From: Neptunicoccus sediminis
Lineage (GTDB): Bacteria > Pseudomonadota > Alphaproteobacteria > Rhodobacterales > Rhodobacteraceae
Direction: 5' to 3'
Length of the DNA stretch: 64,000 bases
Assembly (NCBI RefSeq): GCF_001719615.1
Contig: NZ_MDVX01000008.1
Span: 1-64,000, forward strand
Part shown: piece after piece, positions 1-64,000 of the stretch
Position numbering within the stretch: the first letter of the stretch is position 1
Layout of the letters: every line of letters starts with the position of its first letter
Notes under the pieces: generated by a model
What the model saw: the letters and a program-made list of their open reading frames with translations, nothing else
Databases searched by the model: none
What the model was told of the DNA's origin: nothing
Made by a program: the position numbers and the translations under genes

Positions 1-1469
1 CTGAAGTCCCCATCCGGCGTGTAGCTGTAACTGCCATCCGCCGCCATTGTCACCGCGCCGTTGGTTCCATCCGTGGCCAGCGCGAAAGTCAGCGTATCTC
101 CGTCCACATCAGACGCGGCGACGCTGCCGGAAATCACCGTATCTTCATCACCGGAGGCCGTGCCCGCCTGTGCGACCGGCGCGTTATGCTCACCATAGAC
201 GGTCACGTTGACGGTGTGGCTGGTATAACCACCATTGCTGTCAAAGAAGGTAAAGACGATCTGCTGGATCGCGGCCTCCCCGAAGGCCAAGCCCTCGAAA
301 GCGCCGTTCGTGAGGAAGGTTACATTTGCGGTGAATTCGGTGTGATTGCTATTGGTCGCGAAGGTGGAGCCAGTGACCGAATAATCCCCCGGGCCTGAGT
401 AAGAGACATCAAACAAAGCCACTGCGTCCATGTCGAAATCAATTCCGGTTACGGTGAAATCGACCGTATCGCTTGCGCGGACGATAGCGTTGTTTCCAGT
501 TACGAACGGAGCGTTATTTGTCTTTCCAAGGTGGATGTCCCCGTCATTGAAACGCAGTACCTCAAACTTCTGCAACACATCTGTACCGGAATCCCCGTTG
601 CGTGTGCTGTTATCGACAACGGTGACGGTTTTGCCGGAGGTGGACCAGGAGTAATCGTAAAGAGAGCCGCCATAGACTGCGACATCATCGCCAGAACCGC
701 CGAACAGCGTGTCATCGCCGCTGCCGCCTGCGATGATGTCATCATTGGCACCGCCTTTAATCGTGTCGTGCCCGCGTCCGCCGCGAATGGAATCCGCGCC
801 CGCGCCGCCGAGGATCTCATCCCCGCCAGCGCCACCGGCGATTGTGTCATCACCATCACCGCCTTGAATCCGGTCCTTGCCGAACCCCCCGTAGATGTCG
901 TCATCGCCGGTGCCGCCGTAAATGCGGTCCATGCCGGTGCCGCCGTGGATTACATCGTTGCCGTCGCCGCCGCTTAACTTGTCATCGCCATGACCCCCGT
1001 GCAAATCGTCGTCACCAAGACCACCCCGCAGGACATCATCGCCGTCCCCGCCGAGGAGATAGTCCTCCCCGTCATCGCCCTCAAGAATATCGTCGCCACC
1101 GTGCCCCTTGAGCGTGTCCGCCCCTTGCCCGCCGTGAATTACATCGTCCCCTGCGTGACCGCGCAGGATGTCTTTGCCTTCGCCGCCAAAAATCGTGTCA
1201 TCCCCACGGCGCCCGTACACACGGTCGTTTCCGTCATCCCCTGACAGAAGATCTTTACCGGCCCCCCCGTAGAGATTGTCCCGCAAGTCGCCGCCGCTGA
1301 TTTCGTCTTTCCCGTCGCCACCAAAGATGGTGTCATAGCCGCCCGAACCGGACAGGCTGTCGTCAAAGTCGCTTCCGAGAATGGTGTCATCCCCGCCAAG
1401 CCCGTCTACCAGAACAGAGCCGAGGGCGGTGCGTTCATCAATCAGATCGTCATTATCGGTTGCAGTCAT
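1..1469 (-). CDS. RTX / cadherin-like calcium-binding protein, C-terminus cut by window edge
   Basis: Reading leftward from an ATG at 1469, the frame stays open to base 1, so at least 489 residues are seen and the C-terminus lies outside the window. After a short acidic N-terminus, residues of about 20-260 are back-to-back glycine-aspartate nonapeptides (GGxGxDxU type, for example GGDGDD, GGTGMD), the calcium-binding beta-roll repeats of RTX proteins. They end in a capping segment around residues 265-305 containing LRFNDGD. An Ig/cadherin-like domain follows (about 310-430), then the start of a VCBS/tandem-95-type domain beginning NAPVAQ with SDVDGDTL. No N-terminal signal peptide is visible, which fits type I secretion through a C-terminal signal, as known for the family. 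Likely a secreted adhesin or surface protein. The 256 bp upstream (1470-1725) is AT-rich near 1580-1630 and probably holds its promoter. Confidence 0.85.
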   Translation of the reverse strand, partial: MTATDNDDLIDERTALGSVLVDGLGGDDTILGSDFDDSLSGSGGYDTIFGGDGKDEISGGDLRDNLYGGAGKDLLSGDDGNDRVYGRRGDDTIFGGEGKDILRGHAGDDVIHGGQGADTLKGHGGDDILEGDDGEDYLLGGDGDDVLRGGLGDDDLHGGHGDDKLSGGDGNDVIHGGTGMDRIYGGTGDDDIYGGFGKDRIQGGDGDDTIAGGAGGDEILGGAGADSIRGGRGHDTIKGGANDDIIAGGSGDDTLFGGSGDDVAVYGGSLYDYSWSTSGKTVTVVDNSTRNGDSGTDVLQKFEVLRFNDGDIHLGKTNNAPFVTGNNAIVRASDTVDFTVTGIDFDMDAVALFDVSYSGPGDYSVTGSTFATNSNHTEFTANVTFLTNGAFEGLAFGEAAIQQIVFTFFDSNGGYTSHTVNVTVYGEHNAPVAQAGTASGDEDTVISGSVAASDVDGDTLTFALATDGTNGAVTMAADGSYSYTPDGDF

Positions 1470-1725
1470 ATTACTTTTCCTTACGGTCCACTCGGCCTTG
1501 GGATTGTTCGATTCATCTAAAATGGCGCATAAGCGGATTTCCCGGCGGGCTCAAAATACCCTCCGCCCAGCGGTCGCGATTTCAAATTGCGTTAACTTGA
1601 TAAGAAATTCAACTTAAACCTAAAATTGTTGGGGGATTTTTCAGTCTGTGTACGAGGGTTAGTGCGAAAATGCCGGACCCGCAGCTGCACGCCAACGGCT
1701 TGCCGCTCTACCCGTGGTATACAGA

Positions 1726-2907
1726 TTACAGTGGCGCAGTGGTTGCATCATAGCCGTAAACTTCGTCAAACGGGCGCAGGCCCAGCCGATCCGGAAAATG
1801 TCCGGCAATGAAAAGTTTCAGTTTCGGCACCGCCCCGCCGAAAGGCCCGCTGAGATGGAATAATGCTGCATTTTTCCGGGCGCGGGCCTGCAGGTGTGTG
1901 GTGCGGGGTTTTCGCAGGCGGGTATAGTGACCAAGTGCGGCGGGGACATCCTGCGCCCGGTGCTTCAGGCAGCGCACCAGAACGCTCGCGTCCTCTATCG
2001 CCATCGCAGCCCCTTGCGCCATGAACGGCAGCGTGGGGTGGCAGGCATCCCCGAGCAAAACGGTGGAGCCATCCGACCAGCACGGCAATTCGGGGCGATC
2101 GAACAGCGCCCAGAGATAGGTGCTCTGCACTGCGCCGAACAGGGTTTTCAGATCGGGATGCCAGCCCGCGAAACGCGTTAGCAGATCAGCGGGCGCGCCC
2201 TGTTGCCGCCAGTCAGGATTTTGCCAGTCGTCCCGTTCCTCTACCGCGACGAAATTGACCAATTGGCCCCCGCGCACGTAGTAGGTCACGATATGGCCGC
2301 CCTGCCCGACCCAGACCGTTGCATCCGGAGGGATCAACCCCTTGGGCAAATTGGCGGTCGGCACAGTGCCCCGCCATGCAAGCTGTCCGGTGAAGCGGGG
2401 ACCGTGGTGCGGGTGCATCTGTGCTGTGATGGCAGAGCGGATACCATCCGCACCGATGCGCAGATCCGCATGTCTTTCGCTGCCGTCCACCAGAAGCGCG
2501 CCAGCGCGATACCCCGTGACTGTGGCTCCGGTTTCAATCCGGACGCCCTGCCGCCGCGCGGCCTCTTCCAGAATCCTGTGAAGGTCGGCGCGGTGTACGT
2601 GCAGATAGGGCGCACCATAAACGCGGTCACATTGGGCGCGCAGCGGCACACGGACCAGATCGCGCCCCGTGACCCCGTGTTTGATGCGGGCCAGTTCCGG
2701 TGCATAGGCCACCGCGTCGATTTGTGCGTTCAGTCCAAGCTGGCCAAGCACCTTCATCGCATTCGGGCTTAGCTGCAATCCGGCACCCACCTCTCCCAAT
2801 GCGGCGGCCTGTTCGAATACGCAGACCTCAACGCCCTGTTGCGCCAGCGCCAGCGCCGCGGTCAGCCCGCCAATCCCCGCCCCAGCAATATTTGCGCTGC
2901 GGATCAC
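1726..2907 (-). CDS. FAD-dependent monooxygenase (salicylate-hydroxylase-like)
   Basis: About 393 residues. The protein opens with a Rossmann dinucleotide-binding fingerprint (AGAGIGGLTAALAL), has the central DG motif of group A flavoprotein monooxygenases (IGADGIRS) and the second FAD motif LLGDACHPTLPF near residue 290. This is the layout of salicylate 1-monooxygenase and 6-hydroxynicotinate 3-monooxygenase relatives, which use NAD(P)H and O2 to hydroxylate an aromatic ring. The start chosen is a GTG at 2907, because it places the fingerprint at residue 7 as in the family. An ATG much farther upstream (3354) gives about 149 extra residues that resemble nothing and would overlap the divergent sulfatase gene. 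The Shine-Dalgarno for the GTG is weak, so the start is uncertain by a few codons. The substrate cannot be told from sequence, and no ring-cleavage gene lies next to it. Confidence 0.8.
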   Translation of the reverse strand: MIRSANIAGAGIGGLTAALALAQQGVEVCVFEQAAALGEVGAGLQLSPNAMKVLGQLGLNAQIDAVAYAPELARIKHGVTGRDLVRVPLRAQCDRVYGAPYLHVHRADLHRILEEAARRQGVRIETGATVTGYRAGALLVDGSERHADLRIGADGIRSAITAQMHPHHGPRFTGQLAWRGTVPTANLPKGLIPPDATVWVGQGGHIVTYYVRGGQLVNFVAVEERDDWQNPDWRQQGAPADLLTRFAGWHPDLKTLFGAVQSTYLWALFDRPELPCWSDGSTVLLGDACHPTLPFMAQGAAMAIEDASVLVRCLKHRAQDVPAALGHYTRLRKPRTTHLQARARKNAALFHLSGPFGGAVPKLKLFIAGHFPDRLGLRPFDEVYGYDATTAPL

Positions 2908-3102
2908 CAGCGGTGCTCTGATTTGAAGGCAAGGGTCGTTTGCGCTGTGAAGGAGTGTGTCATGGCGCCTGACTAGCAAGATCGACCGCGCAATCCAACA
3001 TGGTTTTAGCGTAAGGACCGTCGCTTCCGTGGTCGTTAACATATTCACGGGTTGCGAGCCGTTCACAGCTTCAGTAAACACAGCCAACACCAAGGAGGCC
3101 CC

Positions 3103-4740
3103 ATGAATATTCTGTTTATCATGTATGACCAGTTGCGCTTTGATTACCTGAGCTGCGCCGGACATCCCCACCTGCACACCCCCAATTTCGACCGCGTTGC
3201 TGCGCAAGGGGTCCGCTTCAGCAACGCTTATGTCCAGTCGCCTGTCTGCGGCTCGTCGCGGATGTCCTATTACACGGGGCGGTATCCGTCCTCTCACGGG
3301 GCGCAATGGAACGGCTTTCCACTGCGCGTGGGGGAAGTAACCCTTGGCGATCATTTACGCAAACTCGGGATGAACAGCTGGATTATCGGCAAGACCCATA
3401 TGAAGGCCGACGCCGAAGGTATGGCGCGTTTGGGGCTGGCCGCCGACAGCGAAATCGGTGCACGTCAGGCGGAATGCGGCTTTGACAACTGGTGCCGCGA
3501 TGATGGGCTGTGGGGTCATGGACCGGACGGGTTTTATGACGAGAAAAGATCACCTTACAACGAATACTTAAAGTCAAAAGGCTACCCGAGCGAGAACCCT
3601 TGGGCGGATTTCGCCAATGCCGGCATCACAGACGATCAGATCGCCAGCGGCTGGATGTTCCGCAATGCGGACAAACCCGCCAACATCCGCGAGGAAGATT
3701 CCGAAACCCCGTGGCTGACCTCTGAAACCATCCGCTTTGTGGATCAGACGGACAGCCCGTGGCTCGCCCATGTGTCCTTTATCAAACCCCACTGGCCCTA
3801 TATCGTGCCCGCTCCCTATCACGATATGTATGGGCCTAACCATGTGCCTGCCCCGCTGCGCCATGATGTGGAACGGGAAGATCCGCATCCGGTTTATGGC
3901 GCTTACATGGAAAACAAGATCGCCAGCGCCTTTCAGCGCGACGAAGTGCGCGAGAAAGTCATCCCCGCCTATATGGGGCTGATCAAACAATGCGATGACC
4001 AGTTGGGGCGGCTGCTCGACCATTTGGAAGCCACAGGCAAGATGGACGACACGATGATCGTGCTGACCTCGGATCACGGGGATTACCTCGGGGATCACTG
4101 GCTGGGTGAAAAAGACATGTTCCACGAACAATCCGTCAAGGTTCCGATGATCGTCTTTGATCCCCGCCCCGAAGCGGACAGCACACGGGGCACCGTTTGT
4201 GACGCGCTGGTTGAGAGCATTGATCTCGCTGCCACTTTTGTCGAGGCTGCGGGCGGGCAGGTTCCGGATCACATCATCGAAGGCCGCTCCCTGATGCCGT
4301 GGCTACACGGAGACACACCGGAGTGGCGCGACTATGCGATTTCGGAATATGATTTTTCGGTTACACCACAAGCGGTTGCACTGGGGTTGGAGCCGCGCGA
4401 TGCGCGGCTTTTCATGGTGTTTGACGGGCGCTACAAACTGATCCATGCAGCGGCGGGCTACCGCCCCATGCTGTTCGATCTGAAAACCGACCCCGAAGAG
4501 TTTTACGATCTGGGCGACAGTGCGGATCATGCCGAGGTCCGCGACAAGCTTTATGCGCATTTGCACGAATGGGGCCTGCGGATGAGCCAGCGGGTCACGC
4601 GTTCCGAAGAGGATATTCGCAACAGCCGTGGCAGATCGGGGCGCAGGGGCATCCTGCCGTTCCTTTACGATGGCACCGAAGTTCCCGAAGAACTGATCCA
4701 GTTCTATCGCGGCCCGGCCACGGCCAAATACACCGACTAG
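3103..4740 (+). CDS. Sulfatase / phosphonate monoester hydrolase-family enzyme
   Basis: 545 residues from an ATG preceded by AAGGAGG seven bases upstream; an earlier in-frame ATG at 3052 lacks a ribosome site. The N-terminus has the metal-binding NILFIMYDQ segment (Asp9, Gln10). At residues 49-59 it reads CGSSRMSYYTG, a cysteine-type sulfatase signature (C-x-x-S-R...TG), in which Cys49 would be converted to formylglycine. A second metal site, TSDHGDYLGDH, lies near residue 323. The C-terminal part (EFYDLGDSADH, then a long tail) resembles phosphonate monoester hydrolases and arylsulfatase-like enzymes more than choline sulfatase. There is no signal peptide, so it should be cytoplasmic. It converges on a TauE/SafE exporter, which would suit an enzyme releasing sulfate or sulfite, but this link is inference. 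Confidence 0.85.
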   Translation: MNILFIMYDQLRFDYLSCAGHPHLHTPNFDRVAAQGVRFSNAYVQSPVCGSSRMSYYTGRYPSSHGAQWNGFPLRVGEVTLGDHLRKLGMNSWIIGKTHMKADAEGMARLGLAADSEIGARQAECGFDNWCRDDGLWGHGPDGFYDEKRSPYNEYLKSKGYPSENPWADFANAGITDDQIASGWMFRNADKPANIREEDSETPWLTSETIRFVDQTDSPWLAHVSFIKPHWPYIVPAPYHDMYGPNHVPAPLRHDVEREDPHPVYGAYMENKIASAFQRDEVREKVIPAYMGLIKQCDDQLGRLLDHLEATGKMDDTMIVLTSDHGDYLGDHWLGEKDMFHEQSVKVPMIVFDPRPEADSTRGTVCDALVESIDLAATFVEAAGGQVPDHIIEGRSLMPWLHGDTPEWRDYAISEYDFSVTPQAVALGLEPRDARLFMVFDGRYKLIHAAAGYRPMLFDLKTDPEEFYDLGDSADHAEVRDKLYAHLHEWGLRMSQRVTRSEEDIRNSRGRSGRRGILPFLYDGTEVPEELIQFYRGPATAKYTD

Positions 4741-4791
4741 AAACGGATAAATATTAACATGTTAACTGCACCTGTCACGGGCGCAATCCGC

Positions 4792-5541
4792 CTAGGCGCC
4801 AAACCACGCGCGCCGGATCAGGTTCAGTCCGAGGATCAGAAACACCAGTAGAATCGTGTTGCGGAAATATATAGGCGAGAGGCGGTTGCGCACTTTCTCT
4901 CCGATGGCATATCCCGCCAGCGCGGGCACCAGCATCAACCCAGAGGTCAGCGCAAGCGGTCCGCCCAGAAACCCCAGTTGTGCATAGGACACGGCCAGCG
5001 GGACACTGCCCACCGCCACCAGAAATCCGGTGGCGCGGATGAATTCGTCCTTTTCGACCCGCCGCATGGTCAGATACATGCCAAGCGGCGCCGCCCATGC
5101 CGCTGTCAGCCCGCCGATTCCCCCTGCCAATGTGGCGAAGCCAAGCTGCGCGGTCCGGTCGTGCTCCTCTCCGATGGCAGGCAACCAGCCGCGCCAGCTC
5201 ACCGCGACAAAGATCAGCACCGCCACGCCCAGCGCTCCGGCAAGCCAGCGGTCGTCCACGCCACGGGCCAGAAAGCTTGTGACCACGACTCCGATACACA
5301 GCACGCTGGCAAACAGTTTGTAGCGTAAGATCGTGCGCAACACGTGACCACCGCGCAACCACTGCCAGCCGTTGATCCCGAGCATGGGAAACAGGATCAG
5401 CGAAATCGCCACACGGGGTTCTATCACAAGGGTCATCGCCGCAATTGCAGCCGTGGGCAGACCGATACCGGCAATGCCCTTAACGCAGCCTGCAAACAGA
5501 AAGGCGAGAGAGGCAACAAGGGTGAGACTTGAAAATTCCAT
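4792..5541 (-). CDS. TauE/SafE family sulfite/anion exporter
   Basis: 249 residues, almost wholly hydrophobic, with about eight predicted transmembrane segments. It starts MEFSSLTLVASLAFLFAG and includes the family's glycine-rich first repeat (VKGIAGIGLPTAA) and its second copy (LAGGIGGLTAAWAAPLG). TauE/SafE proteins are inner-membrane permeases linked to export of sulfite, sulfoacetate or other organosulfur anions, and many members have unknown substrates. AAGAGGGA upstream of the ATG serves as ribosome site. The gene converges with the sulfatase (51 bp apart) and is divergent from xylB. The sulfatase neighbour hints at sulfur anion export, but that is not shown. Confidence 0.85.
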   Translation of the reverse strand: MEFSSLTLVASLAFLFAGCVKGIAGIGLPTAAIAAMTLVIEPRVAISLILFPMLGINGWQWLRGGHVLRTILRYKLFASVLCIGVVVTSFLARGVDDRWLAGALGVAVLIFVAVSWRGWLPAIGEEHDRTAQLGFATLAGGIGGLTAAWAAPLGMYLTMRRVEKDEFIRATGFLVAVGSVPLAVSYAQLGFLGGPLALTSGLMLVPALAGYAIGEKVRNRLSPIYFRNTILLVFLILGLNLIRRAWFGA

Positions 5542-5618
5542 GATCCCTCTTAGCGGCGGTGGCCCCCGAAGGCGAGGCGGAAACGGCCCGATGGTGCCTT
5601 ACGATCTGCAGTGGATTT

Positions 5619-5641
5619 TTTAATTTGACAGAAAAATTAAA
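5619..5641. promoter_or_regulatory. Candidate XylR operator overlapping the xylB promoter
   Basis: Left arm TTTAATTTGA, spacer CAG, right arm AAAAATTAAA: an inverted repeat with 8 of 10 positions paired. The left arm is identical to the left arm of the perfect repeat upstream of xylF (13548-13570), also with a 3-nt spacer. Within it, TTGACA (5625-5630) is followed 17 bases later by AATAAC (5648-5653), a plausible sigma-70 promoter; the operator would cover the -35 box. Binding of XylR here, released by xylose, is inference from the paired sites and the ROK regulator gene. Confidence 0.7.
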
Positions 5642-5672
5642 TATGTGAATAACTACCCCAAAGGGAGAGAAC

Positions 5673-7127
5673 ATGATGACCTATCTGGGAATCGACCTCG
5701 GGACATCGGGGCTGCGGGCCTTGCTTGTAGCGGAAAACGGAACTGTTATCGGCGCAGCGCAATCCGCTTATCCGGTGGCCAACCCCCATTCGGGATGGTC
5801 CGAACAAGACCCCGCCGATTGGGTTGCCGCCTGTAAAGTGGCAATTGGCGAGTTGCAACAAACCTACCCTGAGGCAATGGCACAACTGGCGGCCATTGGC
5901 ACGGCGGGACAGATGCACGGCGCAACCCTGCTGGACGAACACGGCGCAGTGCTGCGCCCCTGCATCCTCTGGAATGATACCCGTTCCAGCAAGGAAGCCG
6001 CCGCACTGGACGCAAAGCCCGACTTTCACACGCTCTCCGGTAATATCGTTTTTCCGGGCTTCACCGCACCCAAGCTGGCTTGGGTGAAGGCCAACGAACC
6101 GGACATTTTCGAGCGCGTTGCCACTGTATTGCTGCCCAAGGATTACCTATCCTTCTGGCTGACCGGAGAACGCGTTTCCGATATGTCGGACAGCGCAGGC
6201 ACAAGCTGGCTGGATGTGGGTGCGCGGAACTGGTCCGACAGTCTGCTGGAGCAATCCGGCATGACCCGTGCCCAGATGCCCCGCCTTGTAGAAGGATCTG
6301 AGGTGGCCGCGCCTGTCTGCGCTAAACGATGCGCCGAACTTGGCCTGCCCGAAGGTGTCGTTGTGGTAGGTGGCGCCGGCGACAATGCGGCTGCCGCTTG
6401 TGGCATCGGTGCGCTGGAGGAAGGACAGGGATTTGTGTCCCTTGGCACCTCGGGCGTGCTGCTGGCGGGGAAATCCGGCTATGCGCCCCTGCCCGCCTCG
6501 GCTGTGCATACGTTTTGTCACGCTGTACCGGACCGTTGGTATCAGATGGGGGTAATCCTGTCCGCCACCGATAGTCTCAACTGGTTGGCGCGCACGCTCA
6601 AAACCCCTGCGGGTGAACTTGCGGGACTGTTGGACGGGCCTCTGGCCGCGCCGGGAACTGTCAACTTCCTGCCTTACCTGTCGGGGGAGCGTACCCCCCA
6701 CAACGACAGCACCATTCGCGGCGCACTTCTCGGGCTGCATCACGCCACCGGCGATCGCGAGTTGGTGCAGGCGGTGTTTGAAGGTGTTGCTTTTGCCCTG
6801 CGCGAGAACCTCGATGCCTTGCGCTCGACCGGCACCGAACTGACCTCGCTAATGGCGATAGGCGGGGGGTCACGCTCACACTACTGGCTTGAACTGATTG
6901 CTACCGTTCTGGACCTGCCCCTTGACCTGCCCGAAGACGGCGAAAACGGTGCAGCAATGGGCGCGGCCCGTCTCGCCATTTGCGGGGCGAGCGGTGCAGC
7001 ACCGGAAGAGGTGATGACACAACCCGCGATTTCCCGTCGGATCAACCCGAACTCCGATTTAACAAAGGCGTATGCAGAGGCTTACCAAGCCTACCGCGCC
7101 GTTTACCCAGCTATAAAGGCATTATGA
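5673..7127 (+). CDS. xylB: Xylulokinase
   Basis: 484 residues of the FGGY carbohydrate kinase family. It phosphorylates D-xylulose to xylulose 5-phosphate with ATP, feeding the pentose phosphate pathway. Seen: the N-terminal phosphate-binding [12 protein letters not shown] (Asp8), the substrate-binding segment GTAGQMHG with Met81-His82, the catalytic Asp237 in [12 protein letters not shown], and the C-terminal GGGSRS adenosine-site motif near residue 395. These match E. coli XylB in order and spacing. AAGGGAGAG precedes tandem ATGs at 5673 and 5676; the first is used here. xylA follows one base after its stop codon, so the two are almost certainly co-transcribed and translationally coupled. 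The promoter and operator lie directly upstream. Confidence 0.95.
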
Positions 7128-7128
7128 T

Positions 7129-8436
7129 ATGACAACAGGTTTCTTTGACGGTATTTCCCCCGCAAAATTTGTCGGTGACGGTGAAGGCACGGAATTCGAC
7201 TACCGCCATTACAACCCCGACGAAATGGTGATGGGCAAGCGGATGGAAGACCACTTGCGTTTCGCCATAGCCTACTGGCATTCTTTTGCTTGGGAAGGTG
7301 GCGACCCTTTTGGCGGCGCCACGTTTGAACGTCCGTGGCACCCGCAAGACAACCAGTCCCGTGCCAAACTGAAAGCCGACGTCGCCTTTGAAATGTTCGA
7401 CATCATCGGCCAGCCTTATTACTGTTGGCACGATGCAGACATCCGGCTCGAAGGCGATACATTTGCACAAAGCTTGCGGAATTTTGAGGAAATCATCGAT
7501 TATTTCGGTGAAAAAATGTCATCCCGCAACATCAAGCTGTTGTGGGGCACGGCCAATATGTTCAGCCACCGTCGCTGGATGTCCGGCGCATCGACCAACC
7601 CCGATCCCGATGTGTTCGCCTATTCCGCCGCGACAGTGAAAACCTGTATGGACGCGACGCAGAAACTGGGCGGCGAGAATTACGTGCTCTGGGGCGGTCG
7701 TGAAGGCTATGAGACCTTGCTCAACACCGATATGGGGCGAGAGCTGGATCACATGGGCCGCTTCCTGAATATGGTGGTGGAGTACAAGCACAAGATCGGT
7801 TTCAAGGGGACGATCCTTGTGGAACCGAAACCACAGGAACCTTCCAAACACCAATACGATTATGACGCGGCCACCTGCTATGGCTTCCTGCAAAAATACG
7901 GCTTGGAGAACGAGGTGAAGCTGAACCTTGAACAGGGCCACGCGATCCTTGCAGGTCACGGCTTTGAGCATGAAATCGCAACGGCTGCGGCGCTTGGGGT
8001 GTTTGGCTCTATTGATATGAACCGGAACGATTACCAGTCGGGCTGGGATACGGACCAGTTCCCCAACAATGTGCCCGAAGTGGCGCTGGCCTATTATCAC
8101 ATCCTCAAAGCGGGCGGGTTTACCACGGGGGGCACCAACTTTGATGCCAAATTGCGCCGCCAGTCGCTGGATGCAGCGGATCTGATCGCCGCGCACACAG
8201 GGGCAATGGACATCTGCGCCCGCGGGTTGAAAGCCGCCGCCGCGATGATAGAGGACGGCGAATTGGAAGACGCCCTGCAAGAGCGTTACAGCGGTTGGGA
8301 TGATCCTGCGGCCAAGGCGATGCTCGACAGCGATTTTGACAGCATCTTTGAAAAGGTAGTTTCAGGCGACATCGCACCAGAGCCCCGCAGTGGCAAACAG
8401 GAGCGGCTGGAAAACATCGTCAACCGTTTCGTCTGA
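7129..8436 (+). CDS. xylA: Xylose isomerase
   Basis: 435 residues, the length of class II (E. coli-type) xylose isomerases. It converts D-xylose to D-xylulose using two divalent metal ions. The catalytic pair is in place: His101 and Asp104 in [10 protein letters not shown], with the same numbering as the E. coli enzyme. The WGGREGYE segment and the metal ligand Glu232 in LVEPKPQEP are present, as are the later metal ligands in NLEQGHA and DMNRND. The start codon lies one base after the xylB stop, with the ribosome site inside the xylB end. Cytoplasmic. Together with xylB and xylFHG it completes the isomerase route of xylose use. Confidence 0.97.
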
Positions 8437-8443
8437 TCCCGCG

Positions 8444-9415
8444 ATGCCCGCCGCCGCAGATATTCGTGCCTTTACCCTGACAGGTACCGATTCTGCGGTG
8501 ACGCTGCTGAACCTTGGTGCGGTCACGCAAAGCTGGCGCACCGATCTTGGCGGGCCGTGTCGCAGCATCGTACTTGGCTATCGCGATCCGGCGGCCTATC
8601 TGGACAATCCGCAGTTTCTGGGCGGCATCGTCGGGCGGGTGGCAAACCGGATCGCCCACGGGCGGTTTGAACTGGGTGGGCAGGTTTACCACCTGCCCCC
8701 GAACGAAGGCCCCCACGTTCTGCACAGCGGGGCGGATGGTTTCCACCAACGTCTGTGGCAGGCGGAAGCGGATGGCACCCGCGCCTTGCGGCTGACGCTG
8801 CATTCGCCCCACGGCGATCAGGGGTTTCCGGCTGCGGTGGATTTTGAGATTCTTGTCACACTGAACGGCAACAGACTGACCTACCGGATGCGCGCGACGG
8901 CAGACCGCCCGACCCCGATCAATCTGGCGCAGCATTCCTATTACAATCTGGCCGGAACCGGCACGATCAGAGATCACCGGCTGCGGATCGACGCCGATGC
9001 GCTGTTGCCCACAGATGGAAGTGGTATCCCCCTTGGCCCTGCCCTGTCGCTTGCGGGGCAACGGCTTGATTTTCGCGGCGGGAAATCCATCCGTGCCGCC
9101 GACCCGCAAAGGGTAGGCATTGATCTGAACTACTGCCTGAACCCGCAGTCCCCGCAGGTGCACCTGTCCCGCGGCGGCCTTGCGCTGACGCTGGCTACCG
9201 ATCAGCCCGGGCTTCAGGTCTATACCGCGCAGCATCTGTCGGAACGTGCCGCACCGCTGGCGGGGCAAACACACCGCGCTTTTGGTGCGATCTGTCTGGA
9301 ACCCCAAGGCTATCCTGATGCGATCAACAGGCCGGACTACCCGAGTATTGTGGTCACGCCGGATCGACCCTACGCTGCGACTGTGACCGTATCCCTGATG
9401 CCGGAGACACCATGA
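8444..9415 (+). CDS. galM: Aldose 1-epimerase (mutarotase) of the xylose operon
   Basis: 323 residues from the ATG at 8444, seven bases after the xylA stop; an in-frame ATG at 8390 lies inside xylA and is less likely. Family marks: GRVANRI (64-70), His94 in HVLHSG, catalytic His164 in AQHSYYNL and catalytic Glu286 in CLEPQGYPD. Aldose 1-epimerases interconvert the alpha and beta anomers of sugars; in this operon the natural substrate would be xylose (or glucose), supplying the anomer used by xylose isomerase. Its stop codon overlaps the start of the next gene by 4 bases (ATGA). It has no signal peptide and is cytoplasmic. Confidence 0.9.
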   Translation: MPAAADIRAFTLTGTDSAVTLLNLGAVTQSWRTDLGGPCRSIVLGYRDPAAYLDNPQFLGGIVGRVANRIAHGRFELGGQVYHLPPNEGPHVLHSGADGFHQRLWQAEADGTRALRLTLHSPHGDQGFPAAVDFEILVTLNGNRLTYRMRATADRPTPINLAQHSYYNLAGTGTIRDHRLRIDADALLPTDGSGIPLGPALSLAGQRLDFRGGKSIRAADPQRVGIDLNYCLNPQSPQVHLSRGGLALTLATDQPGLQVYTAQHLSERAAPLAGQTHRAFGAICLEPQGYPDAINRPDYPSIVVTPDRPYAATVTVSLMPETP

Positions 9416-10725
9416 ACCTGCCCCGCCCGATCCTGCTGGCCAGCGCCCTGTTTGCCTTGGCTTTTCAGGCCGCCTCCGGCCCGCTGCCGCAAGCTAATGC
9501 GCAGTTCTCCCAACCCGATATGGCGCAGGTGCGTCTGGGGCAACTGCTGTTCTATGACCCGATCCTGAGCGGCAATAAAACCGTGTCCTGCGCCACCTGC
9601 CACCACCCGCGATTTGCCACATCCGACGGGGTATCGCTTGGGCTCGGGGATGGGGGCATCGGGCTTGGACCCGCGCGGCGCAGCGATCCGGACAACCTGC
9701 CCGAACAGCGCATCCCGCGCAATGCACCTGCGCTGTTCAATCTGGGGGCGGAGCAGTTCCGGACCCTGTTCCACGACGGACGGTTGGAAGCGGACGATAC
9801 CGACCCGATGGGGTTCCGCACCCCGCTTGGTGGGGATATGGAACAGGGGTTTGACGGGGTTCTTTCTGCCCAGACCATGTTTCCGGTGCTCTCGCCTGAT
9901 GAAATGGCGGGGCATTATTCCGAAAACGATGTGGCCCAAGCGGTGCGGCAGGGGTTTTTCACCGGACCAAACGGCGCTTGGGCGATCCTGTCTGCGCGGG
10001 TTGCGGCCATACCGGAGTACCAGCGCAGGTTTGCAGCGCTGGACGACACCAAATCGCCGCTGCATTTCTCTGACATCTCCAATGCAATCGCCGCTTTCAT
10101 GGCATTTGAATGGCGCGCGGACGACAGCCCGTTTGACCAATTCCTGCGAAACGGCACGCCGCTTGCCCCCGAAGCGGCGCTGGGAATGGAGCTGTTTTAC
10201 GGCAAGGCAGAGTGTGATGTGTGCCACGCGGGACAATTCCAGACCGACCACAGGTTTCACGCCATCGGCCTGCCCCAGATCGGACCGGGCAAGGCGGCGC
10301 GGTTCGAGCGCCATAAAAAGGACGAAGGCCGGATGCGCGTTACAGGTGCGCCAGAGGACGCCTATCGTTTTCGCACCCCGTCCCTGCGCAACGTGGTGCA
10401 GACCGCGCCCTACGGGCACAACGGAGCATTTGCCGATCTGCGGGCGATGGTGTTGCATCACCTCACGCCCGAGGCGTCTTTGCGACGCTATACCAAGGCG
10501 CAATCGCTGCTCCCCGAACTGGCGGGGGCCGAGGATTTTACCAACCTCACAGACAGGGGCGAAACCGACAGGATCGCAGCGGCGATCGAACTGGCTCCGG
10601 TTAGGCTGAGCGACCCTGAAATCGACGCGATCCTTGCCTTTCTGGACAGCCTGAGCGATCCGGCCAGCCTGGAGGGGCGGCTGGGCCTGCCAGAAACAGT
10701 GCCAAGCGGTTTGCCCGTCGAATAA
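9412..10725 (+). CDS. Dihaem cytochrome c peroxidase, MauG/CcpA family
   Basis: 437 residues with an N-terminal signal peptide (hydrophobic residues about 7-22, cleavage near 30), so periplasmic. Two haem c attachment sites are visible: CATCH at 60-64 and CDVCH at 268-272, the two-domain plan of bacterial dihaem peroxidases and MauG-like enzymes. Conserved neighbours such as GNKTVSCATCHHP, RNAPALFNLG and FRTPSLRNV are typical. Family enzymes reduce H2O2 or oxidise protein or small-molecule substrates. The gene begins inside the mutarotase stop codon (ATGA), so it should be translated with the xylose genes, which is unusual. It converges with the CRTAC1-type gene six bases downstream. Which reaction it carries out, and why it sits in a xylose operon, cannot be read from the sequence. 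Confidence 0.88.
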   Translation: MNLPRPILLASALFALAFQAASGPLPQANAQFSQPDMAQVRLGQLLFYDPILSGNKTVSCATCHHPRFATSDGVSLGLGDGGIGLGPARRSDPDNLPEQRIPRNAPALFNLGAEQFRTLFHDGRLEADDTDPMGFRTPLGGDMEQGFDGVLSAQTMFPVLSPDEMAGHYSENDVAQAVRQGFFTGPNGAWAILSARVAAIPEYQRRFAALDDTKSPLHFSDISNAIAAFMAFEWRADDSPFDQFLRNGTPLAPEAALGMELFYGKAECDVCHAGQFQTDHRFHAIGLPQIGPGKAARFERHKKDEGRMRVTGAPEDAYRFRTPSLRNVVQTAPYGHNGAFADLRAMVLHHLTPEASLRRYTKAQSLLPELAGAEDFTNLTDRGETDRIAAAIELAPVRLSDPEIDAILAFLDSLSDPASLEGRLGLPETVPSGLPVE

Positions 10726-10731
10726 CCCGCT

Positions 10732-12276
10732 TTAATCCGGCGCGACCGCCAGTCGGGTGCCATCCGCGCGGATCACATACGCCGCATCGCTGGCCAGCGT
10801 GATCCAGTCGCTTGTGACGCCGTCCGGCCAGATCACCCGCAGCGAAAACGCCGATGCCGCCCCCAGCCCGAAATGTTCCGGACCAAGCTGCCCGCCGGCA
10901 TGCCCGCCGCCCACCGTAATCTCGCGGCTGTAGCGCCGGTCATCCGCCGCTACCTCTAGCCAGGCACCCACTGCGTTTTTGTTCACACCTGTTTGCGCAA
11001 GCCGCAAGCTGGCCCAGCGCCCCGCCCCTTGTGTTACGTTCCGGTAAACCTCTAGTGGTGCGCGGCGGTTCACCACCACCAGATCCAGCAGTCCGTCGCG
11101 GTCCAGATCCACCAAAGCCCCGCCGCGCCCGCGGTGCAGGCTGGCCACGCCCGCCACCTCTGCCGTTTCAGTGAAACTCCCGTCCGCGCCCTGTACCAGC
11201 AGATTGTTCGGGTCTTTCATCGCCAGCCCCGGCATCTGTTCAACATTGCCTTTGGCGATAAAAATATCGTCCAGCCCGTCGTTCTGCACATCCCCGAATT
11301 GCACGTGCCAGCCGGTAGAGGGCCGCCCGTCGCCCCCTGTAAAGGGCCGCTGCGCCGTGGTGCCAAGATCGTACGGCGCATCCGAGAATGCGGGCTTGCC
11401 GCCGCCGTCCTGAATCTGCAAACGCTGGTCGCCCATAGAGGTCATCATCACATCGGGCAGCCCGTCCCCGGTCACATCACGGCTGGCGATTCCCATCCCC
11501 CAGAGATTGTATTCCCGCCAGCCTTCGTCCGCGGTGTAAAAACGCGGGTTCTCTGTCATCTTCAAAAGCTGCTCCTGCCCGCCGGTCACGTAGTAATGCC
11601 GGTCGTTGCTGATCCGCAGGTCCGCCTGCCCGCTGCGGGACCAGTCGCTGAACAGCATCGACAAAGGACACAGCCCCGGTTTCATCGGGACCGGCGCACC
11701 GTAGCTGCCCCCTTCGGGGCGGTAGAGATAATTGGTGTCGCATGCCTCAAACGGGCCATCGGGGTTCTGGCGGTCCACGTAGTTGCCAAAGGCGAGTGTT
11801 GGCAGGCTTGCGCCATGCTCCCATGTGGCAGAAAACGCGGTGGTCCATGCAGGTTGATCCTGAAAGGACAGCCTGTCAAACAGCGTGAAAGCACAATCCG
11901 GTCCGCCGCGCAGCAGATGGTTTTCACCAACCCGAAGCACCACCAGATCGCCCCAACCGTCGCTGTCGATGTCAACCGGATAGGCCCCCGTAACCCCTGT
12001 CAGCCCCAAAGCGACAGACGGGTAGTCTACAAAGCCGAGCTGCCCCTGTCCGGTGGTATTGCGCAGCAGTTTTGCCGGATTTTCGCCGCCTGCCACATAA
12101 AGATCGGGATAACCGTCCTGATCGCAATCCAGCACCGCAACGCCGCCACCGACAAAATGCTCCCAGCCTCCGGCGTAGATGTGGCGGGGCACCTCAACGG
12201 GGCGAAACACGGGCTCTGCACCCACCGGCGCGGCCACCAGCGCCAGCAGGACCAGCGCCTTAACCTTCACCGGCAC
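10732..12276 (-). CDS. CRTAC1 family FG-GAP/VCBS repeat protein with ASPIC/UnbV domain
   Basis: About 514 residues. A GTG start at 12276 is preferred because GAGG lies six bases upstream and it yields a clean signal peptide (MPVKVKALVLLALVAAPVGA, cut before EPVF); an ATG at 12318 adds 14 residues. The mature part carries several FG-GAP beta-propeller repeats with calcium-loop motifs: VLDCDQDGYPDLYV, DIDSDGWGDLVV, DVTGDGLPDVMM, DVQNDGLDDIF and DLDRDGLLDLVV. It ends in an ASPIC/UnbV-like segment (VIWPDGVTSDWITL). Family members are exported, calcium-binding propellers of mostly unknown function. The first codons overlap the end of xylR by 17 bases, so the gene is read in the same transcript as the regulator, and it faces the dihaem peroxidase gene. 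A periplasmic partnership with that peroxidase is speculation. Confidence 0.85.
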   Translation of the reverse strand: MPVKVKALVLLALVAAPVGAEPVFRPVEVPRHIYAGGWEHFVGGGVAVLDCDQDGYPDLYVAGGENPAKLLRNTTGQGQLGFVDYPSVALGLTGVTGAYPVDIDSDGWGDLVVLRVGENHLLRGGPDCAFTLFDRLSFQDQPAWTTAFSATWEHGASLPTLAFGNYVDRQNPDGPFEACDTNYLYRPEGGSYGAPVPMKPGLCPLSMLFSDWSRSGQADLRISNDRHYYVTGGQEQLLKMTENPRFYTADEGWREYNLWGMGIASRDVTGDGLPDVMMTSMGDQRLQIQDGGGKPAFSDAPYDLGTTAQRPFTGGDGRPSTGWHVQFGDVQNDGLDDIFIAKGNVEQMPGLAMKDPNNLLVQGADGSFTETAEVAGVASLHRGRGGALVDLDRDGLLDLVVVNRRAPLEVYRNVTQGAGRWASLRLAQTGVNKNAVGAWLEVAADDRRYSREITVGGGHAGGQLGPEHFGLGAASAFSLRVIWPDGVTSDWITLASDAAYVIRADGTRLAVAPD

Positions 12277-13468
12277 GCAAAGCCTCAACAGCCATCTCCT
12301 CAACACCTTCCAGCGCATAGGCCGCCGCCCCTTTGGCCCACATCAGATCGCCCCAGCGGTGGATCACCACTTCGGGGGGGGGCTGGTCCACCTGCACGAT
12401 AGAGTTCTTGATCCCAGCGATTACCTCTTCGGCATAAAGATGGTTCGATTGCATCCGCTCCCCCGCCAGAACGATCAACTGGGGGTCAAAAATATTGACG
12501 ATATTGGCCAGACCCATCGCAAACATCCGCCCCGCCCGCAGCACGATATTGCCAGCCACCGGATCCCCGTCATGGGCGCGTTGCAACAGCGCCTCTATCC
12601 TTTGCTCGTCCGAAGCCCCCTCTGCCAGCGCATCGGTGGAGTGGGTCACGCTGGCCTCGCGCAGGAGGGCGTAATCAGCGACATAAGCTTCAAGACACCC
12701 CCGTTGACCACAGCGGCACAGCGCCCCGTCCAGATGCACCTTGGTATGGCCGAATTCCGCACCGCAGCCCCGCGTGCCACGGTAGATTTCATTGTTGATT
12801 ACAATCCCCATGCCAACACCGCTTTCGATGGTGACAACGATGAAGTCCGTCGCCTCGCGTCCCAGACCAAAGCGTTTCTCCGCCATCGCCACAAGGTTGG
12901 CATCATTGTCCACAAAGGCAGGCACCCCAAGCGCGGCCTCTATGGCGCTGCGCAGGTTGATGTTGCGATCCGAAAGCGAGGGCGACCAATGGACGAGCCC
13001 CTGCTGCACATCGACAATCCCCGCAATCCCGATCCCGGCACCTGACAGGTCGGAAATTGCCTTTCCAAGTGGCGCAAGCATATCGCCAAGGGCCGTTGCC
13101 AGCTCTGCGACCAGCGCATCGGTGCCAAGTGTGGTGCGCGAGAGGAGATGGCTGTGCTCTGCCAGTTGGTTGCCCTCAAAATCCATCAGCACCAGCGACA
13201 GCGAACTGTTGGCGATCTTTATGCCGGCAACCAGATGGGCCGCCCCGCGAATTTTCAGGTCCACACGGGGGCGGCCACGGGCCATTTCAGTCCCTTGCGC
13301 CGCGACTTCTTCCACCAGTCCGGCACGGATCAGTTCTGCCGTCACAGTGGTCACAGTGGCGCGGCTGATACCTGTTTGTTCGGACAGATCAATCCGCGCA
13401 ATCGGGCTGTTCTGGCGAATCGCTGCCAGAAGAACCCGCCTGCCATAACTGCGTTGCTGTCCGATCAT
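12260..13468 (-). CDS. xylR: ROK family xylose-responsive transcriptional repressor
   Basis: 402 residues. An N-terminal winged helix-turn-helix (residues 8-65, LSEQTGISRATVTTVTAELI) is followed by a ROK sugar-kinase-like domain. The domain shows the DND motif (187-189), the ROK signature around 219-245 (GMGIVINNEIYRGTRGC), and the structural zinc site His241 with Cys251, Cys253 and Cys258 (CRCGQRGCLE). ROK repressors of this type bind sugar directly rather than phosphorylate it. The gene is divergent from xylF with a perfect inverted repeat in the 176-bp gap, and the same half-site occurs at xylB, so it is the obvious regulator of both arms and of itself. Assignment to xylose rests on this context. 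Confidence 0.92.
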   Translation of the reverse strand: MIGQQRSYGRRVLLAAIRQNSPIARIDLSEQTGISRATVTTVTAELIRAGLVEEVAAQGTEMARGRPRVDLKIRGAAHLVAGIKIANSSLSLVLMDFEGNQLAEHSHLLSRTTLGTDALVAELATALGDMLAPLGKAISDLSGAGIGIAGIVDVQQGLVHWSPSLSDRNINLRSAIEAALGVPAFVDNDANLVAMAEKRFGLGREATDFIVVTIESGVGMGIVINNEIYRGTRGCGAEFGHTKVHLDGALCRCGQRGCLEAYVADYALLREASVTHSTDALAEGASDEQRIEALLQRAHDGDPVAGNIVLRAGRMFAMGLANIVNIFDPQLIVLAGERMQSNHLYAEEVIAGIKNSIVQVDQPPPEVVIHRWGDLMWAKGAAAYALEGVEEMAVEALRAGEG

Positions 13469-13547
13469 TGCTGCCGCTCCTAAAATGCTGCGGGTCTAAA
13501 TCTAGGGGATTATTACGGAAAATCCCACTGAAACCAGTTTGCCCTGA

Positions 13548-13570
13548 TTTAATTTGATTTTCAAATTAAA
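13548..13570. promoter_or_regulatory. Candidate XylR operator in the xylR-xylF divergent promoter
   Basis: A perfect inverted repeat: TTTAATTTGA, spacer TTT, TCAAATTAAA. It stands in the 176-bp region between xylR and xylF. TTGATT (13554-13559) and TATCAC (13576-13581), 16 bases apart, make a plausible promoter for xylF with the operator over its -35 box, the same geometry as at xylB. The element is far more AT-rich than its surroundings. Role as XylR binding site is inferred from repetition at both arms of the locus. Confidence 0.78.
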
Positions 13571-13644
13571 ACTGCTATCACTTTTCTACACCCGCGGTTC
13601 AAGGTTTGGGCACTTGCGGGTCGCATTATCCTTGGGAGGGAACC

Positions 13645-14670
13645 ATGAAAAAATTTACTGTCGCGCTTGCGGCTGTGGCCACCGCTGCCATGACGACCAT
13701 GTCACTGGCCGCCGATCTGACCGTGGGCGTAAGCTGGTCGAATTTTCAGGAGGAACGCTGGAAAACCGACGAAGCGGCCATCAAACAGGCGCTCGAAGCG
13801 GCCGGTGCCAAGTATATTTCCGCGGATGCACAGGCTTCGGCTGCGAAACAACTGACCGATGTGGAAGCCCTGATCGCACAGGGTGCTGATGCGCTGATCA
13901 TTCTGGCGATGGACAAGGACGCCATCGGTCCAGCCGTTGACAAGGCGGATGATGAAGGCATTCCGGTTGTCGGTTATGACCGTTTGATCGAAGACAACCG
14001 CACGTTTTATCTGACCTTTGACAACAAGGGCGTTGGCCGGATCATCGCGGAAACTGTGACCGCCGTACAACCCGAAGGCAACTTTGCCATCATCAAGGGC
14101 GACAAGGGCGATCCGAACGCGGCTTTCCTGCTGGACGGCATGATGGAAGTCATCGGGAACGCGGTGGATGCCGGTAAGATCAAGATCGTCGGAGAGGCTT
14201 TCTCGGACGGCTGGAAACCGGATAACGCGCAAAAGAACATGGAGCAGATCCTGACCGCCAACGACAATAACGTTGACGCGGTTCTGGCCGAAAACGATGG
14301 TATGGCCGGTGGCGTAATTGCGGCGCTGGCAGCGCAGGGCATGGAGGTTCCTGTAGGCGGACAGGACGGCGATCACGCAGCCCTGAACCGTGTGGCCCGC
14401 GGCACGCAGACGGTTTCTGTCTGGAAGGACTCCCGCCAGCTTGGCACGGCAGCGGCTGAAATCGCAGTTGCACTGGCCGGTGGTACCGCGCTTGACGCGG
14501 TTGAAGGTGCGGTCAAATGGTCCGGTGGTTCCAAAGGCGTTGAAATGAACGCCATCTTTCTGGAGCCGACCCCCATCACCAAAGACAACATCAATGTTGT
14601 GATCGACGCCGGCCATATCGGCAAAGACAAAGTCTGCGAAGGCGCAATGGACGGCGTAACCGGCTGTTAA
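13645..14670 (+). CDS. xylF: D-xylose ABC transporter substrate-binding protein
   Basis: 341 residues from the ATG at 13645, which has GGGAGGG seven bases upstream. It begins with a signal peptide (MKKFTVALAAVATAAMTTMSLA, then ADLTVGVSW), so it is periplasmic. The mature protein is a type I periplasmic binding protein of the ribose/xylose class: GVSWSNFQEERWKTDE, ALIILAMDKDAIGPAVDKA, IPVVGYDRLI and GQDGDHAALNRV are all typical of XylF. It binds D-xylose and delivers it to XylH/XylG. A stable hairpin follows the stop codon, before xylH, which commonly lets the binding protein be made in excess over the membrane parts. Confidence 0.95.
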   Translation: MKKFTVALAAVATAAMTTMSLAADLTVGVSWSNFQEERWKTDEAAIKQALEAAGAKYISADAQASAAKQLTDVEALIAQGADALIILAMDKDAIGPAVDKADDEGIPVVGYDRLIEDNRTFYLTFDNKGVGRIIAETVTAVQPEGNFAIIKGDKGDPNAAFLLDGMMEVIGNAVDAGKIKIVGEAFSDGWKPDNAQKNMEQILTANDNNVDAVLAENDGMAGGVIAALAAQGMEVPVGGQDGDHAALNRVARGTQTVSVWKDSRQLGTAAAEIAVALAGGTALDAVEGAVKWSGGSKGVEMNAIFLEPTPITKDNINVVIDAGHIGKDKVCEGAMDGVTGC

Positions 14671-14683
14671 GGCACGCGACACA

Positions 14684-14711
14684 GGCATTGCCGGAGCCCT
14701 CCGGCAGTGCC
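14684..14711 (+). terminator. Intercistronic hairpin between xylF and xylH
   Basis: GGCATTGCCGGA pairs with TCCGGCAGTGCC over 12 positions (one G-U pair) with a 4-base loop GCCC. There is no following T-run, so it is more likely an mRNA-stabilising or partially terminating hairpin than a full terminator. It lies 13 bases after the xylF stop in a 177-bp gap. Confidence 0.6.
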
Positions 14712-14847
14712 GTTCCCCACTTACACACACCCCAATTTCAACACAGTCACACGGGCCGCCCGACAGATATTGCGATGGATGCGCGAAATCACGGGATACG
14801 GTAGGCTTTAGCTGACTCTGACAGACACTGGTTCGGGACCACCGCTT

Positions 14848-16176
14848 ATGACCGATAACACCGCCAACATTCCGGCGCCTGCCGCGCCACACAGACCAAA
14901 CGGCCTTTTTGCACGCTTTATACGTGCAACCGAACTGGACACCCGACTGCTGGGTATGATCGGTGCGCTGGCGCTGATCTGGGTCGGATTTCACCTCTAT
15001 GGCCAGCTTGTAAATGGTTATGGCGCCTTTCTGACTCCGCGCAACCTGTGGAACCTGTCGGTGCAGACCGCCTCTATCGGGATTATGGCGACTGGCATGG
15101 TGCTGGTGATTGTGACCCGTCATATCGACCTGTCGGTCGGGTCGGTTCTGGGGTTCTGCGCCATGATTATGGGGGTGACACAGGTTTATATCCTGCCCCA
15201 GCTTATCGGGCTCGGTCATCCGCTGTTGTGGATACTGGCGATTTGTTCGGGCCTTTTGGTGGGCACATTGGTCGGGGCGTTCCACGGATTTCTGATCGCT
15301 TATGGCAAAATTCCCGCCTTCATCGTCACACTCGGCGGCCTGCTGGTCTGGCGCGGGGCGGCGTTTCTGGTGGCACGGGGCGAGACGATCTCTCCGGTTG
15401 ATCCCACCTTCGCCCTGTTGGGCGGCGGCCCTTATGGTGCGATCGGCGCAACCGGAAGCTGGATCATCGGCGTCATCGGCTGCGCGGCGGTGCTTGGGAT
15501 GATGTGGCTTGGACGGAAACGGCGGCGGGGGTTCGGTTTTGCCATGCGCCCTGTCTGGGCGGAGAGCTTCCTTGCAATCGCGGGCTGCGGTGCGGTGATC
15601 GGCGCGGTGTTGCTGGTCAACGCCTATTACTGGCCCAAAGGCATCGTGAAACGCCATGTAGCGGAAACAGGCATCCCCGTGCCAGAGGGCGGATTGTTCA
15701 TCTCTCACGGCTTTGCCATTCCGGTGCTGATCCTTGTGGCCGTGGCCATCCTGATGACCATCCTGATGTCGCGCACCCGTTTCGGGCGTTATGTCTATGC
15801 CATCGGCGGCAACCCCGAAGCGGCAGAACTGGCAGGCATCAACACCCGCTGGATGACGGTGAAAATCTTTGCCCTGATGGGGTTTCTAACCGGACTTTCT
15901 GCGGTTGTGGCATCGGCACGGCTCGGCTCTGCCACCAATTCGCTTGGGACTCTGGACGAGCTTTACGTCATCGCCGCGGCGGTTATCGGTGGGACGTCAC
16001 TGGCGGGGGGCGTGGGCACCATATACGGCGCGGTGCTGGGCGCATTTGTAATGCAATCGCTGCAAACCGGCATGGTTCTCATCGGCTTTGACGCTGCCAT
16101 CCAGCAAGTCGTCGTCGGCTCTGTTCTGGTCTTTGCCGTCTTCCTCGACATTCTTTACCGTCGCAACTCCAAATAA
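14848..16176 (+). CDS. xylH: D-xylose ABC transporter permease
   Basis: 442 residues, inner-membrane permease of the ribose/xylose/arabinose (BPD_transp_2) family, with about ten hydrophobic segments. Recognisable parts: NLSVQTASIGIMATGMVLVIV, the RHIDLSVGSVLGF segment, PAFIVTLGGLLVWRG and, near the C-terminus, the coupling region GGNPEAAELAGIN and VIAAAVIGGTSLAGGVGTIYG. XylH proteins have an extra loop between the central membrane segments, seen here around residues 230-290 (WLGRKRRRGFGFAMRP...YYWPKGIVKRHV). It forms the channel for xylose taken up by XylF and powered by XylG, whose gene starts 12 bases downstream. Confidence 0.95.
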   Translation: MTDNTANIPAPAAPHRPNGLFARFIRATELDTRLLGMIGALALIWVGFHLYGQLVNGYGAFLTPRNLWNLSVQTASIGIMATGMVLVIVTRHIDLSVGSVLGFCAMIMGVTQVYILPQLIGLGHPLLWILAICSGLLVGTLVGAFHGFLIAYGKIPAFIVTLGGLLVWRGAAFLVARGETISPVDPTFALLGGGPYGAIGATGSWIIGVIGCAAVLGMMWLGRKRRRGFGFAMRPVWAESFLAIAGCGAVIGAVLLVNAYYWPKGIVKRHVAETGIPVPEGGLFISHGFAIPVLILVAVAILMTILMSRTRFGRYVYAIGGNPEAAELAGINTRWMTVKIFALMGFLTGLSAVVASARLGSATNSLGTLDELYVIAAAVIGGTSLAGGVGTIYGAVLGAFVMQSLQTGMVLIGFDAAIQQVVVGSVLVFAVFLDILYRRNSK

Positions 16177-16188
16177 GGGCACCGGATC

Positions 16189-16950
16189 ATGACACAGACA
16201 CACACCCCCCTTGTCGAGCTGCGCGACATCTCGATCTCCTTTGGCGGCATCCGCGCCGTGGATCACGTCAGCCTTGACCTTTATCCGGGCGAGGTGGTCG
16301 GGCTGCTCGGCCATAACGGGGCGGGGAAATCCACCCTGATCAAGATCCTCTCCGGTGCTTATCAACGGGATAGCGGCGAGATATGGATCGACGGAAAAAA
16401 AGCCGAGATCGCAAGCCCCCGTGATGCGCGGGAATATAACATCGAAACCATCTACCAGACGCTGGCGCTGGCGGATAATCTGGATGCGCCGTCAAACCTG
16501 TTTCTGGGGCGCGAGCTGACCAACAGCATCGGTTTTGTCGATGATGCGCGGATGGAATCCGAAACCCGAAAGATCATGGCGCGGCTGAATCCCAACTTCA
16601 AAAAACTGAAGGAGCCGGTTTCGGCCCTGTCGGGCGGTCAGCGCCAGTCTGTCGCCATCGCCCGCGCGGTCTATTTCAACGCCCGTATCCTGATCATGGA
16701 CGAACCGACAGCCGCGCTTGGCGTGCATGAAACCCAGATGGTGGCGGACCTGATCCAAGAGTTGAAAAAACAGGGGCTTGGCATCTTTCTAATCAGCCAC
16801 GACACCCGCGAGATGATGGAACTCTGCGACCGTGTTTCCGTGATGAAAAACGGCCAGCTTGTCGGGACAGAGCGGGTAGAAGACGTGACCGAGGATGACA
16901 TCCTGTCGATGATCATCATGGGCAAGAAACCCGGCACGGCGGCGGCCTGA
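16189..16950 (+). CDS. xylG: D-xylose ABC transporter ATP-binding protein, single-domain
   Basis: 253 residues with one complete nucleotide-binding domain: Walker [10 protein letters not shown] (41-49), signature LSGGQRQ, Walker B ILIMDEP and the switch histidine in LISHD. E. coli XylG is about twice as long with two fused domains; this short form would act as a homodimer, as is common for sugar importers in alphaproteobacteria. The ATPase drives xylose import through XylH. Its TGA stop is directly followed by the ATG of the glucokinase gene, with no gap. Confidence 0.92.
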
Positions 16951-17895
16951 ATGCGCGACAACTGCTATCTTCTGGCCGACATCGGCGGCACCAATTCCCG
17001 CTTTGCCTATGGCAGTGACGCGGGGCTGGTTGCTGGCACGCAGCATAGCTATCCCAACAAAGGCTTCGCCCTGTTTGACGATGTGCTGGCAAGGTTCCTG
17101 CACGATTGCCCGCCGCCACAGACGCTGGCGGGGGGCTGTATCGCGGTGGCCGGTCCGGTGGCCGGAACCGTGGCAGAACTGACAAATCGCAACTGGGTCA
17201 TTGACGTGGCAACTGCGGCCCGCGCTGCGGGCGCGCCCGCACTGCGCCTGATCAATGATCTGTCCGCGCTGGCACGGGCTACCATCTGTCTGCGCGCGGA
17301 TCAGGTCACACAAATCCGGCATGGCAATACCAAAGCGGGGAACGGGCAGACTGTCGTGCTTGGCCTTGGGACCGGTGTGAATTGCGCAACCCGTATCGCG
17401 ATGGCGGGGCGGGCCGGCGTGGTTGCGGCCGAGATCGGCCACAGCCCCCTGCCCCGCGATATGGCCGATGCGCTGTACCGCAGGCTGCCCACCCCGCCCG
17501 CCGCCGACACCACGGTGGAAGACATTCTGTCGGGACGCGGGTTTGAGGCGCTGTACCGACAGATTTCGGGGAAGAGCCGCGCCGGGGTAGAGATTGCACA
17601 GCGGGCTGAAGCGGGCGATGATCTCCAAGCGTCAGAGGCCCGCGCGCTCTACCGTGAACTGGTCGCGCTCTACCTGCCGACGCTTGCGCTGCATTTTATG
17701 CCGAAAGACGGGATTTATCTGGCGGGCAGTGTGGCGCGAAGCCTGTTAAGCGGCGTCAGTGTCACACAACTGACCGCGCCGCTGGACCGCAGCAGCCCGA
17801 TGGATCGGGTGTTGCGGGACATTCCGCTGGGTCTTATCTGCGATGACGCTGCGGCACTGTCGGGATGTCTGGAAACGGCGAAGGACCCTGCCTAA
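16951..17895 (+). CDS. glk: Glucokinase
   Basis: 314 residues of the bacterial glucokinase family (PF02685 type, not ROK). It carries the phosphate-binding ADIGGTNSRF (9-18), the catalytic LINDLSALA segment near residue 90, the GLGTGVN phosphate loop, and AEIGHSPLP. The enzyme phosphorylates glucose to glucose 6-phosphate with ATP in the cytoplasm. It starts immediately after the xylG stop, so translation is coupled to the xylose importer; this suggests the importer also brings in glucose, or that the kinase serves mixed plant-sugar uptake. Substrate preference is inferred from family only. Confidence 0.88.
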   Translation: MRDNCYLLADIGGTNSRFAYGSDAGLVAGTQHSYPNKGFALFDDVLARFLHDCPPPQTLAGGCIAVAGPVAGTVAELTNRNWVIDVATAARAAGAPALRLINDLSALARATICLRADQVTQIRHGNTKAGNGQTVVLGLGTGVNCATRIAMAGRAGVVAAEIGHSPLPRDMADALYRRLPTPPAADTTVEDILSGRGFEALYRQISGKSRAGVEIAQRAEAGDDLQASEARALYRELVALYLPTLALHFMPKDGIYLAGSVARSLLSGVSVTQLTAPLDRSSPMDRVLRDIPLGLICDDAAALSGCLETAKDPA

Positions 17896-17928
17896 GCTCT
17901 GCTGTGAAGCGGTACAGCGGAGGCCATC

Positions 17929-18837
17929 GTGCAAGAGATCGTGCAAGACATCGAATTTGATCTGAACGGCAAGAAATTCCATGCCCTGACAGCGGGCACG
18001 CCCGGCAACCCTTTGCTGTTGTTCCTGCATGGTTTCCCCGAATACTGCGGGGCATGGGCAAAGGTCATGCCGGAATTTGCCGAAGGCTATTACTGTGTCG
18101 CGCCGGACCAGCGGGGCTATGGCGGGTCATGGCGCGAAGGCGATGTGTCCGATTATGCCGCGAAACATCTGGCCGCTGATGTGCTGGCCATGATCGAGCG
18201 CTTTGGCAAGGGCCGCTGCGCCGCATTGATCGGCCACGACTGGGGCGCCTCCGTCGCCTATGCCTGTGCCATGCGGGCCCCCGATGGTATGATCGAACGG
18301 CTGATCATCGCAAACGGCGTCCACCCTGCCCCGTTCCAGAAAGAACTGGCCGCAGGGGGCGATCAAAGCGCGGCAAGCCAGTATATCGAATGGCTTCGCG
18401 CACCGGGGTCGGAAAAGAAACTGGCGGAAAACAACTTCGAGCGGATGTTTGCGCTGTTCTCTGACAAGATGGACATGAGCTGGCTGACCGATGATCTGCG
18501 CGCCGAATATCACCGCGCGTGGCGGGATGAAGACGGCGTGCGGGCGATGATTAACTGGTATCGCGCCACACCGTTGCTGGTGGCCGAGCCGGGCAAGCCG
18601 GTCGCCCCTGAAAAACTGCCCGCGTGGAACCCTGCTGATTTGCGCATCACCATGCCCCATCTGCTGCTTTGGGGGATGAAGGACACAGCCCTGCGGCCTG
18701 AAACACGGGACGGTCTGGCACAATATTGCGATGATCTGACTGTGAAGGAGCACGACACGGCGGATCACTGGATATTGCACCAGCAACCGGATTGGGTGGC
18801 CGATCAGATCAACATCTTTTTGCACCGGACACAATAG
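17929..18837 (+). CDS. Alpha/beta hydrolase, epoxide hydrolase/dehalogenase type
   Basis: 302 residues beginning at a GTG (MQEIVQDIEF). Alpha/beta-hydrolase marks: oxyanion-hole HGFPE (34-38), nucleophile elbow GHDWGAS with Asp104 as nucleophile, a WGMKDTAL acid-loop segment, and the catalytic His in TADHWILHQQ near residue 284. An Asp nucleophile and a helical lid region with WYRATPLL point to soluble epoxide hydrolases and relatives such as fluoroacetate or haloalkane dehalogenases. It lies 33 bases after glucokinase on the same strand and may be the last gene of the xyl transport operon. The true substrate is unknown. Confidence 0.85.
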   Translation: MQEIVQDIEFDLNGKKFHALTAGTPGNPLLLFLHGFPEYCGAWAKVMPEFAEGYYCVAPDQRGYGGSWREGDVSDYAAKHLAADVLAMIERFGKGRCAALIGHDWGASVAYACAMRAPDGMIERLIIANGVHPAPFQKELAAGGDQSAASQYIEWLRAPGSEKKLAENNFERMFALFSDKMDMSWLTDDLRAEYHRAWRDEDGVRAMINWYRATPLLVAEPGKPVAPEKLPAWNPADLRITMPHLLLWGMKDTALRPETRDGLAQYCDDLTVKEHDTADHWILHQQPDWVADQINIFLHRTQ

Positions 18838-18866
18838 GTTTTGGCTGTAAGGTATTGATCTAACGG

Positions 18867-18900
18867 CAAATCCCGCCTTATTTTGCAGCGGCGGGATTTG
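18867..18900. terminator. Terminator-like hairpin between convergent genes
   Basis: CAAATCCCGCC (18867-18877) pairs perfectly with GGCGGGATTTG (18890-18900) around a 12-base loop. It lies between the convergent alpha/beta-hydrolase and MoaD-like genes and could serve both. No long T-run follows on either strand. Confidence 0.55.
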
Positions 18901-18938
18901 GATATTTGACCCAAAAAGAGCTGTTGGCCGCGCGTCTG

Positions 18939-19184
18939 TCAACCGCCCTTGAGCTGCTGCATCAGGTAGACCTCGCTATCGGGTTTGACGGGTTCGGTCA
19001 GACCGCTGGCGATGACTTTGCCGTCCACAGCAACCGAAACGCCCGCTTCGATGACATGCTCAAGTCCGGGGTATTGCTCGACGAGGGCCGAAAGGACCTC
19101 GCCGACGTTTTTTGCATCCACCTCTACGCAATCCTTGCCATCGGCAAAGGCACGCAGGCCGGACCAGAGGTTCACCTCAACCAT
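18939..19184 (-). CDS. MoaD/ThiS-family small sulfur-carrier-like protein
   Basis: 81 residues with a ubiquitin-like beta-grasp pattern and a C-terminal Gly-Gly (LKGG), the hallmark of MoaD/ThiS sulfur carriers, which are thiocarboxylated at that end. MoaD donates sulfur in molybdopterin synthesis. Its ATG lies inside the last codons of the molybdenum hydroxylase large subunit (8-bp overlap), so it is made together with a molybdopterin enzyme. No MoaE, MoeB or ThiG gene is present in the window. It may be a dedicated sulfur carrier for the cofactor or its sulfido ligand, but that is inference; a role as a housekeeping MoaD is the alternative. Confidence 0.75.
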   Translation of the reverse strand: MVEVNLWSGLRAFADGKDCVEVDAKNVGEVLSALVEQYPGLEHVIEAGVSVAVDGKVIASGLTEPVKPDSEVYLMQQLKGG

Positions 19185-21429
19185 TGTTCGCCTGATCTTC
19201 CAGCGCCGCCAGAATGCGCGGTGGCGACATGGGCAGTTCCTTCAGACGCACGCCCGCCGCATTGGACACAGCGTTGGCAATGGCAGCCAGTGGCGGACAG
19301 ATGGATGTCTCGCCTACACCACGCACACCGTAGGGGTGGCCGGGGTTCGGGACTTCGACAATCACCGTGTCAATCATCGGCAGGTCAGAGGCCACAGGAA
19401 TACGGTAGTCAAGGAAAACGGAGTTCTGCAAACGCCCGTCTTCACCGTAGATGTATTCCTCGTTCAGCGCCCAACCGATGCCTTGGGCTGCACCGCCCTG
19501 GAACTGGCCTTCCACATAGGCCGGATTGATCGCCTTGCCCGCATCCTGCACCACAGTGTAGCGCACGACTTTGGTCTGGCCGGTTTCCTTGTCCACTTCC
19601 GCATCGACGATATGGGTGGCAAAGGACACGCCAGCGCCTTCGGGGGTGGCCTCAAAATGGCCCACAATCGGACCGCCTGTGCGCCCCATGCTGCGGGTCA
19701 GCTTGTCGATGGGCAGCGGATCAAACTCGCCCGCATTCGGACCGGAAGGTTTGGCGCAGCCGTTTTCCCAGACCACTGCATCCTCGTCGATGCCCCATTT
19801 CGCAGCCGCACGAGCGCAAAGGATTTTCACCGCTGCACGGGCTGCCTTGATGGTGGCAAGACCGGAGGCATAGGTCACACGAGAGCCATGGGACACCTCG
19901 TTATAGCCGAGCGTTGCCGTATCTGCGATTGTGGTGCGGATGTTTTCATAAGGAATGCCTAGCTCCTCGGCGGCCATTTGCGCCATGGACGCGCGGGAAC
20001 CGCCGATGTCCGGTGTGCCCACCGAAAGCTGCGCCGTGCCGTCTTCGGACAGGGCCAGCGTGACAGAGGTTTCGCCACCGTGGTTAAACCAGAAACCGCA
20101 GGAAATGCCACGGCCCTGCCCCTCTTTCAGCGGTGCCGAATAATGCGGATGGGATTGCGCGGCTTCCAGTGTTTCCACCAGACCGATGCGATCCCATGTG
20201 GGGCCGAAGCTGGCCTTGGTGCCTTGTTTGGAGGCGTTTTTCAGGCGCACTTCGATCGGGTCGAGGCCAAGTTTCTTGCACAGCTCGTCAATCACGCTTT
20301 CCACCGCAAAAGCCGCCATAGGCGAACCGGGCGCACGGTAGGCCGCCTGTTTCGGGCGGTTGGCCATGACGTCATAGCCGACCTGCTTGACGTTTTGCAG
20401 ATTATAGGGCGCGAAGGCACACATGGCGGTAAATTCCATCGGCGCACCGGGGAAAGCCCCGCCCTGCAAACGGAAGGTGCCCTGTCCGGCGGTGATGGTG
20501 CCGTCCTTTTTCATGCCGATTTTGATGTCCATCGACGTAGAGGCTGTCGGACCTGTGGCGCGAAACACTTCAGAGCGGCTCATCACCAGCTTTACCGGAC
20601 GGCTGGTCTTGCGCGACAGCGCCAGTGCGACAGGTTCGATGAAAACAGCCGTTTTTCCGCCAAAACCGCCCCCGATTTCAGAGGCTGTCACCCGCAGTTG
20701 CGAGGTTTCCAGACCCAGCATCGCGGCACAGAGCTTCTGTACGTTCCAGTGCCCCTGCGTACAACACCAGAGTTCGCCCTTATTGTCGCCGCCAAGCTGG
20801 GCGAGACAGGCGTGCGGTTCGATATAGCCCTGATGGGTCGCTTCGGTTTTGAAGCTGTCTTCCACCACCAGATCGGCCTCTGCGAAACCGGCTTCGATGT
20901 CGCCGTGGCCGCTTTCGTGATAGCGCACAACATTGGCGTGCATGCCTTCGGGAACGGACTGGTCTGCTGCCCCTTCGCGAATGACCGGCGCATCCGCGGC
21001 CATCGCCTTGTCTACATCGGTGACATGGGGCAGGACTTCGTATTCGACTTCAACCAGCTTGGCCGCATCCCGTGCGATCAACTGCGAAGTTGCCGCAACG
21101 GCTGCAACCGCGTGACCGTCATAGAGCGCCTTTTCACCCGCCATAACGTTTTCCAGCACGTCAAGATCGCCGCCGGTCAGGCCGGTCGCAAAATCCGCGC
21201 GGGTGACGATGCCTTTAACGCCGCTCAGAGCTTCGGCTTTGGAGGTGTCGATCTTTACGATCCGCGCATGGGCGTGGGGAGAGCGGACAATCGCTGCAAA
21301 CAACATGCCCGGCGCCACGGCATCGGCGCCGAATTTGGCTTTACCGGTCACTTTGTCCACACCGTCAGGGCGTTTCACCCGTTGGCCGACAACCTTGAAG
21401 TCTTCTGTTTTTGTATCATCGAATGCCAT
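19177..21429 (-). CDS. Xanthine dehydrogenase-family molybdopterin-binding large subunit
   Basis: 750 residues, the size of the molybdenum subunit of three-subunit hydroxylases such as CO dehydrogenase, 4-hydroxybenzoyl-CoA reductase and aldehyde dehydrogenases. Visible motifs are EIGGGFGGK (251-259, cofactor binding), the active-site loop AYRAPGSP (363-370) and the catalytic Glu707 in RGVGETS. The loop matches neither the AYXCSFR motif of form I CO dehydrogenase nor AYRGAGR of form II, so CO oxidation is unlikely. Likely job: hydroxylating or dehydrogenating an aromatic, heterocyclic or aldehyde substrate with water as oxygen source. It follows the FeS subunit by one base and overlaps the MoaD-like gene. 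Confidence 0.92.
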   Translation of the reverse strand: MAFDDTKTEDFKVVGQRVKRPDGVDKVTGKAKFGADAVAPGMLFAAIVRSPHAHARIVKIDTSKAEALSGVKGIVTRADFATGLTGGDLDVLENVMAGEKALYDGHAVAAVAATSQLIARDAAKLVEVEYEVLPHVTDVDKAMAADAPVIREGAADQSVPEGMHANVVRYHESGHGDIEAGFAEADLVVEDSFKTEATHQGYIEPHACLAQLGGDNKGELWCCTQGHWNVQKLCAAMLGLETSQLRVTASEIGGGFGGKTAVFIEPVALALSRKTSRPVKLVMSRSEVFRATGPTASTSMDIKIGMKKDGTITAGQGTFRLQGGAFPGAPMEFTAMCAFAPYNLQNVKQVGYDVMANRPKQAAYRAPGSPMAAFAVESVIDELCKKLGLDPIEVRLKNASKQGTKASFGPTWDRIGLVETLEAAQSHPHYSAPLKEGQGRGISCGFWFNHGGETSVTLALSEDGTAQLSVGTPDIGGSRASMAQMAAEELGIPYENIRTTIADTATLGYNEVSHGSRVTYASGLATIKAARAAVKILCARAAAKWGIDEDAVVWENGCAKPSGPNAGEFDPLPIDKLTRSMGRTGGPIVGHFEATPEGAGVSFATHIVDAEVDKETGQTKVVRYTVVQDAGKAINPAYVEGQFQGGAAQGIGWALNEEYIYGEDGRLQNSVFLDYRIPVASDLPMIDTVIVEVPNPGHPYGVRGVGETSICPPLAAIANAVSNAAGVRLKELPMSPPRILAALEDQANNG

Positions 21430-21430
21430 A

Positions 21431-21904
21431 TCAGGAAGCCTTTCTCAGATCAGCAGCGGTTTCCATAACCGCGCGGATGATTTTGTCATAACCTGTGCAG
21501 CGGCACAGATTGCCTGCAAGCCAGTAACGCACTTGGGTTTCTGTCGGCTCGGGGTGTTTTTCCAGCAGCGATTTGGTTGCCACCAGAATGCCCGGCGTAC
21601 AGATGCCGCATTGCAGCGCTGCATGTTCGATGAACTTTTCTTGCAGGATATGCAGGTTTTCCCCTTCAGCCATGCCCTCGACCGTGCCGATCTCCTTGCC
21701 GTCCGCTTCAGCGCCGAGCACGAGACAGGAACAGACCAGCCGTCCGTCCATCGTGACGGAACACGCACCGCAATCGCCGGTGCCACAGCCCTCTTTCGAT
21801 CCGGTCAGACCCAGCTTGTCCCGCAGCGCATCCAGCAGGGTTTCCCGCGGGTCGCAGAGAAATTCAACATCGTCGCCGTTAATTTTCGTGTTTACGTGGA
21901 TCAT
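21431..21904 (-). CDS. (2Fe-2S)-binding small subunit of molybdenum hydroxylase
   Basis: 157 residues with two [2Fe-2S] sites. The N-terminal plant-ferredoxin-type site uses Cys40, Cys45, Cys48 and Cys60 (EGCGTGDCGACS...C). The C-terminal helical site uses Cys99, Cys102, Cys134 and Cys136 (CGICTPG...CRCTGY). It passes electrons from the molybdenum centre to the FAD subunit. The gene overlaps the end of the FAD subunit gene by 4 bases and ends one base before the large subunit gene, so all three are one translational unit. Confidence 0.96.
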   Translation of the reverse strand: MIHVNTKINGDDVEFLCDPRETLLDALRDKLGLTGSKEGCGTGDCGACSVTMDGRLVCSCLVLGAEADGKEIGTVEGMAEGENLHILQEKFIEHAALQCGICTPGILVATKSLLEKHPEPTETQVRYWLAGNLCRCTGYDKIIRAVMETAADLRKAS

Positions 21905-22758
21905 GATGCGGCCTCCGCCCGTTGGTATGCAATTTTTGCGGCGCGTTTTGCCAACACGCCAGCCACATGGGTGCGGAACTTGATGGTTCCGCGTTTGTCG
22001 TCGATTGGATTACAGGCAGCGCTTGCCGCCTCTGCCAGCGCATCGAGTGCCGCATCGTCGAGTTCGGTGCCGATAATGGCATTTGCGGCCTCTTCCACCA
22101 AAAGAACCGTAGGCGCCACCGCGCCAAGGGAAACACGTGCTTCGACGATTTTTTTGCCGTCCAGCCGCAGGTTAACCCCACAGCCCACAACAGCGATGTC
22201 CATTTCAGTGCGCGGAATAAAGCGCAGGTAGGCATCCCCACCGGATTTGCCCCGTGCCGGAACGTGAACGGCTGTAACCAGTTCCCCTGCTTCCAGACTG
22301 GTTTTGCCCGGCGCGGTCGGAATATCCTCAACCGCGACCTTGCGCTCGCCGTTCGGGCCGGTGACGGATACGGTCACACCGGCTGCAACCATAGCCGGAA
22401 CGCTATCCGCTGCCGGAGAGCCGTTGCACAGGTTGCCGGTCAGCGTGGCGCGGCCTTGCACCTGTGTCGATCCGATCAAATCCATCGCTTCGACCAGACC
22501 GGGCCATTCCTTGCCCAAGGTGTCGTGTTCGCTCATCTCCGCACCGGTGACAGCGACGCCGATGCGCCAGCCCTCCCCTTCGCGGGTAATATCCGAAACC
22601 CCTGCGATCTTCTTGATGTCGATCAATACATCTGGCGTAACAATGTCTGCGCGCAATTGCACCAGCACATCGGTCCCCCCCGCAAGGAAGCGGGTGACAC
22701 CCTGTGCGTCTTTGGCAAGGGCCACTGCATCATCAAAACTGCTTGGCGTATGATACTG
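21901..22758 (-). CDS. FAD-binding medium subunit of molybdenum hydroxylase
   Basis: 285 residues from the ATG at 22758, which has AGGAGAG six bases upstream; a farther ATG at 22794 would start inside the repeat described below. It shows the two FAD/pyrophosphate segments of the family: LAGGTDVLVQLR near residue 35 and TLTGNLCNGSPAAD near residue 105. It accepts electrons from the FeS subunit and hands them to NAD or a quinone. First gene of the leftward hydroxylase operon. Immediately upstream of its ribosome site is a tandem 25-bp repeat. Confidence 0.93.
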   Translation of the reverse strand, partial: QYHTPSSFDDAVALAKDAQGVTRFLAGGTDVLVQLRADIVTPDVLIDIKKIAGVSDITREGEGWRIGVAVTGAEMSEHDTLGKEWPGLVEAMDLIGSTQVQGRATLTGNLCNGSPAADSVPAMVAAGVTVSVTGPNGERKVAVEDIPTAPGKTSLEAGELVTAVHVPARGKSGGDAYLRFIPRTEMDIAVVGCGVNLRLDGKKIVEARVSLGAVAPTVLLVEEAANAIIGTELDDAALDALAEAASAACNPIDDKRGTIKFRTHVAGVLAKRAAKIAYQRAEAAS

Positions 22759-22773
22759 CATTTTCTCTCCTGT

Positions 22774-22825
22774 GTACGGGTGGAGGCCACCCAATTATTC
22801 GTACGGGTGGAGGCCACCCAATTAT
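22774..22825. repeat. Tandem 25-bp direct repeat with internal hairpin in hydroxylase leader
   Basis: Two identical 25-bp copies at 22774-22798 and 22801-22825, separated by TC (27-bp period). Each copy contains the inverted repeat GGGTGG-AGG-CCACCC. In the sense of the hydroxylase mRNA the repeat ends right before ACAGGAGAG, the ribosome site of the FAD subunit gene. It may be a double operator, an RNA-protein binding site or a recent tandem duplication. Confidence 0.8.
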
Positions 22826-23056
22826 CGGTTCTTTCCGGTGTCAGCGCGGATCTGACAGAGCCCGCACTGCGATTTGCCGTCAGGATAGCGCCTTTGGAGC
22901 GGCGGCACACCCAGAATCGACCTATGGGCAGACCGTGCCTGTGCCACGCCACAGGCGCAAGTAGGAAAAAGCTAATCGTCCGCTTAGGTCATTGAAAATC
23001 AAACGGGGTCCGAAGCAAACGACCTAGGGTCAAAATTCCGTTACGCTAGGGAATTC

Positions 23057-23073
23057 TGGCAAGCCACTTGCCA
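23057..23073. promoter_or_regulatory. 17-bp inverted repeat, candidate operator
   Basis: TGGCAAG, spacer CCA, CTTGCCA: perfect 7-bp arms in the gap between two divergent operons, 141 bp before the CoA ligase start. The size and symmetry suit a dimeric repressor, but no regulator gene is adjacent, so which factor binds is unknown. Confidence 0.5.
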
Positions 23074-23213
23074 AGTCAGGGCCGATGTTATGACCTGTGG
23101 CTGTGTTGGTGTGCGGCCCCCGAAAGGCCAGCCACCCGTTTGGGAGGACGGAAGATCATGAAATTACCCGCGAGACTGGCCCTGGGCCGCGACGCGCCTG
23201 CACAAAGGCCAGC

Positions 23214-24908
23214 ATGATGGCCGGAATGACACTGCAACAGGCAGCCGACCATATTACTGCGAACGATCCGCGTTTTGCGATTGAACCTGCGACCATTCGC
23301 GGTGTCGAATACCGGGTGTTCAAAAACGCCCCTCCCCATTTGCGGGCGTTGTTACAGGGTTGTCGTTCGGCCCACGGCAACGGCGCGGATGAATATCTCG
23401 TCTACCGCGACGAACGCTGGAGCTATGACGGGTTTTGCACCGATGTGTGCAAGATGGCGCGTGTGCTACAGGACGAACTGGGCATCAAACAGGGCGACCG
23501 TGTTGCGCTGGCGATGCGCAACTATCCAGAACTGCCGATCCTGATGATGGCGATTACCAGCATTGGTGCGGTGGTGGTCTTTATGAACGCGTGGTGGACC
23601 ACGGATGAACTCGACTACGCATTAAAGGACAGTGGTGCCATTCTGGTCTTTGCCGATGGACCGCGATTTGAACGGATCACCGCGCTTGGGGATAGCGCGC
23701 CGGAAATGGTCGCCCTGCGGGACGCCCCCGGCAAGGCACGTCGCTACGAAGACCTGCTGGCAGGCGCAGGTCCGGCGGACTGGCCGGATGTAGAGATACA
23801 GACCGACGACGATATGGCGGTGATGTATTCTTCGGGCACAACCGGACACCCTAAAGGCGTGGTGCAAACCCATCGCGGGGCCATGTCTGCGATCTTTACG
23901 TGGCTGATGTCGCTGGTACTGCCGCCGCTGATGGCCCCTGTCGATGCCCCCCCTGCGCCCGCCCCCGGACCGCAAGCGATCCTGATCGTAACGCCCCTGT
24001 TCCACGTCACTGCCACCCATCCGATGTTCCTTTTGTCCCTGCCGATGGGCGCGAAACTGGTGCTGCTGCACAAATGGGACGCGGAAGAAGCCGTGCGCGT
24101 GATCGAGGCGGAAAAGATTACCCGCTTCCTTGGCGTGCCGACCCAATCCGCCGATCTGATGGCCGCCGCCAAACGCATGGGCACCAGCCTGCCCAGCCTG
24201 CAATATGTGGGCGCAGGGGGCGCCAAACGCCCTGCTGCACAGGTTGCACAACTGGGCGAGACCTTTCCCCAGGCCAATGTCGCGTCGGGTTGGGGGATGA
24301 CGGAAACCAACGCGGTCGGGCTTGGGATTACCGGACCGGATTACGCCGAGAAGCCCGGATCTGCAGGGCGTCTGCTGCCCCCTGTTCAGGATCTTGTGAT
24401 CCTTGGCGATGACGGCCAGCCGGTACCGCTTGGCGAAGTGGGCGAACTGACGGTGAAAAGCCCTGCAAACATGCGCTGCTATCTGAACAAACCCGACGCA
24501 ACCGCCGAAGTCTTTCAGGACGGGTGGCTGCGCACGGGGGATATGGCCACACTGGACGCCGAGGGCTATGTCACCATCGTGGACCGCAAGAAGGACATCA
24601 TCATTCGCGGCGGTGAAAACATCGCCTGTCTGGATGTTGAGGGCGCGTTGCACAAACACCCCGCCATCCACGAAGCCTGTGCTTTTTCCGTACCGGACGC
24701 GCGTCTGGGAGAAATCGTCGGAGCGGGAATTGCGCTTCACGCGGGGCAAACCGTCACGCCCGAAGAACTTAGCAGTTTCCTTTCCGAACATATCGCCCAT
24801 TTTAAGATACCGGACCGATACTGGTTCCAAACCACCCCGCTGCCCCGTGGTGCGACCGACAAGCTTGACCGTCGTGCGCTGCGCAGCGCCTGTTTATCAA
24901 AGGAGTAG
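23214..24908 (+). CDS. Class I adenylate-forming acyl-CoA synthetase
   Basis: 564 residues from the ATG at 23214, which has AAAGG six bases upstream; a frame-compatible ATG at 23097 adds 39 residues that look non-coding. AMP-binding motifs are clear: the phosphate loop YSSGTTGHPKG near 205, the GWGMTETNA segment, the hinge TGDMATLDAEGYVTIVDRKKDII and a C-terminal lysine region (RGATDKLDRR). It activates a carboxylic acid to its CoA thioester with ATP. It opens a six-gene operon of beta-oxidation type, so it should supply the substrate for the next enzymes. Chain length or ring type of the acid is not readable. Confidence 0.9.
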   Translation: MMAGMTLQQAADHITANDPRFAIEPATIRGVEYRVFKNAPPHLRALLQGCRSAHGNGADEYLVYRDERWSYDGFCTDVCKMARVLQDELGIKQGDRVALAMRNYPELPILMMAITSIGAVVVFMNAWWTTDELDYALKDSGAILVFADGPRFERITALGDSAPEMVALRDAPGKARRYEDLLAGAGPADWPDVEIQTDDDMAVMYSSGTTGHPKGVVQTHRGAMSAIFTWLMSLVLPPLMAPVDAPPAPAPGPQAILIVTPLFHVTATHPMFLLSLPMGAKLVLLHKWDAEEAVRVIEAEKITRFLGVPTQSADLMAAAKRMGTSLPSLQYVGAGGAKRPAAQVAQLGETFPQANVASGWGMTETNAVGLGITGPDYAEKPGSAGRLLPPVQDLVILGDDGQPVPLGEVGELTVKSPANMRCYLNKPDATAEVFQDGWLRTGDMATLDAEGYVTIVDRKKDIIIRGGENIACLDVEGALHKHPAIHEACAFSVPDARLGEIVGAGIALHAGQTVTPEELSSFLSEHIAHFKIPDRYWFQTTPLPRGATDKLDRRALRSACLSKE

Positions 24909-24914
24909 ATCTCT

Positions 24915-26213
24915 ATGGACACGCAAATGGACGTTGCCGACTACCTCGAAACTGCCGGAACGCTGGCATGGGAAGTGCCAAACCTTCCGGACCTGACCCC
25001 GCTGCGCCCGATCAAGACGGTTGGCGTTATCGGCGCAGGCACGATGGGTGGCGGCATTTCGATGAATTTCGTCAACGCCGGACTGAACGTTAAAATTGTC
25101 GAAACCAAGCAAGAGGCACTGGACCGCGGCCTTGGCGTGGTGCGTGCCAATTATGAACGCTCTGCCAAACGGGGGCGTTTTCCGATGGAAGAAGTGGAAG
25201 AACGCATGGCCCGCTTTGAGGGCTGCCTGTCCATTGACGATCTGGCCGATTGCGATCTGGTGATCGAAGCGGTGTTTGAGGATATGGACCTCAAGCGCGA
25301 GATTTTCACCAAGCTTGACGCTGTGATGAAACAGGGCGCGATCCTTGCCACCAATACCTCGGCGCTGGATATTGACGAAATTGCTGCCGTGACCAAACGG
25401 CCCGAGGATGTCATCGGACTGCATTTCTTCTCTCCTGCCAATGTGATGAAGCTGCTGGAAATCGTGCGGGCGGATCATACTGCAAATGATGTGGTGGCCA
25501 CCTGTATGGATCTGGCCAAAAAGATCGGCAAAGTGGCAACGCTGGTTGGGGTTTGCCCCGGCTTTGTCGGCAACCGCATCCTGTTTGCCCGTCAGGATCA
25601 GGCCAACCGACTTGTGGCCAAAGGGGTACTGCCCTGGGACGTGGACGCAGCCCTCAACGCCTTTGGCTTCCGCATGGGACCGTTCCAGATGTCTGACCTG
25701 GCCGGACTGGACATTGGCTGGTCCAAAGGCGCCAAAACCGCCAATCCGATCCGCGATGCCTTGTGTGAAATGGACCGTCGCGGCCAGAAAACCCAAGCGG
25801 GCTTTTATGACTACGACGAGAACCGCAACCCCACGCCCTCTGATGTGACTGCTAAGGTCATCAAGGACATCACCAAGGCCGAACCGATCACCATGTCCGA
25901 AAGCGAGATCATCGAGACCTGCATTTACCCGATGATCAATGAAGCCGTTAAAATCCTTGAAGAAAACAAGGCACAACGGCCCTCGGATATTGATGTGGTC
26001 TGGATCAACGGCTACGGCTGGCCCGCCGATAAAGGCGGCCCGATGTTCTATGGCGATATGGTCGGTGCAAAGGCGGTTCTGGCCAAAATGGAAGAGCTCG
26101 CCAAAGAAGATCCATCCTGCGAACCGGCCGCCCTGCTGCGTGAACTGGCCGCCGAAGATGGCAAATTCACCGAGATCAACACCGGCGGTCTGAAAACAAA
26201 GGGAGGCGCCTGA
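24915..26213 (+). CDS. 3-hydroxyacyl-CoA dehydrogenase
   Basis: 432 residues. The NAD-binding fingerprint VGVIGAGTMGGG lies at 36-47, then the catalytic His170 in LHFFSPANVMKLLEIV and the C-terminal helical domains (VCPGFVGNRI; WINGYGWPADKGGPMFYGD). These are the features of the dehydrogenase half of FadB/FadJ, here without the crotonase half, which is encoded by the next gene one base downstream. It oxidises an L-3-hydroxyacyl-CoA to the 3-ketoacyl-CoA with NAD. A roughly 30-residue extension precedes the fingerprint (MDTQMDVADYLETAGTLAWE), slightly longer than usual. Confidence 0.93.
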   Translation: MDTQMDVADYLETAGTLAWEVPNLPDLTPLRPIKTVGVIGAGTMGGGISMNFVNAGLNVKIVETKQEALDRGLGVVRANYERSAKRGRFPMEEVEERMARFEGCLSIDDLADCDLVIEAVFEDMDLKREIFTKLDAVMKQGAILATNTSALDIDEIAAVTKRPEDVIGLHFFSPANVMKLLEIVRADHTANDVVATCMDLAKKIGKVATLVGVCPGFVGNRILFARQDQANRLVAKGVLPWDVDAALNAFGFRMGPFQMSDLAGLDIGWSKGAKTANPIRDALCEMDRRGQKTQAGFYDYDENRNPTPSDVTAKVIKDITKAEPITMSESEIIETCIYPMINEAVKILEENKAQRPSDIDVVWINGYGWPADKGGPMFYGDMVGAKAVLAKMEELAKEDPSCEPAALLRELAAEDGKFTEINTGGLKTKGGA

Positions 26214-26214
26214 T

Positions 26215-26991
26215 ATGGCTTACGAGTTTATAACCACCGAAAAACGCGGCAATGTGCTGCTGGTCACAATGAACCGGCCCGAGGTCTACAACGCCATTCA
26301 CGGCCCGATGCACGATGAAATGTCCAAATGCTGGGACGATTTCGCCGCTGATCCCGATCTCTGGGTGGCGGTTCTGACAGGGGCTGGCGACAAGGCTTTT
26401 ACCGCTGGCAATGACCTTAAGCACACAGCGCAGGGTGGCAAGGGACCAGTCAGCACCAACGGCTTTGCCGGCCTGACCTCGCGCTATGATCTGGAAAAAC
26501 CGATTATCGCTGCGGTCAACGGCTTTGCAATGGGCGGCGGTTTTGAAACCGCCCTGTCCTGCGACATCATCATCGCCTCCGATCAGGCCACATTCGCCCT
26601 GCCCGAAGTGAAGGTCGGCTTTTTTGCCGCCGCCTCCGGTGTGCAACGCCTGTCCCGCTACATCGGACGGCTGGCCGCGCAGGAACTGATGTTCACAGGC
26701 CGCAAGATCGACGCCGCCGAAGCCCTCGCACTCGGTTGTGTCAATGCTGTCGTGCCCCACGGCGAACTGCTGGATGCTGCGATGGAGAAGGCACAGGAAA
26801 TTGCCTCTGTCTCCCCCTCCTCCGTCAAGGCTACGAAACGTGTGCTGAACTCCATGAATGTTGCCGAAGGACTGCCTGAAAGCAACGAGTACAGCCGCGA
26901 GGTCATTCAGGACCTCATGAAAACCGAAGACTTCAAGGAAGGCGTCAATGCCTTCGTCGAAAAACGAAAACCGAATTGGGTAAACCGCTAA
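26215..26991 (+). CDS. Enoyl-CoA hydratase/isomerase (crotonase family)
   Basis: 258 residues of the crotonase fold. The first oxyanion-hole segment (FTAGNDLKHTAQGG, about 62-75) and the second (NGFAMGGGFETALSCD, about 98-113) are present. One of the two usual hydratase glutamates is visible in LPEVKVG; the other usual position in the GGGFE segment also holds Glu. It would hydrate a 2-enoyl-CoA or act as a carnitinyl-CoA dehydratase-like enzyme. It is separated by one base from the dehydrogenase gene and works as its split partner. Confidence 0.9.
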   Translation: MAYEFITTEKRGNVLLVTMNRPEVYNAIHGPMHDEMSKCWDDFAADPDLWVAVLTGAGDKAFTAGNDLKHTAQGGKGPVSTNGFAGLTSRYDLEKPIIAAVNGFAMGGGFETALSCDIIIASDQATFALPEVKVGFFAAASGVQRLSRYIGRLAAQELMFTGRKIDAAEALALGCVNAVVPHGELLDAAMEKAQEIASVSPSSVKATKRVLNSMNVAEGLPESNEYSREVIQDLMKTEDFKEGVNAFVEKRKPNWVNR

Positions 26992-27011
26992 GCGGAAAGG
27001 ACTAAAATACG

Positions 27012-28313
27012 ATGTCACTGGGAACACACAATGCAAAGCTGAACCAGCTTGCCATGTCTGAAAAGGCACAACCGCTGCTAGATGCTGTGATCGCGCATAT
27101 TCGCGATAACGTTGATCCGATCACCGAGGAGTTTTACAAACTGGGCGAAGGCCGCGCCGACCGCTGGTCCTATGCACCGGGCCAGTTGGAACTGCTGGAA
27201 ACTGCCAAGGTAAAGGCACGGGAAAGCGGGCTGTGGAACTTTTTCCTGCCCAATGCGGAAACCGGCGAGGGCCTGTCCAATCTCGACTACGCCTATATCG
27301 CAGCGGAACTGGGCAAGAACCCTCTGGCCTCTGAAACGCTGAACTGTTCTGCGCCCGACACTGGCAACATGGAAGTGCTGGAACGGATCGGTACGCCGGC
27401 GCAAAAGGAAAAATGGCTCAAGCCCCTGCTGGCCGGTGAAATCCGTTCCGCCTTTGCCATGACTGAACCGGATGTGGCTTCTTCGGATGCCAAGAACATC
27501 TCCACCTCTGCGGTTCTGGAAAACGGTGAATGGGTGATCAACGGCGAGAAGTTCTATATCTCCGGCGCAGGCGATCCACGCTGTAAGATCATGATTACAA
27601 TGGTGAAAACATCTCCCGATGCGGAACCGTTCAAACAACAAAGCCAGATCCTTGTGCCGATCGACACACCGGGCGTAGAGATCCTCGGCCCGATGCACGT
27701 ATTTGGCCATGACGATGCGCCCCACGGCCATATGCACATTCGCTTTACCGATGTGCGCGTGCCGGAAGAAAACATGCTGCTGGGCGAAGGCCGCGGCTTT
27801 GAGATCAGCCAACTCCGTCTTGGGCCAGGACGTATCCACCACTGCATGCGCTCTATCGGTCAGGGCGAACGGGCGCTGGAAATGATGCTGGAACGGGCGC
27901 TCGGCCGTGAGGCTTTTGGCAAGAAGATAATTGATCTTGGCAAGAATATGGAAACCATTTCCCGCGCACGGATCGAACTGGAAGCCATGCGCCTGATGGT
28001 GCTGAAAGCGGCCCGCGCGATGGACGTACTCGGCAATAAGGAAGCCCGCATCTGGGTGTCTGCAGTCAAGGCGATGGTGCCGGAAAAAGTCTGTGACATC
28101 ATTGACCAATCCATGCAGGTCCACGGTGCCGCCGGTCTGTCCCAGTGGTTCCCGCTGTCTGACATGTACGCCGGTCAGCGCACCTTGCGCTTTGCCGATG
28201 GTCCGGACGAGGTACACCACCACGTTGTGGCCCGCGCCGAAGTGCAGACCTTCAAGAACTCCAACGACCGCGCCCCGATCATTGCGGCTGGTCGCAAGTT
28301 TGAAGGACCATAA
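27012..28313 (+). CDS. Acyl-CoA dehydrogenase of ACAD10/ACAD11 type
   Basis: 433 residues with the three-domain acyl-CoA dehydrogenase layout: FAD/substrate contact AFAMTEPDVASSD near 155 and the C-terminal segment RFADGPDEVHHHVVARAE near 394. The strings LGPGRIHHCMR (about 271-281) and ADGPDEVH are typical of the ACAD10/ACAD11 branch, which in mammals and in the Pseudomonas levulinate pathway (LvaC) acts on 4-phosphorylated acyl-CoAs made by an APH-like kinase. Such a kinase is encoded at 44714-45742. Whether this enzyme dehydrogenates or eliminates phosphate here is open. It follows the crotonase by 20 bases. Confidence 0.88.
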   Translation: MSLGTHNAKLNQLAMSEKAQPLLDAVIAHIRDNVDPITEEFYKLGEGRADRWSYAPGQLELLETAKVKARESGLWNFFLPNAETGEGLSNLDYAYIAAELGKNPLASETLNCSAPDTGNMEVLERIGTPAQKEKWLKPLLAGEIRSAFAMTEPDVASSDAKNISTSAVLENGEWVINGEKFYISGAGDPRCKIMITMVKTSPDAEPFKQQSQILVPIDTPGVEILGPMHVFGHDDAPHGHMHIRFTDVRVPEENMLLGEGRGFEISQLRLGPGRIHHCMRSIGQGERALEMMLERALGREAFGKKIIDLGKNMETISRARIELEAMRLMVLKAARAMDVLGNKEARIWVSAVKAMVPEKVCDIIDQSMQVHGAAGLSQWFPLSDMYAGQRTLRFADGPDEVHHHVVARAEVQTFKNSNDRAPIIAAGRKFEGP

Positions 28314-28315
28314 AC

Positions 28316-29089
28316 ATGACACAACTGTTTGATATGACAGGAAAGGTCGCGCTGCTCACGGGCGCGTCCAAAGGTATGGGGTTCGAGATGGCCAAAGCCA
28401 TGGCGCTGCACGGCGCCAAGGTGGTCATTTCCGCCCGCACACAGGAGGATCTGGACAAGGCCGCTGCCGAAATCAACAAGGAATGCGGCGAAACCCGTGC
28501 CTTTGGCGTGGCCTGTAATGCGGGCCACAAGGACCAGCTTCAGGCGCTGGTGGAGAAAACCCATGAGCTGGCCGGCACCATCGATATCCTGTTCGGCAAC
28601 GCAGGGGTAAACCCCTACTATGGTCCGACCTCGGGGATTTCCGACAAAGCCTATGAAAAGACCATGCAGGTCAACGTCCAGTCCAACCTGTGGCTGGCGC
28701 AACTGGTGGCACCGGATATGGAAAAGAACGGCGGCGGATCGATGGTCTTCACCTCTTCCATCGGCGCGTTCAAGCCTTCGGTAATGCTGGGCACCTATGC
28801 GATGTCAAAACTGGCGGTAATCGGCCTTGTCCGGAACCTTGCCGCTGAATTCGGCTCCAAGGGCATCCGCGTCAATGCGCTGTGTCCCGGTGTGGTGCGC
28901 ACGGAATTCGCCCGCGAACTGTGGGACAACCCCAAGGCCGCAGAACGCGCCACCAAGGAAATTCCGCTCGGGCGTTTTGGTGAACCGGAAGATTTCGCAG
29001 GCATTGCAGTCTTCCTCGGCTCGAAAGCCAGCCAGTATATCACCGGACAGGCCTTTACCGTCGATGGCGGTTCGGTCATGTGGACATAA
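28316..29089 (+). CDS. SDR family oxidoreductase (first of two)
   Basis: 257 residues, classical short-chain dehydrogenase/reductase: cofactor loop TGASKGMG (15-22), NAG (95-97) and the catalytic Ser148, Tyr161 and Lys165 (TYAMSK). An Arg at position 41 in ISARTQED suggests NADP preference. The C-terminal GQAFTVDGGSVMWT is typical. It begins two bases after the ACAD gene stop. In an acyl-CoA operon it may act as a 3-ketoacyl-CoA reductase or oxidise a side-chain alcohol. Confidence 0.92.
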   Translation: MTQLFDMTGKVALLTGASKGMGFEMAKAMALHGAKVVISARTQEDLDKAAAEINKECGETRAFGVACNAGHKDQLQALVEKTHELAGTIDILFGNAGVNPYYGPTSGISDKAYEKTMQVNVQSNLWLAQLVAPDMEKNGGGSMVFTSSIGAFKPSVMLGTYAMSKLAVIGLVRNLAAEFGSKGIRVNALCPGVVRTEFARELWDNPKAAERATKEIPLGRFGEPEDFAGIAVFLGSKASQYITGQAFTVDGGSVMWT

Positions 29090-29098
29090 GGGAAGCCT

Positions 29099-29869
29099 AT
29101 GGAACTCAGAGATAAAATCATCGTTGTCACCGGCGCCGCCGGCGGCATCGGCAAGGCGCTGGCCGTGCGCTTCGCCGCAGAAGGCGCAAAATGCGTGGTC
29201 TGTGCCGATCTGGACGGGGCCGGCGCCGAGGCCACCGCCAAAGAAATCGGCGGTGTGTCGTTTCAGGTGAACGTGGGCAATGAAGACGAAATCAAAGCCC
29301 TCATCGACACCACCGAAGCCGAACAAGGCCCGATTGACCTGTTCTGTTCCAACGCCGGTATCCTTGTGGCTGGCGGTGTCGAAGTGCCCAATGACGACTG
29401 GCAAAAGATCTGGGACATCAATGTAATGTCCCACGTCTGGGCCGCCCGCCACCTTGTCCCGTTGATGAGCAAACGGGGCGGCGGCTATCTGCTGAACACC
29501 GCCTCAGCCGCCGGACTTCTCAATCAGGTGGGTGCGGCCCCTTATGGTGTGACCAAACACGCCGCAGTCGGGCTCGCGGAATGGCTGGCGCTGACCTACA
29601 ATGATCAGGGTATCAAAGTCTCGGTGCTCTGTCCGCAGGCGGTGCGCTCTGCCATGACGGCGGGGCATGAAGACGGCGTTGCCTCGCTCAACGGGATGCT
29701 CGAACCCGAAGCGGTGGCAGAGGCCTGTGTGAAGACCATCAACGATGAAACCTTCCTTGTGCTGCCCCACCCCGAAGTGCTCGACTATATGCGCAACAAG
29801 ACCGACAATTACGACAAATGGATCGGCGGCATGCGCAAATTGAACCGCATCTACGGTGGTGCAATCTAA
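29099..29869 (+). CDS. SDR family oxidoreductase (second of two)
   Basis: 256 residues with TGAAGGIG (11-18), Asp37 after the second strand (suggesting NAD), NAG (85-87), and catalytic Ser137, Tyr149 and Lys153 (YGVTK). AAGGGAAG precedes the ATG. Only moderately similar by eye to the gene before it, so not a recent duplicate. Last gene of the rightward operon; a strong terminator follows 45 bases later. Substrate unknown. Confidence 0.92.
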   Translation: MELRDKIIVVTGAAGGIGKALAVRFAAEGAKCVVCADLDGAGAEATAKEIGGVSFQVNVGNEDEIKALIDTTEAEQGPIDLFCSNAGILVAGGVEVPNDDWQKIWDINVMSHVWAARHLVPLMSKRGGGYLLNTASAAGLLNQVGAAPYGVTKHAAVGLAEWLALTYNDQGIKVSVLCPQAVRSAMTAGHEDGVASLNGMLEPEAVAEACVKTINDETFLVLPHPEVLDYMRNKTDNYDKWIGGMRKLNRIYGGAI

Positions 29870-29914
29870 ACGACACCGGCTCTTTTTGGGGACAATATCC
29901 CCGCCGGAGGCCAT

Positions 29915-29943
29915 GCGGGACAGGCAACTGTCCCGCTTTTTTT
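29915..29943 (+). terminator. Rho-independent terminator of the acyl-CoA operon
   Basis: GCGGGACAG pairs with CTGTCCCGC across a GCAA tetraloop, followed by seven Ts. It ends the rightward operon that began at 23214, ten bases before the stop codon of the convergent thioesterase gene. Confidence 0.92.
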
Positions 29944-29952
29944 ATTGCAAGC

Positions 29953-30825
29953 TCACTTCGGCTTTTTCTTGATTGGCCGGATCAGCCCTTCCTGTGCAAC
30001 ACTGGCAACCAGTTCGCCGTCGTGGGTGTAAATCGTGCCACGGTTAAAGCCCCGCGCCCCGCCTGTGAACGGGCTGTCCATCGTGTAAAGATGCCAGTCC
30101 GCAAAGTTCACCGGCGCGTGAAACCACATGGCGTGATCAAGGCTTGCGGTCATCACCTGTCCGGTGAACCACGTCTGACCGTGGGGGCGTAAACCCGACC
30201 CGAGCAGGTTCATATCCGAGGCATAGGCCATCAGGCAGTGCTGCATCTGCGGGTTGGCATCCCGCGCACCGGGCATGCGGAACCACAGGTGGTTCCGGTC
30301 GTCCACCACTTTGGGGTCAAACCAGTCCAGCGGCGCCACTTCGCGGATTTCGATGGGACGTTTGCGCAGGAATTCATGCCGGTGTTTCTCGGGCACGCGG
30401 TCGATGTTGTCCTCGCGCCATTTTGCACGGGATTCCAGCGTTTCCGGCTCTGGCACTTTTGGCATCTCGTGCTGGTGGTGCAGACCTTCCTCTTCCACGT
30501 GGAACGAGGCGGACATGTTCAGAATCTGCTTGCCGTGCTGGATCGCAATGACTCGCCGTGTGGTGAAACTGCCCCCGTCCCGCGCACGATCCACAGAGTA
30601 GATCACCGGAATTGACGGATCGCCCGGACGGATGAAATAGGCATGAAGCGAGTGGCACAATCGCCCGTCCACGGTTTTATAAGCCGCCGCCAGCGCTTGT
30701 GCGATCACCTGCCCGCCAAAAATCCGCATCGTGGTCTCGCCGCCCGAACCGATGCCGCGGAACAGGTCCACTTCCAACTGCTCGATTTCCAGCAGGTTCA
30801 GCAATTCCGCCACAATGTCGGTCAT
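29953..30825 (-). CDS. tesB: Acyl-CoA thioesterase II
   Basis: 290 residues with the double hotdog fold of TesB. Visible are RIFGGQVIAQALAAA near 34, SLHAYFIRPGD near 59 and the catalytic Asp segment ASLDHAMWFHAPV near 230, followed by GFNRGTIYTHDGELVASVAQEG at the C-terminus. It hydrolyses acyl-CoA to free acid and CoA. Its ATG overlaps the stop of the upstream ligase gene (ATGA), so it is the last gene of a leftward unit: serine hydrolase, ligase, thioesterase. Confidence 0.93.
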   Translation of the reverse strand: MTDIVAELLNLLEIEQLEVDLFRGIGSGGETTMRIFGGQVIAQALAAAYKTVDGRLCHSLHAYFIRPGDPSIPVIYSVDRARDGGSFTTRRVIAIQHGKQILNMSASFHVEEEGLHHQHEMPKVPEPETLESRAKWREDNIDRVPEKHRHEFLRKRPIEIREVAPLDWFDPKVVDDRNHLWFRMPGARDANPQMQHCLMAYASDMNLLGSGLRPHGQTWFTGQVMTASLDHAMWFHAPVNFADWHLYTMDSPFTGGARGFNRGTIYTHDGELVASVAQEGLIRPIKKKPK

Positions 30826-32792
30826 CCGGTCTCTCTTTCTGCCGCATAGGCGATAAATCGGTCAAAGCTCTCCGGATTGGCCATGCTGTCGCGATTCACC
30901 ACGGTTTCCGGATTTCCACCTAAAAGCAGCTTTTTGACAGGAACTTCCAGCTTTTTCCCCGAAATTGTGCGCGGAACCTCTGCGATCTGGATGATGTCAT
31001 TGGGTTGGAACCGTGCCGACACCCCGTTTTTAATCGCTGTGTTGATCTTTGCCTTGATGCTGTCATCCAGCGTCAGACCGTTCCGCAGCACCACAAACAG
31101 CGGCATAAAGCTTTCGCGGCCCAGAAACTCCAGATCGACCACCAGACTGTCCATCACCTCGTCCAGTCCTTCCACCGCCTGATAGATCTCGGACGATCCC
31201 ATGCGCAGGCCCTTGCGGTTGATGGTGGCATCAGAGCGCCCAAAGATCACCGATCCGCCTTGCGGGGTGATCTCGATCCAGTCGCCGTGACGCCAGACAC
31301 CGGGATAGGTGTCAAAATAGCTTTCGTGCAGGCGCGATCCGTCCTCATCCCCCCAGAAATACAGCGGCATAGAAGGCAGTGGTTCGGTGCAGACCAGCTC
31401 TCCTACCTCTCCGATCACTTCGGTTCCGGCACTGTCAAAGGCACGCACCGCATTGCCAAGGGCGCGGGCCTGCATTTCACCGGCGCGCACCACATCCATC
31501 GGATTGCCACAGACAAAAGCGCCCATCAGATCGGTGCCGCCAGAGATCGGTGCCAGCCAGATGTCCTCTTTCACGTCCTTGTAAATCCACGCATAGGCAT
31601 CTTCGGACAAGGGCGATCCGGTAGAGCCGAGCGCCTGCAGGTTCGACAGATCAAAATCCTTTGCAGGGGTCACACCCGCCTTGGCACAAGTGCCGAAATA
31701 GGCCGCGCCCGCACCGAAATAGGTCAACTTTTCTTCGGCTACGAACTGCCACAACACGTTGAGATCGGGATAGTTCACTGCCCCGTCAAAGATGGACAGT
31801 GTCATCCCCTGCCCCAGCGCCAGCAGTTGTGAATTCCACATGATCCAGCCCGAGGAGGTCAGCCAGCAGAACCGCCCGCCCGCTTTCAGGTCTTGGTGCA
31901 GCGACTGCTTTGCCCCTTCGATCAGCGCCCCGCCGTGACCGTGCACAATCGGTTTCGGATTGCCCGTGGTGCCCGAAGAATACACCACCCAGACAGGGTG
32001 ATCGAAGGGCACCTGCTCGGGCGTCAGATCGGCCTTGCGGTCCAGCAGATCGGTCCAGTTGCGGGCGCCATCCGGCAGCTCTCCCGCGAAGGGCAGAACG
32101 ATGCGATGTTCCAGCGTTGGCAGGCTGTCAGTTACGGTCGCAAGGATGCCACGGCGGTCCACGGTCTTGCCTGCATGAACGTATCCGTCCTGCGCGATCA
32201 GCACCTTGGGTTTGATCTGGGCGAAGCGGTCCACAATGGCCACATCCCCCATATCAGGTGAGCACAAAGACCAGATTGCCCCGAGACTGGCCGTCGCCAG
32301 AAACGCCACGATAGAGGCCGGACCATTGGGCAGGATCGCCACGACACGGTCGCCTTTTTCAACGCCCATATCCCGCAGGTGCGCCGCCAGACTGGACACC
32401 TGCCTGTGCAATTCTGCCCAGGTCAACTGCTCTGTTCCAAAGGTTTCGGATCGGGCGGAAATCGCCAGCGCATCGCCGCGCTGAGGCACGTGGCGCAGGA
32501 CCTGCTCTACAAAGTTCAGCCGTGCGCCTTCAAACCATTTCGCCCCCGGCATCACCCGTTTGTCCAGAACGCTGGTATAAGGGGCGGAGGATTCCAGATC
32601 GAAAAACTGCCAGATGGTTTCCCAGAAATCCTCCAGCTCTGTCACGCTCCAGTTCCACAGGGCGGGGTAATCCGCAAAGGTCAGGCCGCGGTTCTGCTCC
32701 AGCCAGCGGATATATTCCGCCAGACGGGAGCTTTCCGCCCGCTCTTTTGACGGGGTCCACAGGATCGGGCGTTCTTTCACGGGGGTATTCAT
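30822..32792 (-). CDS. Acetoacetate-CoA ligase
   Basis: 656 residues, the length of acetoacetyl-CoA synthetases. The ATG at 32792 overlaps the preceding stop codon by 4 bases; an in-frame start at 32933 would run into the upstream gene. It begins ILWTPSKERAESSRLAEYIRWLEQ, the characteristic AACS N-terminal region, with the AMP-binding loop YSSGTTGNPKPIVH near 270 and the GGTDLMGAFVCGNP segment. The enzyme activates acetoacetate with ATP and CoA, feeding ketone-body carbon or the end product of a degradation route into acetyl-CoA. Other short keto acids are possible. Confidence 0.92.
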   Translation of the reverse strand: MNTPVKERPILWTPSKERAESSRLAEYIRWLEQNRGLTFADYPALWNWSVTELEDFWETIWQFFDLESSAPYTSVLDKRVMPGAKWFEGARLNFVEQVLRHVPQRGDALAISARSETFGTEQLTWAELHRQVSSLAAHLRDMGVEKGDRVVAILPNGPASIVAFLATASLGAIWSLCSPDMGDVAIVDRFAQIKPKVLIAQDGYVHAGKTVDRRGILATVTDSLPTLEHRIVLPFAGELPDGARNWTDLLDRKADLTPEQVPFDHPVWVVYSSGTTGNPKPIVHGHGGALIEGAKQSLHQDLKAGGRFCWLTSSGWIMWNSQLLALGQGMTLSIFDGAVNYPDLNVLWQFVAEEKLTYFGAGAAYFGTCAKAGVTPAKDFDLSNLQALGSTGSPLSEDAYAWIYKDVKEDIWLAPISGGTDLMGAFVCGNPMDVVRAGEMQARALGNAVRAFDSAGTEVIGEVGELVCTEPLPSMPLYFWGDEDGSRLHESYFDTYPGVWRHGDWIEITPQGGSVIFGRSDATINRKGLRMGSSEIYQAVEGLDEVMDSLVVDLEFLGRESFMPLFVVLRNGLTLDDSIKAKINTAIKNGVSARFQPNDIIQIAEVPRTISGKKLEVPVKKLLLGGNPETVVNRDSMANPESFDRFIAYAAERETG

Positions 32793-34030
32793 TGCATTAA
32801 GGCTCCATGCACCAAAGATTTGAGTTGCGGGCGTGCCGGATAGGAACTGCTGGGGGAAAGCTGGGTAAAAAACACCACTGACAGGTCCAGCACCGGATCG
32901 ACCCAGAAAAAGGTCGAGGCCATGCCGCCCCAACTGAAATCCCCGACGCTGCCCTGTGCGCGGGCGCGGGCCGGATCAAGCACAACCGCACCGCCCAGAC
33001 CAAAGCCCATGCCCTCCATCGGTTGTTCGGCAAAACTGCGCGGCCCCATCGAGGCGATGTCGCCCGGCAGGTGGTTTCGGGTCATGAAATCTACGGTTTT
33101 CGGGGACAGCAGGCGGTTTCCGTTGCCCGATCCCTTGCAGCGGATCATCTCGCAGAATTTCATGTAATCGTCGATCGTCCCCACCAGACCGCCGCCACCC
33201 GAAAAGGTCTCGGCGCTGCGATAGGCGCTGGTGGCGGCGTGATCAATCAGGCGCAGCGGATTGCCACCCTCCTTTGCCGCGTTGAGCGCCATCGCATCCC
33301 CTGCAAGCGGAGTGTAAAGCGACGCAAAGCGGGATTGCGCACCTTCCGGAACACTAAATGCAGTTTCCGTCATACCAAGGGGCGCAAAGATCTGTTCGGC
33401 AAAAAACGCGCTCAGGCTCTGTCCTGAAACCACCTCAACAACACGGCCAAGCACATCAATGGACACGGAATATTCCCAACGGCTGCCCGGCTGGAAGGCC
33501 AGCGGCAGTTCGGCAAGCTTGTCCACAACCCCCTCAAGCGGGCCTTGGTCGGCGCGGAAAATCAGCCCCTTCTCTTCCATCGCAGAAGGCAGGACGCCGG
33601 GATTAAACGGATAGCTAAAGCCGCTGGTATGGGTCAGTAGCTGGTGCAACGTAGGCGTCTGGCAGGGCGTCACCTGATCCAGACTGGTCGCCCCTTCCAC
33701 CAGCGCGGTACAATCCGCAAATGCCGGAATGAAATCGGACAGGGGCGCGTCCAGATGGAACAGCCCCTGTTCGGCCAGCATCATGATCGCCACGGATGTG
33801 ACCGGTTTGGTCATGGAATAAATCCGCGCCAGCGTGTCCCGTTCAAACGGCAAATCTGCCTCAACATCCCGCGCTCCGGCAGCGTTGAAATAGACCTCTT
33901 TGCCCCCCCGCGCGATCAGCAGGGATGAACCGGCATATTTGCGCTCGGCAACGTAGCGCTCCATCCATGTGCCGATCCGGCCCATCCGGTCGGGATCAAA
34001 TCCAGCGGACTGAGGTGACGCGGTGTGCAT
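32789..34030 (-). CDS. Serine hydrolase, beta-lactamase/esterase (class C) family
   Basis: 413 residues from the ATG at 34030, chosen because GGAAGGA lies six bases before it; ATGs at 34036 and 34060 lack this. The class C motifs are present: Ser72-Met-Thr-Lys75 (SMTK) as nucleophile and base, and a Tyr in EYSVSIDVLG near 183. There is no signal peptide, so it is a cytoplasmic esterase or lactonase-like enzyme rather than a true beta-lactamase. It is translationally coupled to the CoA ligase downstream, which suggests it frees an acid from an ester or lactone for activation (inference). Confidence 0.9.
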   Translation of the reverse strand: MHTASPQSAGFDPDRMGRIGTWMERYVAERKYAGSSLLIARGGKEVYFNAAGARDVEADLPFERDTLARIYSMTKPVTSVAIMMLAEQGLFHLDAPLSDFIPAFADCTALVEGATSLDQVTPCQTPTLHQLLTHTSGFSYPFNPGVLPSAMEEKGLIFRADQGPLEGVVDKLAELPLAFQPGSRWEYSVSIDVLGRVVEVVSGQSLSAFFAEQIFAPLGMTETAFSVPEGAQSRFASLYTPLAGDAMALNAAKEGGNPLRLIDHAATSAYRSAETFSGGGGLVGTIDDYMKFCEMIRCKGSGNGNRLLSPKTVDFMTRNHLPGDIASMGPRSFAEQPMEGMGFGLGGAVVLDPARARAQGSVGDFSWGGMASTFFWVDPVLDLSVVFFTQLSPSSSYPARPQLKSLVHGALMQ

Positions 34031-34168
34031 GGGCATTCCTTCCAACTGCTTTGCATTCAATTGCGCAAAGCTTGCAACGGGTGCAGATGCAGTTCAATGG
34101 CTATATAATGGGAGGTTCGCAAAGACGTGACGTGACGGCAGATTTTGCGCCAATACGCTACGACATGA

Positions 34169-34199
34169 AACCGGGGCGCAGCACAGGCCCGCCCCGGTT
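34169..34199 (-). terminator. Terminator-like hairpin after acyl-CoA ligase
   Basis: AACCGGGGCG (34169-34178) pairs perfectly with CGCCCCGGTT (34190-34199) around 11 bases. It lies 24 bases beyond the stop codon of the leftward ligase gene, with only a short T-run (TTTC) following in that direction. Confidence 0.6.
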
Positions 34200-34222
34200 C
34201 ATTGGTGTTCAGAAACCGCAGA

Positions 34223-35851
34223 TTATCCTGCCAGCGTGCCATCCGCATAGCGCTGGCGCAGGGTCAGTTTGGACACTTTGCCTGTGGCCGTCATGGGCAG
34301 GTCTTCGACGAAAATCACCTCGTCCGGCACCTGCCATTTGGCGAGGTTTTCGGACAGATGGGTCTGGATGCTGGCCACGTCCCTGGAGGAATCCGGCGTT
34401 GGCACAACCACCAGCAGCGGGCGTTCGTCCCATTTTGGATGGGGCACCGCAATCACGGCGCAATTGGCCACTTCGGGATGGGACATCGCCATGTTTTCAA
34501 CGTCGATAGAGCTGATCCATTCGCCGCCCGATTTGATCAGGTCTTTGGCACGGTCGGTGATGGTCAGCATACCGTCATTGGTGATCTTGGCCACATCACC
34601 CGTACCAAACCAACCGTCTGCATCTAGTGCGGTTTTGCTGGCTTCTTCGTTGTTAAAATACCCCGAGACAATAGCGTTGCCGCGCACATAAAGTTCACCC
34701 TGCGCTTCGCCGTCATGGGGCAGACGGTTGCCGTCCTCATCCACGATTTTCAAGTCCACGCCAAAGACACGGCGGCCTTGTTTGGCCTTCAGGTCCAGAC
34801 GCTCTTTTTGGGGCAGTTTGTCTTGGGTTTTGTTGAGCAGACCAACGGTACCGATCGGGCTCATCTCTGTCATACCCCAAGCGTGGCAGACCGAAACATC
34901 CATGCCTTCAAAGGCTTCGATCATGGAACGGGGTGCGGCAGAGCCGCCGATGATCACTTCACCAAAGGCCGAAGGCTTGCCGCCCTGCGCCTTGATCTCG
35001 GCCAGAAGACCCAGCCAAACAGTGGGAACACCCCATGCGGAGAAGACCTCTTCGTCCTGCATCAACTTGTAAACACTTGGTCCGTCCAGTGCAGCGCCCG
35101 GGAAGACCAGCGAGGCCCCGGTCAGCGGTGCGGCATAGGGCAGACCCCATGCGTTGACATGGAACAGGGGCACAACCGGAAGGATGCGCTGGCCGGGGCT
35201 GAGGCTGGTTTGCAGCGAAACGCCCGCCATCAGTGCGTGCATCACGGTAGAGCGATGGGTGTAGAGCGCGCCCTTGGGATTGCCCGTGGTTCCCGAGGTG
35301 TAACACAGCGCACAGGCGGTATCTTCGGGGAAGTCCGGCCAGTCGTAATCCGCGTCTTCAGCCTCAACCAGTTCTTCGTAGCACAAAAGGTTTGGCAGGT
35401 CGGTTTCCGGCATATGGGCGCGGTCGGTCATGGCCACATAGATCAGGTCTTTAGGCAGATGTTCTTGCAACGCATTCAGGATCGGAATGAAGGTCAGATC
35501 GACAAAGATCACCTTGTCTCCGGCGTGATTGACGATGTAGATCATCTGCTCCGCTGACAGGCGCGGGTTGATGGTGTGACAGACCGCACCGATCCCTGCG
35601 ATCCCGTAGTAAAGTTCAAAGTGGCGATACCCGTTCCACGCCAAAGTCGCCACGCGGTCGCCCTCGGTGACGCCCAGTTTCAGCAGCGCCTTGGCCAACT
35701 GGCGCGTGCGCCCGTCAATCGCACGGTAGTTAGTGCGGTGGATGCCTCCCTCAACGGTGACAGAGACAATCTCGCTGTCGCCGTGGACCTCTGCCGCGAA
35801 TGTCAGAATATCGTTTACCCGCATGGGGCGGTTCATCATCAAGCCTTGCAT
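34223..35851 (-). CDS. Long/medium-chain fatty acid--CoA ligase (AMP-binding)
   Basis: 542 residues from the ATG at 35851, which has GAGGAGAGG upstream. Motifs: CYTSGTTGNPKG near 182, the HAWGMTEMSP segment, GWFGTGDVAKITNDGMLTITDRAKDLIKSGGEW, and the C-terminal catalytic Lys in MTATGKVSK. The sequence resembles medium-chain acyl-CoA or DMSP-type ligases of this superfamily. It activates a free acid to the CoA ester. It is divergent from the isomerase gene at 36053 and separated by a hairpin from the serine hydrolase gene, so it may be its own transcript. Confidence 0.92.
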   Translation of the reverse strand: MQGLMMNRPMRVNDILTFAAEVHGDSEIVSVTVEGGIHRTNYRAIDGRTRQLAKALLKLGVTEGDRVATLAWNGYRHFELYYGIAGIGAVCHTINPRLSAEQMIYIVNHAGDKVIFVDLTFIPILNALQEHLPKDLIYVAMTDRAHMPETDLPNLLCYEELVEAEDADYDWPDFPEDTACALCYTSGTTGNPKGALYTHRSTVMHALMAGVSLQTSLSPGQRILPVVPLFHVNAWGLPYAAPLTGASLVFPGAALDGPSVYKLMQDEEVFSAWGVPTVWLGLLAEIKAQGGKPSAFGEVIIGGSAAPRSMIEAFEGMDVSVCHAWGMTEMSPIGTVGLLNKTQDKLPQKERLDLKAKQGRRVFGVDLKIVDEDGNRLPHDGEAQGELYVRGNAIVSGYFNNEEASKTALDADGWFGTGDVAKITNDGMLTITDRAKDLIKSGGEWISSIDVENMAMSHPEVANCAVIAVPHPKWDERPLLVVVPTPDSSRDVASIQTHLSENLAKWQVPDEVIFVEDLPMTATGKVSKLTLRQRYADGTLAG

Positions 35852-36052
35852 GGCAGTCCTCTCCTCAGTTTGGGCCACTCTTGCAAAAACTCGCGCGTCT
35901 GTCCGATTTTTTTTGGTCTGATCCCCGTTACAAACAGATGACGTTGCGACCGTTTCCACCTGACAAAAACCCGATGGCCCGCAGGGGGCGAAGCGCTTGT
36001 TCGCGAAACGGGTCTCTGTCAGTATCCTTGCAACGAACCGTGGAGGAACCCG

Positions 36053-36655
36053 ATGAAAACTTTCGACTTTCTGTATGATTTTGGCAGCCCTAATGTTTAT
36101 CTCGTTCATAAGATCATGGACAAGATCGAAGCCCGCACCGGCGCACGGGCGAATTACTGTCCGATCCTGCTTGGCGGGGTGTTCAAACTGACCCACAACA
36201 CGCCTCCGATACAGGCGTTCGGCGGCGTCACCAACAAACTGGAATATGAACGCCGCGAGATGCACCGCTTTATCGAGCGGTATGATATTCCCTTTCAGTT
36301 CAATCCGCATTTCCCCGTAATGACCACTGCTGTGATGCGCGGCGCGATCTATGCCCAGTCACAGGATTTCGGCCCCCGCTATATCGACGTGGTGTTTGAT
36401 GCGGTCTGGAAGGACGGTTTGAAAATGGACGATCCCGACGTGATCGCCAGCACGCTGGAGGCCGCCGGACTGCCCGCCGCGCAGATCATGGAAGGTGCCC
36501 AAAGCCAGAACGTGAAAGACCGTCTGTTCGCGCTGACCTCTGAAGCGGTGGAGCGCGGAGCCTTCGGGGCGCCGATGATGTTCGTCGGGGAGGAACCCTT
36601 CTTTGGCAAGGACAGCCTGCCCGATCTGGAATACTGGCTGACCAAACAGGACTGA
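36053..36655 (+). CDS. 2-hydroxychromene-2-carboxylate isomerase-like, DsbA fold
   Basis: 200 residues of the DsbA/kappa-GST superfamily. The N-terminal YDFGSPNVYLVHK places Ser12 where the catalytic serine of hydroxychromene-carboxylate isomerases stands instead of a CxxC pair. The C-terminal GAFGAPMMFVGEEPFFGKD is the typical cis-Pro and helix region. Characterised members use glutathione to isomerise a product of naphthalene breakdown, but most members in marine bacteria have no known substrate. It has a GTGGAGG ribosome site and stands alone on its strand between divergent and convergent neighbours. Confidence 0.88.
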   Translation: MKTFDFLYDFGSPNVYLVHKIMDKIEARTGARANYCPILLGGVFKLTHNTPPIQAFGGVTNKLEYERREMHRFIERYDIPFQFNPHFPVMTTAVMRGAIYAQSQDFGPRYIDVVFDAVWKDGLKMDDPDVIASTLEAAGLPAAQIMEGAQSQNVKDRLFALTSEAVERGAFGAPMMFVGEEPFFGKDSLPDLEYWLTKQD

Positions 36656-36669
36656 CAGAGTTTACCAAA

Positions 36670-36698
36670 AAACCGGCAGGATAGTCCCCTGCCGGTTT
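36670..36698. terminator. Bidirectional rho-independent terminator
   Basis: AAACCGGCAGG (36670-36680) pairs with CCTGCCGGTTT (36688-36698) across a 7-base loop. On the minus strand it is followed by a run of Ts (complement of CCAAAAAA). It separates the rightward isomerase gene from the leftward livF. Confidence 0.85.
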
Positions 36699-36731
36699 CT
36701 TGAATTTTGCAATTGTGCCGGTGACGCGGGT

Positions 36732-37433
36732 CTAAACCTCCAGCCACTCCTTGCGCACATCCTCGCGGGATTTCAGCTCTGCCGGTGTGCCTTCAAACAC
36801 CACCTGCCCGTGGCCCATCACATAAACCCGATGGGCAATATCCATCGCGATAGACAGCTTTTGTTCCACCAACAGCGTTGCCACACCGCGCGCCGCGATC
36901 TGGTTCAGCAGTTCGGCCACCCGCTGGGTCATCTGGGGGGAGAGGCCTTCGGTTGGTTCGTCGATCATGACAAAATCGGGATCCCCCATCAACGTGCGAC
37001 ACATGGTTAACATCTGCTGTTCCCCGCCCGACATCACCGACGCCTCAACGTCGGCCCGTTCCCGCAGGTTGGAAAACATCTCGAACATGTTTTCCATCGA
37101 CCAGCGCCCGTCTTCGTCCTTTTGCCCCGGCTTCAGGCCAAGGATCAGGTTCTGGCGGGTGGTCAGCCCCGGAAAAATATCACGGTTTTCGGGCACGTAA
37201 CCGATCCCGAGGTTGGCGATTTCAAAGGCTTTCTTCCCTGCGATTTCCTGACCTTTGAAGGTCACGGACCCGTGGGGTTCCACCTCTCCCATGATGGCCT
37301 TGCAAGTGGTAGAGCGCCCGACCCCGTTGCGCCCCAGAAGGGCGACGATCTCGCCTTCCTGAACGTTCAGGTTCACCCCTTGCAGGATGTGGGATTTGCC
37401 GTAATAGGCGTGTAGGTCTCTTACGTCCAACAT
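36732..37433 (-). CDS. livF: Liv-type ABC transporter ATP-binding protein LivF, Walker A Lys replaced by Arg
   Basis: 233 residues from the ATG at 37433, one base after the livG stop; the longer frame start at 37583 lies inside livG. The ATPase domain has signature MSGGEQQM, Walker B FVMIDEP and the H-loop replaced by VEQ as in LivF proteins. The Walker A reads GRNGVGRST: Arg40 (codon CGC at 37314-37316) replaces the usual lysine. This variant is recalled in some LivF relatives but alters the phosphate-binding residue, so catalysis may depend more on LivG. It is the last gene of the importer operon and is followed by a terminator. Confidence 0.9.
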   Translation of the reverse strand: MLDVRDLHAYYGKSHILQGVNLNVQEGEIVALLGRNGVGRSTTCKAIMGEVEPHGSVTFKGQEIAGKKAFEIANLGIGYVPENRDIFPGLTTRQNLILGLKPGQKDEDGRWSMENMFEMFSNLRERADVEASVMSGGEQQMLTMCRTLMGDPDFVMIDEPTEGLSPQMTQRVAELLNQIAARGVATLLVEQKLSIAMDIAHRVYVMGHGQVVFEGTPAELKSREDVRKEWLEV

Positions 37434-37434
37434 A

Positions 37435-38193
37435 TCAGTGCTCTGCCTCCAGTGCTGCGCCAAGATAGGCTTCCTGCACGGCCTGATCCGCCCGCACCGC
37501 TTCGGGTTCGCCGGTTGCCACGATTTCACCGTAAACCAGCACGCTGATCCGGTCACACAGACCAAAGACAACGCCCATGTCATGTTCCACCATGATCAGG
37601 GTTTTGCCTTCGGTGACTTTCTCGATCAGCCCGACAATATAATCGGTTTCCGTGTTGGACATCCCCGCTGTGGGTTCGTCCAGCATGATCACATCCGCCC
37701 CGCCCGCAATAGTGATACCGATCTCCAGCGCGCGTTGTTCAGCATAGCTGAGAACCCCCGCAGGCAGGTCGCGGCGGCTGGTGAGGTTGATCTGTTCAAG
37801 GATTTCCTCTGCGCCCTCGTTCAAGGCACGGGATTTGCTGACCATGTTCCAGAAGCTGTATTTATAGCCCATCGACCACAACAGCGAACAGCGCACGTTT
37901 TCAAACACTGTCATGCGCGGAAAAATGTTGGTGATCTGGAAACTGCGGGACAGTCCCATCCGGTTGATTTCAAACGGGGCCTTTCCCGCCAGATCATGCC
38001 CGTGCAGCCGCACATGACCCGAGGTCTGGGGAAACCGTCCGGTGATCAGGTTGAACAGGGTGGACTTCCCCGCCCCGTTCGGCCCGATGATGGCATGGCG
38101 TTCGCCCTTGCCGATGGACAGATCCACCCCGCGTATGATCTCGGTCTTGCCAAAGGACTTGCGCAAGCCTTCAAGTTCAAGAGCAGCCGTCAT
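37435..38193 (-). CDS. livG: Liv-type ABC transporter ATP-binding protein LivG
   Basis: 252 residues from the ATG at 38193, which overlaps the livM stop by 4 bases. Complete ATPase motifs: Walker A GPNGAGKST with Lys43, the LivG-typical LSRSFQITNIFPRMTVFENV Q-loop region, a signature-like LSYAEQRALEIG, Walker B VIMLDEPTAGM and VEHDM. It powers import together with LivF. The canonical Walker A here contrasts with the Arg form in LivF. Confidence 0.94.
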   Translation of the reverse strand: MTAALELEGLRKSFGKTEIIRGVDLSIGKGERHAIIGPNGAGKSTLFNLITGRFPQTSGHVRLHGHDLAGKAPFEINRMGLSRSFQITNIFPRMTVFENVRCSLLWSMGYKYSFWNMVSKSRALNEGAEEILEQINLTSRRDLPAGVLSYAEQRALEIGITIAGGADVIMLDEPTAGMSNTETDYIVGLIEKVTEGKTLIMVEHDMGVVFGLCDRISVLVYGEIVATGEPEAVRADQAVQEAYLGAALEAEH

Positions 38194-39494
38194 TGTGCGC
38201 CTCCTTCTTTGGGTACGGTCATTACATTCGCATTGGCCCAAGTCTCGCGCAGTTCCGCAGAGTTGCGTTTCGCGAGCCAGAAGCCAAGAACCGTCACCCC
38301 GATAATCACCACCCAAGGGATCGGACTGTGGGTTGAAAATTCGATCCCGAACAGGCTCATGTCATGCTCACCCACTGCGGCATGTTTGAAGTGGAACATG
38401 ATCTCGCAAAAGCTGGCCAGCCCCAGAATACCAATTGCCGCAGGGATCAGCGTTTTGACATAGGGCATCACCAAAGTGTTGAGCTTGCCGAGCTTGTAGG
38501 GGGCGACATGCATCATGATGACACCCGCCAGACCGCCCGGGAAATACATCACCGTCAGAACGAACAATGCGCCGACATAAAGTTGCCAAAGCTCGGTTTG
38601 CAGCGACAACACCGATTGCAACAGGGTGAACACGATGGCACCGATGATCGGACCAAAGAAAAACCCGACGCCCCCCAGAAAGGTGATCAGCAGGATCGAA
38701 CCGGAGGTCACAAGGTTAAGGTTTTCCTCTGTCAGGATCTCAAAGTTGATGGCGAACAGACCGCCTGCAACACCGGCAAAGAAACCGGATGCACAGAAGG
38801 AATAGAACCGCACCCAACGGGCTGAATAGCCAAGGAACTGCGCCCGTTCGGGGTTGTCGCGCACCGCATTCGCCATCCGCCCCACAGGGGTTCTGGAAAA
38901 CAGGTACATCAGCAGTGCCGACAGGACGAGCCAACCTGCGGTCAGGTAATATACCTCGATCTTGGTCAGAAATTCGTAGCCGAAGACCGGCAGACCATAG
39001 GTGCGGTCGCCGCTCACCCCTTCCTCGCCACCAAAAAAGGCAACGACGATCACGGAACTTGCCGCGATCAGTTCGCCAATCCCCAAAGAGATCATGGCAA
39101 AGACCGTACCGGCGGTTCGGGTTGAAAACGAACCGATGATCGTTGCCATCCCCATGCCGAACAATCCACCGACAACCGGCAGCAGCGGCAAGGGCAGCGG
39201 AATATTCTGATACTCCACCCAGTTCATCACATGCATACACATGAACCCGCCCATACCCATATAGACCGCATGACCAAAGGACAGCATGCCCCCCTGCCCG
39301 AGCAACATGTTATAGGCCAGCGCAAAGACGATGGTGATTGCCATCTGGTTCATGATGGTCAGCGCAGAGTTCGACTGGAACACATAGGGCAACACCAACA
39401 GGATCGCCGTACAGATCACCCAAGGCGCAACCGTCCCCGTGGTCAGCCCGCCGTAGGACCGTTTCTTGATCATAATGGAACTTGTATCTGTCAT
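38190..39494 (-). CDS. livM: Liv-type ABC transporter permease LivM with extra C-terminal membrane region
   Basis: 434 residues, clearly longer than typical LivM subunits of roughly 300-350. The core has the family segments NQMAITIVFALAYNMLLGQGGMLSFGHAVYMGMGG and the coupling region NPERAQFLGYS. Beyond FPGGLAGVIM, where most LivM proteins end, about 110 residues continue with two more hydrophobic stretches (LIPAAIGILGLASFCEIMF and IPWVVIIGVTVLGFWLA). The start overlaps livH's stop by 4 bases. It forms the membrane channel with LivH. Confidence 0.93.
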   Translation of the reverse strand: MTDTSSIMIKKRSYGGLTTGTVAPWVICTAILLVLPYVFQSNSALTIMNQMAITIVFALAYNMLLGQGGMLSFGHAVYMGMGGFMCMHVMNWVEYQNIPLPLPLLPVVGGLFGMGMATIIGSFSTRTAGTVFAMISLGIGELIAASSVIVVAFFGGEEGVSGDRTYGLPVFGYEFLTKIEVYYLTAGWLVLSALLMYLFSRTPVGRMANAVRDNPERAQFLGYSARWVRFYSFCASGFFAGVAGGLFAINFEILTEENLNLVTSGSILLITFLGGVGFFFGPIIGAIVFTLLQSVLSLQTELWQLYVGALFVLTVMYFPGGLAGVIMMHVAPYKLGKLNTLVMPYVKTLIPAAIGILGLASFCEIMFHFKHAAVGEHDMSLFGIEFSTHSPIPWVVIIGVTVLGFWLAKRNSAELRETWANANVMTVPKEGGAQ

Positions 39495-40447
39495 GCGTCA
39501 CGCTTTCCAAACAGGCCATAGGGGCGGAAGACAAGGATCACCACCATCAGCAGATAAGGCAGGATCGGCCCGATTTGCGGCAGGGTCAGTGTCCAGAGAT
39601 CACGCAGGGCGTGTTCGGACATATCCTCGGGCATCTCAAAGCCGAAGGCCATCAGGATGTCCGCCATCGCAACGTTGTAAGAGGCTGCAAATGTGGTCAT
39701 CCAGCCGATCAGCAAGGACGCCACCAGCGCCCCCCAGAGAGAGCCAAGCCCCCCGATCACGATGGTCACAAACACGATAGAGCCAAGCAGGAACGCCATG
39801 CCCGGAAATGTGCCAAGCTGCGGTCCGGCAATCACGCCAGCCAGTCCGGCCAGTGCGGTGCCAACGCCAAACACACCCATGAAGATGAAAGGCACGTTAT
39901 GGCCAAGCGCCTCAACCGTGCGCGGATAACTCAGGGCAGCCTGAATAATCATACCAACCCGTGTTTTTGTCAGCACGTAAAGCAGACACAGGAAGATCAG
40001 CACAGAAATGGCAATCATAAAGACCTTATAGGCCTGAATCTCGTTTGTCCCGATGGAGAACAGCGCGAATTGCAACACGTCCGGTGCGTCATAGGGAACC
40101 TGGTTCTTGCCCCAGAAAAACTGGACGATTTCCTCAATCAGCAGCGCAAGACCGAAGGTAAAGATCAGCTCGGGCACATGGCCGTACTGATGCACTTTGC
40201 GCAGGCCAAACCTTTCGATCGCGGCCCCTGCCAATCCGACGATAATCGGCGCAAGGATTAGCCCCGGCCAAAAGCCCATATACCGGCTGATTTGATACGC
40301 AAAGTAAGCCCCCAGCATGTAGAAGCTGGCATGGGCGAAGTTCAGCACGCCCATCATAGAAAAGATCAACGTCAACCCGCTGGACAGCATAAACAGCAGC
40401 AATCCATACACGAGACCGTCAATCAGGATAACGAGAACAAGTTCCAT
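39491..40447 (-). CDS. livH: Liv-type ABC transporter permease LivH
   Basis: 318 residues, about eight membrane segments. Typical LivH text: LLFMLSSGLTLIFSMMGVLNFAHASFYMLGAY near the N-terminus and GGLGSLWGALVASLLIG toward the C-terminus. Inner-membrane permease for branched-chain amino acid, amide, urea or aromatic/aliphatic carboxylate import; the family does not specify the substrate. A terminator lies between it and livK, so livHMGF may depend on read-through from livK. Confidence 0.94.
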   Translation of the reverse strand: MELVLVILIDGLVYGLLLFMLSSGLTLIFSMMGVLNFAHASFYMLGAYFAYQISRYMGFWPGLILAPIIVGLAGAAIERFGLRKVHQYGHVPELIFTFGLALLIEEIVQFFWGKNQVPYDAPDVLQFALFSIGTNEIQAYKVFMIAISVLIFLCLLYVLTKTRVGMIIQAALSYPRTVEALGHNVPFIFMGVFGVGTALAGLAGVIAGPQLGTFPGMAFLLGSIVFVTIVIGGLGSLWGALVASLLIGWMTTFAASYNVAMADILMAFGFEMPEDMSEHALRDLWTLTLPQIGPILPYLLMVVILVFRPYGLFGKRDA

Positions 40448-40482
40448 CGTGTCCCAACCCTAACGATTTTTGAATTTTAGAC

Positions 40483-40516
40483 AAAAAAGGCCCGCTTCGA
40501 GAAACCGAAGCGGGCC
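40483..40516 (-). terminator. Rho-independent terminator between livK and livH
   Basis: On the minus strand GGCCCGCTTCG pairs perfectly with CGAAGCGGGCC across six bases, followed by TTTTTTG. It lies 15 bases after the livK stop. It probably lets most transcripts end after the binding-protein gene while some continue into livHMGF. Confidence 0.9.
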
Positions 40517-40530
40517 GCGAAGCACAGCCG

Positions 40531-41775
40531 TTACGGGCGCTTCATTTTGCAGGTCGTCGGGCTGTCCATGCCAGCCATCTCGACTTCGCTTACCAGTTTC
40601 ATACCCCATTCAGAGGCATCCATGTAGAACTGCAGACCTTCGCTGGTGTGTTCCTGAATATCAACGTTCTGGATGATCTGGTGATCGTCGGGACGCATGA
40701 ACAGTTTACCACCCCAGATGCTGTCATGCTCCATGCCTTCAAGGGCTTGGGCCACTTTTACAACATCAGTCGCAGTGCCAGCTTCATTGATCGCTTTTGC
40801 CAGCATTTCAATGGTGTTGGCGATACGGGGCTGGGTGATGTCGTGGTCAGGGTATTTGGCTTCAAACCCCTCCACATAAGCCGCAGTCCGGTCGGATGCA
40901 GGCGGGTTCACAGCGCCTTCGCTCACCAGATAGATGTGGCCTGTACCCTGTTCGCCAAAGGTGCGGGTGATGCCATTAGAGGCCGCGTAATAGGTGTAGA
41001 TCGGTCCTTCAAATCCGGCGTCGATGATCGCCTTACCCAGACCAACCATGTCCGCGCCCCAGTTGCCTGTGATCACCGCATCCGCACCGGAAGAGACGAT
41101 CTTGCGCGCATAAGGCGTGAAGTCCTTTACCTTACCAATCGGGTGCAATTCGTTGCCGACGATCTCTACGTCTGCACGCTTTTCACTGAGATTGCGAACA
41201 GCAGCTGCAGCCACGGATTTCCCGAAGGAATAGTCCTGACCGATCACATAGACCTTCTTGAGGTTCTCGTCCTCGGCCATAACATCTGTCAGCGCATCCA
41301 TCTTGATGTCTGCGTTGGCATCAAAGCGGAAGTGCCAGAAGTTACAGGCATCATTGGTCAGCGCCGGATCAACCGCTGCATAGTTCAAAAACAGCACCCG
41401 ATCATCAGGGTTGCGGCGGTTGTGTTTGTTGATCGCATCGGTGATTGCATGGGCAATCCCCGAAGAGTTCCCCTGCGCGATGTAGCGGATGCCCTGATCA
41501 ATCGCGACCTGAACCTGAATAAGAGATTCCTTGGGGCTCATCTTGTTGTCGAAACCGACAATTTCAAACATGTCCCCGTCCAGAACACCGCCCTGATCGT
41601 TAACCAGCTTTTCAGCCGCGTACTGGAATTCGGCAAAGCCGTTGGTCCCTGTAGGCGAGAATGGTCCGGACAGCGGGTCAACGAAGGCGATTTTCACGGT
41701 ATCCGCAAAAGCAACCGAAGCACCCAAGCTGACGGCCAGTGCCGTGGCTACGCCTAATCTTGTTTTTTTGATCAT
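40531..41775 (-). CDS. livK: Liv-type ABC transporter substrate-binding protein
   Basis: 414 residues from the ATG at 41775, with GGGAGGAA upstream; an ATG at 41850 lies within the promoter region. A signal peptide (MIKKTRLGVATALAVSLGASVAFA, then DTVKIAFVDPLSGPFSP) exports it to the periplasm. The rest is a Leu/Ile/Val-binding protein fold: YAAEKLVNDQGGVLDGD, VYVIGQDYSFGKSVA and a C-terminal pair of Cys-containing segments (DACNFWHFRF, TTCKMKRP). It is longer than LivK of E. coli, like the binding proteins for aromatic or other carboxylates. The ligand is unknown; surrounding CoA genes suggest an acid rather than an amino acid. Confidence 0.92.
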   Translation of the reverse strand: MIKKTRLGVATALAVSLGASVAFADTVKIAFVDPLSGPFSPTGTNGFAEFQYAAEKLVNDQGGVLDGDMFEIVGFDNKMSPKESLIQVQVAIDQGIRYIAQGNSSGIAHAITDAINKHNRRNPDDRVLFLNYAAVDPALTNDACNFWHFRFDANADIKMDALTDVMAEDENLKKVYVIGQDYSFGKSVAAAAVRNLSEKRADVEIVGNELHPIGKVKDFTPYARKIVSSGADAVITGNWGADMVGLGKAIIDAGFEGPIYTYYAASNGITRTFGEQGTGHIYLVSEGAVNPPASDRTAAYVEGFEAKYPDHDITQPRIANTIEMLAKAINEAGTATDVVKVAQALEGMEHDSIWGGKLFMRPDDHQIIQNVDIQEHTSEGLQFYMDASEWGMKLVSEVEMAGMDSPTTCKMKRP

Positions 41776-41866
41776 TATTATATTCCTCCCAGAATGACTA
41801 TCACCCTGCGCGTAAAACGCGCGGTTGATATAGCGGAAAGAGTTACACACTCAGGTGATAAGTCAA

Positions 41867-41883
41867 GCATTTCACCTGCTCGT
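41867..41883. promoter_or_regulatory. 17-nt motif shared with the ACAD/IclR operon promoter (site B)
   Basis: GCATTTCACCTGCTCGT stands 92 bp upstream of livK in the livK/ligase divergent gap. It matches GCATTTCACTTGTTCGT at 51989-52005 in 15 of 17 positions, with the same orientation relative to the leftward gene. It may be the operator of the IclR regulator encoded at 43911-44708, coupling import to degradation; the factor is not proven. Confidence 0.45.
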
Positions 41884-42007
41884 AACGTTGGGTCACATTT
41901 CCTGAGCGCCTTAACCGGAACGTCATTTGAATTAGTGCTTTTTTGACGGGCAGATTTCTGTTTCTCTCAGCCGGGCGTCCAACAGGACGGTATCGGGGAG
42001 GGTTAAG

Positions 42008-43513
42008 ATGGATCGTTTGCATCAGGTATTGGAGGGAAAAGACAGCGGCGCGACGGCGCTGGTGGATTTCGACGGAAGCAGCTTCAGCTATGGCGATTTG
42101 CAGATGGAAGTCGCCGCCATGACGCGGATTTTGCAGGATCACGGGGTACGCGGTGGCGACCGTGTGGTGCTGGTCGCAGAGAACTCTGTGTTCTATGCTG
42201 CAATGGTTTTTGCCACCAGCCGTCTGGACGCATGGCTGGTTCTGGTCAATGCCAGACAATCCGCCGATGAAATCGCCGCGATCCAGTCCCACGCCACGCC
42301 GCGCTGTGTGGTGTTCACCCACAGCGCCTCTGAACCGGCCCGCGCCCATGCAAAGCGGATGGAGGCGGATAAGATCGGTGCGCTGGCCTGTGGTCCGGTC
42401 TATGCGACAAAGGTTAAAGAAACTGAAACAGAGCCTGTCAGCGCGAGCAGCGATCAGGTGGCGGTGCTGCTGTATACCACCGGCACCACCAGTGCGCCCA
42501 AGGGCGTGATGTTGACCCATAACAACCTGCTGTTCAGTGCGCAGAACTCTGCCCGGTTTCACGGGCTGACGCCGGACGACCGCGTGGTTGGCGTTCTGCC
42601 CGGCACCCATATTTACGCGCTGGCCTCGGTATTTCTGCCCGCCATGATCGCAGGGGCCACGCTGCATCTGTTCGCGCGATTTGACACGCTTGCGGTCCTT
42701 TCGCTGTTGCGGGACGGGGCGACACGCTTTCCCGCAGTGCCCCAGATGATGGCCGCCATCATGCAGCATCTGCACGAAGCAAAGGAAGACCTGAACGCCC
42801 CTGCCCTTATCAGTATGATGACCGGCGGTGCCCCCCTTGATCCGGGGTTGAAGGCGCGGGCCGAAAAGGTCTTTGGCCTGCCCCTGAACAACGGATACGG
42901 CATGACCGAAACCTCTCCGTCTATCGCTGCCACCCACAACGACGCCCCGCGTGAGGACGTGGGCGTCGGCACGCCCTACAAATGGATCGAAGTGCGGCTT
43001 TGGGACAAAAACGATGATGGGGTCGGGGAAATTCAGGTGCGCGGCGAGAATGTGATGAAAGGCTACTATCGCGATCCCGAGCGCACGGCCGAAGCGATGA
43101 CCGACGACGGGTTCTTCCGCACCGGCGATCTAGGCCGGTTTGACGAAGGCGGCGGGCTGCATATTGTGGGTCGGCTGAAAGAACTGATCATCCGCTCCGG
43201 CTTTAACGTTCATCCGCCGGAAATCGAGGCGATGCTGTCAAGGCATCCAGACGTATTTCAGGCGGCGGTTGTGGGCCGCATGGTGCCGGGCGACGAGGAA
43301 ATCCTTGCCTTTGTGAAGGGTACCGATGCGCTGGACGAGGACAAGCTGAAACGCTGGTTGCGGGAACGGCTGGTGGCCTATAAAGTCCCGAGCCATATTT
43401 TCATTGTCGAAGACTATCCAGCCGCCGCCAGCGGCAAGATTTTCAAACATAAACTGCTACAACATTTCGCAGACAGGATTGCAGAGAAAGACGCTGAAAC
43501 CGCGCAGTGCTAG
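42008..43513 (+). CDS. AMP-binding acyl-CoA ligase
   Basis: 501 residues. Motifs: phosphate loop LYTTGTTSAPKG near 155, NNGYGMTETSPS near 295, FFRTGDLGRFDEGGGLHIVGRLKELIIRSGFNVHPPEIE, and the C-terminal catalytic Lys in AAASGKIFKHKL. It activates a carboxylic acid to its CoA ester. It is divergent from livK across a 232-bp promoter region that carries the shared 17-nt motif, so it may activate the acid brought in by the Liv importer. Its stop codon overlaps that of the convergent thioesterase (CTAG). Confidence 0.92.
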   Translation: MDRLHQVLEGKDSGATALVDFDGSSFSYGDLQMEVAAMTRILQDHGVRGGDRVVLVAENSVFYAAMVFATSRLDAWLVLVNARQSADEIAAIQSHATPRCVVFTHSASEPARAHAKRMEADKIGALACGPVYATKVKETETEPVSASSDQVAVLLYTTGTTSAPKGVMLTHNNLLFSAQNSARFHGLTPDDRVVGVLPGTHIYALASVFLPAMIAGATLHLFARFDTLAVLSLLRDGATRFPAVPQMMAAIMQHLHEAKEDLNAPALISMMTGGAPLDPGLKARAEKVFGLPLNNGYGMTETSPSIAATHNDAPREDVGVGTPYKWIEVRLWDKNDDGVGEIQVRGENVMKGYYRDPERTAEAMTDDGFFRTGDLGRFDEGGGLHIVGRLKELIIRSGFNVHPPEIEAMLSRHPDVFQAAVVGRMVPGDEEILAFVKGTDALDEDKLKRWLRERLVAYKVPSHIFIVEDYPAAASGKIFKHKLLQHFADRIAEKDAETAQC

Positions 43514-43914
43514 CGGTTGCGATAACGGAAGGTGCCGGTGGCTTTGGCGATCACTTCGCCGGTTTCATCGCAAAGCTCGGCATCCGCGAAATAGGTTTTG
43601 CGCCCGCCCCCTGTGCGCCAGGCTCTGGCGATCAACCGCTTGCCTTTGGGTCGGGACAGATATTGCACCGTCATCGTCAGGGTCATCACCAGTTGCGGCG
43701 CTTCGGGGTCGCCGGTGTAGCTTCCGGCGAACCCCATCGCCGTGTCGAGCAGACTGGCATGCACCCCGCCGTGGGGCAGCCCGTAGCGATTGCCGTGTTT
43801 GGCCTCTAGCGGCATCTCGACCACCGCTTCGCCCTCACTCCACGAGGTTACACTATACCCGAGAAGTCTTTGGTATTCATAAGGTTCTTCAAACAAACCA
43901 GATCCGTCACTCAT
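43510..43914 (-). CDS. PaaI-type hotdog thioesterase
   Basis: 134 residues with the hotdog thioesterase core. The active-site helix reads LPHGGVHASLLDTAMGFA (HGG...D near residues 48-58), followed by TLTMTVQYLSRPKG and a final strand GEVIAKATGTFRYRNR. Family members hydrolyse phenylacetyl-CoA or other ring-type acyl-CoAs and rescue trapped CoA. It is the last gene of the nine-gene leftward operon and overlaps the IclR gene by 4 bases. Confidence 0.9.
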   Translation of the reverse strand: MSDGSGLFEEPYEYQRLLGYSVTSWSEGEAVVEMPLEAKHGNRYGLPHGGVHASLLDTAMGFAGSYTGDPEAPQLVMTLTMTVQYLSRPKGKRLIARAWRTGGGRKTYFADAELCDETGEVIAKATGTFRYRNR

Positions 43915-44708
43915 CGCGGATTCATCCCTAATAGTTCTGCCGATTTAACCAGTAACGGCCCGTAGACCGTCTCCAGTTCCTCCGGTTTGACATGGAAGGA
44001 CGGGCCGCCCACGTTCAACCCGAACACGCGACCGTCCAGCCCGCGCACCGGAACAGCCACGCCGTTCACGTCAGGGCGCCAGTCGCCAAAACCGGAACAG
44101 AAACCGACTTTTTCATATTGCTGTTTCGCCTCGGCATAGCTTGCTTTTTGCTCCGCCACCAGATCGGGCAGGAATTCGGCACCGCAGGCAAAGGCCGCTT
44201 CCAGTCCGGCTTCGTCCAGCCCGACCAGGATCGCCCGACCGATGGCCGAAAAGAACAGCGGCAGGCGCGAGCCGATGGAAAGCCGCAGGGACACATCCTC
44301 GCAAGAGCGTTCCACCGCGATATAGATCGCATCGGTCAGATGGCGTTCCGCCAACGCACAGGTAATATAGCTGTTCGGCCCGTCCCGCAGGCGCAGCATC
44401 TCTTCCTTCGCACGCTCGGCAATTTCCATCCCCGACAAAACGCCAAAGCCAAGCGACAGCACCCCCGCCCCCAGCCGGTAGCCGCCCGATTTCTCGTCCA
44501 GAGACAGGTAATCGAGGCGACACAGCGTATAGATCAGGCGGGAGACCGTAGGTTTGGGCAGGCCCGTGCGTTTGGCGATGTCTGTATTGGTCAGGACCGA
44601 TTCATTTGGCCGGAAACAGCGCAACACATCCAGCCCGCGGGCCAGCGCGGTGATGAAGTTGCGGTCTTTATCCTCATCGAGGTCCGGAATGACATGAATC
44701 TCGGCCAT
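43911..44708 (-). CDS. IclR family transcriptional regulator
   Basis: 265 residues. The N-terminal winged helix-turn-helix (about 18-75) reads FITALARGLDVLRCF...LTNTDIAKRTGLPKPTVSRLIYTL, then the effector-binding domain with IGSRLPLFFSAIGRAIL and a C-terminal NVGGPSFHVKPEELE. IclR proteins bind small acids and control their degradation operons. It is encoded inside the operon it probably controls, five bases downstream of the kinase gene. Candidate binding sites are the paired 17-nt motifs at 41867 and 51989. Confidence 0.93.
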   Translation of the reverse strand: MAEIHVIPDLDEDKDRNFITALARGLDVLRCFRPNESVLTNTDIAKRTGLPKPTVSRLIYTLCRLDYLSLDEKSGGYRLGAGVLSLGFGVLSGMEIAERAKEEMLRLRDGPNSYITCALAERHLTDAIYIAVERSCEDVSLRLSIGSRLPLFFSAIGRAILVGLDEAGLEAAFACGAEFLPDLVAEQKASYAEAKQQYEKVGFCSGFGDWRPDVNGVAVPVRGLDGRVFGLNVGGPSFHVKPEELETVYGPLLVKSAELLGMNPR

Positions 44709-44713
44709 TTGCT

Positions 44714-45742
44714 TTATCCCTGCTCTAGCGCCTTCAAACCGGCATTGGCAAAGACCGGCACATATTGCCCCATCTGCTTGCCCCGTTCCGGATTGGACGC
44801 ATTCCCGTCCAGCGCCCGTTTCAGAACACCCTGAATAATCGCCGCCATACGGAAGAAATTGAATGCCAGATAAAAGCCGAAATTGTCAATCGGACCAATA
44901 CCGCGCCGTTCGCAATAGCGGGCGATAAATTCCGCGTCAGTCGGCAGGCCAAGGGCAGCGCGATCCACGCCGGCAAGGCCGCGGCCTTCGGCAGTCGCGG
45001 GCATCTGCCATTGCATGATCACCGCCGCCAGATCCGCGTACGGATGCCCGATCGTGGACAACTCCCAGTCCAGCACTGCCAGACATAATGGCCCGTCTTT
45101 CTGGAACATCATATTGTCGATCCGGTAATCCCCGTGGACCAATGTGCGCTGGCCATCATCCGCGGGGGACTGTTCCACCAGCAGTTCCATCAGCCGGTCC
45201 ATATCTGCGACCGTTTCAGTTTCCGAGGCGCGGTATTGTTTGGACCAGCGGCCGATCTGGCGTTCGTAGTAATTGCCGGGCGGGCCGAAATCCGACAGGC
45301 CCACGGCATCAATATCCACATCATGCAAAGCGGCCAGCACGCGGTTCATATCGTCAATCACGCCGCTGCGCATGGCATTGTCCTGATCCGGCATGGTGGG
45401 CAGCGTATGATTGCGCCCGTCCACATGGTCCATCACGTAGAACATCGACCCGATAACGCTGTCATCCTCACAAAGATGGTGCATCTTAGCCACCGGCACA
45501 TCCGTATTCGCCAGCGCCGATTGCACGCGAAATTCACGATCCACCGCATGGGCCGATTTCAGCAGAACCCCCGGTGGTTTGCGCCGCAGCACGAAATTAC
45601 GGCCGGGCGTTTTCAGCAGAAACGTCGGATTGGACTGGCCGACCTGAAATTTCTCAACCTCCAGCGGGCCTTCAAAACCGTCGATCTTATCCGACAGATA
45701 TTCCGCAACAACGGCGGTATCCAGAGTTTGTGTATCGCTCAT
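44714..45742 (-). CDS. APH-type phosphotransferase (ACAD10/11-kinase-like, LvaA-like)
   Basis: 342 residues of the aminoglycoside phosphotransferase fold. Glycine-rich loop GQSNPT (35-40), ATP-binding Lys in VLRRKP near 55, catalytic loop HGDYRIDN (203-210) with Asp206, and metal-binding Asp225 in LDWELSTIGHP are in place. This subgroup includes the kinase halves of ACAD10/11 and LvaA, which phosphorylate the 4-hydroxyl of 4-hydroxyacyl-CoAs rather than antibiotics. Its operon partners are acyl-CoA dehydrogenases, an SDR and a thiolase, which fits acyl-CoA catabolism. Antibiotic resistance is therefore unlikely. Confidence 0.9.
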   Translation of the reverse strand: MSDTQTLDTAVVAEYLSDKIDGFEGPLEVEKFQVGQSNPTFLLKTPGRNFVLRRKPPGVLLKSAHAVDREFRVQSALANTDVPVAKMHHLCEDDSVIGSMFYVMDHVDGRNHTLPTMPDQDNAMRSGVIDDMNRVLAALHDVDIDAVGLSDFGPPGNYYERQIGRWSKQYRASETETVADMDRLMELLVEQSPADDGQRTLVHGDYRIDNMMFQKDGPLCLAVLDWELSTIGHPYADLAAVIMQWQMPATAEGRGLAGVDRAALGLPTDAEFIARYCERRGIGPIDNFGFYLAFNFFRMAAIIQGVLKRALDGNASNPERGKQMGQYVPVFANAGLKALEQG

Positions 45743-45750
45743 GGCGTCCC

Positions 45751-46398
45751 CTAACTGTAGGTCAGCATCTCTGCGAATTCCGGAGAATCCAGATGCGGTG
45801 TGGCGTTGAATTCATGCAAGAACCGTTTCTTGCCAGAGAAGATAATCTTGCTCATCGAGGTATTTTTCACTTGCAGGTTCAGGGTCATCATCATCTTGGG
45901 TGCAGCCCCCACAACCGAGGCAACGGTTTGCCCGATCACCCCGCCGGAACTGACCACCAGAACCCGCTCTGCCCCGTCACGGGTCGCCGTTGACAGCGCG
46001 TCTTCGACCCGTGTGGTGAAATCGACCCAGCTTTCAGAGGCACCGGCCAATCCGCCGTCCTGCCATTCAAATATGGTTTCGCGCAGGGTGCGGAAATGGG
46101 TCTTGCGCTCCCCCATGACGAGATCGGGCACATCCCCGTTATACCGCGTATGCAAGAGGTTGTGGAAATCATACTCGTTAAAGCCCGCGTGGATCTCGGG
46201 ATTGTCATACCCCATAGAGCGCAGTGTCTCCATCTGGCGCACGAGAGAGCCGACCACAATGCGATCCGGCACCCATCCGCGCGCACGCAGCAGGGCGCCG
46301 GCAAGGCGGGACTGTTCGTGGCCTGCGGGGGACAAACGGTCGTAATTGTCTGCCCCGAACGACGCCTGCCCGTGCCGGATTACGATCAGTTCCGCCAT
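45751..46398 (-). CDS. Histidine phosphatase family protein
   Basis: 215 residues with the phosphoglycerate-mutase-like motif VIRHGQASFGADNYDRLSPAGHEQSRLAG at the N-terminus (RHG with His8) and the second histidine-side motif VSSGGVIGQ (normally xxHGG; here Ser-Gly-Gly) near residue 147. The missing second histidine may lower or alter phosphatase activity. It lies eight bases upstream of the kinase gene in the operon, so a kinase/phosphatase pair acting on a hydroxyacyl intermediate is possible but unproven. Confidence 0.87.
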   Translation of the reverse strand: MAELIVIRHGQASFGADNYDRLSPAGHEQSRLAGALLRARGWVPDRIVVGSLVRQMETLRSMGYDNPEIHAGFNEYDFHNLLHTRYNGDVPDLVMGERKTHFRTLRETIFEWQDGGLAGASESWVDFTTRVEDALSTATRDGAERVLVVSSGGVIGQTVASVVGAAPKMMMTLNLQVKNTSMSKIIFSGKKRFLHEFNATPHLDSPEFAEMLTYS

Positions 46399-46403
46399 TG
46401 CGA

Positions 46404-47414
46404 TTAACCGGCCTCGCCGGACAGACGCGCCATTGTTGCATGGTATTCACTGGCAATCCGGTCGATCAGTTCCGCAGCGGGTTGCACGGCATTGATTGCG
46501 CCGATCCCCTGCCCTGCACCCCAGATTTCCTTCCACGCTTTGGGTTTGGACGAACCGGATGCGAAATTCATCGAAGAGGCGTCCGCCGAAGGCAGGTTGT
46601 CAGGGTCCATGCCTGCGGCCTCAATCGAGGGGCGCAGATAGTTGCCGGAAACGCCGGTAAACAGGCTGGAAGTCACAATATCCGCGGCAGTGCCGTTGAC
46701 GATAGCATCCTTGTAGCCCTGCACGGCGTTGGCTTCTTCGGTAGCGATAAACGGCGAGCCGATATAACCGAGATCGGCGCCCATCGCCCGCGCAGCGGCA
46801 ATGGCTTTGCCTGTGGCAATGGAACCGGACAGCAGCAGCGGGCCGTCAAACCATTCGCGGATTTCCTGAATAAGCGCAAAGGGCGATTGGGGACCGGCAT
46901 GGCCACCGGCACCGGCGGCAACCGCGATCAGACCGTCAGCGCCTTTTTCAATCGCTTTTTTCGCAAAGCGGTTGTTGATGATGTCATGCAGCGTGATGCC
47001 GCCACAGGAATGCGCGGCTTCGTTCACTTCGACCCGTGCGCCAAGCGAGGTGATCCAGACCGGAACTTCATGCTGAACGCAAATCTCGATGTCCCGCTCC
47101 AGCCGCCCGTTAGAGCGGTGCACGATCTGGTTCACTGCATAAGGCGCGGCAGGCGTGTCGGGATTGGCCTGATTGTGGCGGTCCAGTTCTTCCTTGATCT
47201 GGGTCAGCCAAGTGTCGAGCAGCGGATGCTCTCCGTCTGCTTCACGGGCGTTCAGGGCCGGAAAGGAACCGATGATCCCCGCCTTACACTGGGCAATGAC
47301 CAAGGCTGGCACGGAAATGATAAACATCGGGGAGGCAACGGCGGGAATGCGCAGCCCCTGCAGGGCTTTGGGCAGGTGGGACTCGGCGTGGGTTGCGTTC
47401 CAGGGACGGGACAT
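46404..47414 (-). CDS. NAD(P)H-dependent flavin oxidoreductase / nitronate monooxygenase family
   Basis: 336 residues of the nitronate monooxygenase-like TIM-barrel family that binds FMN. The segments RIPAVASPMFIISVPALVIAQCKAG (N-terminal phosphate end), GADGLIAVAAGAGGHAG near 185 and GSIATGKAIAAARAMGADLGYIGSPFIATEEA near 215 are typical. Many genes with this name sit in fatty-acid and steroid-type acyl-CoA operons, where the reaction is unknown. It is 5 bases upstream of the phosphatase gene and 88 bases after the thiolase gene. Confidence 0.88.
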   Translation of the reverse strand: MSRPWNATHAESHLPKALQGLRIPAVASPMFIISVPALVIAQCKAGIIGSFPALNAREADGEHPLLDTWLTQIKEELDRHNQANPDTPAAPYAVNQIVHRSNGRLERDIEICVQHEVPVWITSLGARVEVNEAAHSCGGITLHDIINNRFAKKAIEKGADGLIAVAAGAGGHAGPQSPFALIQEIREWFDGPLLLSGSIATGKAIAAARAMGADLGYIGSPFIATEEANAVQGYKDAIVNGTAADIVTSSLFTGVSGNYLRPSIEAAGMDPDNLPSADASSMNFASGSSKPKAWKEIWGAGQGIGAINAVQPAAELIDRIASEYHATMARLSGEAG

Positions 47415-47448
47415 AAAGGCGATCCTTAACAGGTTAGAGAGCTAGGCA

Positions 47449-47485
47449 GGAATGCGCCAAAGCATTGGCACATTCCGTTTTTTTT
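47449..47485 (+). terminator. Rho-independent-type terminator facing against the operon
   Basis: GGAATGCGCCAA (47449-47460) pairs with TTGGCACATTCC (47465-47476) across AGCA, and on the plus strand is followed by G and eight Ts. All neighbouring genes run leftward, so the T-run is on the antisense side. In the sense direction it is a hairpin without T-run in the 88-base thiolase/NMO gap. It may stop antisense transcription or act as an mRNA-processing hairpin. Confidence 0.65.
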
Positions 47486-47502
47486 AATAAGTATATGGAG
47501 GC

Positions 47503-48699
47503 TTAGAGGACCTCGAACAGACCTGCGGCACCCATGCCGCCGCCGACGCACATGGTGCAAACCACGTATTTCGCACCGCGACGCTTGCCCTCGATCAATG
47601 CGTGGCCCACCATCCGCGCGCCCGACATACCGTAAGGATGGCCGATGGAAATCGCGCCGCCGTTCACGTTCAGCAACTCATCCGGAATACCCAGAACATC
47701 GCGGGAATGGATCACCTGCACGGCAAAAGCCTCGTTCAGTTCCCACAGACCGATGTCGTCCATCTTCAGACCATGCGCCTTAAGCAGTTTGGGAACCGCG
47801 TAGATCGGACCGATGCCCATTTCGTCAGGTGCCAGACCGGCCGCCATCACACCAACATAACGACCCAGCGGTTGCAGGCCCTTTTGCTCGGCAAGTTTGG
47901 CTTCCATCACAACCGCCGCAGACGCGCCGTCAGAGAGTTGCGAGGCATTCCCAGCCGTGATGAACTTGCCTTCCTTGATGACCAGACCGTCCTTGAACAC
48001 AGGCTGCAAACCGGCGAGCGACTCTTCCGTCGTGCTCGGGCGGTTGCCTTCGTCCTTGTCCAGTGTCACTTCGTGTTCGGTGACTTCCTTGGTTTCCTTG
48101 TTCATCACCTTCATCGTGGATGTCAGGGGCACGATTTCGTCGTCAAACTTGCCAGCCTGCTGCGCTGCGTGGGTGCGGGCTTGGGACTGTGCGGCATAGG
48201 CATCCTGCGCCTCACGCGAAACATTGTAGCGGGCTGCAACGGTCTCGGCGGTTTCCAGCATGGACATATACATATCGGGCTGGTGTTCCTTGAACCACGG
48301 GTCAGGTGTCAGGAACATATTGGGGGTTTGCACGGTGGACACAGATTCAACCCCGCCCCCCACAACAACGTCCATACCATCAGTGATGACCTGCTTTGCC
48401 GCTGTCGCAATCGCCATCATGCCAGAGGCACACTGGCGGTCCAGCGACATGCCAGGCGCGGTGATGCCAAGCCCTGCGCGAATGGCCGCCTGACGGGCAA
48501 TGTTCGTGCTGGTGGAGCCTTGTTGCAGGGCAGCGCCCATCACAACGTCATCCACGTCCACCCCTTCGACACCGGCACGCTGCACCGCGTGTTTGATCGC
48601 ATGGCCGGCCAGTTCCTGACCAAGTGTTGCGTTGAAGGCACCGCGATAGGCTTTGCCGATCGGGGTACGGGCGGTAGATACAATAACTGCGTCACGCAT
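47503..48699 (-). CDS. Acetyl-CoA C-acyltransferase (thiolase)
   Basis: 398 residues. Nucleophile Cys90 in [13 protein letters not shown], the [16 protein letters not shown] histidine motif near 350 and the second cysteine in [13 protein letters not shown] near 385 define a degradative or biosynthetic thiolase. It splits a 3-ketoacyl-CoA with CoA to release acetyl-CoA (or propionyl-CoA), the final step of a beta-oxidation turn. It is 12 bases after the SDR gene in the leftward operon. Confidence 0.95.
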
Positions 48700-48711
48700 A
48701 ATGAGAGTTCC

Positions 48712-49635
48712 TTATTTTTCCAGTTTGATGCCTGCCAGATCGGCGGCGTTCTTGGCGTATTTTCCGGTTTGTTCAAAAGCTTGGGTCAGGATTTCCTGAT
48801 CCGTCGGGTCTGTGACCTTATCCCATTGGGCGGCCACGTTTTCCGGCGTGATGTCATCCCCCCCAAGGGTAATGCCCTTTGTTTCATAGACACGGGTTTG
48901 CGCAAAAGAGCCGCCACCGGCGCCCATGATCACGCGGGAAGGTGCGTCTTCGGACACAAGGTAAAGCACGCCCGGCGTAATGGTTTCGGGGCGCAGCAAC
49001 TCACCGACTTCCGGCGTGAAGAGCTCTTCCGTCATGCGGGTTGTCGCGGTTGGTGCCAGCGTGTTCACGCGGATATCATCCCGCGCGCCTTCCATGTGCA
49101 ACACATTCATCAGACCCATCATCGCTGCCTTGGCCGCGCCATAGTTGGACTGTCCGAAGTTGCCGTAAAGCCCCGAAGAAGACGCGGTCAGAACGATCCG
49201 CCCGTAGCCCTGCTCGCGCATGATCGGCCAGACGGTGTGGGTGACGGTGGCTGTGCCGATCAGATGCACGTCCACAACTTTTTTAAAGTCGTCCAGCGTC
49301 ATCTTGGCGAAAGTCTTGTCCCGCAGGATACCGGCGTTGTTGATCAGGATGTCGATACGGCCCCACTTGTCCATGGCCTGTTGCACCATGTCCTTGACCT
49401 CTGCCTCGTTGGACACATCAGCGCCGTGGGCCATCGCCTCACCACCGGCTTCGATGATTTCCGCGACAACGGCTTCTGCCTCGGCCGAGGACCGCCCCTG
49501 CCCGTCTGCAGCAACCCCGAGATCGTTCACAACGACCTTGGCGCCGCGTGCGGCCAGACCCAGCGCATGGCTGCGCCCCAGTCCGATGCCTGCGCCTGTG
49601 ACGATGGCAACCTTTCCATCAAAACGGATTGTCAT
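48712..49635 (-). CDS. SDR family oxidoreductase, 17-beta-HSD4/hydroxyacyl-CoA dehydrogenase type
   Basis: 307 residues from the ATG at 49635 with AAAGGA upstream; a farther start at 49695 would lie in the preceding gene. Cofactor loop TGAGIGLG (13-20), Asp38 in VVNDLG (NAD preference), NNAG (99-102), catalytic Ser near 152, Tyr165 and Lys169 (YGAAK). The insert AADGQGRSSAEAEAVV after NDLG is typical of the dehydrogenase domain of peroxisomal multifunctional enzyme type 2 and relatives, which oxidise 3R-hydroxyacyl-CoAs. It provides the 3-keto substrate for the thiolase encoded next. Confidence 0.93.
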   Translation of the reverse strand: MTIRFDGKVAIVTGAGIGLGRSHALGLAARGAKVVVNDLGVAADGQGRSSAEAEAVVAEIIEAGGEAMAHGADVSNEAEVKDMVQQAMDKWGRIDILINNAGILRDKTFAKMTLDDFKKVVDVHLIGTATVTHTVWPIMREQGYGRIVLTASSSGLYGNFGQSNYGAAKAAMMGLMNVLHMEGARDDIRVNTLAPTATTRMTEELFTPEVGELLRPETITPGVLYLVSEDAPSRVIMGAGGGSFAQTRVYETKGITLGGDDITPENVAAQWDKVTDPTDQEILTQAFEQTGKYAKNAADLAGIKLEK

Positions 49636-49637
49636 AC

Positions 49638-50765
49638 TTAATATCCTTTTATTTTTGCGATCTGTTCGGCGTGATAGCCGTAATCGCCCAACCATTCCTG
49701 CGCCACGCGGGCGCGTTTCATGAAGAAGCCCATGTCAAACGCATCGGTCATGCCGATTCCGCCGTGCATCTGCACCCCTTCCATCACCGCCAGCTTTGCT
49801 GTCTGGCAGGCTCTGGCCTTGGCCAGCGACACGGCCAGCGCGGCGCTCTCGGGATCTTCGTCCATCATCCGGCCCGCATTTGCAATTGTGGATGTGGTGA
49901 CTTCAATATCGGACCACAGATGCGCCGCACGGTGTTGCAGTGCCTGAAACTGGCCGATCAGCACGCCGAACTGCTTGCGTTCCTGCAAATAGCTGACGGT
50001 CATCCCGAAAGCACCGGAGCTGAGACCGGTCATTTCCGCAGCCAGCGCCGCCTGCCCCGCGCGCAACGCAGGGTTGAGAACGCTCATCGCTTGATCCACG
50101 GTGCCGACCACGTCCTCGCCAGTGGCTTCCACCCCTTCAAAGCTGATCTGCGCACTGTCACGGGCATCAATCATGTTTTGCGCTGTACGGGTGATCCCGT
50201 CGCGGTCTGCCGGAATGTCAAACAGGGTCAATGCGCCCTCTGCATCCCCTGTGCGGGCCAGAACCAATAGACGGTCGGCCGATCCGCCGTCCACCACAAA
50301 TGTTTTTTCGCCGCTCAGTGAAAAGCCGTTCCCCACCCGTTCCGCCTGCAACTGTGTCTTGCTCGGAGCGTGTTTCACGCCCTCGTCCAGCGCCAGCGCA
50401 TAAGTCAGATCACCGCTTGCGATTTGGGCCAGCGCCTCGGCAGCGCGGGGATTATCGGCCACCTGCCGTAGCGCCGTTGCCGCCATGACAGCGGTAGAAA
50501 TAAACGGCGAGGACACCAGCGTTCTGCCCATCTCCTGCGCCAGCAGATTGGCCGCTGCGTGGCCCATATCTATGCCGCCCTGATCTTCAGGGACCAGAAC
50601 ACCGGTCCAGCCAAGATCGGCCATCTGCTTCCACAGTTCGGGATTATAGGCTTTGCCAGCATCGCGCAATTCGCGGAACTTCTCCACCGGAGAGGCTTCG
50701 TCCAGAAAGCCACGGGCGCTGTCTACCAGCATTGTTTCATCTTCGTTCAATGTCAGATTTGTCAT
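49638..50765 (-). CDS. Acyl-CoA dehydrogenase (short, second of pair)
   Basis: 375 residues of the acyl-CoA dehydrogenase fold. The N-terminal MTNLTLNEDETMLVDSARGFL and MADLGWTGVLVPEDQGG are typical; the C-terminal domain has YLQERKQFGVLIGQFQALQHR and MHGGIGMTDAFDMGFFMKRA. The central FAD-contact segment is poorly conserved compared with the partner gene. In steroid and branched-acid operons such paired genes encode alpha2beta2 heterotetramers in which each subunit lacks part of the FAD site; the pairing with the neighbour six bases upstream suggests this here. Confidence 0.92.
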   Translation of the reverse strand: MTNLTLNEDETMLVDSARGFLDEASPVEKFRELRDAGKAYNPELWKQMADLGWTGVLVPEDQGGIDMGHAAANLLAQEMGRTLVSSPFISTAVMAATALRQVADNPRAAEALAQIASGDLTYALALDEGVKHAPSKTQLQAERVGNGFSLSGEKTFVVDGGSADRLLVLARTGDAEGALTLFDIPADRDGITRTAQNMIDARDSAQISFEGVEATGEDVVGTVDQAMSVLNPALRAGQAALAAEMTGLSSGAFGMTVSYLQERKQFGVLIGQFQALQHRAAHLWSDIEVTTSTIANAGRMMDEDPESAALAVSLAKARACQTAKLAVMEGVQMHGGIGMTDAFDMGFFMKRARVAQEWLGDYGYHAEQIAKIKGY

Positions 50766-50771
50766 AGTAAT

Positions 50772-51944
50772 TTACCCCGGAAGTCCCAAAACGCGCTTTG
50801 AAATGATGGAAAGCATCACTTCTGACGTTCCCCCTTCAATGGAATTCGCCTTGGTCCGCAGCCAGTCCGCAGGCAGACTGCCCGTCGCACCATCCCATTG
50901 CAGCGCCTCTGATCCGCCTGCCGACATGAACAATTCATGCTTGCGTTTGTTTAACTCGGTCCCGGCATATTTCAGCATGGCAGAGGCATCGCCCACACCT
51001 TTGCCACCCGCTGCCTGATCCTTGTAGCGCTCGATCGTCAGACCCACGGCCATTTCTTCGATGTCACAGGCAATGGCTTCGCTACGAAGGGACGCCTCTG
51101 ACAAATCATGCCCCGCATCTGCAAGAACCTTGGCCAGTGAACGTCCCGCACCGCGCCCAGACCCACCACCGGAAATCATTTCCCGCTCGTGTGTCAGCAG
51201 ATATTTCGCCACATCCCAGCCACGGTTCTCTGTGCCAACAATCTGGTCTTTAGGAACCTTCACATCGTCAAAGAATGTTTCGCAAAACGGGGAGGCGCCA
51301 GAGATCAGTTTGATCGGGCGGGTCGATACACCTTCGGACTGCATGTCAAACAGCAGGAAGGAAATCCCCTTGTGTTTCGGCGCGTCCTTATCGGTACGGA
51401 TCAGAGCAAAAATCCAGTCCGCCTTATCCGCATAAGAGGTCCAGACCTTCTGGCCATTTACCAGCCAGTGATCACCCTGATCTTCACCTTTAGATTGAAC
51501 GCTGGCCAGATCGGATCCGGCGCCCGGCTCGGAATAGCCCTGACACCAGCGGATTTCACCTCGGGTGATCGGCGGGAGGTAGTGCAGCTTTTGCTCGTGG
51601 CTGCCAAAATGCAGCAACGCAGGTCCAAGCATCCAGATCCCGAAGGATTGCAGCGGCAGGCGGGCGTCGATGCGGTCCAGTTCGGACAGCCAGATTTTTT
51701 CCTGATCGCGGTCAAACCCTGCCCCGCCAAATTCCTGTGGCCATGTCGGACAGGTCAGACCGTTCTTGGCGCAGACCTCCAGCCACTGTTTTTGCGCGTC
51801 CGACTGGAAGGTCCAGTTGCGTCCCCCCCAGCAAATCGAATCTGCTGTTGTATCCCCGTCCTGCATCTCGACAGGGCAGTTTTCTGCCAGCCAAGCGCGT
51901 ATTTCGGCGCGGAATTTCTCCGGATTAGTGGTGTCAAACGGCAC
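50772..51944 (-). CDS. Acyl-CoA dehydrogenase (long, first of pair)
   Basis: 390 residues from a GTG at 51944, chosen because GGGAGGAAAGCC sits directly before it and the first residues PFDTTNPEKFRAEIRAWLAENCP match the family start; upstream ATGs (51992, 52073) lack ribosome sites. It contains the FAD-contact QGYSEPGAGSDLASVQ near 150 and a full C-terminal helical domain with GGTSEVMLSIISKRVLGLPG. First gene of the nine-gene operon. It probably pairs with the following dehydrogenase as a heteromer acting on a branched or ring-bearing acyl-CoA (inference). Confidence 0.92.
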   Translation of the reverse strand: MPFDTTNPEKFRAEIRAWLAENCPVEMQDGDTTADSICWGGRNWTFQSDAQKQWLEVCAKNGLTCPTWPQEFGGAGFDRDQEKIWLSELDRIDARLPLQSFGIWMLGPALLHFGSHEQKLHYLPPITRGEIRWCQGYSEPGAGSDLASVQSKGEDQGDHWLVNGQKVWTSYADKADWIFALIRTDKDAPKHKGISFLLFDMQSEGVSTRPIKLISGASPFCETFFDDVKVPKDQIVGTENRGWDVAKYLLTHEREMISGGGSGRGAGRSLAKVLADAGHDLSEASLRSEAIACDIEEMAVGLTIERYKDQAAGGKGVGDASAMLKYAGTELNKRKHELFMSAGGSEALQWDGATGSLPADWLRTKANSIEGGTSEVMLSIISKRVLGLPG

Positions 51945-51988
51945 GGCTTTCCTCCCAAACGCTGCGTCAAGTTCCGCTATGCAGAATT

Positions 51989-52005
51989 GCATTTCACTTG
52001 TTCGT
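51989..52005. promoter_or_regulatory. 17-nt motif shared with the livK promoter (site A)
   Basis: GCATTTCACTTGTTCGT lies 45 bp upstream of the first ACAD gene, in the gap shared with the divergent quinone-oxidoreductase gene. It matches the livK site (41867-41883) at 15 of 17 positions. A short inverted repeat, ATGCA-GAAT-TGCAT, overlaps its left edge. Likely a regulator site; assignment to the IclR protein is inference. Confidence 0.45.
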
Positions 52006-52072
52006 TGACAAGATTGTTCCAGCCCCTGAACGTGGGCGTGATGTAACGTCATTTTAATCTGGGAGAGACGCA

Positions 52073-53068
52073 ATGCGCGCGATGATGAGCAATGAACCCG
52101 GTGGTCCGGAGACGCTGGAACTGACCGAAACCGAGACCCCGAAACCCGGCAAGGGAGAGGTCGTAATCCGCGTCCGTGCCGCCGGTGTGAACTTTCCTGA
52201 CACGCTGATTATCAAAGATTTATACCAGTTGAAACCGCAGCGCCCTTTTGCGCCGGGCGGTGAGGTTTCCGGCGAGATCGAAAGCCTGGGCGAAGGTGTA
52301 ACCAACGTTTCTGTCGGGGACCGCGTGCTGGCCGTGCCCGGTTATAACGGATTTTCCACCCATGTGATCGCCCATAAATCGACGCTGGTTCCGATCCCTG
52401 ATGACATGCCCTTTGATCAGGCCGCCTGTTTCATCCTGACCTATGGCACCTCCCATTATGCGCTCAAACAGCGGGCGGCGTTGAAGGAGGGGGAAACCCT
52501 GCTGATCCTTGGCGCTGCTGGCGGTGTCGGGGCTGCTGCAATCGAGCTGGGCAAGGCGATGGGCGCACGGGTGATTGCGGCGGTATCTTCCGAAGAGAAG
52601 GCAGCCTTCTGCAAGGAACTCGGCGCGGATGAGACGCTGATCTATCCGCGCGAAATGGACCGCGATGCGCAAAAGGAATTTTCCAACGCGATTAAGAAAC
52701 TGGCCGGTCCCAAAGGTGTTCAGGTGGTGTACGATGCGGTGGGCGGCAATTACGCCGAACCCGCGGTGCGTGCGCTTGGCTGGGAAGGTCGCTTTCTGGT
52801 GGTGGGCTTTCCGGCGGGCATCCCGAAACTGCCCCTGAACCTGACACTGTTGAAGAACTGTCAGGTGGTCGGCGTCTTTTGGGGGGCTTTCACCCAGATG
52901 GAACCGGACGTGCATCAGGCCAACCTGAAAGAGCTGTTCGGCATGTGGTCCAAAGGACAAATCAAGCCGCAGATTTCGGCGTCTTTCCCGCTGGAGAAAG
53001 CCGCTGATGCGCTGAACCTGCTGGAGCAACGCAAAGTGCTGGGCAAAGTCGTCCTAAACGTGGACTAA
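52073..53068 (+). CDS. NADPH:quinone oxidoreductase family (zinc-free MDR)
   Basis: 331 residues of the medium-chain dehydrogenase/reductase superfamily. The nucleotide-binding motif LILGAAGGVGAAAIELGKAMGARVIA is near residue 142-167, and the GroES-like N-domain has VRAAGVNFPDTLIIKDLYQ. No structural zinc cysteines are seen, as in quinone reductases. It may reduce a quinone or the double bond of an enoyl compound with NADPH. It is divergent from the ACAD operon and followed by two hairpins. Confidence 0.92.
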   Translation: MRAMMSNEPGGPETLELTETETPKPGKGEVVIRVRAAGVNFPDTLIIKDLYQLKPQRPFAPGGEVSGEIESLGEGVTNVSVGDRVLAVPGYNGFSTHVIAHKSTLVPIPDDMPFDQAACFILTYGTSHYALKQRAALKEGETLLILGAAGGVGAAAIELGKAMGARVIAAVSSEEKAAFCKELGADETLIYPREMDRDAQKEFSNAIKKLAGPKGVQVVYDAVGGNYAEPAVRALGWEGRFLVVGFPAGIPKLPLNLTLLKNCQVVGVFWGAFTQMEPDVHQANLKELFGMWSKGQIKPQISASFPLEKAADALNLLEQRKVLGKVVLNVD

Positions 53069-53087
53069 ACCCGCTGAACTGGTGAAG

Positions 53088-53115
53088 AAAGGGCAAGGCC
53101 GCGGCTTTGCCCTTT
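53088..53115 (+). terminator. Terminator-like hairpin after the quinone oxidoreductase
   Basis: AAAGGGCAAGGCC (53088-53100) pairs with GGCTTTGCCCTTT (53103-53115) over 13 positions with one G-U pair and a 2-base gap (real loop slightly larger). It is 19 bases after the stop codon; only a short pyrimidine run follows. Confidence 0.65.
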
Positions 53116-53192
53116 CCTGTTGGCGGCGCTTTAAAGGTGGCATAACCCTATAAAAAAACGCCGTGACCCCCGCACCGCCCCCACTCCGCACC

Positions 53193-53262
53193 GATGACCC
53201 TGCGATTTCGACGCGTCATATATGAAGCTTCTTATATGACGCTTCATAATTGCAGGGTCATC
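53193..53262. repeat. 70-bp near-perfect palindrome between convergent genes
   Basis: The element is symmetrical about 53227/53228. Outer arms GATGACCCTGC and GCAGGGTCATC are perfect (11 bp). Inner arms GCGTCATATATGAAG and CTTCTTATATGACGC match at 14 of 15, with a HindIII-like AAGCTT at the centre. Between them are two 9-nt segments that match at 5 of 9. The inner part is strikingly AT-rich for this genome. It lies in the gap between a rightward reductase and a leftward phosphatase gene, and could be a bidirectional terminator, a protein-binding site or a relic of a small mobile element. Confidence 0.85.
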
Positions 53263-53300
53263 ACTTTTCCTCTTGCCTCACAATGCCTTACAAAGTTCCT

Positions 53301-53960
53301 TCATTCCCCGAGATGGTTGCAGTCATTAAAACTGCGCACGAAAAACCGCTCTTTCGTCAGGACCACACGGCTGATTGACCCGTTGGACGCGCCGATCATC
53401 GCGAAGGGCTTACAGCCCGTAGCAATCGACATGATCGCCCCCACAACCCCGCCATGCACACAAAAGGCAATCCGCTCTCCGGCGTGATTGTCAAGCAGCC
53501 GCCTCAGGCCCCGCTCTACCCGTTCGTGCAGCTCTGCGGTGGTTTCCGCGCCCGGTATGTGACCCCACTCATGCTCGGCCTTGGCGCGTAAAAACTCCGG
53601 AGCACCCTCGGCCGATTTGATGCGATACAACCCGCCGTCCCAGTCCCCGAGCCGGATTTCCCGCAGGTCCGGTTCTTCAATCGGCGTCATCCCCAGATGC
53701 TTTGCAAGTGGTGCCATAGTTTGATGGGTCCGCTGGAGAGAGGTCACATACAGCGCATCAAAATGCGTGTGCCGCAGACGCTCGCCCACGGCTTCGGCTT
53801 GGGCTTCCCCACGGGGATGCAGCGGCGGATTGCCGTGACCGTCTTTCATTGGAAAAGACACACCGGGGCGGGCCGGAATGGTCTCGCCGTGGCGGATGAA
53901 CAGCACATCCACCCCATCTTTTGGCACGACAAAGCGGTGTTGGGGATATTCTTTTGTCAT
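53301..53960 (-). CDS. Histidine phosphatase family protein
   Basis: 219 residues from the ATG at 53960; the longer frame from 54065 lacks a ribosome site. The phosphoglycerate-mutase signature FIRHGETIPARPG (RHG, His23-24 region) and the second catalytic histidine in FCVHGGVVGAIMS near 170 are both present, with LREIRLGDWDGG between them. Unlike the family member at 45751 it keeps the complete histidine pair. Substrate unknown; it stands alone, convergent with the quinone oxidoreductase. Confidence 0.9.
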   Translation of the reverse strand: MTKEYPQHRFVVPKDGVDVLFIRHGETIPARPGVSFPMKDGHGNPPLHPRGEAQAEAVGERLRHTHFDALYVTSLQRTHQTMAPLAKHLGMTPIEEPDLREIRLGDWDGGLYRIKSAEGAPEFLRAKAEHEWGHIPGAETTAELHERVERGLRRLLDNHAGERIAFCVHGGVVGAIMSIATGCKPFAMIGASNGSISRVVLTKERFFVRSFNDCNHLGE

Positions 53961-54218
53961 CGGCGTCTTTCTTTCGTTCAGGGTCTTCCAGCAATGCCGC
54001 CACGTCGCAGCGCCCATTGATTGACAGGTTTTCAAACTTGGCCTTAGGCTTTTCACAAACCGCATCCCCCGTCAAACAGGAGCTAGCCTTGGACAGCCCG
54101 TGCAGACCGGACACCTGCTTCGCTGATCGCGCCGTCCTGCCCGAAACCACTTTGCCTCAGCGGAAAAGCCGCTGGCAGGTCCTGAGCGACCCTTCACTCA
54201 AAACTTAAGGAACATCCT

Positions 54219-55220
54219 ATGAAAACCCGTCAGGTCATCGTCAAGGAACTGCCCAAAGGCGCTCTGACACAAGACCATTTCGAACTCCAAGAGACCGAGC
54301 TTCCCGCCCTGAAGGACGGCGAACTACAGGTGCGCACGATCCTGATGTCTATCGACGCCGCCAACCGCGCATGGATGCAGGGCGCCACCTACCGAGAGCC
54401 GATCCTCGCCGGAGACGCAATGCACACATACGCCTTGGGCGAAGTCACCGAGAGCCGCTCGGACAGGTTCGCGGCCGGAGACATCGTCGCGGTTGAAACC
54501 GTCTGGGCAGATCACGCCGTGGTGCCGGCCCGCAGTGCGCAAAAATTGCCAAAGGTCGAAACGCTCTCCCATTTGATGTCGGTTTTTGGCATCGCAGGGA
54601 AAACCGCCTTTCACGGGCTGATGTCCGTCGGTCGCCCGCTGCCTGGTGAAACAGTCGTCGTCTCTGCCGCCGCCGGTTCGGTCGGTGTTTATGTGGGACA
54701 AATCGCCAAAGCCATCGGCTGTCGCGTGGTTGGCATTGCAGGGGGTGCGGAGAAAGGCAATTGGGTTGTAGACGAACTCGGCTTTGACGCCTGCGTTGAC
54801 TACCGCGATCCGGCTTGGCCCAAAGCGTTAAAAGCTGCCTGCCCCGATGGGATCGACATCTATTTTGACAATGTGGGCGGCGCCACCCTTGAAACTGTCC
54901 TGTTCCGCATGAACGAGCGCGGCCGCGTGGTCTGTTGCGGCGCGGTCAGCCAGTATGACGCCGCCGCGCCGAGCGGTCCTCGCAACCTGCCGGGCATGGT
55001 GGTGGTCAAACGGCTGCGCATGGAAGGGTTTATCGTGATGGATTACGCCCATGAAGACGCAACGGCCCTGCGTGCCTTGCAAAACTGGGTCAAATCCGGC
55101 GCCATCAAAGTCCCTGAGGACATTGTAGACGGCCTCGAAAACGCCCCCGCAGCGCTGATCGGCCTGCTGGCTGGTGAAAACCGCGGCAAACGCATGGTCC
55201 GCGTCGGCCCTGACCGTTAA
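54219..55220 (+). CDS. NADP-dependent oxidoreductase, leukotriene B4 dehydrogenase-like MDR
   Basis: 333 residues. N-terminal TRQVIVKELPKGALTQDHFEL, cofactor loop VSAAAGSVGVYVGQIAKAIGCRVVGIAGGAEK near 148-180, and DIYFDNVGGATLETVLFRMNERGRVVCCGAVSQY, all typical of the 2-alkenal/prostaglandin reductase subgroup (curcumin and leukotriene reductases). It reduces activated double bonds with NADPH. It is convergent with a paralogue at 55299-56336, with a shared terminator between them. A 258-bp gap upstream (53961-54218) shows no gene. Confidence 0.93.
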   Translation: MKTRQVIVKELPKGALTQDHFELQETELPALKDGELQVRTILMSIDAANRAWMQGATYREPILAGDAMHTYALGEVTESRSDRFAAGDIVAVETVWADHAVVPARSAQKLPKVETLSHLMSVFGIAGKTAFHGLMSVGRPLPGETVVVSAAAGSVGVYVGQIAKAIGCRVVGIAGGAEKGNWVVDELGFDACVDYRDPAWPKALKAACPDGIDIYFDNVGGATLETVLFRMNERGRVVCCGAVSQYDAAAPSGPRNLPGMVVVKRLRMEGFIVMDYAHEDATALRALQNWVKSGAIKVPEDIVDGLENAPAALIGLLAGENRGKRMVRVGPDR

Positions 55221-55248
55221 CTGCTTCAATGTTCCAGAAATACTCATT

Positions 55249-55274
55249 AAAAAAGGGGGCCAACCAGCCCCCTT
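55249..55274 (-). terminator. Terminator between two convergent reductase genes
   Basis: AAGGGGGC pairs with GCCCCCTT across CAACCA (55253-55274). On the minus strand it runs into TTTTTTAA, giving a good rho-independent terminator for the leftward gene; on the plus strand the tail is only TTCTCC. Confidence 0.8.
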
Positions 55275-55298
55275 CTCCTAAACGATTATCCCGCCGGT

Positions 55299-56336
55299 TC
55301 AGCCCTTTGGATCTTCTCCGACCCGCACAAGCTGCTTGCCGAAATTGTTGCCTTTGAGCAGTTCCAGAAAGGCTTCGGGCGCATTTTCCAGTCCCTCAGC
55401 CACGGTTTCGCGGAAGCTAATTTTCCCTGCTGCAACCATTGGCGCGACTTCTTTGAAGAAGGCACCTGCGCTGTCCTGATGGTCGGGAAAAAGAAAGCCC
55501 TGCACGTTCAGCCGCTTGGTCAGGATGGTGGACCAGACTGCTGGCAGAGGCTGCGCGTCAGCCACGTTATCGCCGTTGTACCATGCGATCATGCCACAAA
55601 TCGCGATGCGGCCGAACATGTTCATATTTGGCAGAACCGCCTCGAGCGTCTTGCCGCCAACGTTTTCAAAATAGACATCCACCCCTTGCGGTGCGGCCTC
55701 CCTGATTTGGGCCGCCAGTTCGCGGCCGTCTTTGGCGGCCTTGTGATCGAGACAGGCATCAAAGCCCAGCTCGTCCTGCGCAAAAGCGCATTTTTCTGCA
55801 CCGCCGGCCACGCCGATCACGGTGCAGCCCTTGGCTTTGGCCAACTGTCCGGCGAGACCGCCCACGGCCCCTGTTGCCGCAGAAATCAGGACGGTTTCGC
55901 CCGCTTTCATCTTGCCGATTTCATTCAGCCCGATCCAGGCTGTCATGCCGGGCATCCCAAGCACGCCGAGATAGGTAGACAGCGGTGCAAGGTCAGGGTC
56001 GATTTTGCGAATGTCGCTGCCGTCGGAAATCCCGTGCGTGGCCCAGCCGGTGCGCCCGACAACAATGTCGCCAACCGCGAATTTGTCGTTGTTGGAGGCG
56101 ATCACTTCACAAATCGCGCCGCCTTCCATTGTGCCGCCGATTGGCACCGGGTCCGCATAGGATTTCGCGTCATTCATCCGGCCCCGCATATAGGGATCAA
56201 GGGACAGCCAGATGGTGCGCAGAGTGACCTCTCCCGCACCCATTTCGGGCAGTTCCTTGTCCTCAAACCGAAAGTTGTCAAGCGTCGGCCAGCCTGTAGG
56301 ACGGGACGCAAGGGCCACATGTTGATAGGTTGTCAT
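55299..56336 (-). CDS. NADP-dependent oxidoreductase, leukotriene B4 dehydrogenase-like MDR (paralogue)
   Basis: 345 residues from the ATG at 56336; an upstream in-frame ATG (56408) is not supported. Cofactor segment LISAATGAVGGLAGQLAKAKGCTVIGVAGG near 157-186, DVYFENVGGKTLEAVLPNMNMFGRIAICGMIAWYN, and the substrate-side LSLDPYMRGRMNDAKSY. Same subgroup as the gene at 54219 and clearly its relative, but longer and diverged. Its ribosome site (TTGGAG) lies in one arm of a small inverted repeat, so initiation may be controlled. Confidence 0.94.
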   Translation of the reverse strand: MTTYQHVALASRPTGWPTLDNFRFEDKELPEMGAGEVTLRTIWLSLDPYMRGRMNDAKSYADPVPIGGTMEGGAICEVIASNNDKFAVGDIVVGRTGWATHGISDGSDIRKIDPDLAPLSTYLGVLGMPGMTAWIGLNEIGKMKAGETVLISAATGAVGGLAGQLAKAKGCTVIGVAGGAEKCAFAQDELGFDACLDHKAAKDGRELAAQIREAAPQGVDVYFENVGGKTLEAVLPNMNMFGRIAICGMIAWYNGDNVADAQPLPAVWSTILTKRLNVQGFLFPDHQDSAGAFFKEVAPMVAAGKISFRETVAEGLENAPEAFLELLKGNNFGKQLVRVGEDPKG

Positions 56337-56344
56337 AGTGTACT

Positions 56345-56361
56345 CCAAATATCTGATTTGG
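56345..56361. promoter_or_regulatory. Inverted repeat covering the ribosome site of the reductase gene
   Basis: CCAAAT-ATCTG-ATTTGG lies 9-25 bases upstream of the ATG at 56336. In the mRNA the right arm overlaps the TTGGAG Shine-Dalgarno. It could be a repressor operator or an RNA hairpin that hides the ribosome site. Confidence 0.45.
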
Positions 56362-56430
56362 CAGCAGCCTACCCCCGCAGCCCAAGTTGCGCCAATGGGG
56401 TGAAACAATGCCGTTACGTCCGATCACGCT

Positions 56431-57825
56431 TTATTGGGGATCAACCGGCAGGATGGCGGGACGGGCCGCCTCTATATCCCGTCCGGCCGCGATCAGAATA
56501 TCCTCGCGGTAGCGCCGCGCCAGCAGTTGCACGCCCATCGGTTTGCCTGCCGCCGAACCTGTTGCCACCGCCAGCCCCGGCAGGCCGAGCGCTGGCACCG
56601 CAACCTGTGTCAACTGCGCTTTCATAATCGCCGCAAAGCCTTCTGCCGATTGAACATCCGCCTGCTGGTCGAAGGGCAACATACCGGACACCGGACAGAT
56701 CAAAACGGAATGCTGCGCCAGAAATAACTGCCAGTCCCGCAGATGGGTGACACGATCCCGCAGCGCGTCGAGCAGTCCCGCTGCATCCACGGGGGCGGAC
56801 AAGGACTGCATCACGGAAAACACATGGCGGCTGTCCGGTTCATTCTCCTGTTCTACCATCCGGTCCACGCCCTGCCGCATCTCTGCCAGCCAGAGCTTGG
56901 CGTTAATATCAGCGGCGGGTTGCATCGGCGGGCAGTTGACTTCCTCTACCTCCCAGCCTGCATCTGCCAAATCCTTGGCCGCCCCGAGCAGGGCCGCTTC
57001 GATTTCCGGCGTTATCTCCATTCCATCTGGCCGCAGGCACAGGGCCGCACGGCGCGGGAAATCCCCCTGATCTATGGGGGCTGGCACATACCACGGATCG
57101 CGCAGGTCTTCTGCCGCCATAGCCCGCAGGCTAAGGTCGATGTCATCCATACTGCGTGCCAGCGGACCGCCGACGGCCATTAATTGCCCGCCGATATGCC
57201 GGTCTGGCCCCGAAGGATTATAGGCCGGCAACCGCCCCAGCGTGGGGCGCAGCCCGTGGATGCCACAGGCATAGGCAGGATAGCGGATCGACCCGCCAAT
57301 ATCCGTACCATGCCCGACCGCTGCCATGCCGCTGGCCACCGAAGACCCCGCCCCACCAGAAGAGCCACCGGGCGTGATGTGCTTTCCGTGGGGGTTCAGG
57401 GTTTGGCCGTGCAGGTCATTCTTGGTAAACCAGCGCAGGGAAAACGCCGGCGTATTGGTGCGTCCGACGATCACCGCGCCTGCCTTGCGCATATTTGCCA
57501 CAACGGGGCTGTCTTCTTCCGCTACAAGGTTTTCCAGCAGTTTCAGACCGTTGGTGGTCGCATGGCCGGTTTGATCTACATTCACTTTGATCGTCACCGG
57601 CACACCGGCCATCGACCCGACCTTTCGTCCGGCGGCAATGTCCGCGTCAATCGCAGCGGCTGCGGACAGCGCCTCCTCTGGCATATGTTGCACAACCGCG
57701 TTCAGCGCCGGATTGACCGCGTCGATCCGCTCCAGATGGGCCTTGGTCACTTCTGTGGCGGAAACTTCTTTGGCGCGGATTTTTGCAGCGATTTCGGTGG
57801 CGCTCAGGGTCCAGAGTTCAGACAT
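56431..57825 (-). CDS. Amidase (amidase-signature family)
   Basis: 464 residues. The Ser-cisSer-Lys triad is complete: Lys80 in VPVTIKVN, Ser155 in the GGSSGG signature (153-158) and nucleophile Ser179 in GTDIGGSIRYPA. The family hydrolyses amides, nitrile-derived amides or carbamates, or acts in indole-acetamide breakdown; substrate not readable. No membrane anchor or signal is seen, so cytoplasmic. It has GAGGAG upstream and is divergent from the small membrane-protein gene. Nearby amide-bond enzymes (ATP-grasp, C45-type) at 59.6-62.1 kb make an amide theme possible but not proven. Confidence 0.93.
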   Translation of the reverse strand: MSELWTLSATEIAAKIRAKEVSATEVTKAHLERIDAVNPALNAVVQHMPEEALSAAAAIDADIAAGRKVGSMAGVPVTIKVNVDQTGHATTNGLKLLENLVAEEDSPVVANMRKAGAVIVGRTNTPAFSLRWFTKNDLHGQTLNPHGKHITPGGSSGGAGSSVASGMAAVGHGTDIGGSIRYPAYACGIHGLRPTLGRLPAYNPSGPDRHIGGQLMAVGGPLARSMDDIDLSLRAMAAEDLRDPWYVPAPIDQGDFPRRAALCLRPDGMEITPEIEAALLGAAKDLADAGWEVEEVNCPPMQPAADINAKLWLAEMRQGVDRMVEQENEPDSRHVFSVMQSLSAPVDAAGLLDALRDRVTHLRDWQLFLAQHSVLICPVSGMLPFDQQADVQSAEGFAAIMKAQLTQVAVPALGLPGLAVATGSAAGKPMGVQLLARRYREDILIAAGRDIEAARPAILPVDPQ

Positions 57826-57985
57826 GGGGGCAGCTCCTCAAATTGGGTTTGCGGCAATCTGGCACCACCGCGCCCCCGCACGCAACATCTTCCTTTACGT
57901 TACGACAGAAAGAGTCTTCGGAACATTTTCGCGGGCTGCGGGTTACACCTGTGAAACCCTCTTACAAACCGGAAAGGTTAGACCT

Positions 57986-58174
57986 ATGTCCGCCCCTGAA
58001 ACAAACGTTGAGAAACAAAAGAAACGCCATTACGGCCCGTTGATCGGTATGATCGCGATCGGTGCCGCCGCTATTCTTGTGATGCTGACGCTGACCTACC
58101 TGTCAGACGATGTGACAGAGGATGGCGCGACCGAAACCATCCCCGAAAACTCGGCTACAGTTGAAGGCACCTAG
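57986..58174 (+). CDS. Small single-span membrane protein, unknown function
   Basis: 62 residues from an ATG nine bases after GGAAAGG. It has a basic cytoplasmic start (KQKKRHYGP), one hydrophobic segment (LIGMIAIGAAAILVMLTL, about 24-41) and an acidic, threonine-rich tail (SDDVTEDGATETIPENS). No family recognised. The ribosome site, the clean topology and the hairpin after it support a real gene. It is divergent from amidase. Confidence 0.6.
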   Translation: MSAPETNVEKQKKRHYGPLIGMIAIGAAAILVMLTLTYLSDDVTEDGATETIPENSATVEGT

Positions 58175-58260
58175 GTGTTGCCCGCGCAAGATTTACAATT
58201 GCTGCGCGGGATACGACACATATGGGCAATCCCTGTCCCAAATGTCCGACTAAAGTGCCT

Positions 58261-58305
58261 GAAAGGTCTGCTTGCGTTGTCCTCCCCGACGCAAGCGGAC
58301 CTTTC
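58261..58305. terminator. Long hairpin between convergent genes
   Basis: GAAAGGTCTGCTTGCGT (58261-58277) pairs with ACGCAAGCGGACCTTTC (58289-58305) at 17 positions with one G-U pair, loop of 11. It lies between the small membrane-protein gene and the leftward aminotransferase. Probably a bidirectional terminator; a short T-run (GTTTTC) follows on the plus strand. Confidence 0.7.
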
Positions 58306-58332
58306 GCGTTTTCGCAAAGCTGCTCTGGCTGA

Positions 58333-59655
58333 TCAGCCAAGCCCGACCGTTATCGCCCGTGACAGTTTGGCGACCAGTTCGTCAATCTGGGGGTCGGTGA
58401 TGATGAAAGGCGGGGCCAGCAGCACATGATCGCCGCTTTGCCCGTCGATGGTGCCGCCCATCGGATAACAGATCATGCCAGCCTCAAACGCCGCCGCTTT
58501 TATCCGCGCCGCTGTCTTGCGCTGAGGATCTAGCGGTGTCTTGCTCTGCCGGTCTGCCACCAGTTCGACACCCCAGAACAACCCGCGCCCGCGAATGTCG
58601 CCCACGTTCGGGTGGTCTGCAAACTCTGCCGTTAGCGCAGTGCGCAACTTATGGCCCTGCGTTTGCGCCGCAGTGACCAGATCCCGCGATTTCAGAGAGC
58701 GCAGGACAGCCACCCCCGCCGCTGCGGCGCAGGGATGGCCGATATAAGTGTGGCCGTGCTGGAAAAAACCGCTGCCCTGTTCGATCGTCCGGTAGATTTC
58801 CTTGCTGCACAGCATCGCGCCAATCGGCTGATAACCCGCGCCCAAACCCTTGGCGATACACAGTATATCCGGTGCCACCCCGTCCTGTTCACAGGCAAAC
58901 AGACTGCCGGTGCGCCCCATGCCGCACATGACTTCGTCCAGTATCAGTAGGATACCGTATTGATCGCAAATCTCACGGATACGCCTGAAATAGCCCTTCA
59001 CCGCAGGCACCGCACCGGCAGTGGCGCCCACCACAGGCTCGGCAATAAAGGCCATGACGGTTTCCGGCCCGACCCGCAGCAGTTCTTCTTCCAACAGATT
59101 GGCGGCACGAAGGCCATAGGCTTCCGCGCTCTCACCGTCCTGTTGCAGACGATAGGCATAACAGGGGTCGATATGGCTCATGTCGATCAGCAACGGACCG
59201 AATTGGGCACGCCGCCACGCATTGCCCCCTGCCGAAAGCGCCCCCATCGTGTTGCCATGATAGCTTTGCTTGCGGGCGATCAGACGCCCCCGCTGCGGTT
59301 CTCCTTTTTCGACGAAATACTGCCGCGCCAGTTTCAGCGCCGCCTCCACCGCTTCGGAGCCGCCGGACACAAGGTAGACACGGTCCAGATCACCGGGCGC
59401 CTGTTCGATCAGCAAATCCGCCAGCGTTTCAGCCGGTTCAGAGGTGAGAAACCCCGTGTGGGCATAGGCCAGACTATCCAATTGCGCCTTTACCGCCTCA
59501 ATCACGGTGCGGTCATTATGTCCCAGACAGGACACAGCCGCCCCACCCGAAGCATCAAGATACTGTTTGCCCTCTGCATCATAAAGATAACAACCTTCAC
59601 CGCGTACCGCGACGGGGGGGGACTGTTTTTTGTGGCGGGGAAAAATATGGGACAT
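58333..59655 (-). CDS. Class III PLP-dependent aminotransferase
   Basis: 440 residues of the class III (omega-aminotransferase) family. The start has YLYDAEGKQYLDASGGAAVSCLGH, the PLP phosphate cup VSGGSEAVEAALK (97-109), cofactor Asp240 in LILDEVMCGMGRTG, and the Schiff-base Lys269 in DILCIAKGLGAGYQP. Such enzymes move the terminal amino group of diamines, beta-alanine, taurine or amino acids to a keto acid. It is the last gene of a four-gene leftward operon (decarboxylase, ATP-grasp, C45-type, aminotransferase) and begins nine bases after the preceding stop, so it probably acts on the amine made by the decarboxylase or on a breakdown product of it. Confidence 0.94.
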   Translation of the reverse strand: MSHIFPRHKKQSPPVAVRGEGCYLYDAEGKQYLDASGGAAVSCLGHNDRTVIEAVKAQLDSLAYAHTGFLTSEPAETLADLLIEQAPGDLDRVYLVSGGSEAVEAALKLARQYFVEKGEPQRGRLIARKQSYHGNTMGALSAGGNAWRRAQFGPLLIDMSHIDPCYAYRLQQDGESAEAYGLRAANLLEEELLRVGPETVMAFIAEPVVGATAGAVPAVKGYFRRIREICDQYGILLILDEVMCGMGRTGSLFACEQDGVAPDILCIAKGLGAGYQPIGAMLCSKEIYRTIEQGSGFFQHGHTYIGHPCAAAAGVAVLRSLKSRDLVTAAQTQGHKLRTALTAEFADHPNVGDIRGRGLFWGVELVADRQSKTPLDPQRKTAARIKAAAFEAGMICYPMGGTIDGQSGDHVLLAPPFIITDPQIDELVAKLSRAITVGLG

Positions 59656-59664
59656 TTCAGGCTC

Positions 59665-60636
59665 CTAAGCAGCACCGGGAATTCTGACTCGCCGGCTCCC
59701 TTCGTTAAATTCGTCCATCGAAAAAGACCAGACCGTACCGGGCCAGCGCACTTCCATTTGTTGCAGTCGCGGGCGGTAAACGGCGGTGTATAGCGTGCCG
59801 AAGCCCGCATCGAAAGCTGTGGAATACAGTGGCGGTTTCAGAAACGCACCTATGAACTTTTCCTCCGGATCACGGTGCAGCGCCAGACGTTGCAACAAAA
59901 AGCGTTCCCGCTCCACCGTGGCGGTGAACCGTGCGTGGCTGACCCATTCCACGTGTTCCTGATGGTTGGTCGCAACTGCCGCATGGGTGATTACGGCGGG
60001 CCGGTCCGGAGCCATCATCGCCGTCAGATACTGGCGTTTTGCATCCAGCACAGTGACGTTATAGCTCATATGGGTGGGAATACGGGCCAGCGCCCTGCCC
60101 GCCTGTTCCGCTGTTTCGCAGGTCTGCAACACATAGCGCAGAATTAGTGGCACGCCAAAGCCGATGCCTACAACGCGCCGCCCGCCAAAGGTCAGGGATA
60201 TGGACAGGCCCGCATCATTGCAGCCGTCCACCATGCCCCACAGCCCGTCCGAGACCCCCATCACCCGCCGCCCCTGCCAGCCCGTGTGCAGGATCAGACT
60301 GTCAAACGCGGTGGGGTTGTAGTCGTAATTTCGCATCAGAACCGGCTCTTTTCCGGTCCAGATTGCCTGTGAACACCCTGCCAGATATGGCGGCGGGCAA
60401 TAAAAGCTGAGAAACCGCGCCACCTGATCACCACCGCCTGCAAGCTCACACAGATCGTCGTAGAGCGGGATGATTTCCGGCATATGCGTCGCGATTGCAC
60501 GCCGGCTCTCCAGATAGCTCGGCCTTGCGCTGTCCCCTTCCTGAAGCCACCAGTTTTTGTAATCGGGCCAGTATTCGTTGAACAGCCCGGACCATTTCGG
60601 ACCGGGCTGTTCTTCACGGATTGCACGCCAGTACAT
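59665..60636 (-). CDS. C45-family acyltransferase / N-terminal nucleophile hydrolase-like
   Basis: 323 residues. The segment YLAGCSQAIW with Cys88 fits the autocatalytic cleavage site of the C45 family (acyl-CoA:6-aminopenicillanic acid acyltransferase and related linear-amide C-N hydrolases), where the Cys becomes the new N-terminal nucleophile after cleavage of the Gly-Cys bond. Downstream LMRNYDYNPTAFDSLIL, the NDAGLSISLTFGG segment and ATNHQEHVEW are typical of the fold. Members transfer an acyl group to an amine or hydrolyse an amide. It lies 8 bases after the ATP-grasp gene, so synthesis and processing of an amide are likely linked. Confidence 0.82.
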   Translation of the reverse strand: MYWRAIREEQPGPKWSGLFNEYWPDYKNWWLQEGDSARPSYLESRRAIATHMPEIIPLYDDLCELAGGGDQVARFLSFYCPPPYLAGCSQAIWTGKEPVLMRNYDYNPTAFDSLILHTGWQGRRVMGVSDGLWGMVDGCNDAGLSISLTFGGRRVVGIGFGVPLILRYVLQTCETAEQAGRALARIPTHMSYNVTVLDAKRQYLTAMMAPDRPAVITHAAVATNHQEHVEWVSHARFTATVERERFLLQRLALHRDPEEKFIGAFLKPPLYSTAFDAGFGTLYTAVYRPRLQQMEVRWPGTVWSFSMDEFNEGSRRVRIPGAA

Positions 60637-60644
60637 GGCTTTCC

Positions 60645-62102
60645 TTACAAAATCTTGAACGCGGGCTCTGCCACGGCGGGACCGGCATCAGCCACCGGCA
60701 GCGCCTTGCCGTTCACGGATTGCTTGATACCATGAATCCACTTTTTCGCACGCTCGTTCAACTGGAACCCTTTGGTCATAGAGCGCCCCCTTGTCACCAG
60801 AATACCGATGTCCGCGCCTTCATAGCGATAGTCGCCCGGTTGCAGGATACGCAGGAAAAACGCTTCGTTTTCGCTCTCAACCGCGCGGCGGTGATAGTCG
60901 AACCGGTCGAAGACAACGCGGCCGTCTTCCAACATCTTGTAAATTCCGGTTTCCGGTGCATCCGTGCAGATGTCCACGCTGTCATCGGTATGTTTGATCA
61001 CCATCTGCGACCAGCTGTCGATCATGTCGGGATCGGCCCAGCGGTTGTTCAGCTCTTCCGTGTCGAGATCGAACTTCTTGCGGGAAAATTCCAGCAGGTG
61101 GAACAGGAACAAGGGCGCATCCGCATGGGCAAAGGCTGCGTGGTTGGTCATCGACGACGCCCCTGTGATCCGCGGATTTAATTCCCCGAGCCACAAATCG
61201 CCGGTCTTTTTGTCGATCAGGAAGTCCAGTTCGAAATAGCCGCGATAGCCTTCCTTGCGCAGTTGCTCCCCGAACTTGAAGGTCAGTTCCCGGGCCTTTT
61301 CCCGCACTTTTGGCGGAAAGGCGGTGGAGAGGATTTCATTGCCGCACCAGCCACCGCGATAGGGCGTCAGTTCGTCAAAGCCCACAAGTTCTGTCATCAG
61401 CGGGCCAACGATCGTGCCTTCTTTGGTGGCACAGCCCTCAATCGCAGAGCCACGGCAATCGATGCGCTTCATGATCTTGATCTCGCCCTCTCCGACGATT
61501 TCATGTTCATGACGGCGAAAGTCAGCCTCGTTCTTGATAAAAAATGTCGTGTGGCCGCTATCGCCAAAGGCGGATTGCAGCACCAGATCATGGCCAAGCT
61601 TGGCTTTTTCGCAAGTCTTGCGCAGGTCGTCGTAATCTTTCACCTCGGCCAGCACATTTGGCACAGACGGCACGCCCGCCTTGTTGCCGATCCGCACGGT
61701 TTCGATCTTATTGTCCATCTTGGTGCGCAATTTGGCCTTGGGGAACCACACATCCGCGCCCAGTTCTTTGGACAGACGTTCGGTTTCCTCGTCAAACATC
61801 AGAAAGACGAATTTCGGCTTGCCACCGCGCCGTTTGATAAAGTCGATGACCTCTTTGTGCTGCAGCAGATAGTTGTTGATGTCCTCAATGCTTTGAAATT
61901 CCGCATGGGGCTGTTCGGAGGGGCAGAAGACATTCGGATGCTTTCCGCCATAACAGTCTATGTAGCAGATATATTTGAAGTTTTTGACCCATTCATCCAG
62001 ACCGAGCAGATTGAAGTTGGTTGCCGAAATAAAATAAATCGGGTCTTCGTTTCTATGAAAGAAGCGCCGGATTTCAGAGATGTTTTTGAGAACTGTCGCC
62101 AT
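60645..62102 (-). CDS. ATP-grasp family carboxylate-amine ligase-like protein
   Basis: 485 residues. ATP-grasp marks: the KMDNKIETVRIGNKAGVPSVPN segment (128-149) resembling the DK...AG motif before the B domain, LVLQSAFGDSGHTTFF (ATP-binding loop), and metal ligands in GYFELDFL (Glu291, Asp293) and LGELNPRITGASSMTN (Glu307, Asn309). The fold is that of biotin carboxylase and D-Ala-D-Ala ligase relatives, which join a carboxylate to an amine or thiol through an acyl phosphate. No biotin-carrier gene is near, so amide ligation is more likely than carboxylation. It is 14 bases after the decarboxylase gene. Confidence 0.88.
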   Translation of the reverse strand: MATVLKNISEIRRFFHRNEDPIYFISATNFNLLGLDEWVKNFKYICYIDCYGGKHPNVFCPSEQPHAEFQSIEDINNYLLQHKEVIDFIKRRGGKPKFVFLMFDEETERLSKELGADVWFPKAKLRTKMDNKIETVRIGNKAGVPSVPNVLAEVKDYDDLRKTCEKAKLGHDLVLQSAFGDSGHTTFFIKNEADFRRHEHEIVGEGEIKIMKRIDCRGSAIEGCATKEGTIVGPLMTELVGFDELTPYRGGWCGNEILSTAFPPKVREKARELTFKFGEQLRKEGYRGYFELDFLIDKKTGDLWLGELNPRITGASSMTNHAAFAHADAPLFLFHLLEFSRKKFDLDTEELNNRWADPDMIDSWSQMVIKHTDDSVDICTDAPETGIYKMLEDGRVVFDRFDYHRRAVESENEAFFLRILQPGDYRYEGADIGILVTRGRSMTKGFQLNERAKKWIHGIKQSVNGKALPVADAGPAVAEPAFKIL

Positions 62103-62116
62103 AGTATTGTCCTTTA

Positions 62117-64000
62117 TTATTCGGCTGCGGTTTGAATGGTTTTTTCTGCGGTAAGATTTGCGAGGGCTTCCTGTGTGAATACGCGCAGGCCCAGATCGGC
62201 GCGGTAGCCGTGGATTTCGTTCACATCCAATGCGCGCATGAAATCAAGGATTTCACGGCTGATAACCTGTCCGGGAACAAGGATCGGAAAGCCCGGCGGA
62301 TAGGGGATGATAAAGCTGGCGGAAACCAGTTCCTTGCCCGTCTCCATCGCCGCCTTCAATGATCCGTCCAATTCGAGATAATCGCAATTCTTCTCATCAT
62401 AGCTAAGGTAATAGGCTTTGCGAATATCCCCTTCGGGGGTCAGGTTATCGGGCCGGAACCCGTCGTGGAAACGGCTGAAGTCCGGCAGCGGCGGGTAGTT
62501 TTCCGTCAGGTTTGCCACACGGCGGTCAAAGGCCAGACGCTCCATCTTTGACGCATCATCCAGCAGGTCGTCCAATTCATTGGCGATCTCCACCAGCACT
62601 TCGATCAGATAGGCCACCGAAGACCGTGTGGTGCCGATATTGGTCATGAACAACACGGTATTGCGCGAGGTTTTGTTGATCTGGATGCCGTATTTGTCCA
62701 TCAACACCTGATTTTTGAACGTATCTCCGTCCCATCCGGTGCCGCCCACAGCCAATGTCACACGGGTGGCGTCCAGCACGAAATCGTCCCGCTCCCAACA
62801 CTCCCACAGGTCGGTCCAGCCCTGTTCCGTGTCAACATAACTGCTCACACCGCTCTGACGATAGCTTTCGGGGATCATGTCCCCCGCTGTCAGCACCTTA
62901 AAGTATTTTTGCAGCATCGGATGGCTGCTGATGGCGCGGCGCAGGGCCATTGCGGCCTCTATCTGGCGCTGGACGAACTCGAACCCTTCCAATTCCACCT
63001 GCCGCCGCCCCACATCAAGCGAGGCGATGATCTGGTAATTGGGTGAGGTGGATGTATGGGTCATATAGGCTTCGTGAAAGCTCTGCTCTACCTCTCCCTT
63101 AAAGTCCTGATCGTTGACATGGATCATCGACCCCTGCCGCAAGGATGTCAGGGTTTTATGGGTGGATTGCGTGGCATAGGCCCTGACCCGCGCCGTGGGC
63201 GGCGGGATGAGCCGCGTGTTCAGCAGCTCTTCGTCGCTGGCGTTTTCCAGTTGTTTTTGCTGGGCTTTATAGGCATCCAGATGCTGTTCCGTGCGCAGGC
63301 GCTTGCGCATGTTATTGGCCGAACGCATCGCCGTGCGCTGGCGGTAGGTGGGGCTGAAACGGGCAAATGCGAACCATGCCTCGTCCCAGAGGAACACAAG
63401 GTCCGGTTTGATCGCCAGACATTCCTCCATCACCCGCTGCACGTTGTAGACCAGCCCGTCAAAGGTACAGTTCGTCAGCAGCAGCATCCGCACCCGATCC
63501 AGCTTGCCCGCCGCCTTGAGAGCAAGAAGCTGGTGTTTGATTTCTCGCAAAGGCACGGCGCCATACATTGAATATTCGTTGAGCGGATAACTGTCGAGAT
63601 AGACCACCTCGGCCCCTGCCAGCACCATCCCGTAGTGGTGGGATTTGTGACAGTCCCGGTCCACCAGAACAATATCACCGGGGCGCACCAGCGCCTGCAC
63701 GACAATCTTGTTGCAGGTAGAGGTGCCGTTGGTGGCAAAAAACGTCTGCTTTGATCCGAATGCGCGGCTGGCCAGTTCCTGCGCCTTCTTGATCGGGCCG
63801 CTGGGTTCCAGCAAACTGTCGAGCCCGCCCGAAGTGGCCGAGGTTTCCGCCAAAAAGATGTTCGGGCCGTAAAACGCCCCCATATCCTGAATCCAGTGGG
63901 AGCGGCTGATGGATTTGCCACGGCTGATTGGCATAGCGTGGAAAACGCCGGTGGGCTGCTTGGAATACTCCACCAGCGCTGTGAAAAACGGGGATTTATT
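62117..64000 (-). CDS. Orn/Lys/Arg decarboxylase family protein, N-terminus cut by window edge
   Basis: The frame is open to the right end of the window (first visible residues NKSPFFTALVEYSKQ), so the N-terminal part is missing; 627 residues plus a stop codon are seen. It is a fold-type I PLP enzyme of the Orn/Lys/Arg decarboxylase group: MPISRGKSIS and NGTSTCNKIVVQALVRPGD early, WDEAWFAF in the middle, and the cofactor motif STHKTLTSLRQGS with the PLP Lys codon at 63155-63157. The C-terminal domain has IPYPPGFPILVPGQVIS. It should form an amine by decarboxylating a basic amino acid, though some members of this family act on other amino acids. First gene visible of the four-gene leftward operon. 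Confidence 0.92.
   Translation of the reverse strand, partial: NKSPFFTALVEYSKQPTGVFHAMPISRGKSISRSHWIQDMGAFYGPNIFLAETSATSGGLDSLLEPSGPIKKAQELASRAFGSKQTFFATNGTSTCNKIVVQALVRPGDIVLVDRDCHKSHHYGMVLAGAEVVYLDSYPLNEYSMYGAVPLREIKHQLLALKAAGKLDRVRMLLLTNCTFDGLVYNVQRVMEECLAIKPDLVFLWDEAWFAFARFSPTYRQRTAMRSANNMRKRLRTEQHLDAYKAQQKQLENASDEELLNTRLIPPPTARVRAYATQSTHKTLTSLRQGSMIHVNDQDFKGEVEQSFHEAYMTHTSTSPNYQIIASLDVGRRQVELEGFEFVQRQIEAAMALRRAISSHPMLQKYFKVLTAGDMIPESYRQSGVSSYVDTEQGWTDLWECWERDDFVLDATRVTLAVGGTGWDGDTFKNQVLMDKYGIQINKTSRNTVLFMTNIGTTRSSVAYLIEVLVEIANELDDLLDDASKMERLAFDRRVANLTENYPPLPDFSRFHDGFRPDNLTPEGDIRKAYYLSYDEKNCDYLELDGSLKAAMETGKELVSASFIIPYPPGFPILVPGQVISREILDFMRALDVNEIHGYRADLGLRVFTQEALANLTAEKTIQTAAE

What the first reader, a model, noticed from the sequence alone, without database searches (positions are those of the whole stretch)
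59665..64000. Four-gene decarboxylase / ATP-grasp / C45-type / aminotransferase operon of unknown product
Four leftward genes with gaps of 14, 8 and 9 bases encode an Orn/Lys/Arg-type PLP decarboxylase, an ATP-grasp ligase without biotin partner, a Cys-nucleophile acyltransferase/hydrolase and (to 58333) a class III aminotransferase. Seen: motifs and spacing. Known: such families make amines, ligate carboxylate to amine, transfer or cleave acyl groups and transaminate amines. Inference: together they could build or recycle an amide conjugate of a polyamine or amino acid, a route not known to me by name. The ATP-grasp and C45-type steps have opposite or complementary amide chemistry, which is the striking part.
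Basis: partly seen in the sequence, partly recalled or inferred. Interest (0 to 1): 0.75.

Follow-up and report, generated by a model that had tools for sequence, protein, structure and literature searches.

The report
Conserved four-enzyme amine-processing gene module
A small set of neighbouring bacterial genes (a decarboxylase, an amide-making enzyme and two amide-cutting enzymes) keeps travelling together, often beside genes for breaking down amino compounds or the salt-protectant ectoine, which suggests an undescribed way of processing amines; the actual compound is not known.

Summary
The four genes and their gaps (14, 8, 9 bases) are real, but the unit was drawn wrongly. The conserved core is nitrilase (just outside the window), OKR-type decarboxylase (DEC), ATP-grasp (GRASP), C45 hydrolase: in 80 named relatives DEC precedes GRASP in 80/80, C45 follows in 79/79 and the nitrilase precedes DEC in 77/77 with room; the aminotransferase follows in only 27/76. 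In distant genomes the core mostly persists, often reordered or lacking one gene. In one probable halophile family 28 of 29 loci lie inside the ectoine-degradation operon. Other neighbours include GABA transaminase, a PuuR-like regulator, agmatinase. GRASP is publicly labelled 'biotin carboxylase' but shows no biotin-carboxylase N/C domains. DEC belongs to the Rv2531c family, activity unknown. Best explanation (0.4): a protect-oxidise-deprotect amine pathway working like E. coli Puu with an unrelated ligase and hydrolase; substrate and acyl donor not shown. A PanD-replacement role was tested in the halophile family and not supported. Ten paper searches and the passages seen did not describe the module. 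New variant of a known kind; interest 0.6.

The parts
62117..64000 (-). PLP-dependent OKR-type decarboxylase (DEC), C-terminal 627 aa inside the window; full gene 913 aa runs to contig base 64858
   Evidence: PF01276 257 bits, PF03711 25 bits on the 627-aa part; closest solved relative Rv2531c, 9n0n/9n0o, E 7e-247; H404, D492, K568 invariant in 23 sequences, gaps in up to 3 allowed
60645..62102 (-). ATP-grasp ligase (GRASP), NF005096/PRK06524, labelled 'biotin carboxylase' in public records
   Evidence: NF005096 752 bits over cut-off 684; weak profile match to the ATP-grasp part of carboxylases and CPSase; D293, E307, N309, R311 invariant in 25 sequences, gaps in up to 3 allowed
59665..60636 (-). 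C45 autoproteolytic acyltransferase/hydrolase (C45), predicted nucleophile Cys88
58333..59655 (-). class III aminotransferase (AT3), NF005685/PRK07483: accessory, not core
   Evidence: 769.6 bits, cut-off 485; follows C45 in 27 of 76 named loci, one of them a short fragment and one cut by the contig end

Best explanation
The window holds part of a conserved amine-processing module: nitrilase, decarboxylase, ATP-grasp ligase, C45 hydrolase. Shown: the genes, their conservation, co-inheritance, intact catalytic residues and surroundings. Inferred mechanism: DEC makes a diamine-like compound from a basic amino acid (arginine/agmatine-like in some settings, possibly 2,4-diaminobutyrate where ectoine is degraded). 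GRASP uses ATP to put a carboxylic acid (glutamate is my guess) on one amine. A transaminase (AT3 here, possibly DoeD or others elsewhere) and an aldehyde dehydrogenase turn the free end into an acid. C45 removes the acyl group, giving an omega-amino acid such as GABA for the GABA transaminase and succinate-semialdehyde dehydrogenase. The nitrilase would cut a second amide or repair transaminated acyl-amides. This works like the E. coli Puu pathway (PuuA-PuuB-PuuC-PuuD-PuuE, recalled), but the ligase and the hydrolase belong to unrelated families.
For: C45 follows GRASP in 79/79, DEC precedes it in 80/80, nitrilase precedes DEC in 77/77 named loci with room (judged from alignment positions). 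Distances of the four proteins correlate, Spearman 0.79-0.93 over 120-300 locus pairs (pairs not independent). Catalytic residues invariant in 19-25 sequences. A GABA transaminase gene upstream on the same strand in 34 of 74 named loci; the copy scanned, in L033, passes TIGR00700 (543 bits, cut-off 507). Where at least 900 bases lie before it, a divergent PuuR-like XRE-cupin gene is there in 19 of 20 loci (the scanned copy scores 135.6 bits, below cut-off 211). SSADH-family gene in 3 of 80. In family f51, 28 of 29 modules lie between doeX and doeC-doeD, an aldehyde dehydrogenase and a diamine transaminase. On the Shinella and XES5 plasmids GRASP-C45 follows an aldehyde dehydrogenase gene in a putative D-arginine catabolic operon (annotations). 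Agmatinase-family genes, over cut-off, near the core in L109 and L129, with Pot-like transporter genes in L109 (below cut-offs).
Against: No activity is known for any member; acyl donor and amine are guesses. GABA transaminase, SSADH and the PuuR-like gene are not in the window or the 20 kb around the module. An aldehyde dehydrogenase is not in the window operon and is rare beside the Rhodobacterales loci. The aminotransferase is absent in 49 of 76. The nitrilase has no required place in a Puu-like scheme. DEC is absent in L034, L135, L132 and L162; the nitrilase is absent in L121, L123, L162 and the three Rhizobium/Sinorhizobium loci fetched. In L120 C45 lies on the opposite strand from GRASP, and in L162 C45 comes before GRASP. 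The ectoine setting and the arginine/GABA setting point to different substrates.
Confidence: 0.4

Rival explanations
1. Storage or signal amide: GRASP makes a stable amide of an amine (like carnosine-type dipeptides or the osmolyte N-acetylglutaminylglutamine amide, both recalled) and C45 and the nitrilase recycle it.
For: Ligase and hydrolase are adjacent in all 79 named loci with room; in f51 the module lies in the operon for the osmolyte ectoine; many hosts bear names of marine genera (inferred from names).
Against: Surroundings are often catabolic: GABA transaminase, agmatinase, D-arginine and ectoine breakdown genes. The analogies are recalled, not tested.
Confidence: 0.2
2. Uptake and breakdown of a preformed amide (acylated or peptidyl amine): C45 and the nitrilase open two amide bonds, DEC and the aminotransferase process the freed amino acid, and GRASP serves a side step.
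For: Many loci carry a transporter: TAXI-TRAP in 40 of 71, oligopeptide-type ABC in Roseobacter ponti (annotation) and Rhizobium (scores below cut-off), amidase genes in some.
Against: A purely hydrolytic pathway does not explain why an ATP-consuming ligase is C45's constant partner here. Transporter types differ from locus to locus.
Confidence: 0.15
3. DEC is an oxidative decarboxylase that turns a basic amino acid into an amide, which the nitrilase hydrolyses to an omega-amino acid (the logic of lysine and arginine 2-monooxygenase pathways, recalled).
For: Nitrilase directly before DEC in 77 of 77 named loci with room; GABA transaminase near many; DEC carries an extra stretch, about 45 residues against 7 in AdiA, between the motifs of D492 and K568.
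Against: Does not explain GRASP and C45. The fold family normally decarboxylates to amines (established knowledge). L121 and L123 keep DEC with no nitrilase in the 20 kb fetched.
Confidence: 0.12
4. Unrelated housekeeping genes lying together by chance.
For: Each single family is common, and public records give routine names.
Against: DEC is in 57 of 59 GRASP genomes and GRASP in 57 of 58 DEC genomes; conserved adjacency and shuffled order in several families.
Confidence: 0.01

Closest known systems
Puu pathway (E. coli gamma-glutamylated putrescine route; recalled)
   Same: By inference: an ATP-driven amide ligase and an amide hydrolase bracket amine oxidation. A GABA transaminase is near in 34 of 74 loci and a PuuR-like regulator in 22 of 80.
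   Different: Ligase is ATP-grasp, not glutamine-synthetase-like; hydrolase is C45 (Ntn), not C26; a decarboxylase and a nitrilase are added; no ALDH in the window operon; substrate unknown.
Ectoine degradation operon doeABX-doeCD (PMC3187862, passages seen)
   Same: In 28 of 29 f51 loci the module lies inside this operon.
   Different: H. elongata has doeX next to doeC without the module; the window's own doeA is on another contig.
Rv2531c 'probable amino acid decarboxylase' (PDB 9n0n, 9n0o)
   Same: Aligned over residues 42-906 of 913, E 7e-247, sharing the long stretch between the Asp and Lys motifs.
   Different: Its activity is unknown according to PMC12910592 (passages); its gene surroundings were not examined.
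Isopenicillin N acyltransferase / NAAA / acid ceramidase (C45 and related Ntn hydrolases)
   Different: About 12-14% identity; nothing in the neighbourhood suggests a penicillin or lipid substrate.
AruI-type D-arginine catabolism to GABA (plasmids L034, L135)
   Same: GRASP, C45 and a nitrilase share the locus and may serve the same arginine-derived products (inference).
   Different: There DEC is absent and a gene annotated 5-guanidino-2-oxopentanoate decarboxylase is present.

Membership tests
OKR (Orn/Lys/Arg) decarboxylases, fold type I | OKR_DC_1 and C-terminal domains over cut-off; PLP lysine in the STHK motif | tested here: met
   (K568, D492, H404 invariant in 23 sequences)
OKR (Orn/Lys/Arg) decarboxylases, fold type I | Decarboxylation of Orn, Lys or Arg | not testable with these tools
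   The 627-aa window part scores far below NCBIfam cut-offs for LdcC, AdiA, SpeF; the closest solved relative is of unknown activity
ATP-grasp ligases | ATP-grasp domain with Mg-binding Asp/Glu-x-Asn residues (motif recalled) | tested here: met
   D293, E307, N309 invariant in 25 sequences; profile match to the ATP-grasp part of carboxylases, E 7e-6; Pfam CPSase_L_D2 over cut-off in 2 of 7 members scanned. My structure model was unusable (pLDDT 38)
Biotin carboxylase (public label) | Biotin-carboxylase N- and C-terminal domains; Glu after the N-x-R-I-x-V motif that acts on bicarbonate (recalled) | tested here: not met
   Neither domain listed in 7 members scanned at E 1 (HMMER filters can miss very weak matches); by ungapped extension of the alignment the Glu position is Ala315, invariant in the 7 sequences of A1. 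Weak similarity to carboxylase models exists
C45 autoproteolytic acyltransferase/hydrolase | Family model over cut-off; cleavage-site Cys; Ntn fold | tested here: met
   NF040521 176 bits against 85; Cys88 invariant; fold match
Nitrilase superfamily (contig 64921-65958) | CN_hydrolase domain, Glu-Lys-Cys triad | tested here: met
   PF00795 100.8 bits; E65, K132, C165 invariant in 19 sequences
Puu pathway | PuuA: glutamine-synthetase-type ligase | tested here: not met
   GRASP shows no glutamine-synthetase domain
Puu pathway | PuuD: class I GATase-like C26 hydrolase | tested here: not met
   C45 is AAT/Ntn
Puu pathway | PuuE-like GABA transaminase and PuuR-like regulator in the locus | tested here: inconclusive
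   GABT in 34 of 74, PuuR-like in 22 of 80 named loci, the regulator below cut-off; neither found in the window or the 20 kb around its module
Ectoine degradation operon | doeA, doeB in the same cluster | tested here: not met
   Not in the window's locus, whose genome has doeA on contig C67; met in 28 of 29 f51 loci

The most novel reading that the evidence does not exclude
Proteobacteria independently invented a second protect-oxidise-deprotect route for amines, built from an Rv2531c-type decarboxylase, an ATP-grasp ligase, an Ntn amide hydrolase and a nitrilase; as a portable cassette it was inserted into the ectoine-degradation operon of halophiles, where it diverts 2,4-diaminobutyrate (or the gamma-acetyl dead-end product of ectoine hydrolysis) into a new branch of ectoine catabolism.
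Probability: 0.22. Interest if true: 0.8.

Novelty: new variant of a known kind. Interest (0 to 1): 0.6.

Why it matters
The operon would give a function to families that now carry wrong or empty names: PRK06524 'biotin carboxylase', a C45 subgroup, and the decarboxylase family that includes a solved structure without known activity. Its place inside the ectoine operon makes the question testable in cultivable halophiles, and an ectoine review (PMC5924519, passage) states an open problem, the fate of gamma-acetyl-diaminobutyrate, on which such amidase genes could bear.

Tried and rejected
Beta-alanine supply in place of PanD: in 121 f51 genomes panD is in 21 of 29 module carriers and 42 of 92 others (Fisher p 0.018), the opposite of replacement. 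The window's own genome has no panD hit, so a beta-alanine role is not excluded there.

GRASP structure: AlphaFold model pLDDT 38, discarded, no fold search run on it.

S. meliloti SMa0680-SMa0684: passages name two Lys/Orn/Arg decarboxylases and an antiporter there; I did not compare these genes with the module by sequence, and the passages name no ATP-grasp or C45 gene.

Is the module described already? Ten paper searches gave listings and abstracts, and term searches in nine papers gave passages; none described it. In PMC13188858 the words decarboxylase, biotin and C45 do not occur in the main text; in PMC5924519 decarboxylase, biotin and nitrilase do not, and its list of undefined genes in ectoine clusters (figure legend) does not hold these. 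PMC2922099 treats other operons with ATP-grasp and Ntn transacylase genes. I read no paper whole; supplements and most subscription journals were not available.

C45 homologues without GRASP: of 106 plasmid records with a C45 match I looked at two outside the module, Sulfitobacter pontiacus and S. meliloti (44% and 39% identity); their neighbours are unrelated, so C45 alone does not mark the module.

A first gap count for nitrilase-DEC gave 41 of 77 and for DEC-GRASP 77 of 80 because my start-codon routine failed on some loci; recounted from alignment positions they are 77 of 77 and 80 of 80.
Full report
OBSERVATION. The four leftward genes exist at the stated places with gaps of 14, 8 and 9 bases. 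The decarboxylase continues beyond the window to contig base 64858. Upstream in the same direction follow a nitrilase (contig 64921-65958), a 143-aa protein that I call UspA-like from recall of such sequences (no NCBIfam hit), a fused TRAP permease, a TAXI binding protein and a LysR regulator, then a divergent Pot-like ABC transporter with scores below cut-offs. Below the aminotransferase lies an amidase (56431-57825).

WHAT IS CONSERVED. A scan of named genomes gave 493 loci with a relative of the ATP-grasp protein, of which the tool keeps the best 80 (89% or more identical), so this set is close kin. In these 80, counting only loci with enough sequence on that side and judging adjacency from alignment positions, DEC precedes GRASP in 80 of 80, C45 follows in 79 of 79, and the nitrilase precedes DEC in 77 of 77. 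The aminotransferase follows in 27 of 76 (one a short fragment, one cut by a contig end), TRAP is upstream in 40 of 71, a GABA transaminase in 34 of 74. The aminotransferase goes with TRAP (23 both, 14 TRAP only, 1 aminotransferase only, 30 neither; related genomes, so the p value is not independent). So the unit is nitrilase-DEC-GRASP-C45, and the aminotransferase is an extra.

CO-OCCURRENCE. In 292 genomes of the order, GRASP is in 59 (28 of 112 genera), DEC in 58, both in 57. The one DEC-only genome has a 49% paralogue; two further genomes carry such a paralogue besides the module copy. In 398 genomes of the phylum GRASP is in 11, in 289 of the class in 8 (some genomes shared between the draws). 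I fetched 14 distant loci. Of these L119, L127, L128 and L129 keep the order; L122, L124 and L125 have nitrilase-GRASP-C45-DEC; L120 has C45 and nitrilase divergent from DEC-GRASP; L121 and L123 lack the nitrilase; L132 lacks DEC; L126 and L130 are cut by contig ends; L131 has a truncated GRASP with C45 and no DEC or nitrilase. Of the six plasmid loci first fetched, L033 and L038 have all four, L034 lacks DEC, and L035, L036 and L037 lack the nitrilase. Pairwise distances of the four proteins correlate over up to 25 loci, Spearman 0.79-0.93.

PROTEINS. DEC is closest to Rv2531c (9n0n, E 7e-247), then to arginine (6e-62), lysine (3e-54) and ornithine (3e-30) decarboxylases. It has about 45 residues where AdiA has 7, between the DEAW motif and the THK motif. 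A review states that the Rv2531c structure paper did not clarify the activity (PMC12910592, passages; the structure paper itself is not held). GRASP passes NF005096, called 'biotin carboxylase', but in 7 members neither biotin-carboxylase N nor C domain is listed even at E 1; the shared CPSase_L_D2 ATP-binding domain is over cut-off in 2 of 7, and the ATP-grasp residues are invariant. C45 models as an isopenicillin-N-acyltransferase-like Ntn hydrolase with Cys88 at the nucleophile position. The nitrilase has an intact triad and no close named family.

SURROUNDINGS. (1) Ectoine: in family f51 GRASP is in 29 of 121 genomes. I had all 29 loci (2, 27). In 28 the order is doeB-doeX-nitrilase-GRASP-C45-DEC-doeC-doeD, with doeA in 27 pieces and just beyond the piece in the 28th. 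The exception, L162, has a GRASP below cut-off, preceded by C45 and an amidase-like gene, with no DEC, nitrilase or doe gene found in the 12 kb piece. doeX-nitrilase gaps are 120-7371 bases and DEC-doeC gaps 169-2896, so a few loci hold an insertion. doeA is in 103 of 121 genomes, so 75 doeA genomes lack the module. H. elongata has doeX next to doeC (PMC3187862, passages). In one Rhodobacterales MAG (L089) doeD-doeB-doeA lie next to the aminotransferase on the other strand. The doe names were checked with NCBIfam in L125. (2) GABA: the transaminase scanned (L033) passes TIGR00700. Of 34 loci with it, 20 have at least 900 bases before it, and 19 of these 20 show a divergent XRE-cupin gene whose best model is PuuR, below cut-off. 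SSADH lies downstream in 3 of 80. None of these three is found in the window or the 20 kb around its module. (3) Arginine: plasmids recorded as Roseateles sp. XES5 and Shinella zoogloeoides place GRASP-C45 after genes annotated agmatinase, 5-guanidino-2-oxopentanoate decarboxylase and aldehyde dehydrogenase, and before a D-amino-acid dehydrogenase and a racemase (with an arginase-family domain in the XES5 copy scanned), with a nitrilase gene nearby on the other strand. Agmatinase-family genes lie next to C45 in L109 and one gene away from the nitrilase in L129. (4) Glutamate, circumstantial: a glutamate-synthase-family gene on the opposite strand in 31 of 70 named loci with full upstream sequence, and glutamate/aspartate-type transporter genes after C45 in Cupriavidus L038, below cut-offs. 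(5) Rhizobium leguminosarum Vaf10 has DEC, a small hypothetical gene, GRASP and C45 beside nifHDKEN.

MECHANISM. A ligase and an amide hydrolase that I found in the same locus wherever there was room, next to a decarboxylase that should make amines and, in many loci, to GABA or diamine degradation genes, fit best with temporary acylation of an amine: ligate, oxidise, cleave. That is the logic of Puu. Membership in Puu fails because ligase and hydrolase are of other families. The weak points are the missing aldehyde dehydrogenase in most Rhodobacterales loci, the unexplained nitrilase, and two different substrate hints. I give 0.4. The rivals are a storage or signal amide (0.2), breakdown of an imported amide (0.15) and an oxidative DEC making an amide (0.12).

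TEST THAT WENT AGAINST AN IDEA. If the module supplied beta-alanine in place of PanD, carriers should lack panD; in f51 they have it more often (21 of 29 against 42 of 92). The window's genome does lack panD.

NOVELTY. Ten paper searches and the passages named in Tried and rejected showed no description of the module; supplements and most subscription papers were not available. I file it as a new variant of a known kind: known enzyme families and a known pathway logic in a new, conserved, portable combination.

Noticed in passing
window 60645-62102 and plasmid records H1, H4, H5, H8: The label 'biotin carboxylase' for PRK06524 proteins is very likely wrong; it is carried in many of the annotated plasmid records.
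   Followed up: yes
L035 (Rhizobium leguminosarum Vaf10): DEC, GRASP and C45 with an oligopeptide-type ABC transporter and an amidase directly beside nifHDKEN; some clover rhizobia and S. medicae plasmids show partial, apparently decayed copies.
   Followed up: partly
L034:15801-17588 and L135:15782-17569: A 595-aa protein annotated as alanine racemase; in the L034 copy an alanine-racemase N domain is followed by an arginase-family domain (the L135 copy was not scanned), in a putative D-arginine operon.
   Followed up: partly
L132:8295-12772: Second, DEC-less GRASP-C45-nitrilase set in a genome that also has a GRASP-DEC pair, preceded by a PRK05665-like amidotransferase (below cut-off), with ABC transporter genes on the other strand.
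   Followed up: no
G109, G140, G155: A DEC paralogue at 49-50% identity, elsewhere in the genome in G109 and G140 and as the only DEC copy in G155; its neighbours were not looked at.
   Followed up: no
window 56431-57825: Amidase of the PRK07487 subfamily below the aminotransferase; at high identity (93%) it is seen next to the module only in the two closest relatives L039 and L040.
   Followed up: partly
L131:9517-11243: GRASP reduced to its C-terminal part (217 aa) while C45 and a divergent aminotransferase remain: a module in decay.
   Followed up: no
contig G000:C64 71703-75739 (beyond the window): Divergent Pot-like ABC transporter operon next to the LysR gene; within the flanks fetched, only L040 of 80 named loci shows it.
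   Followed up: partly
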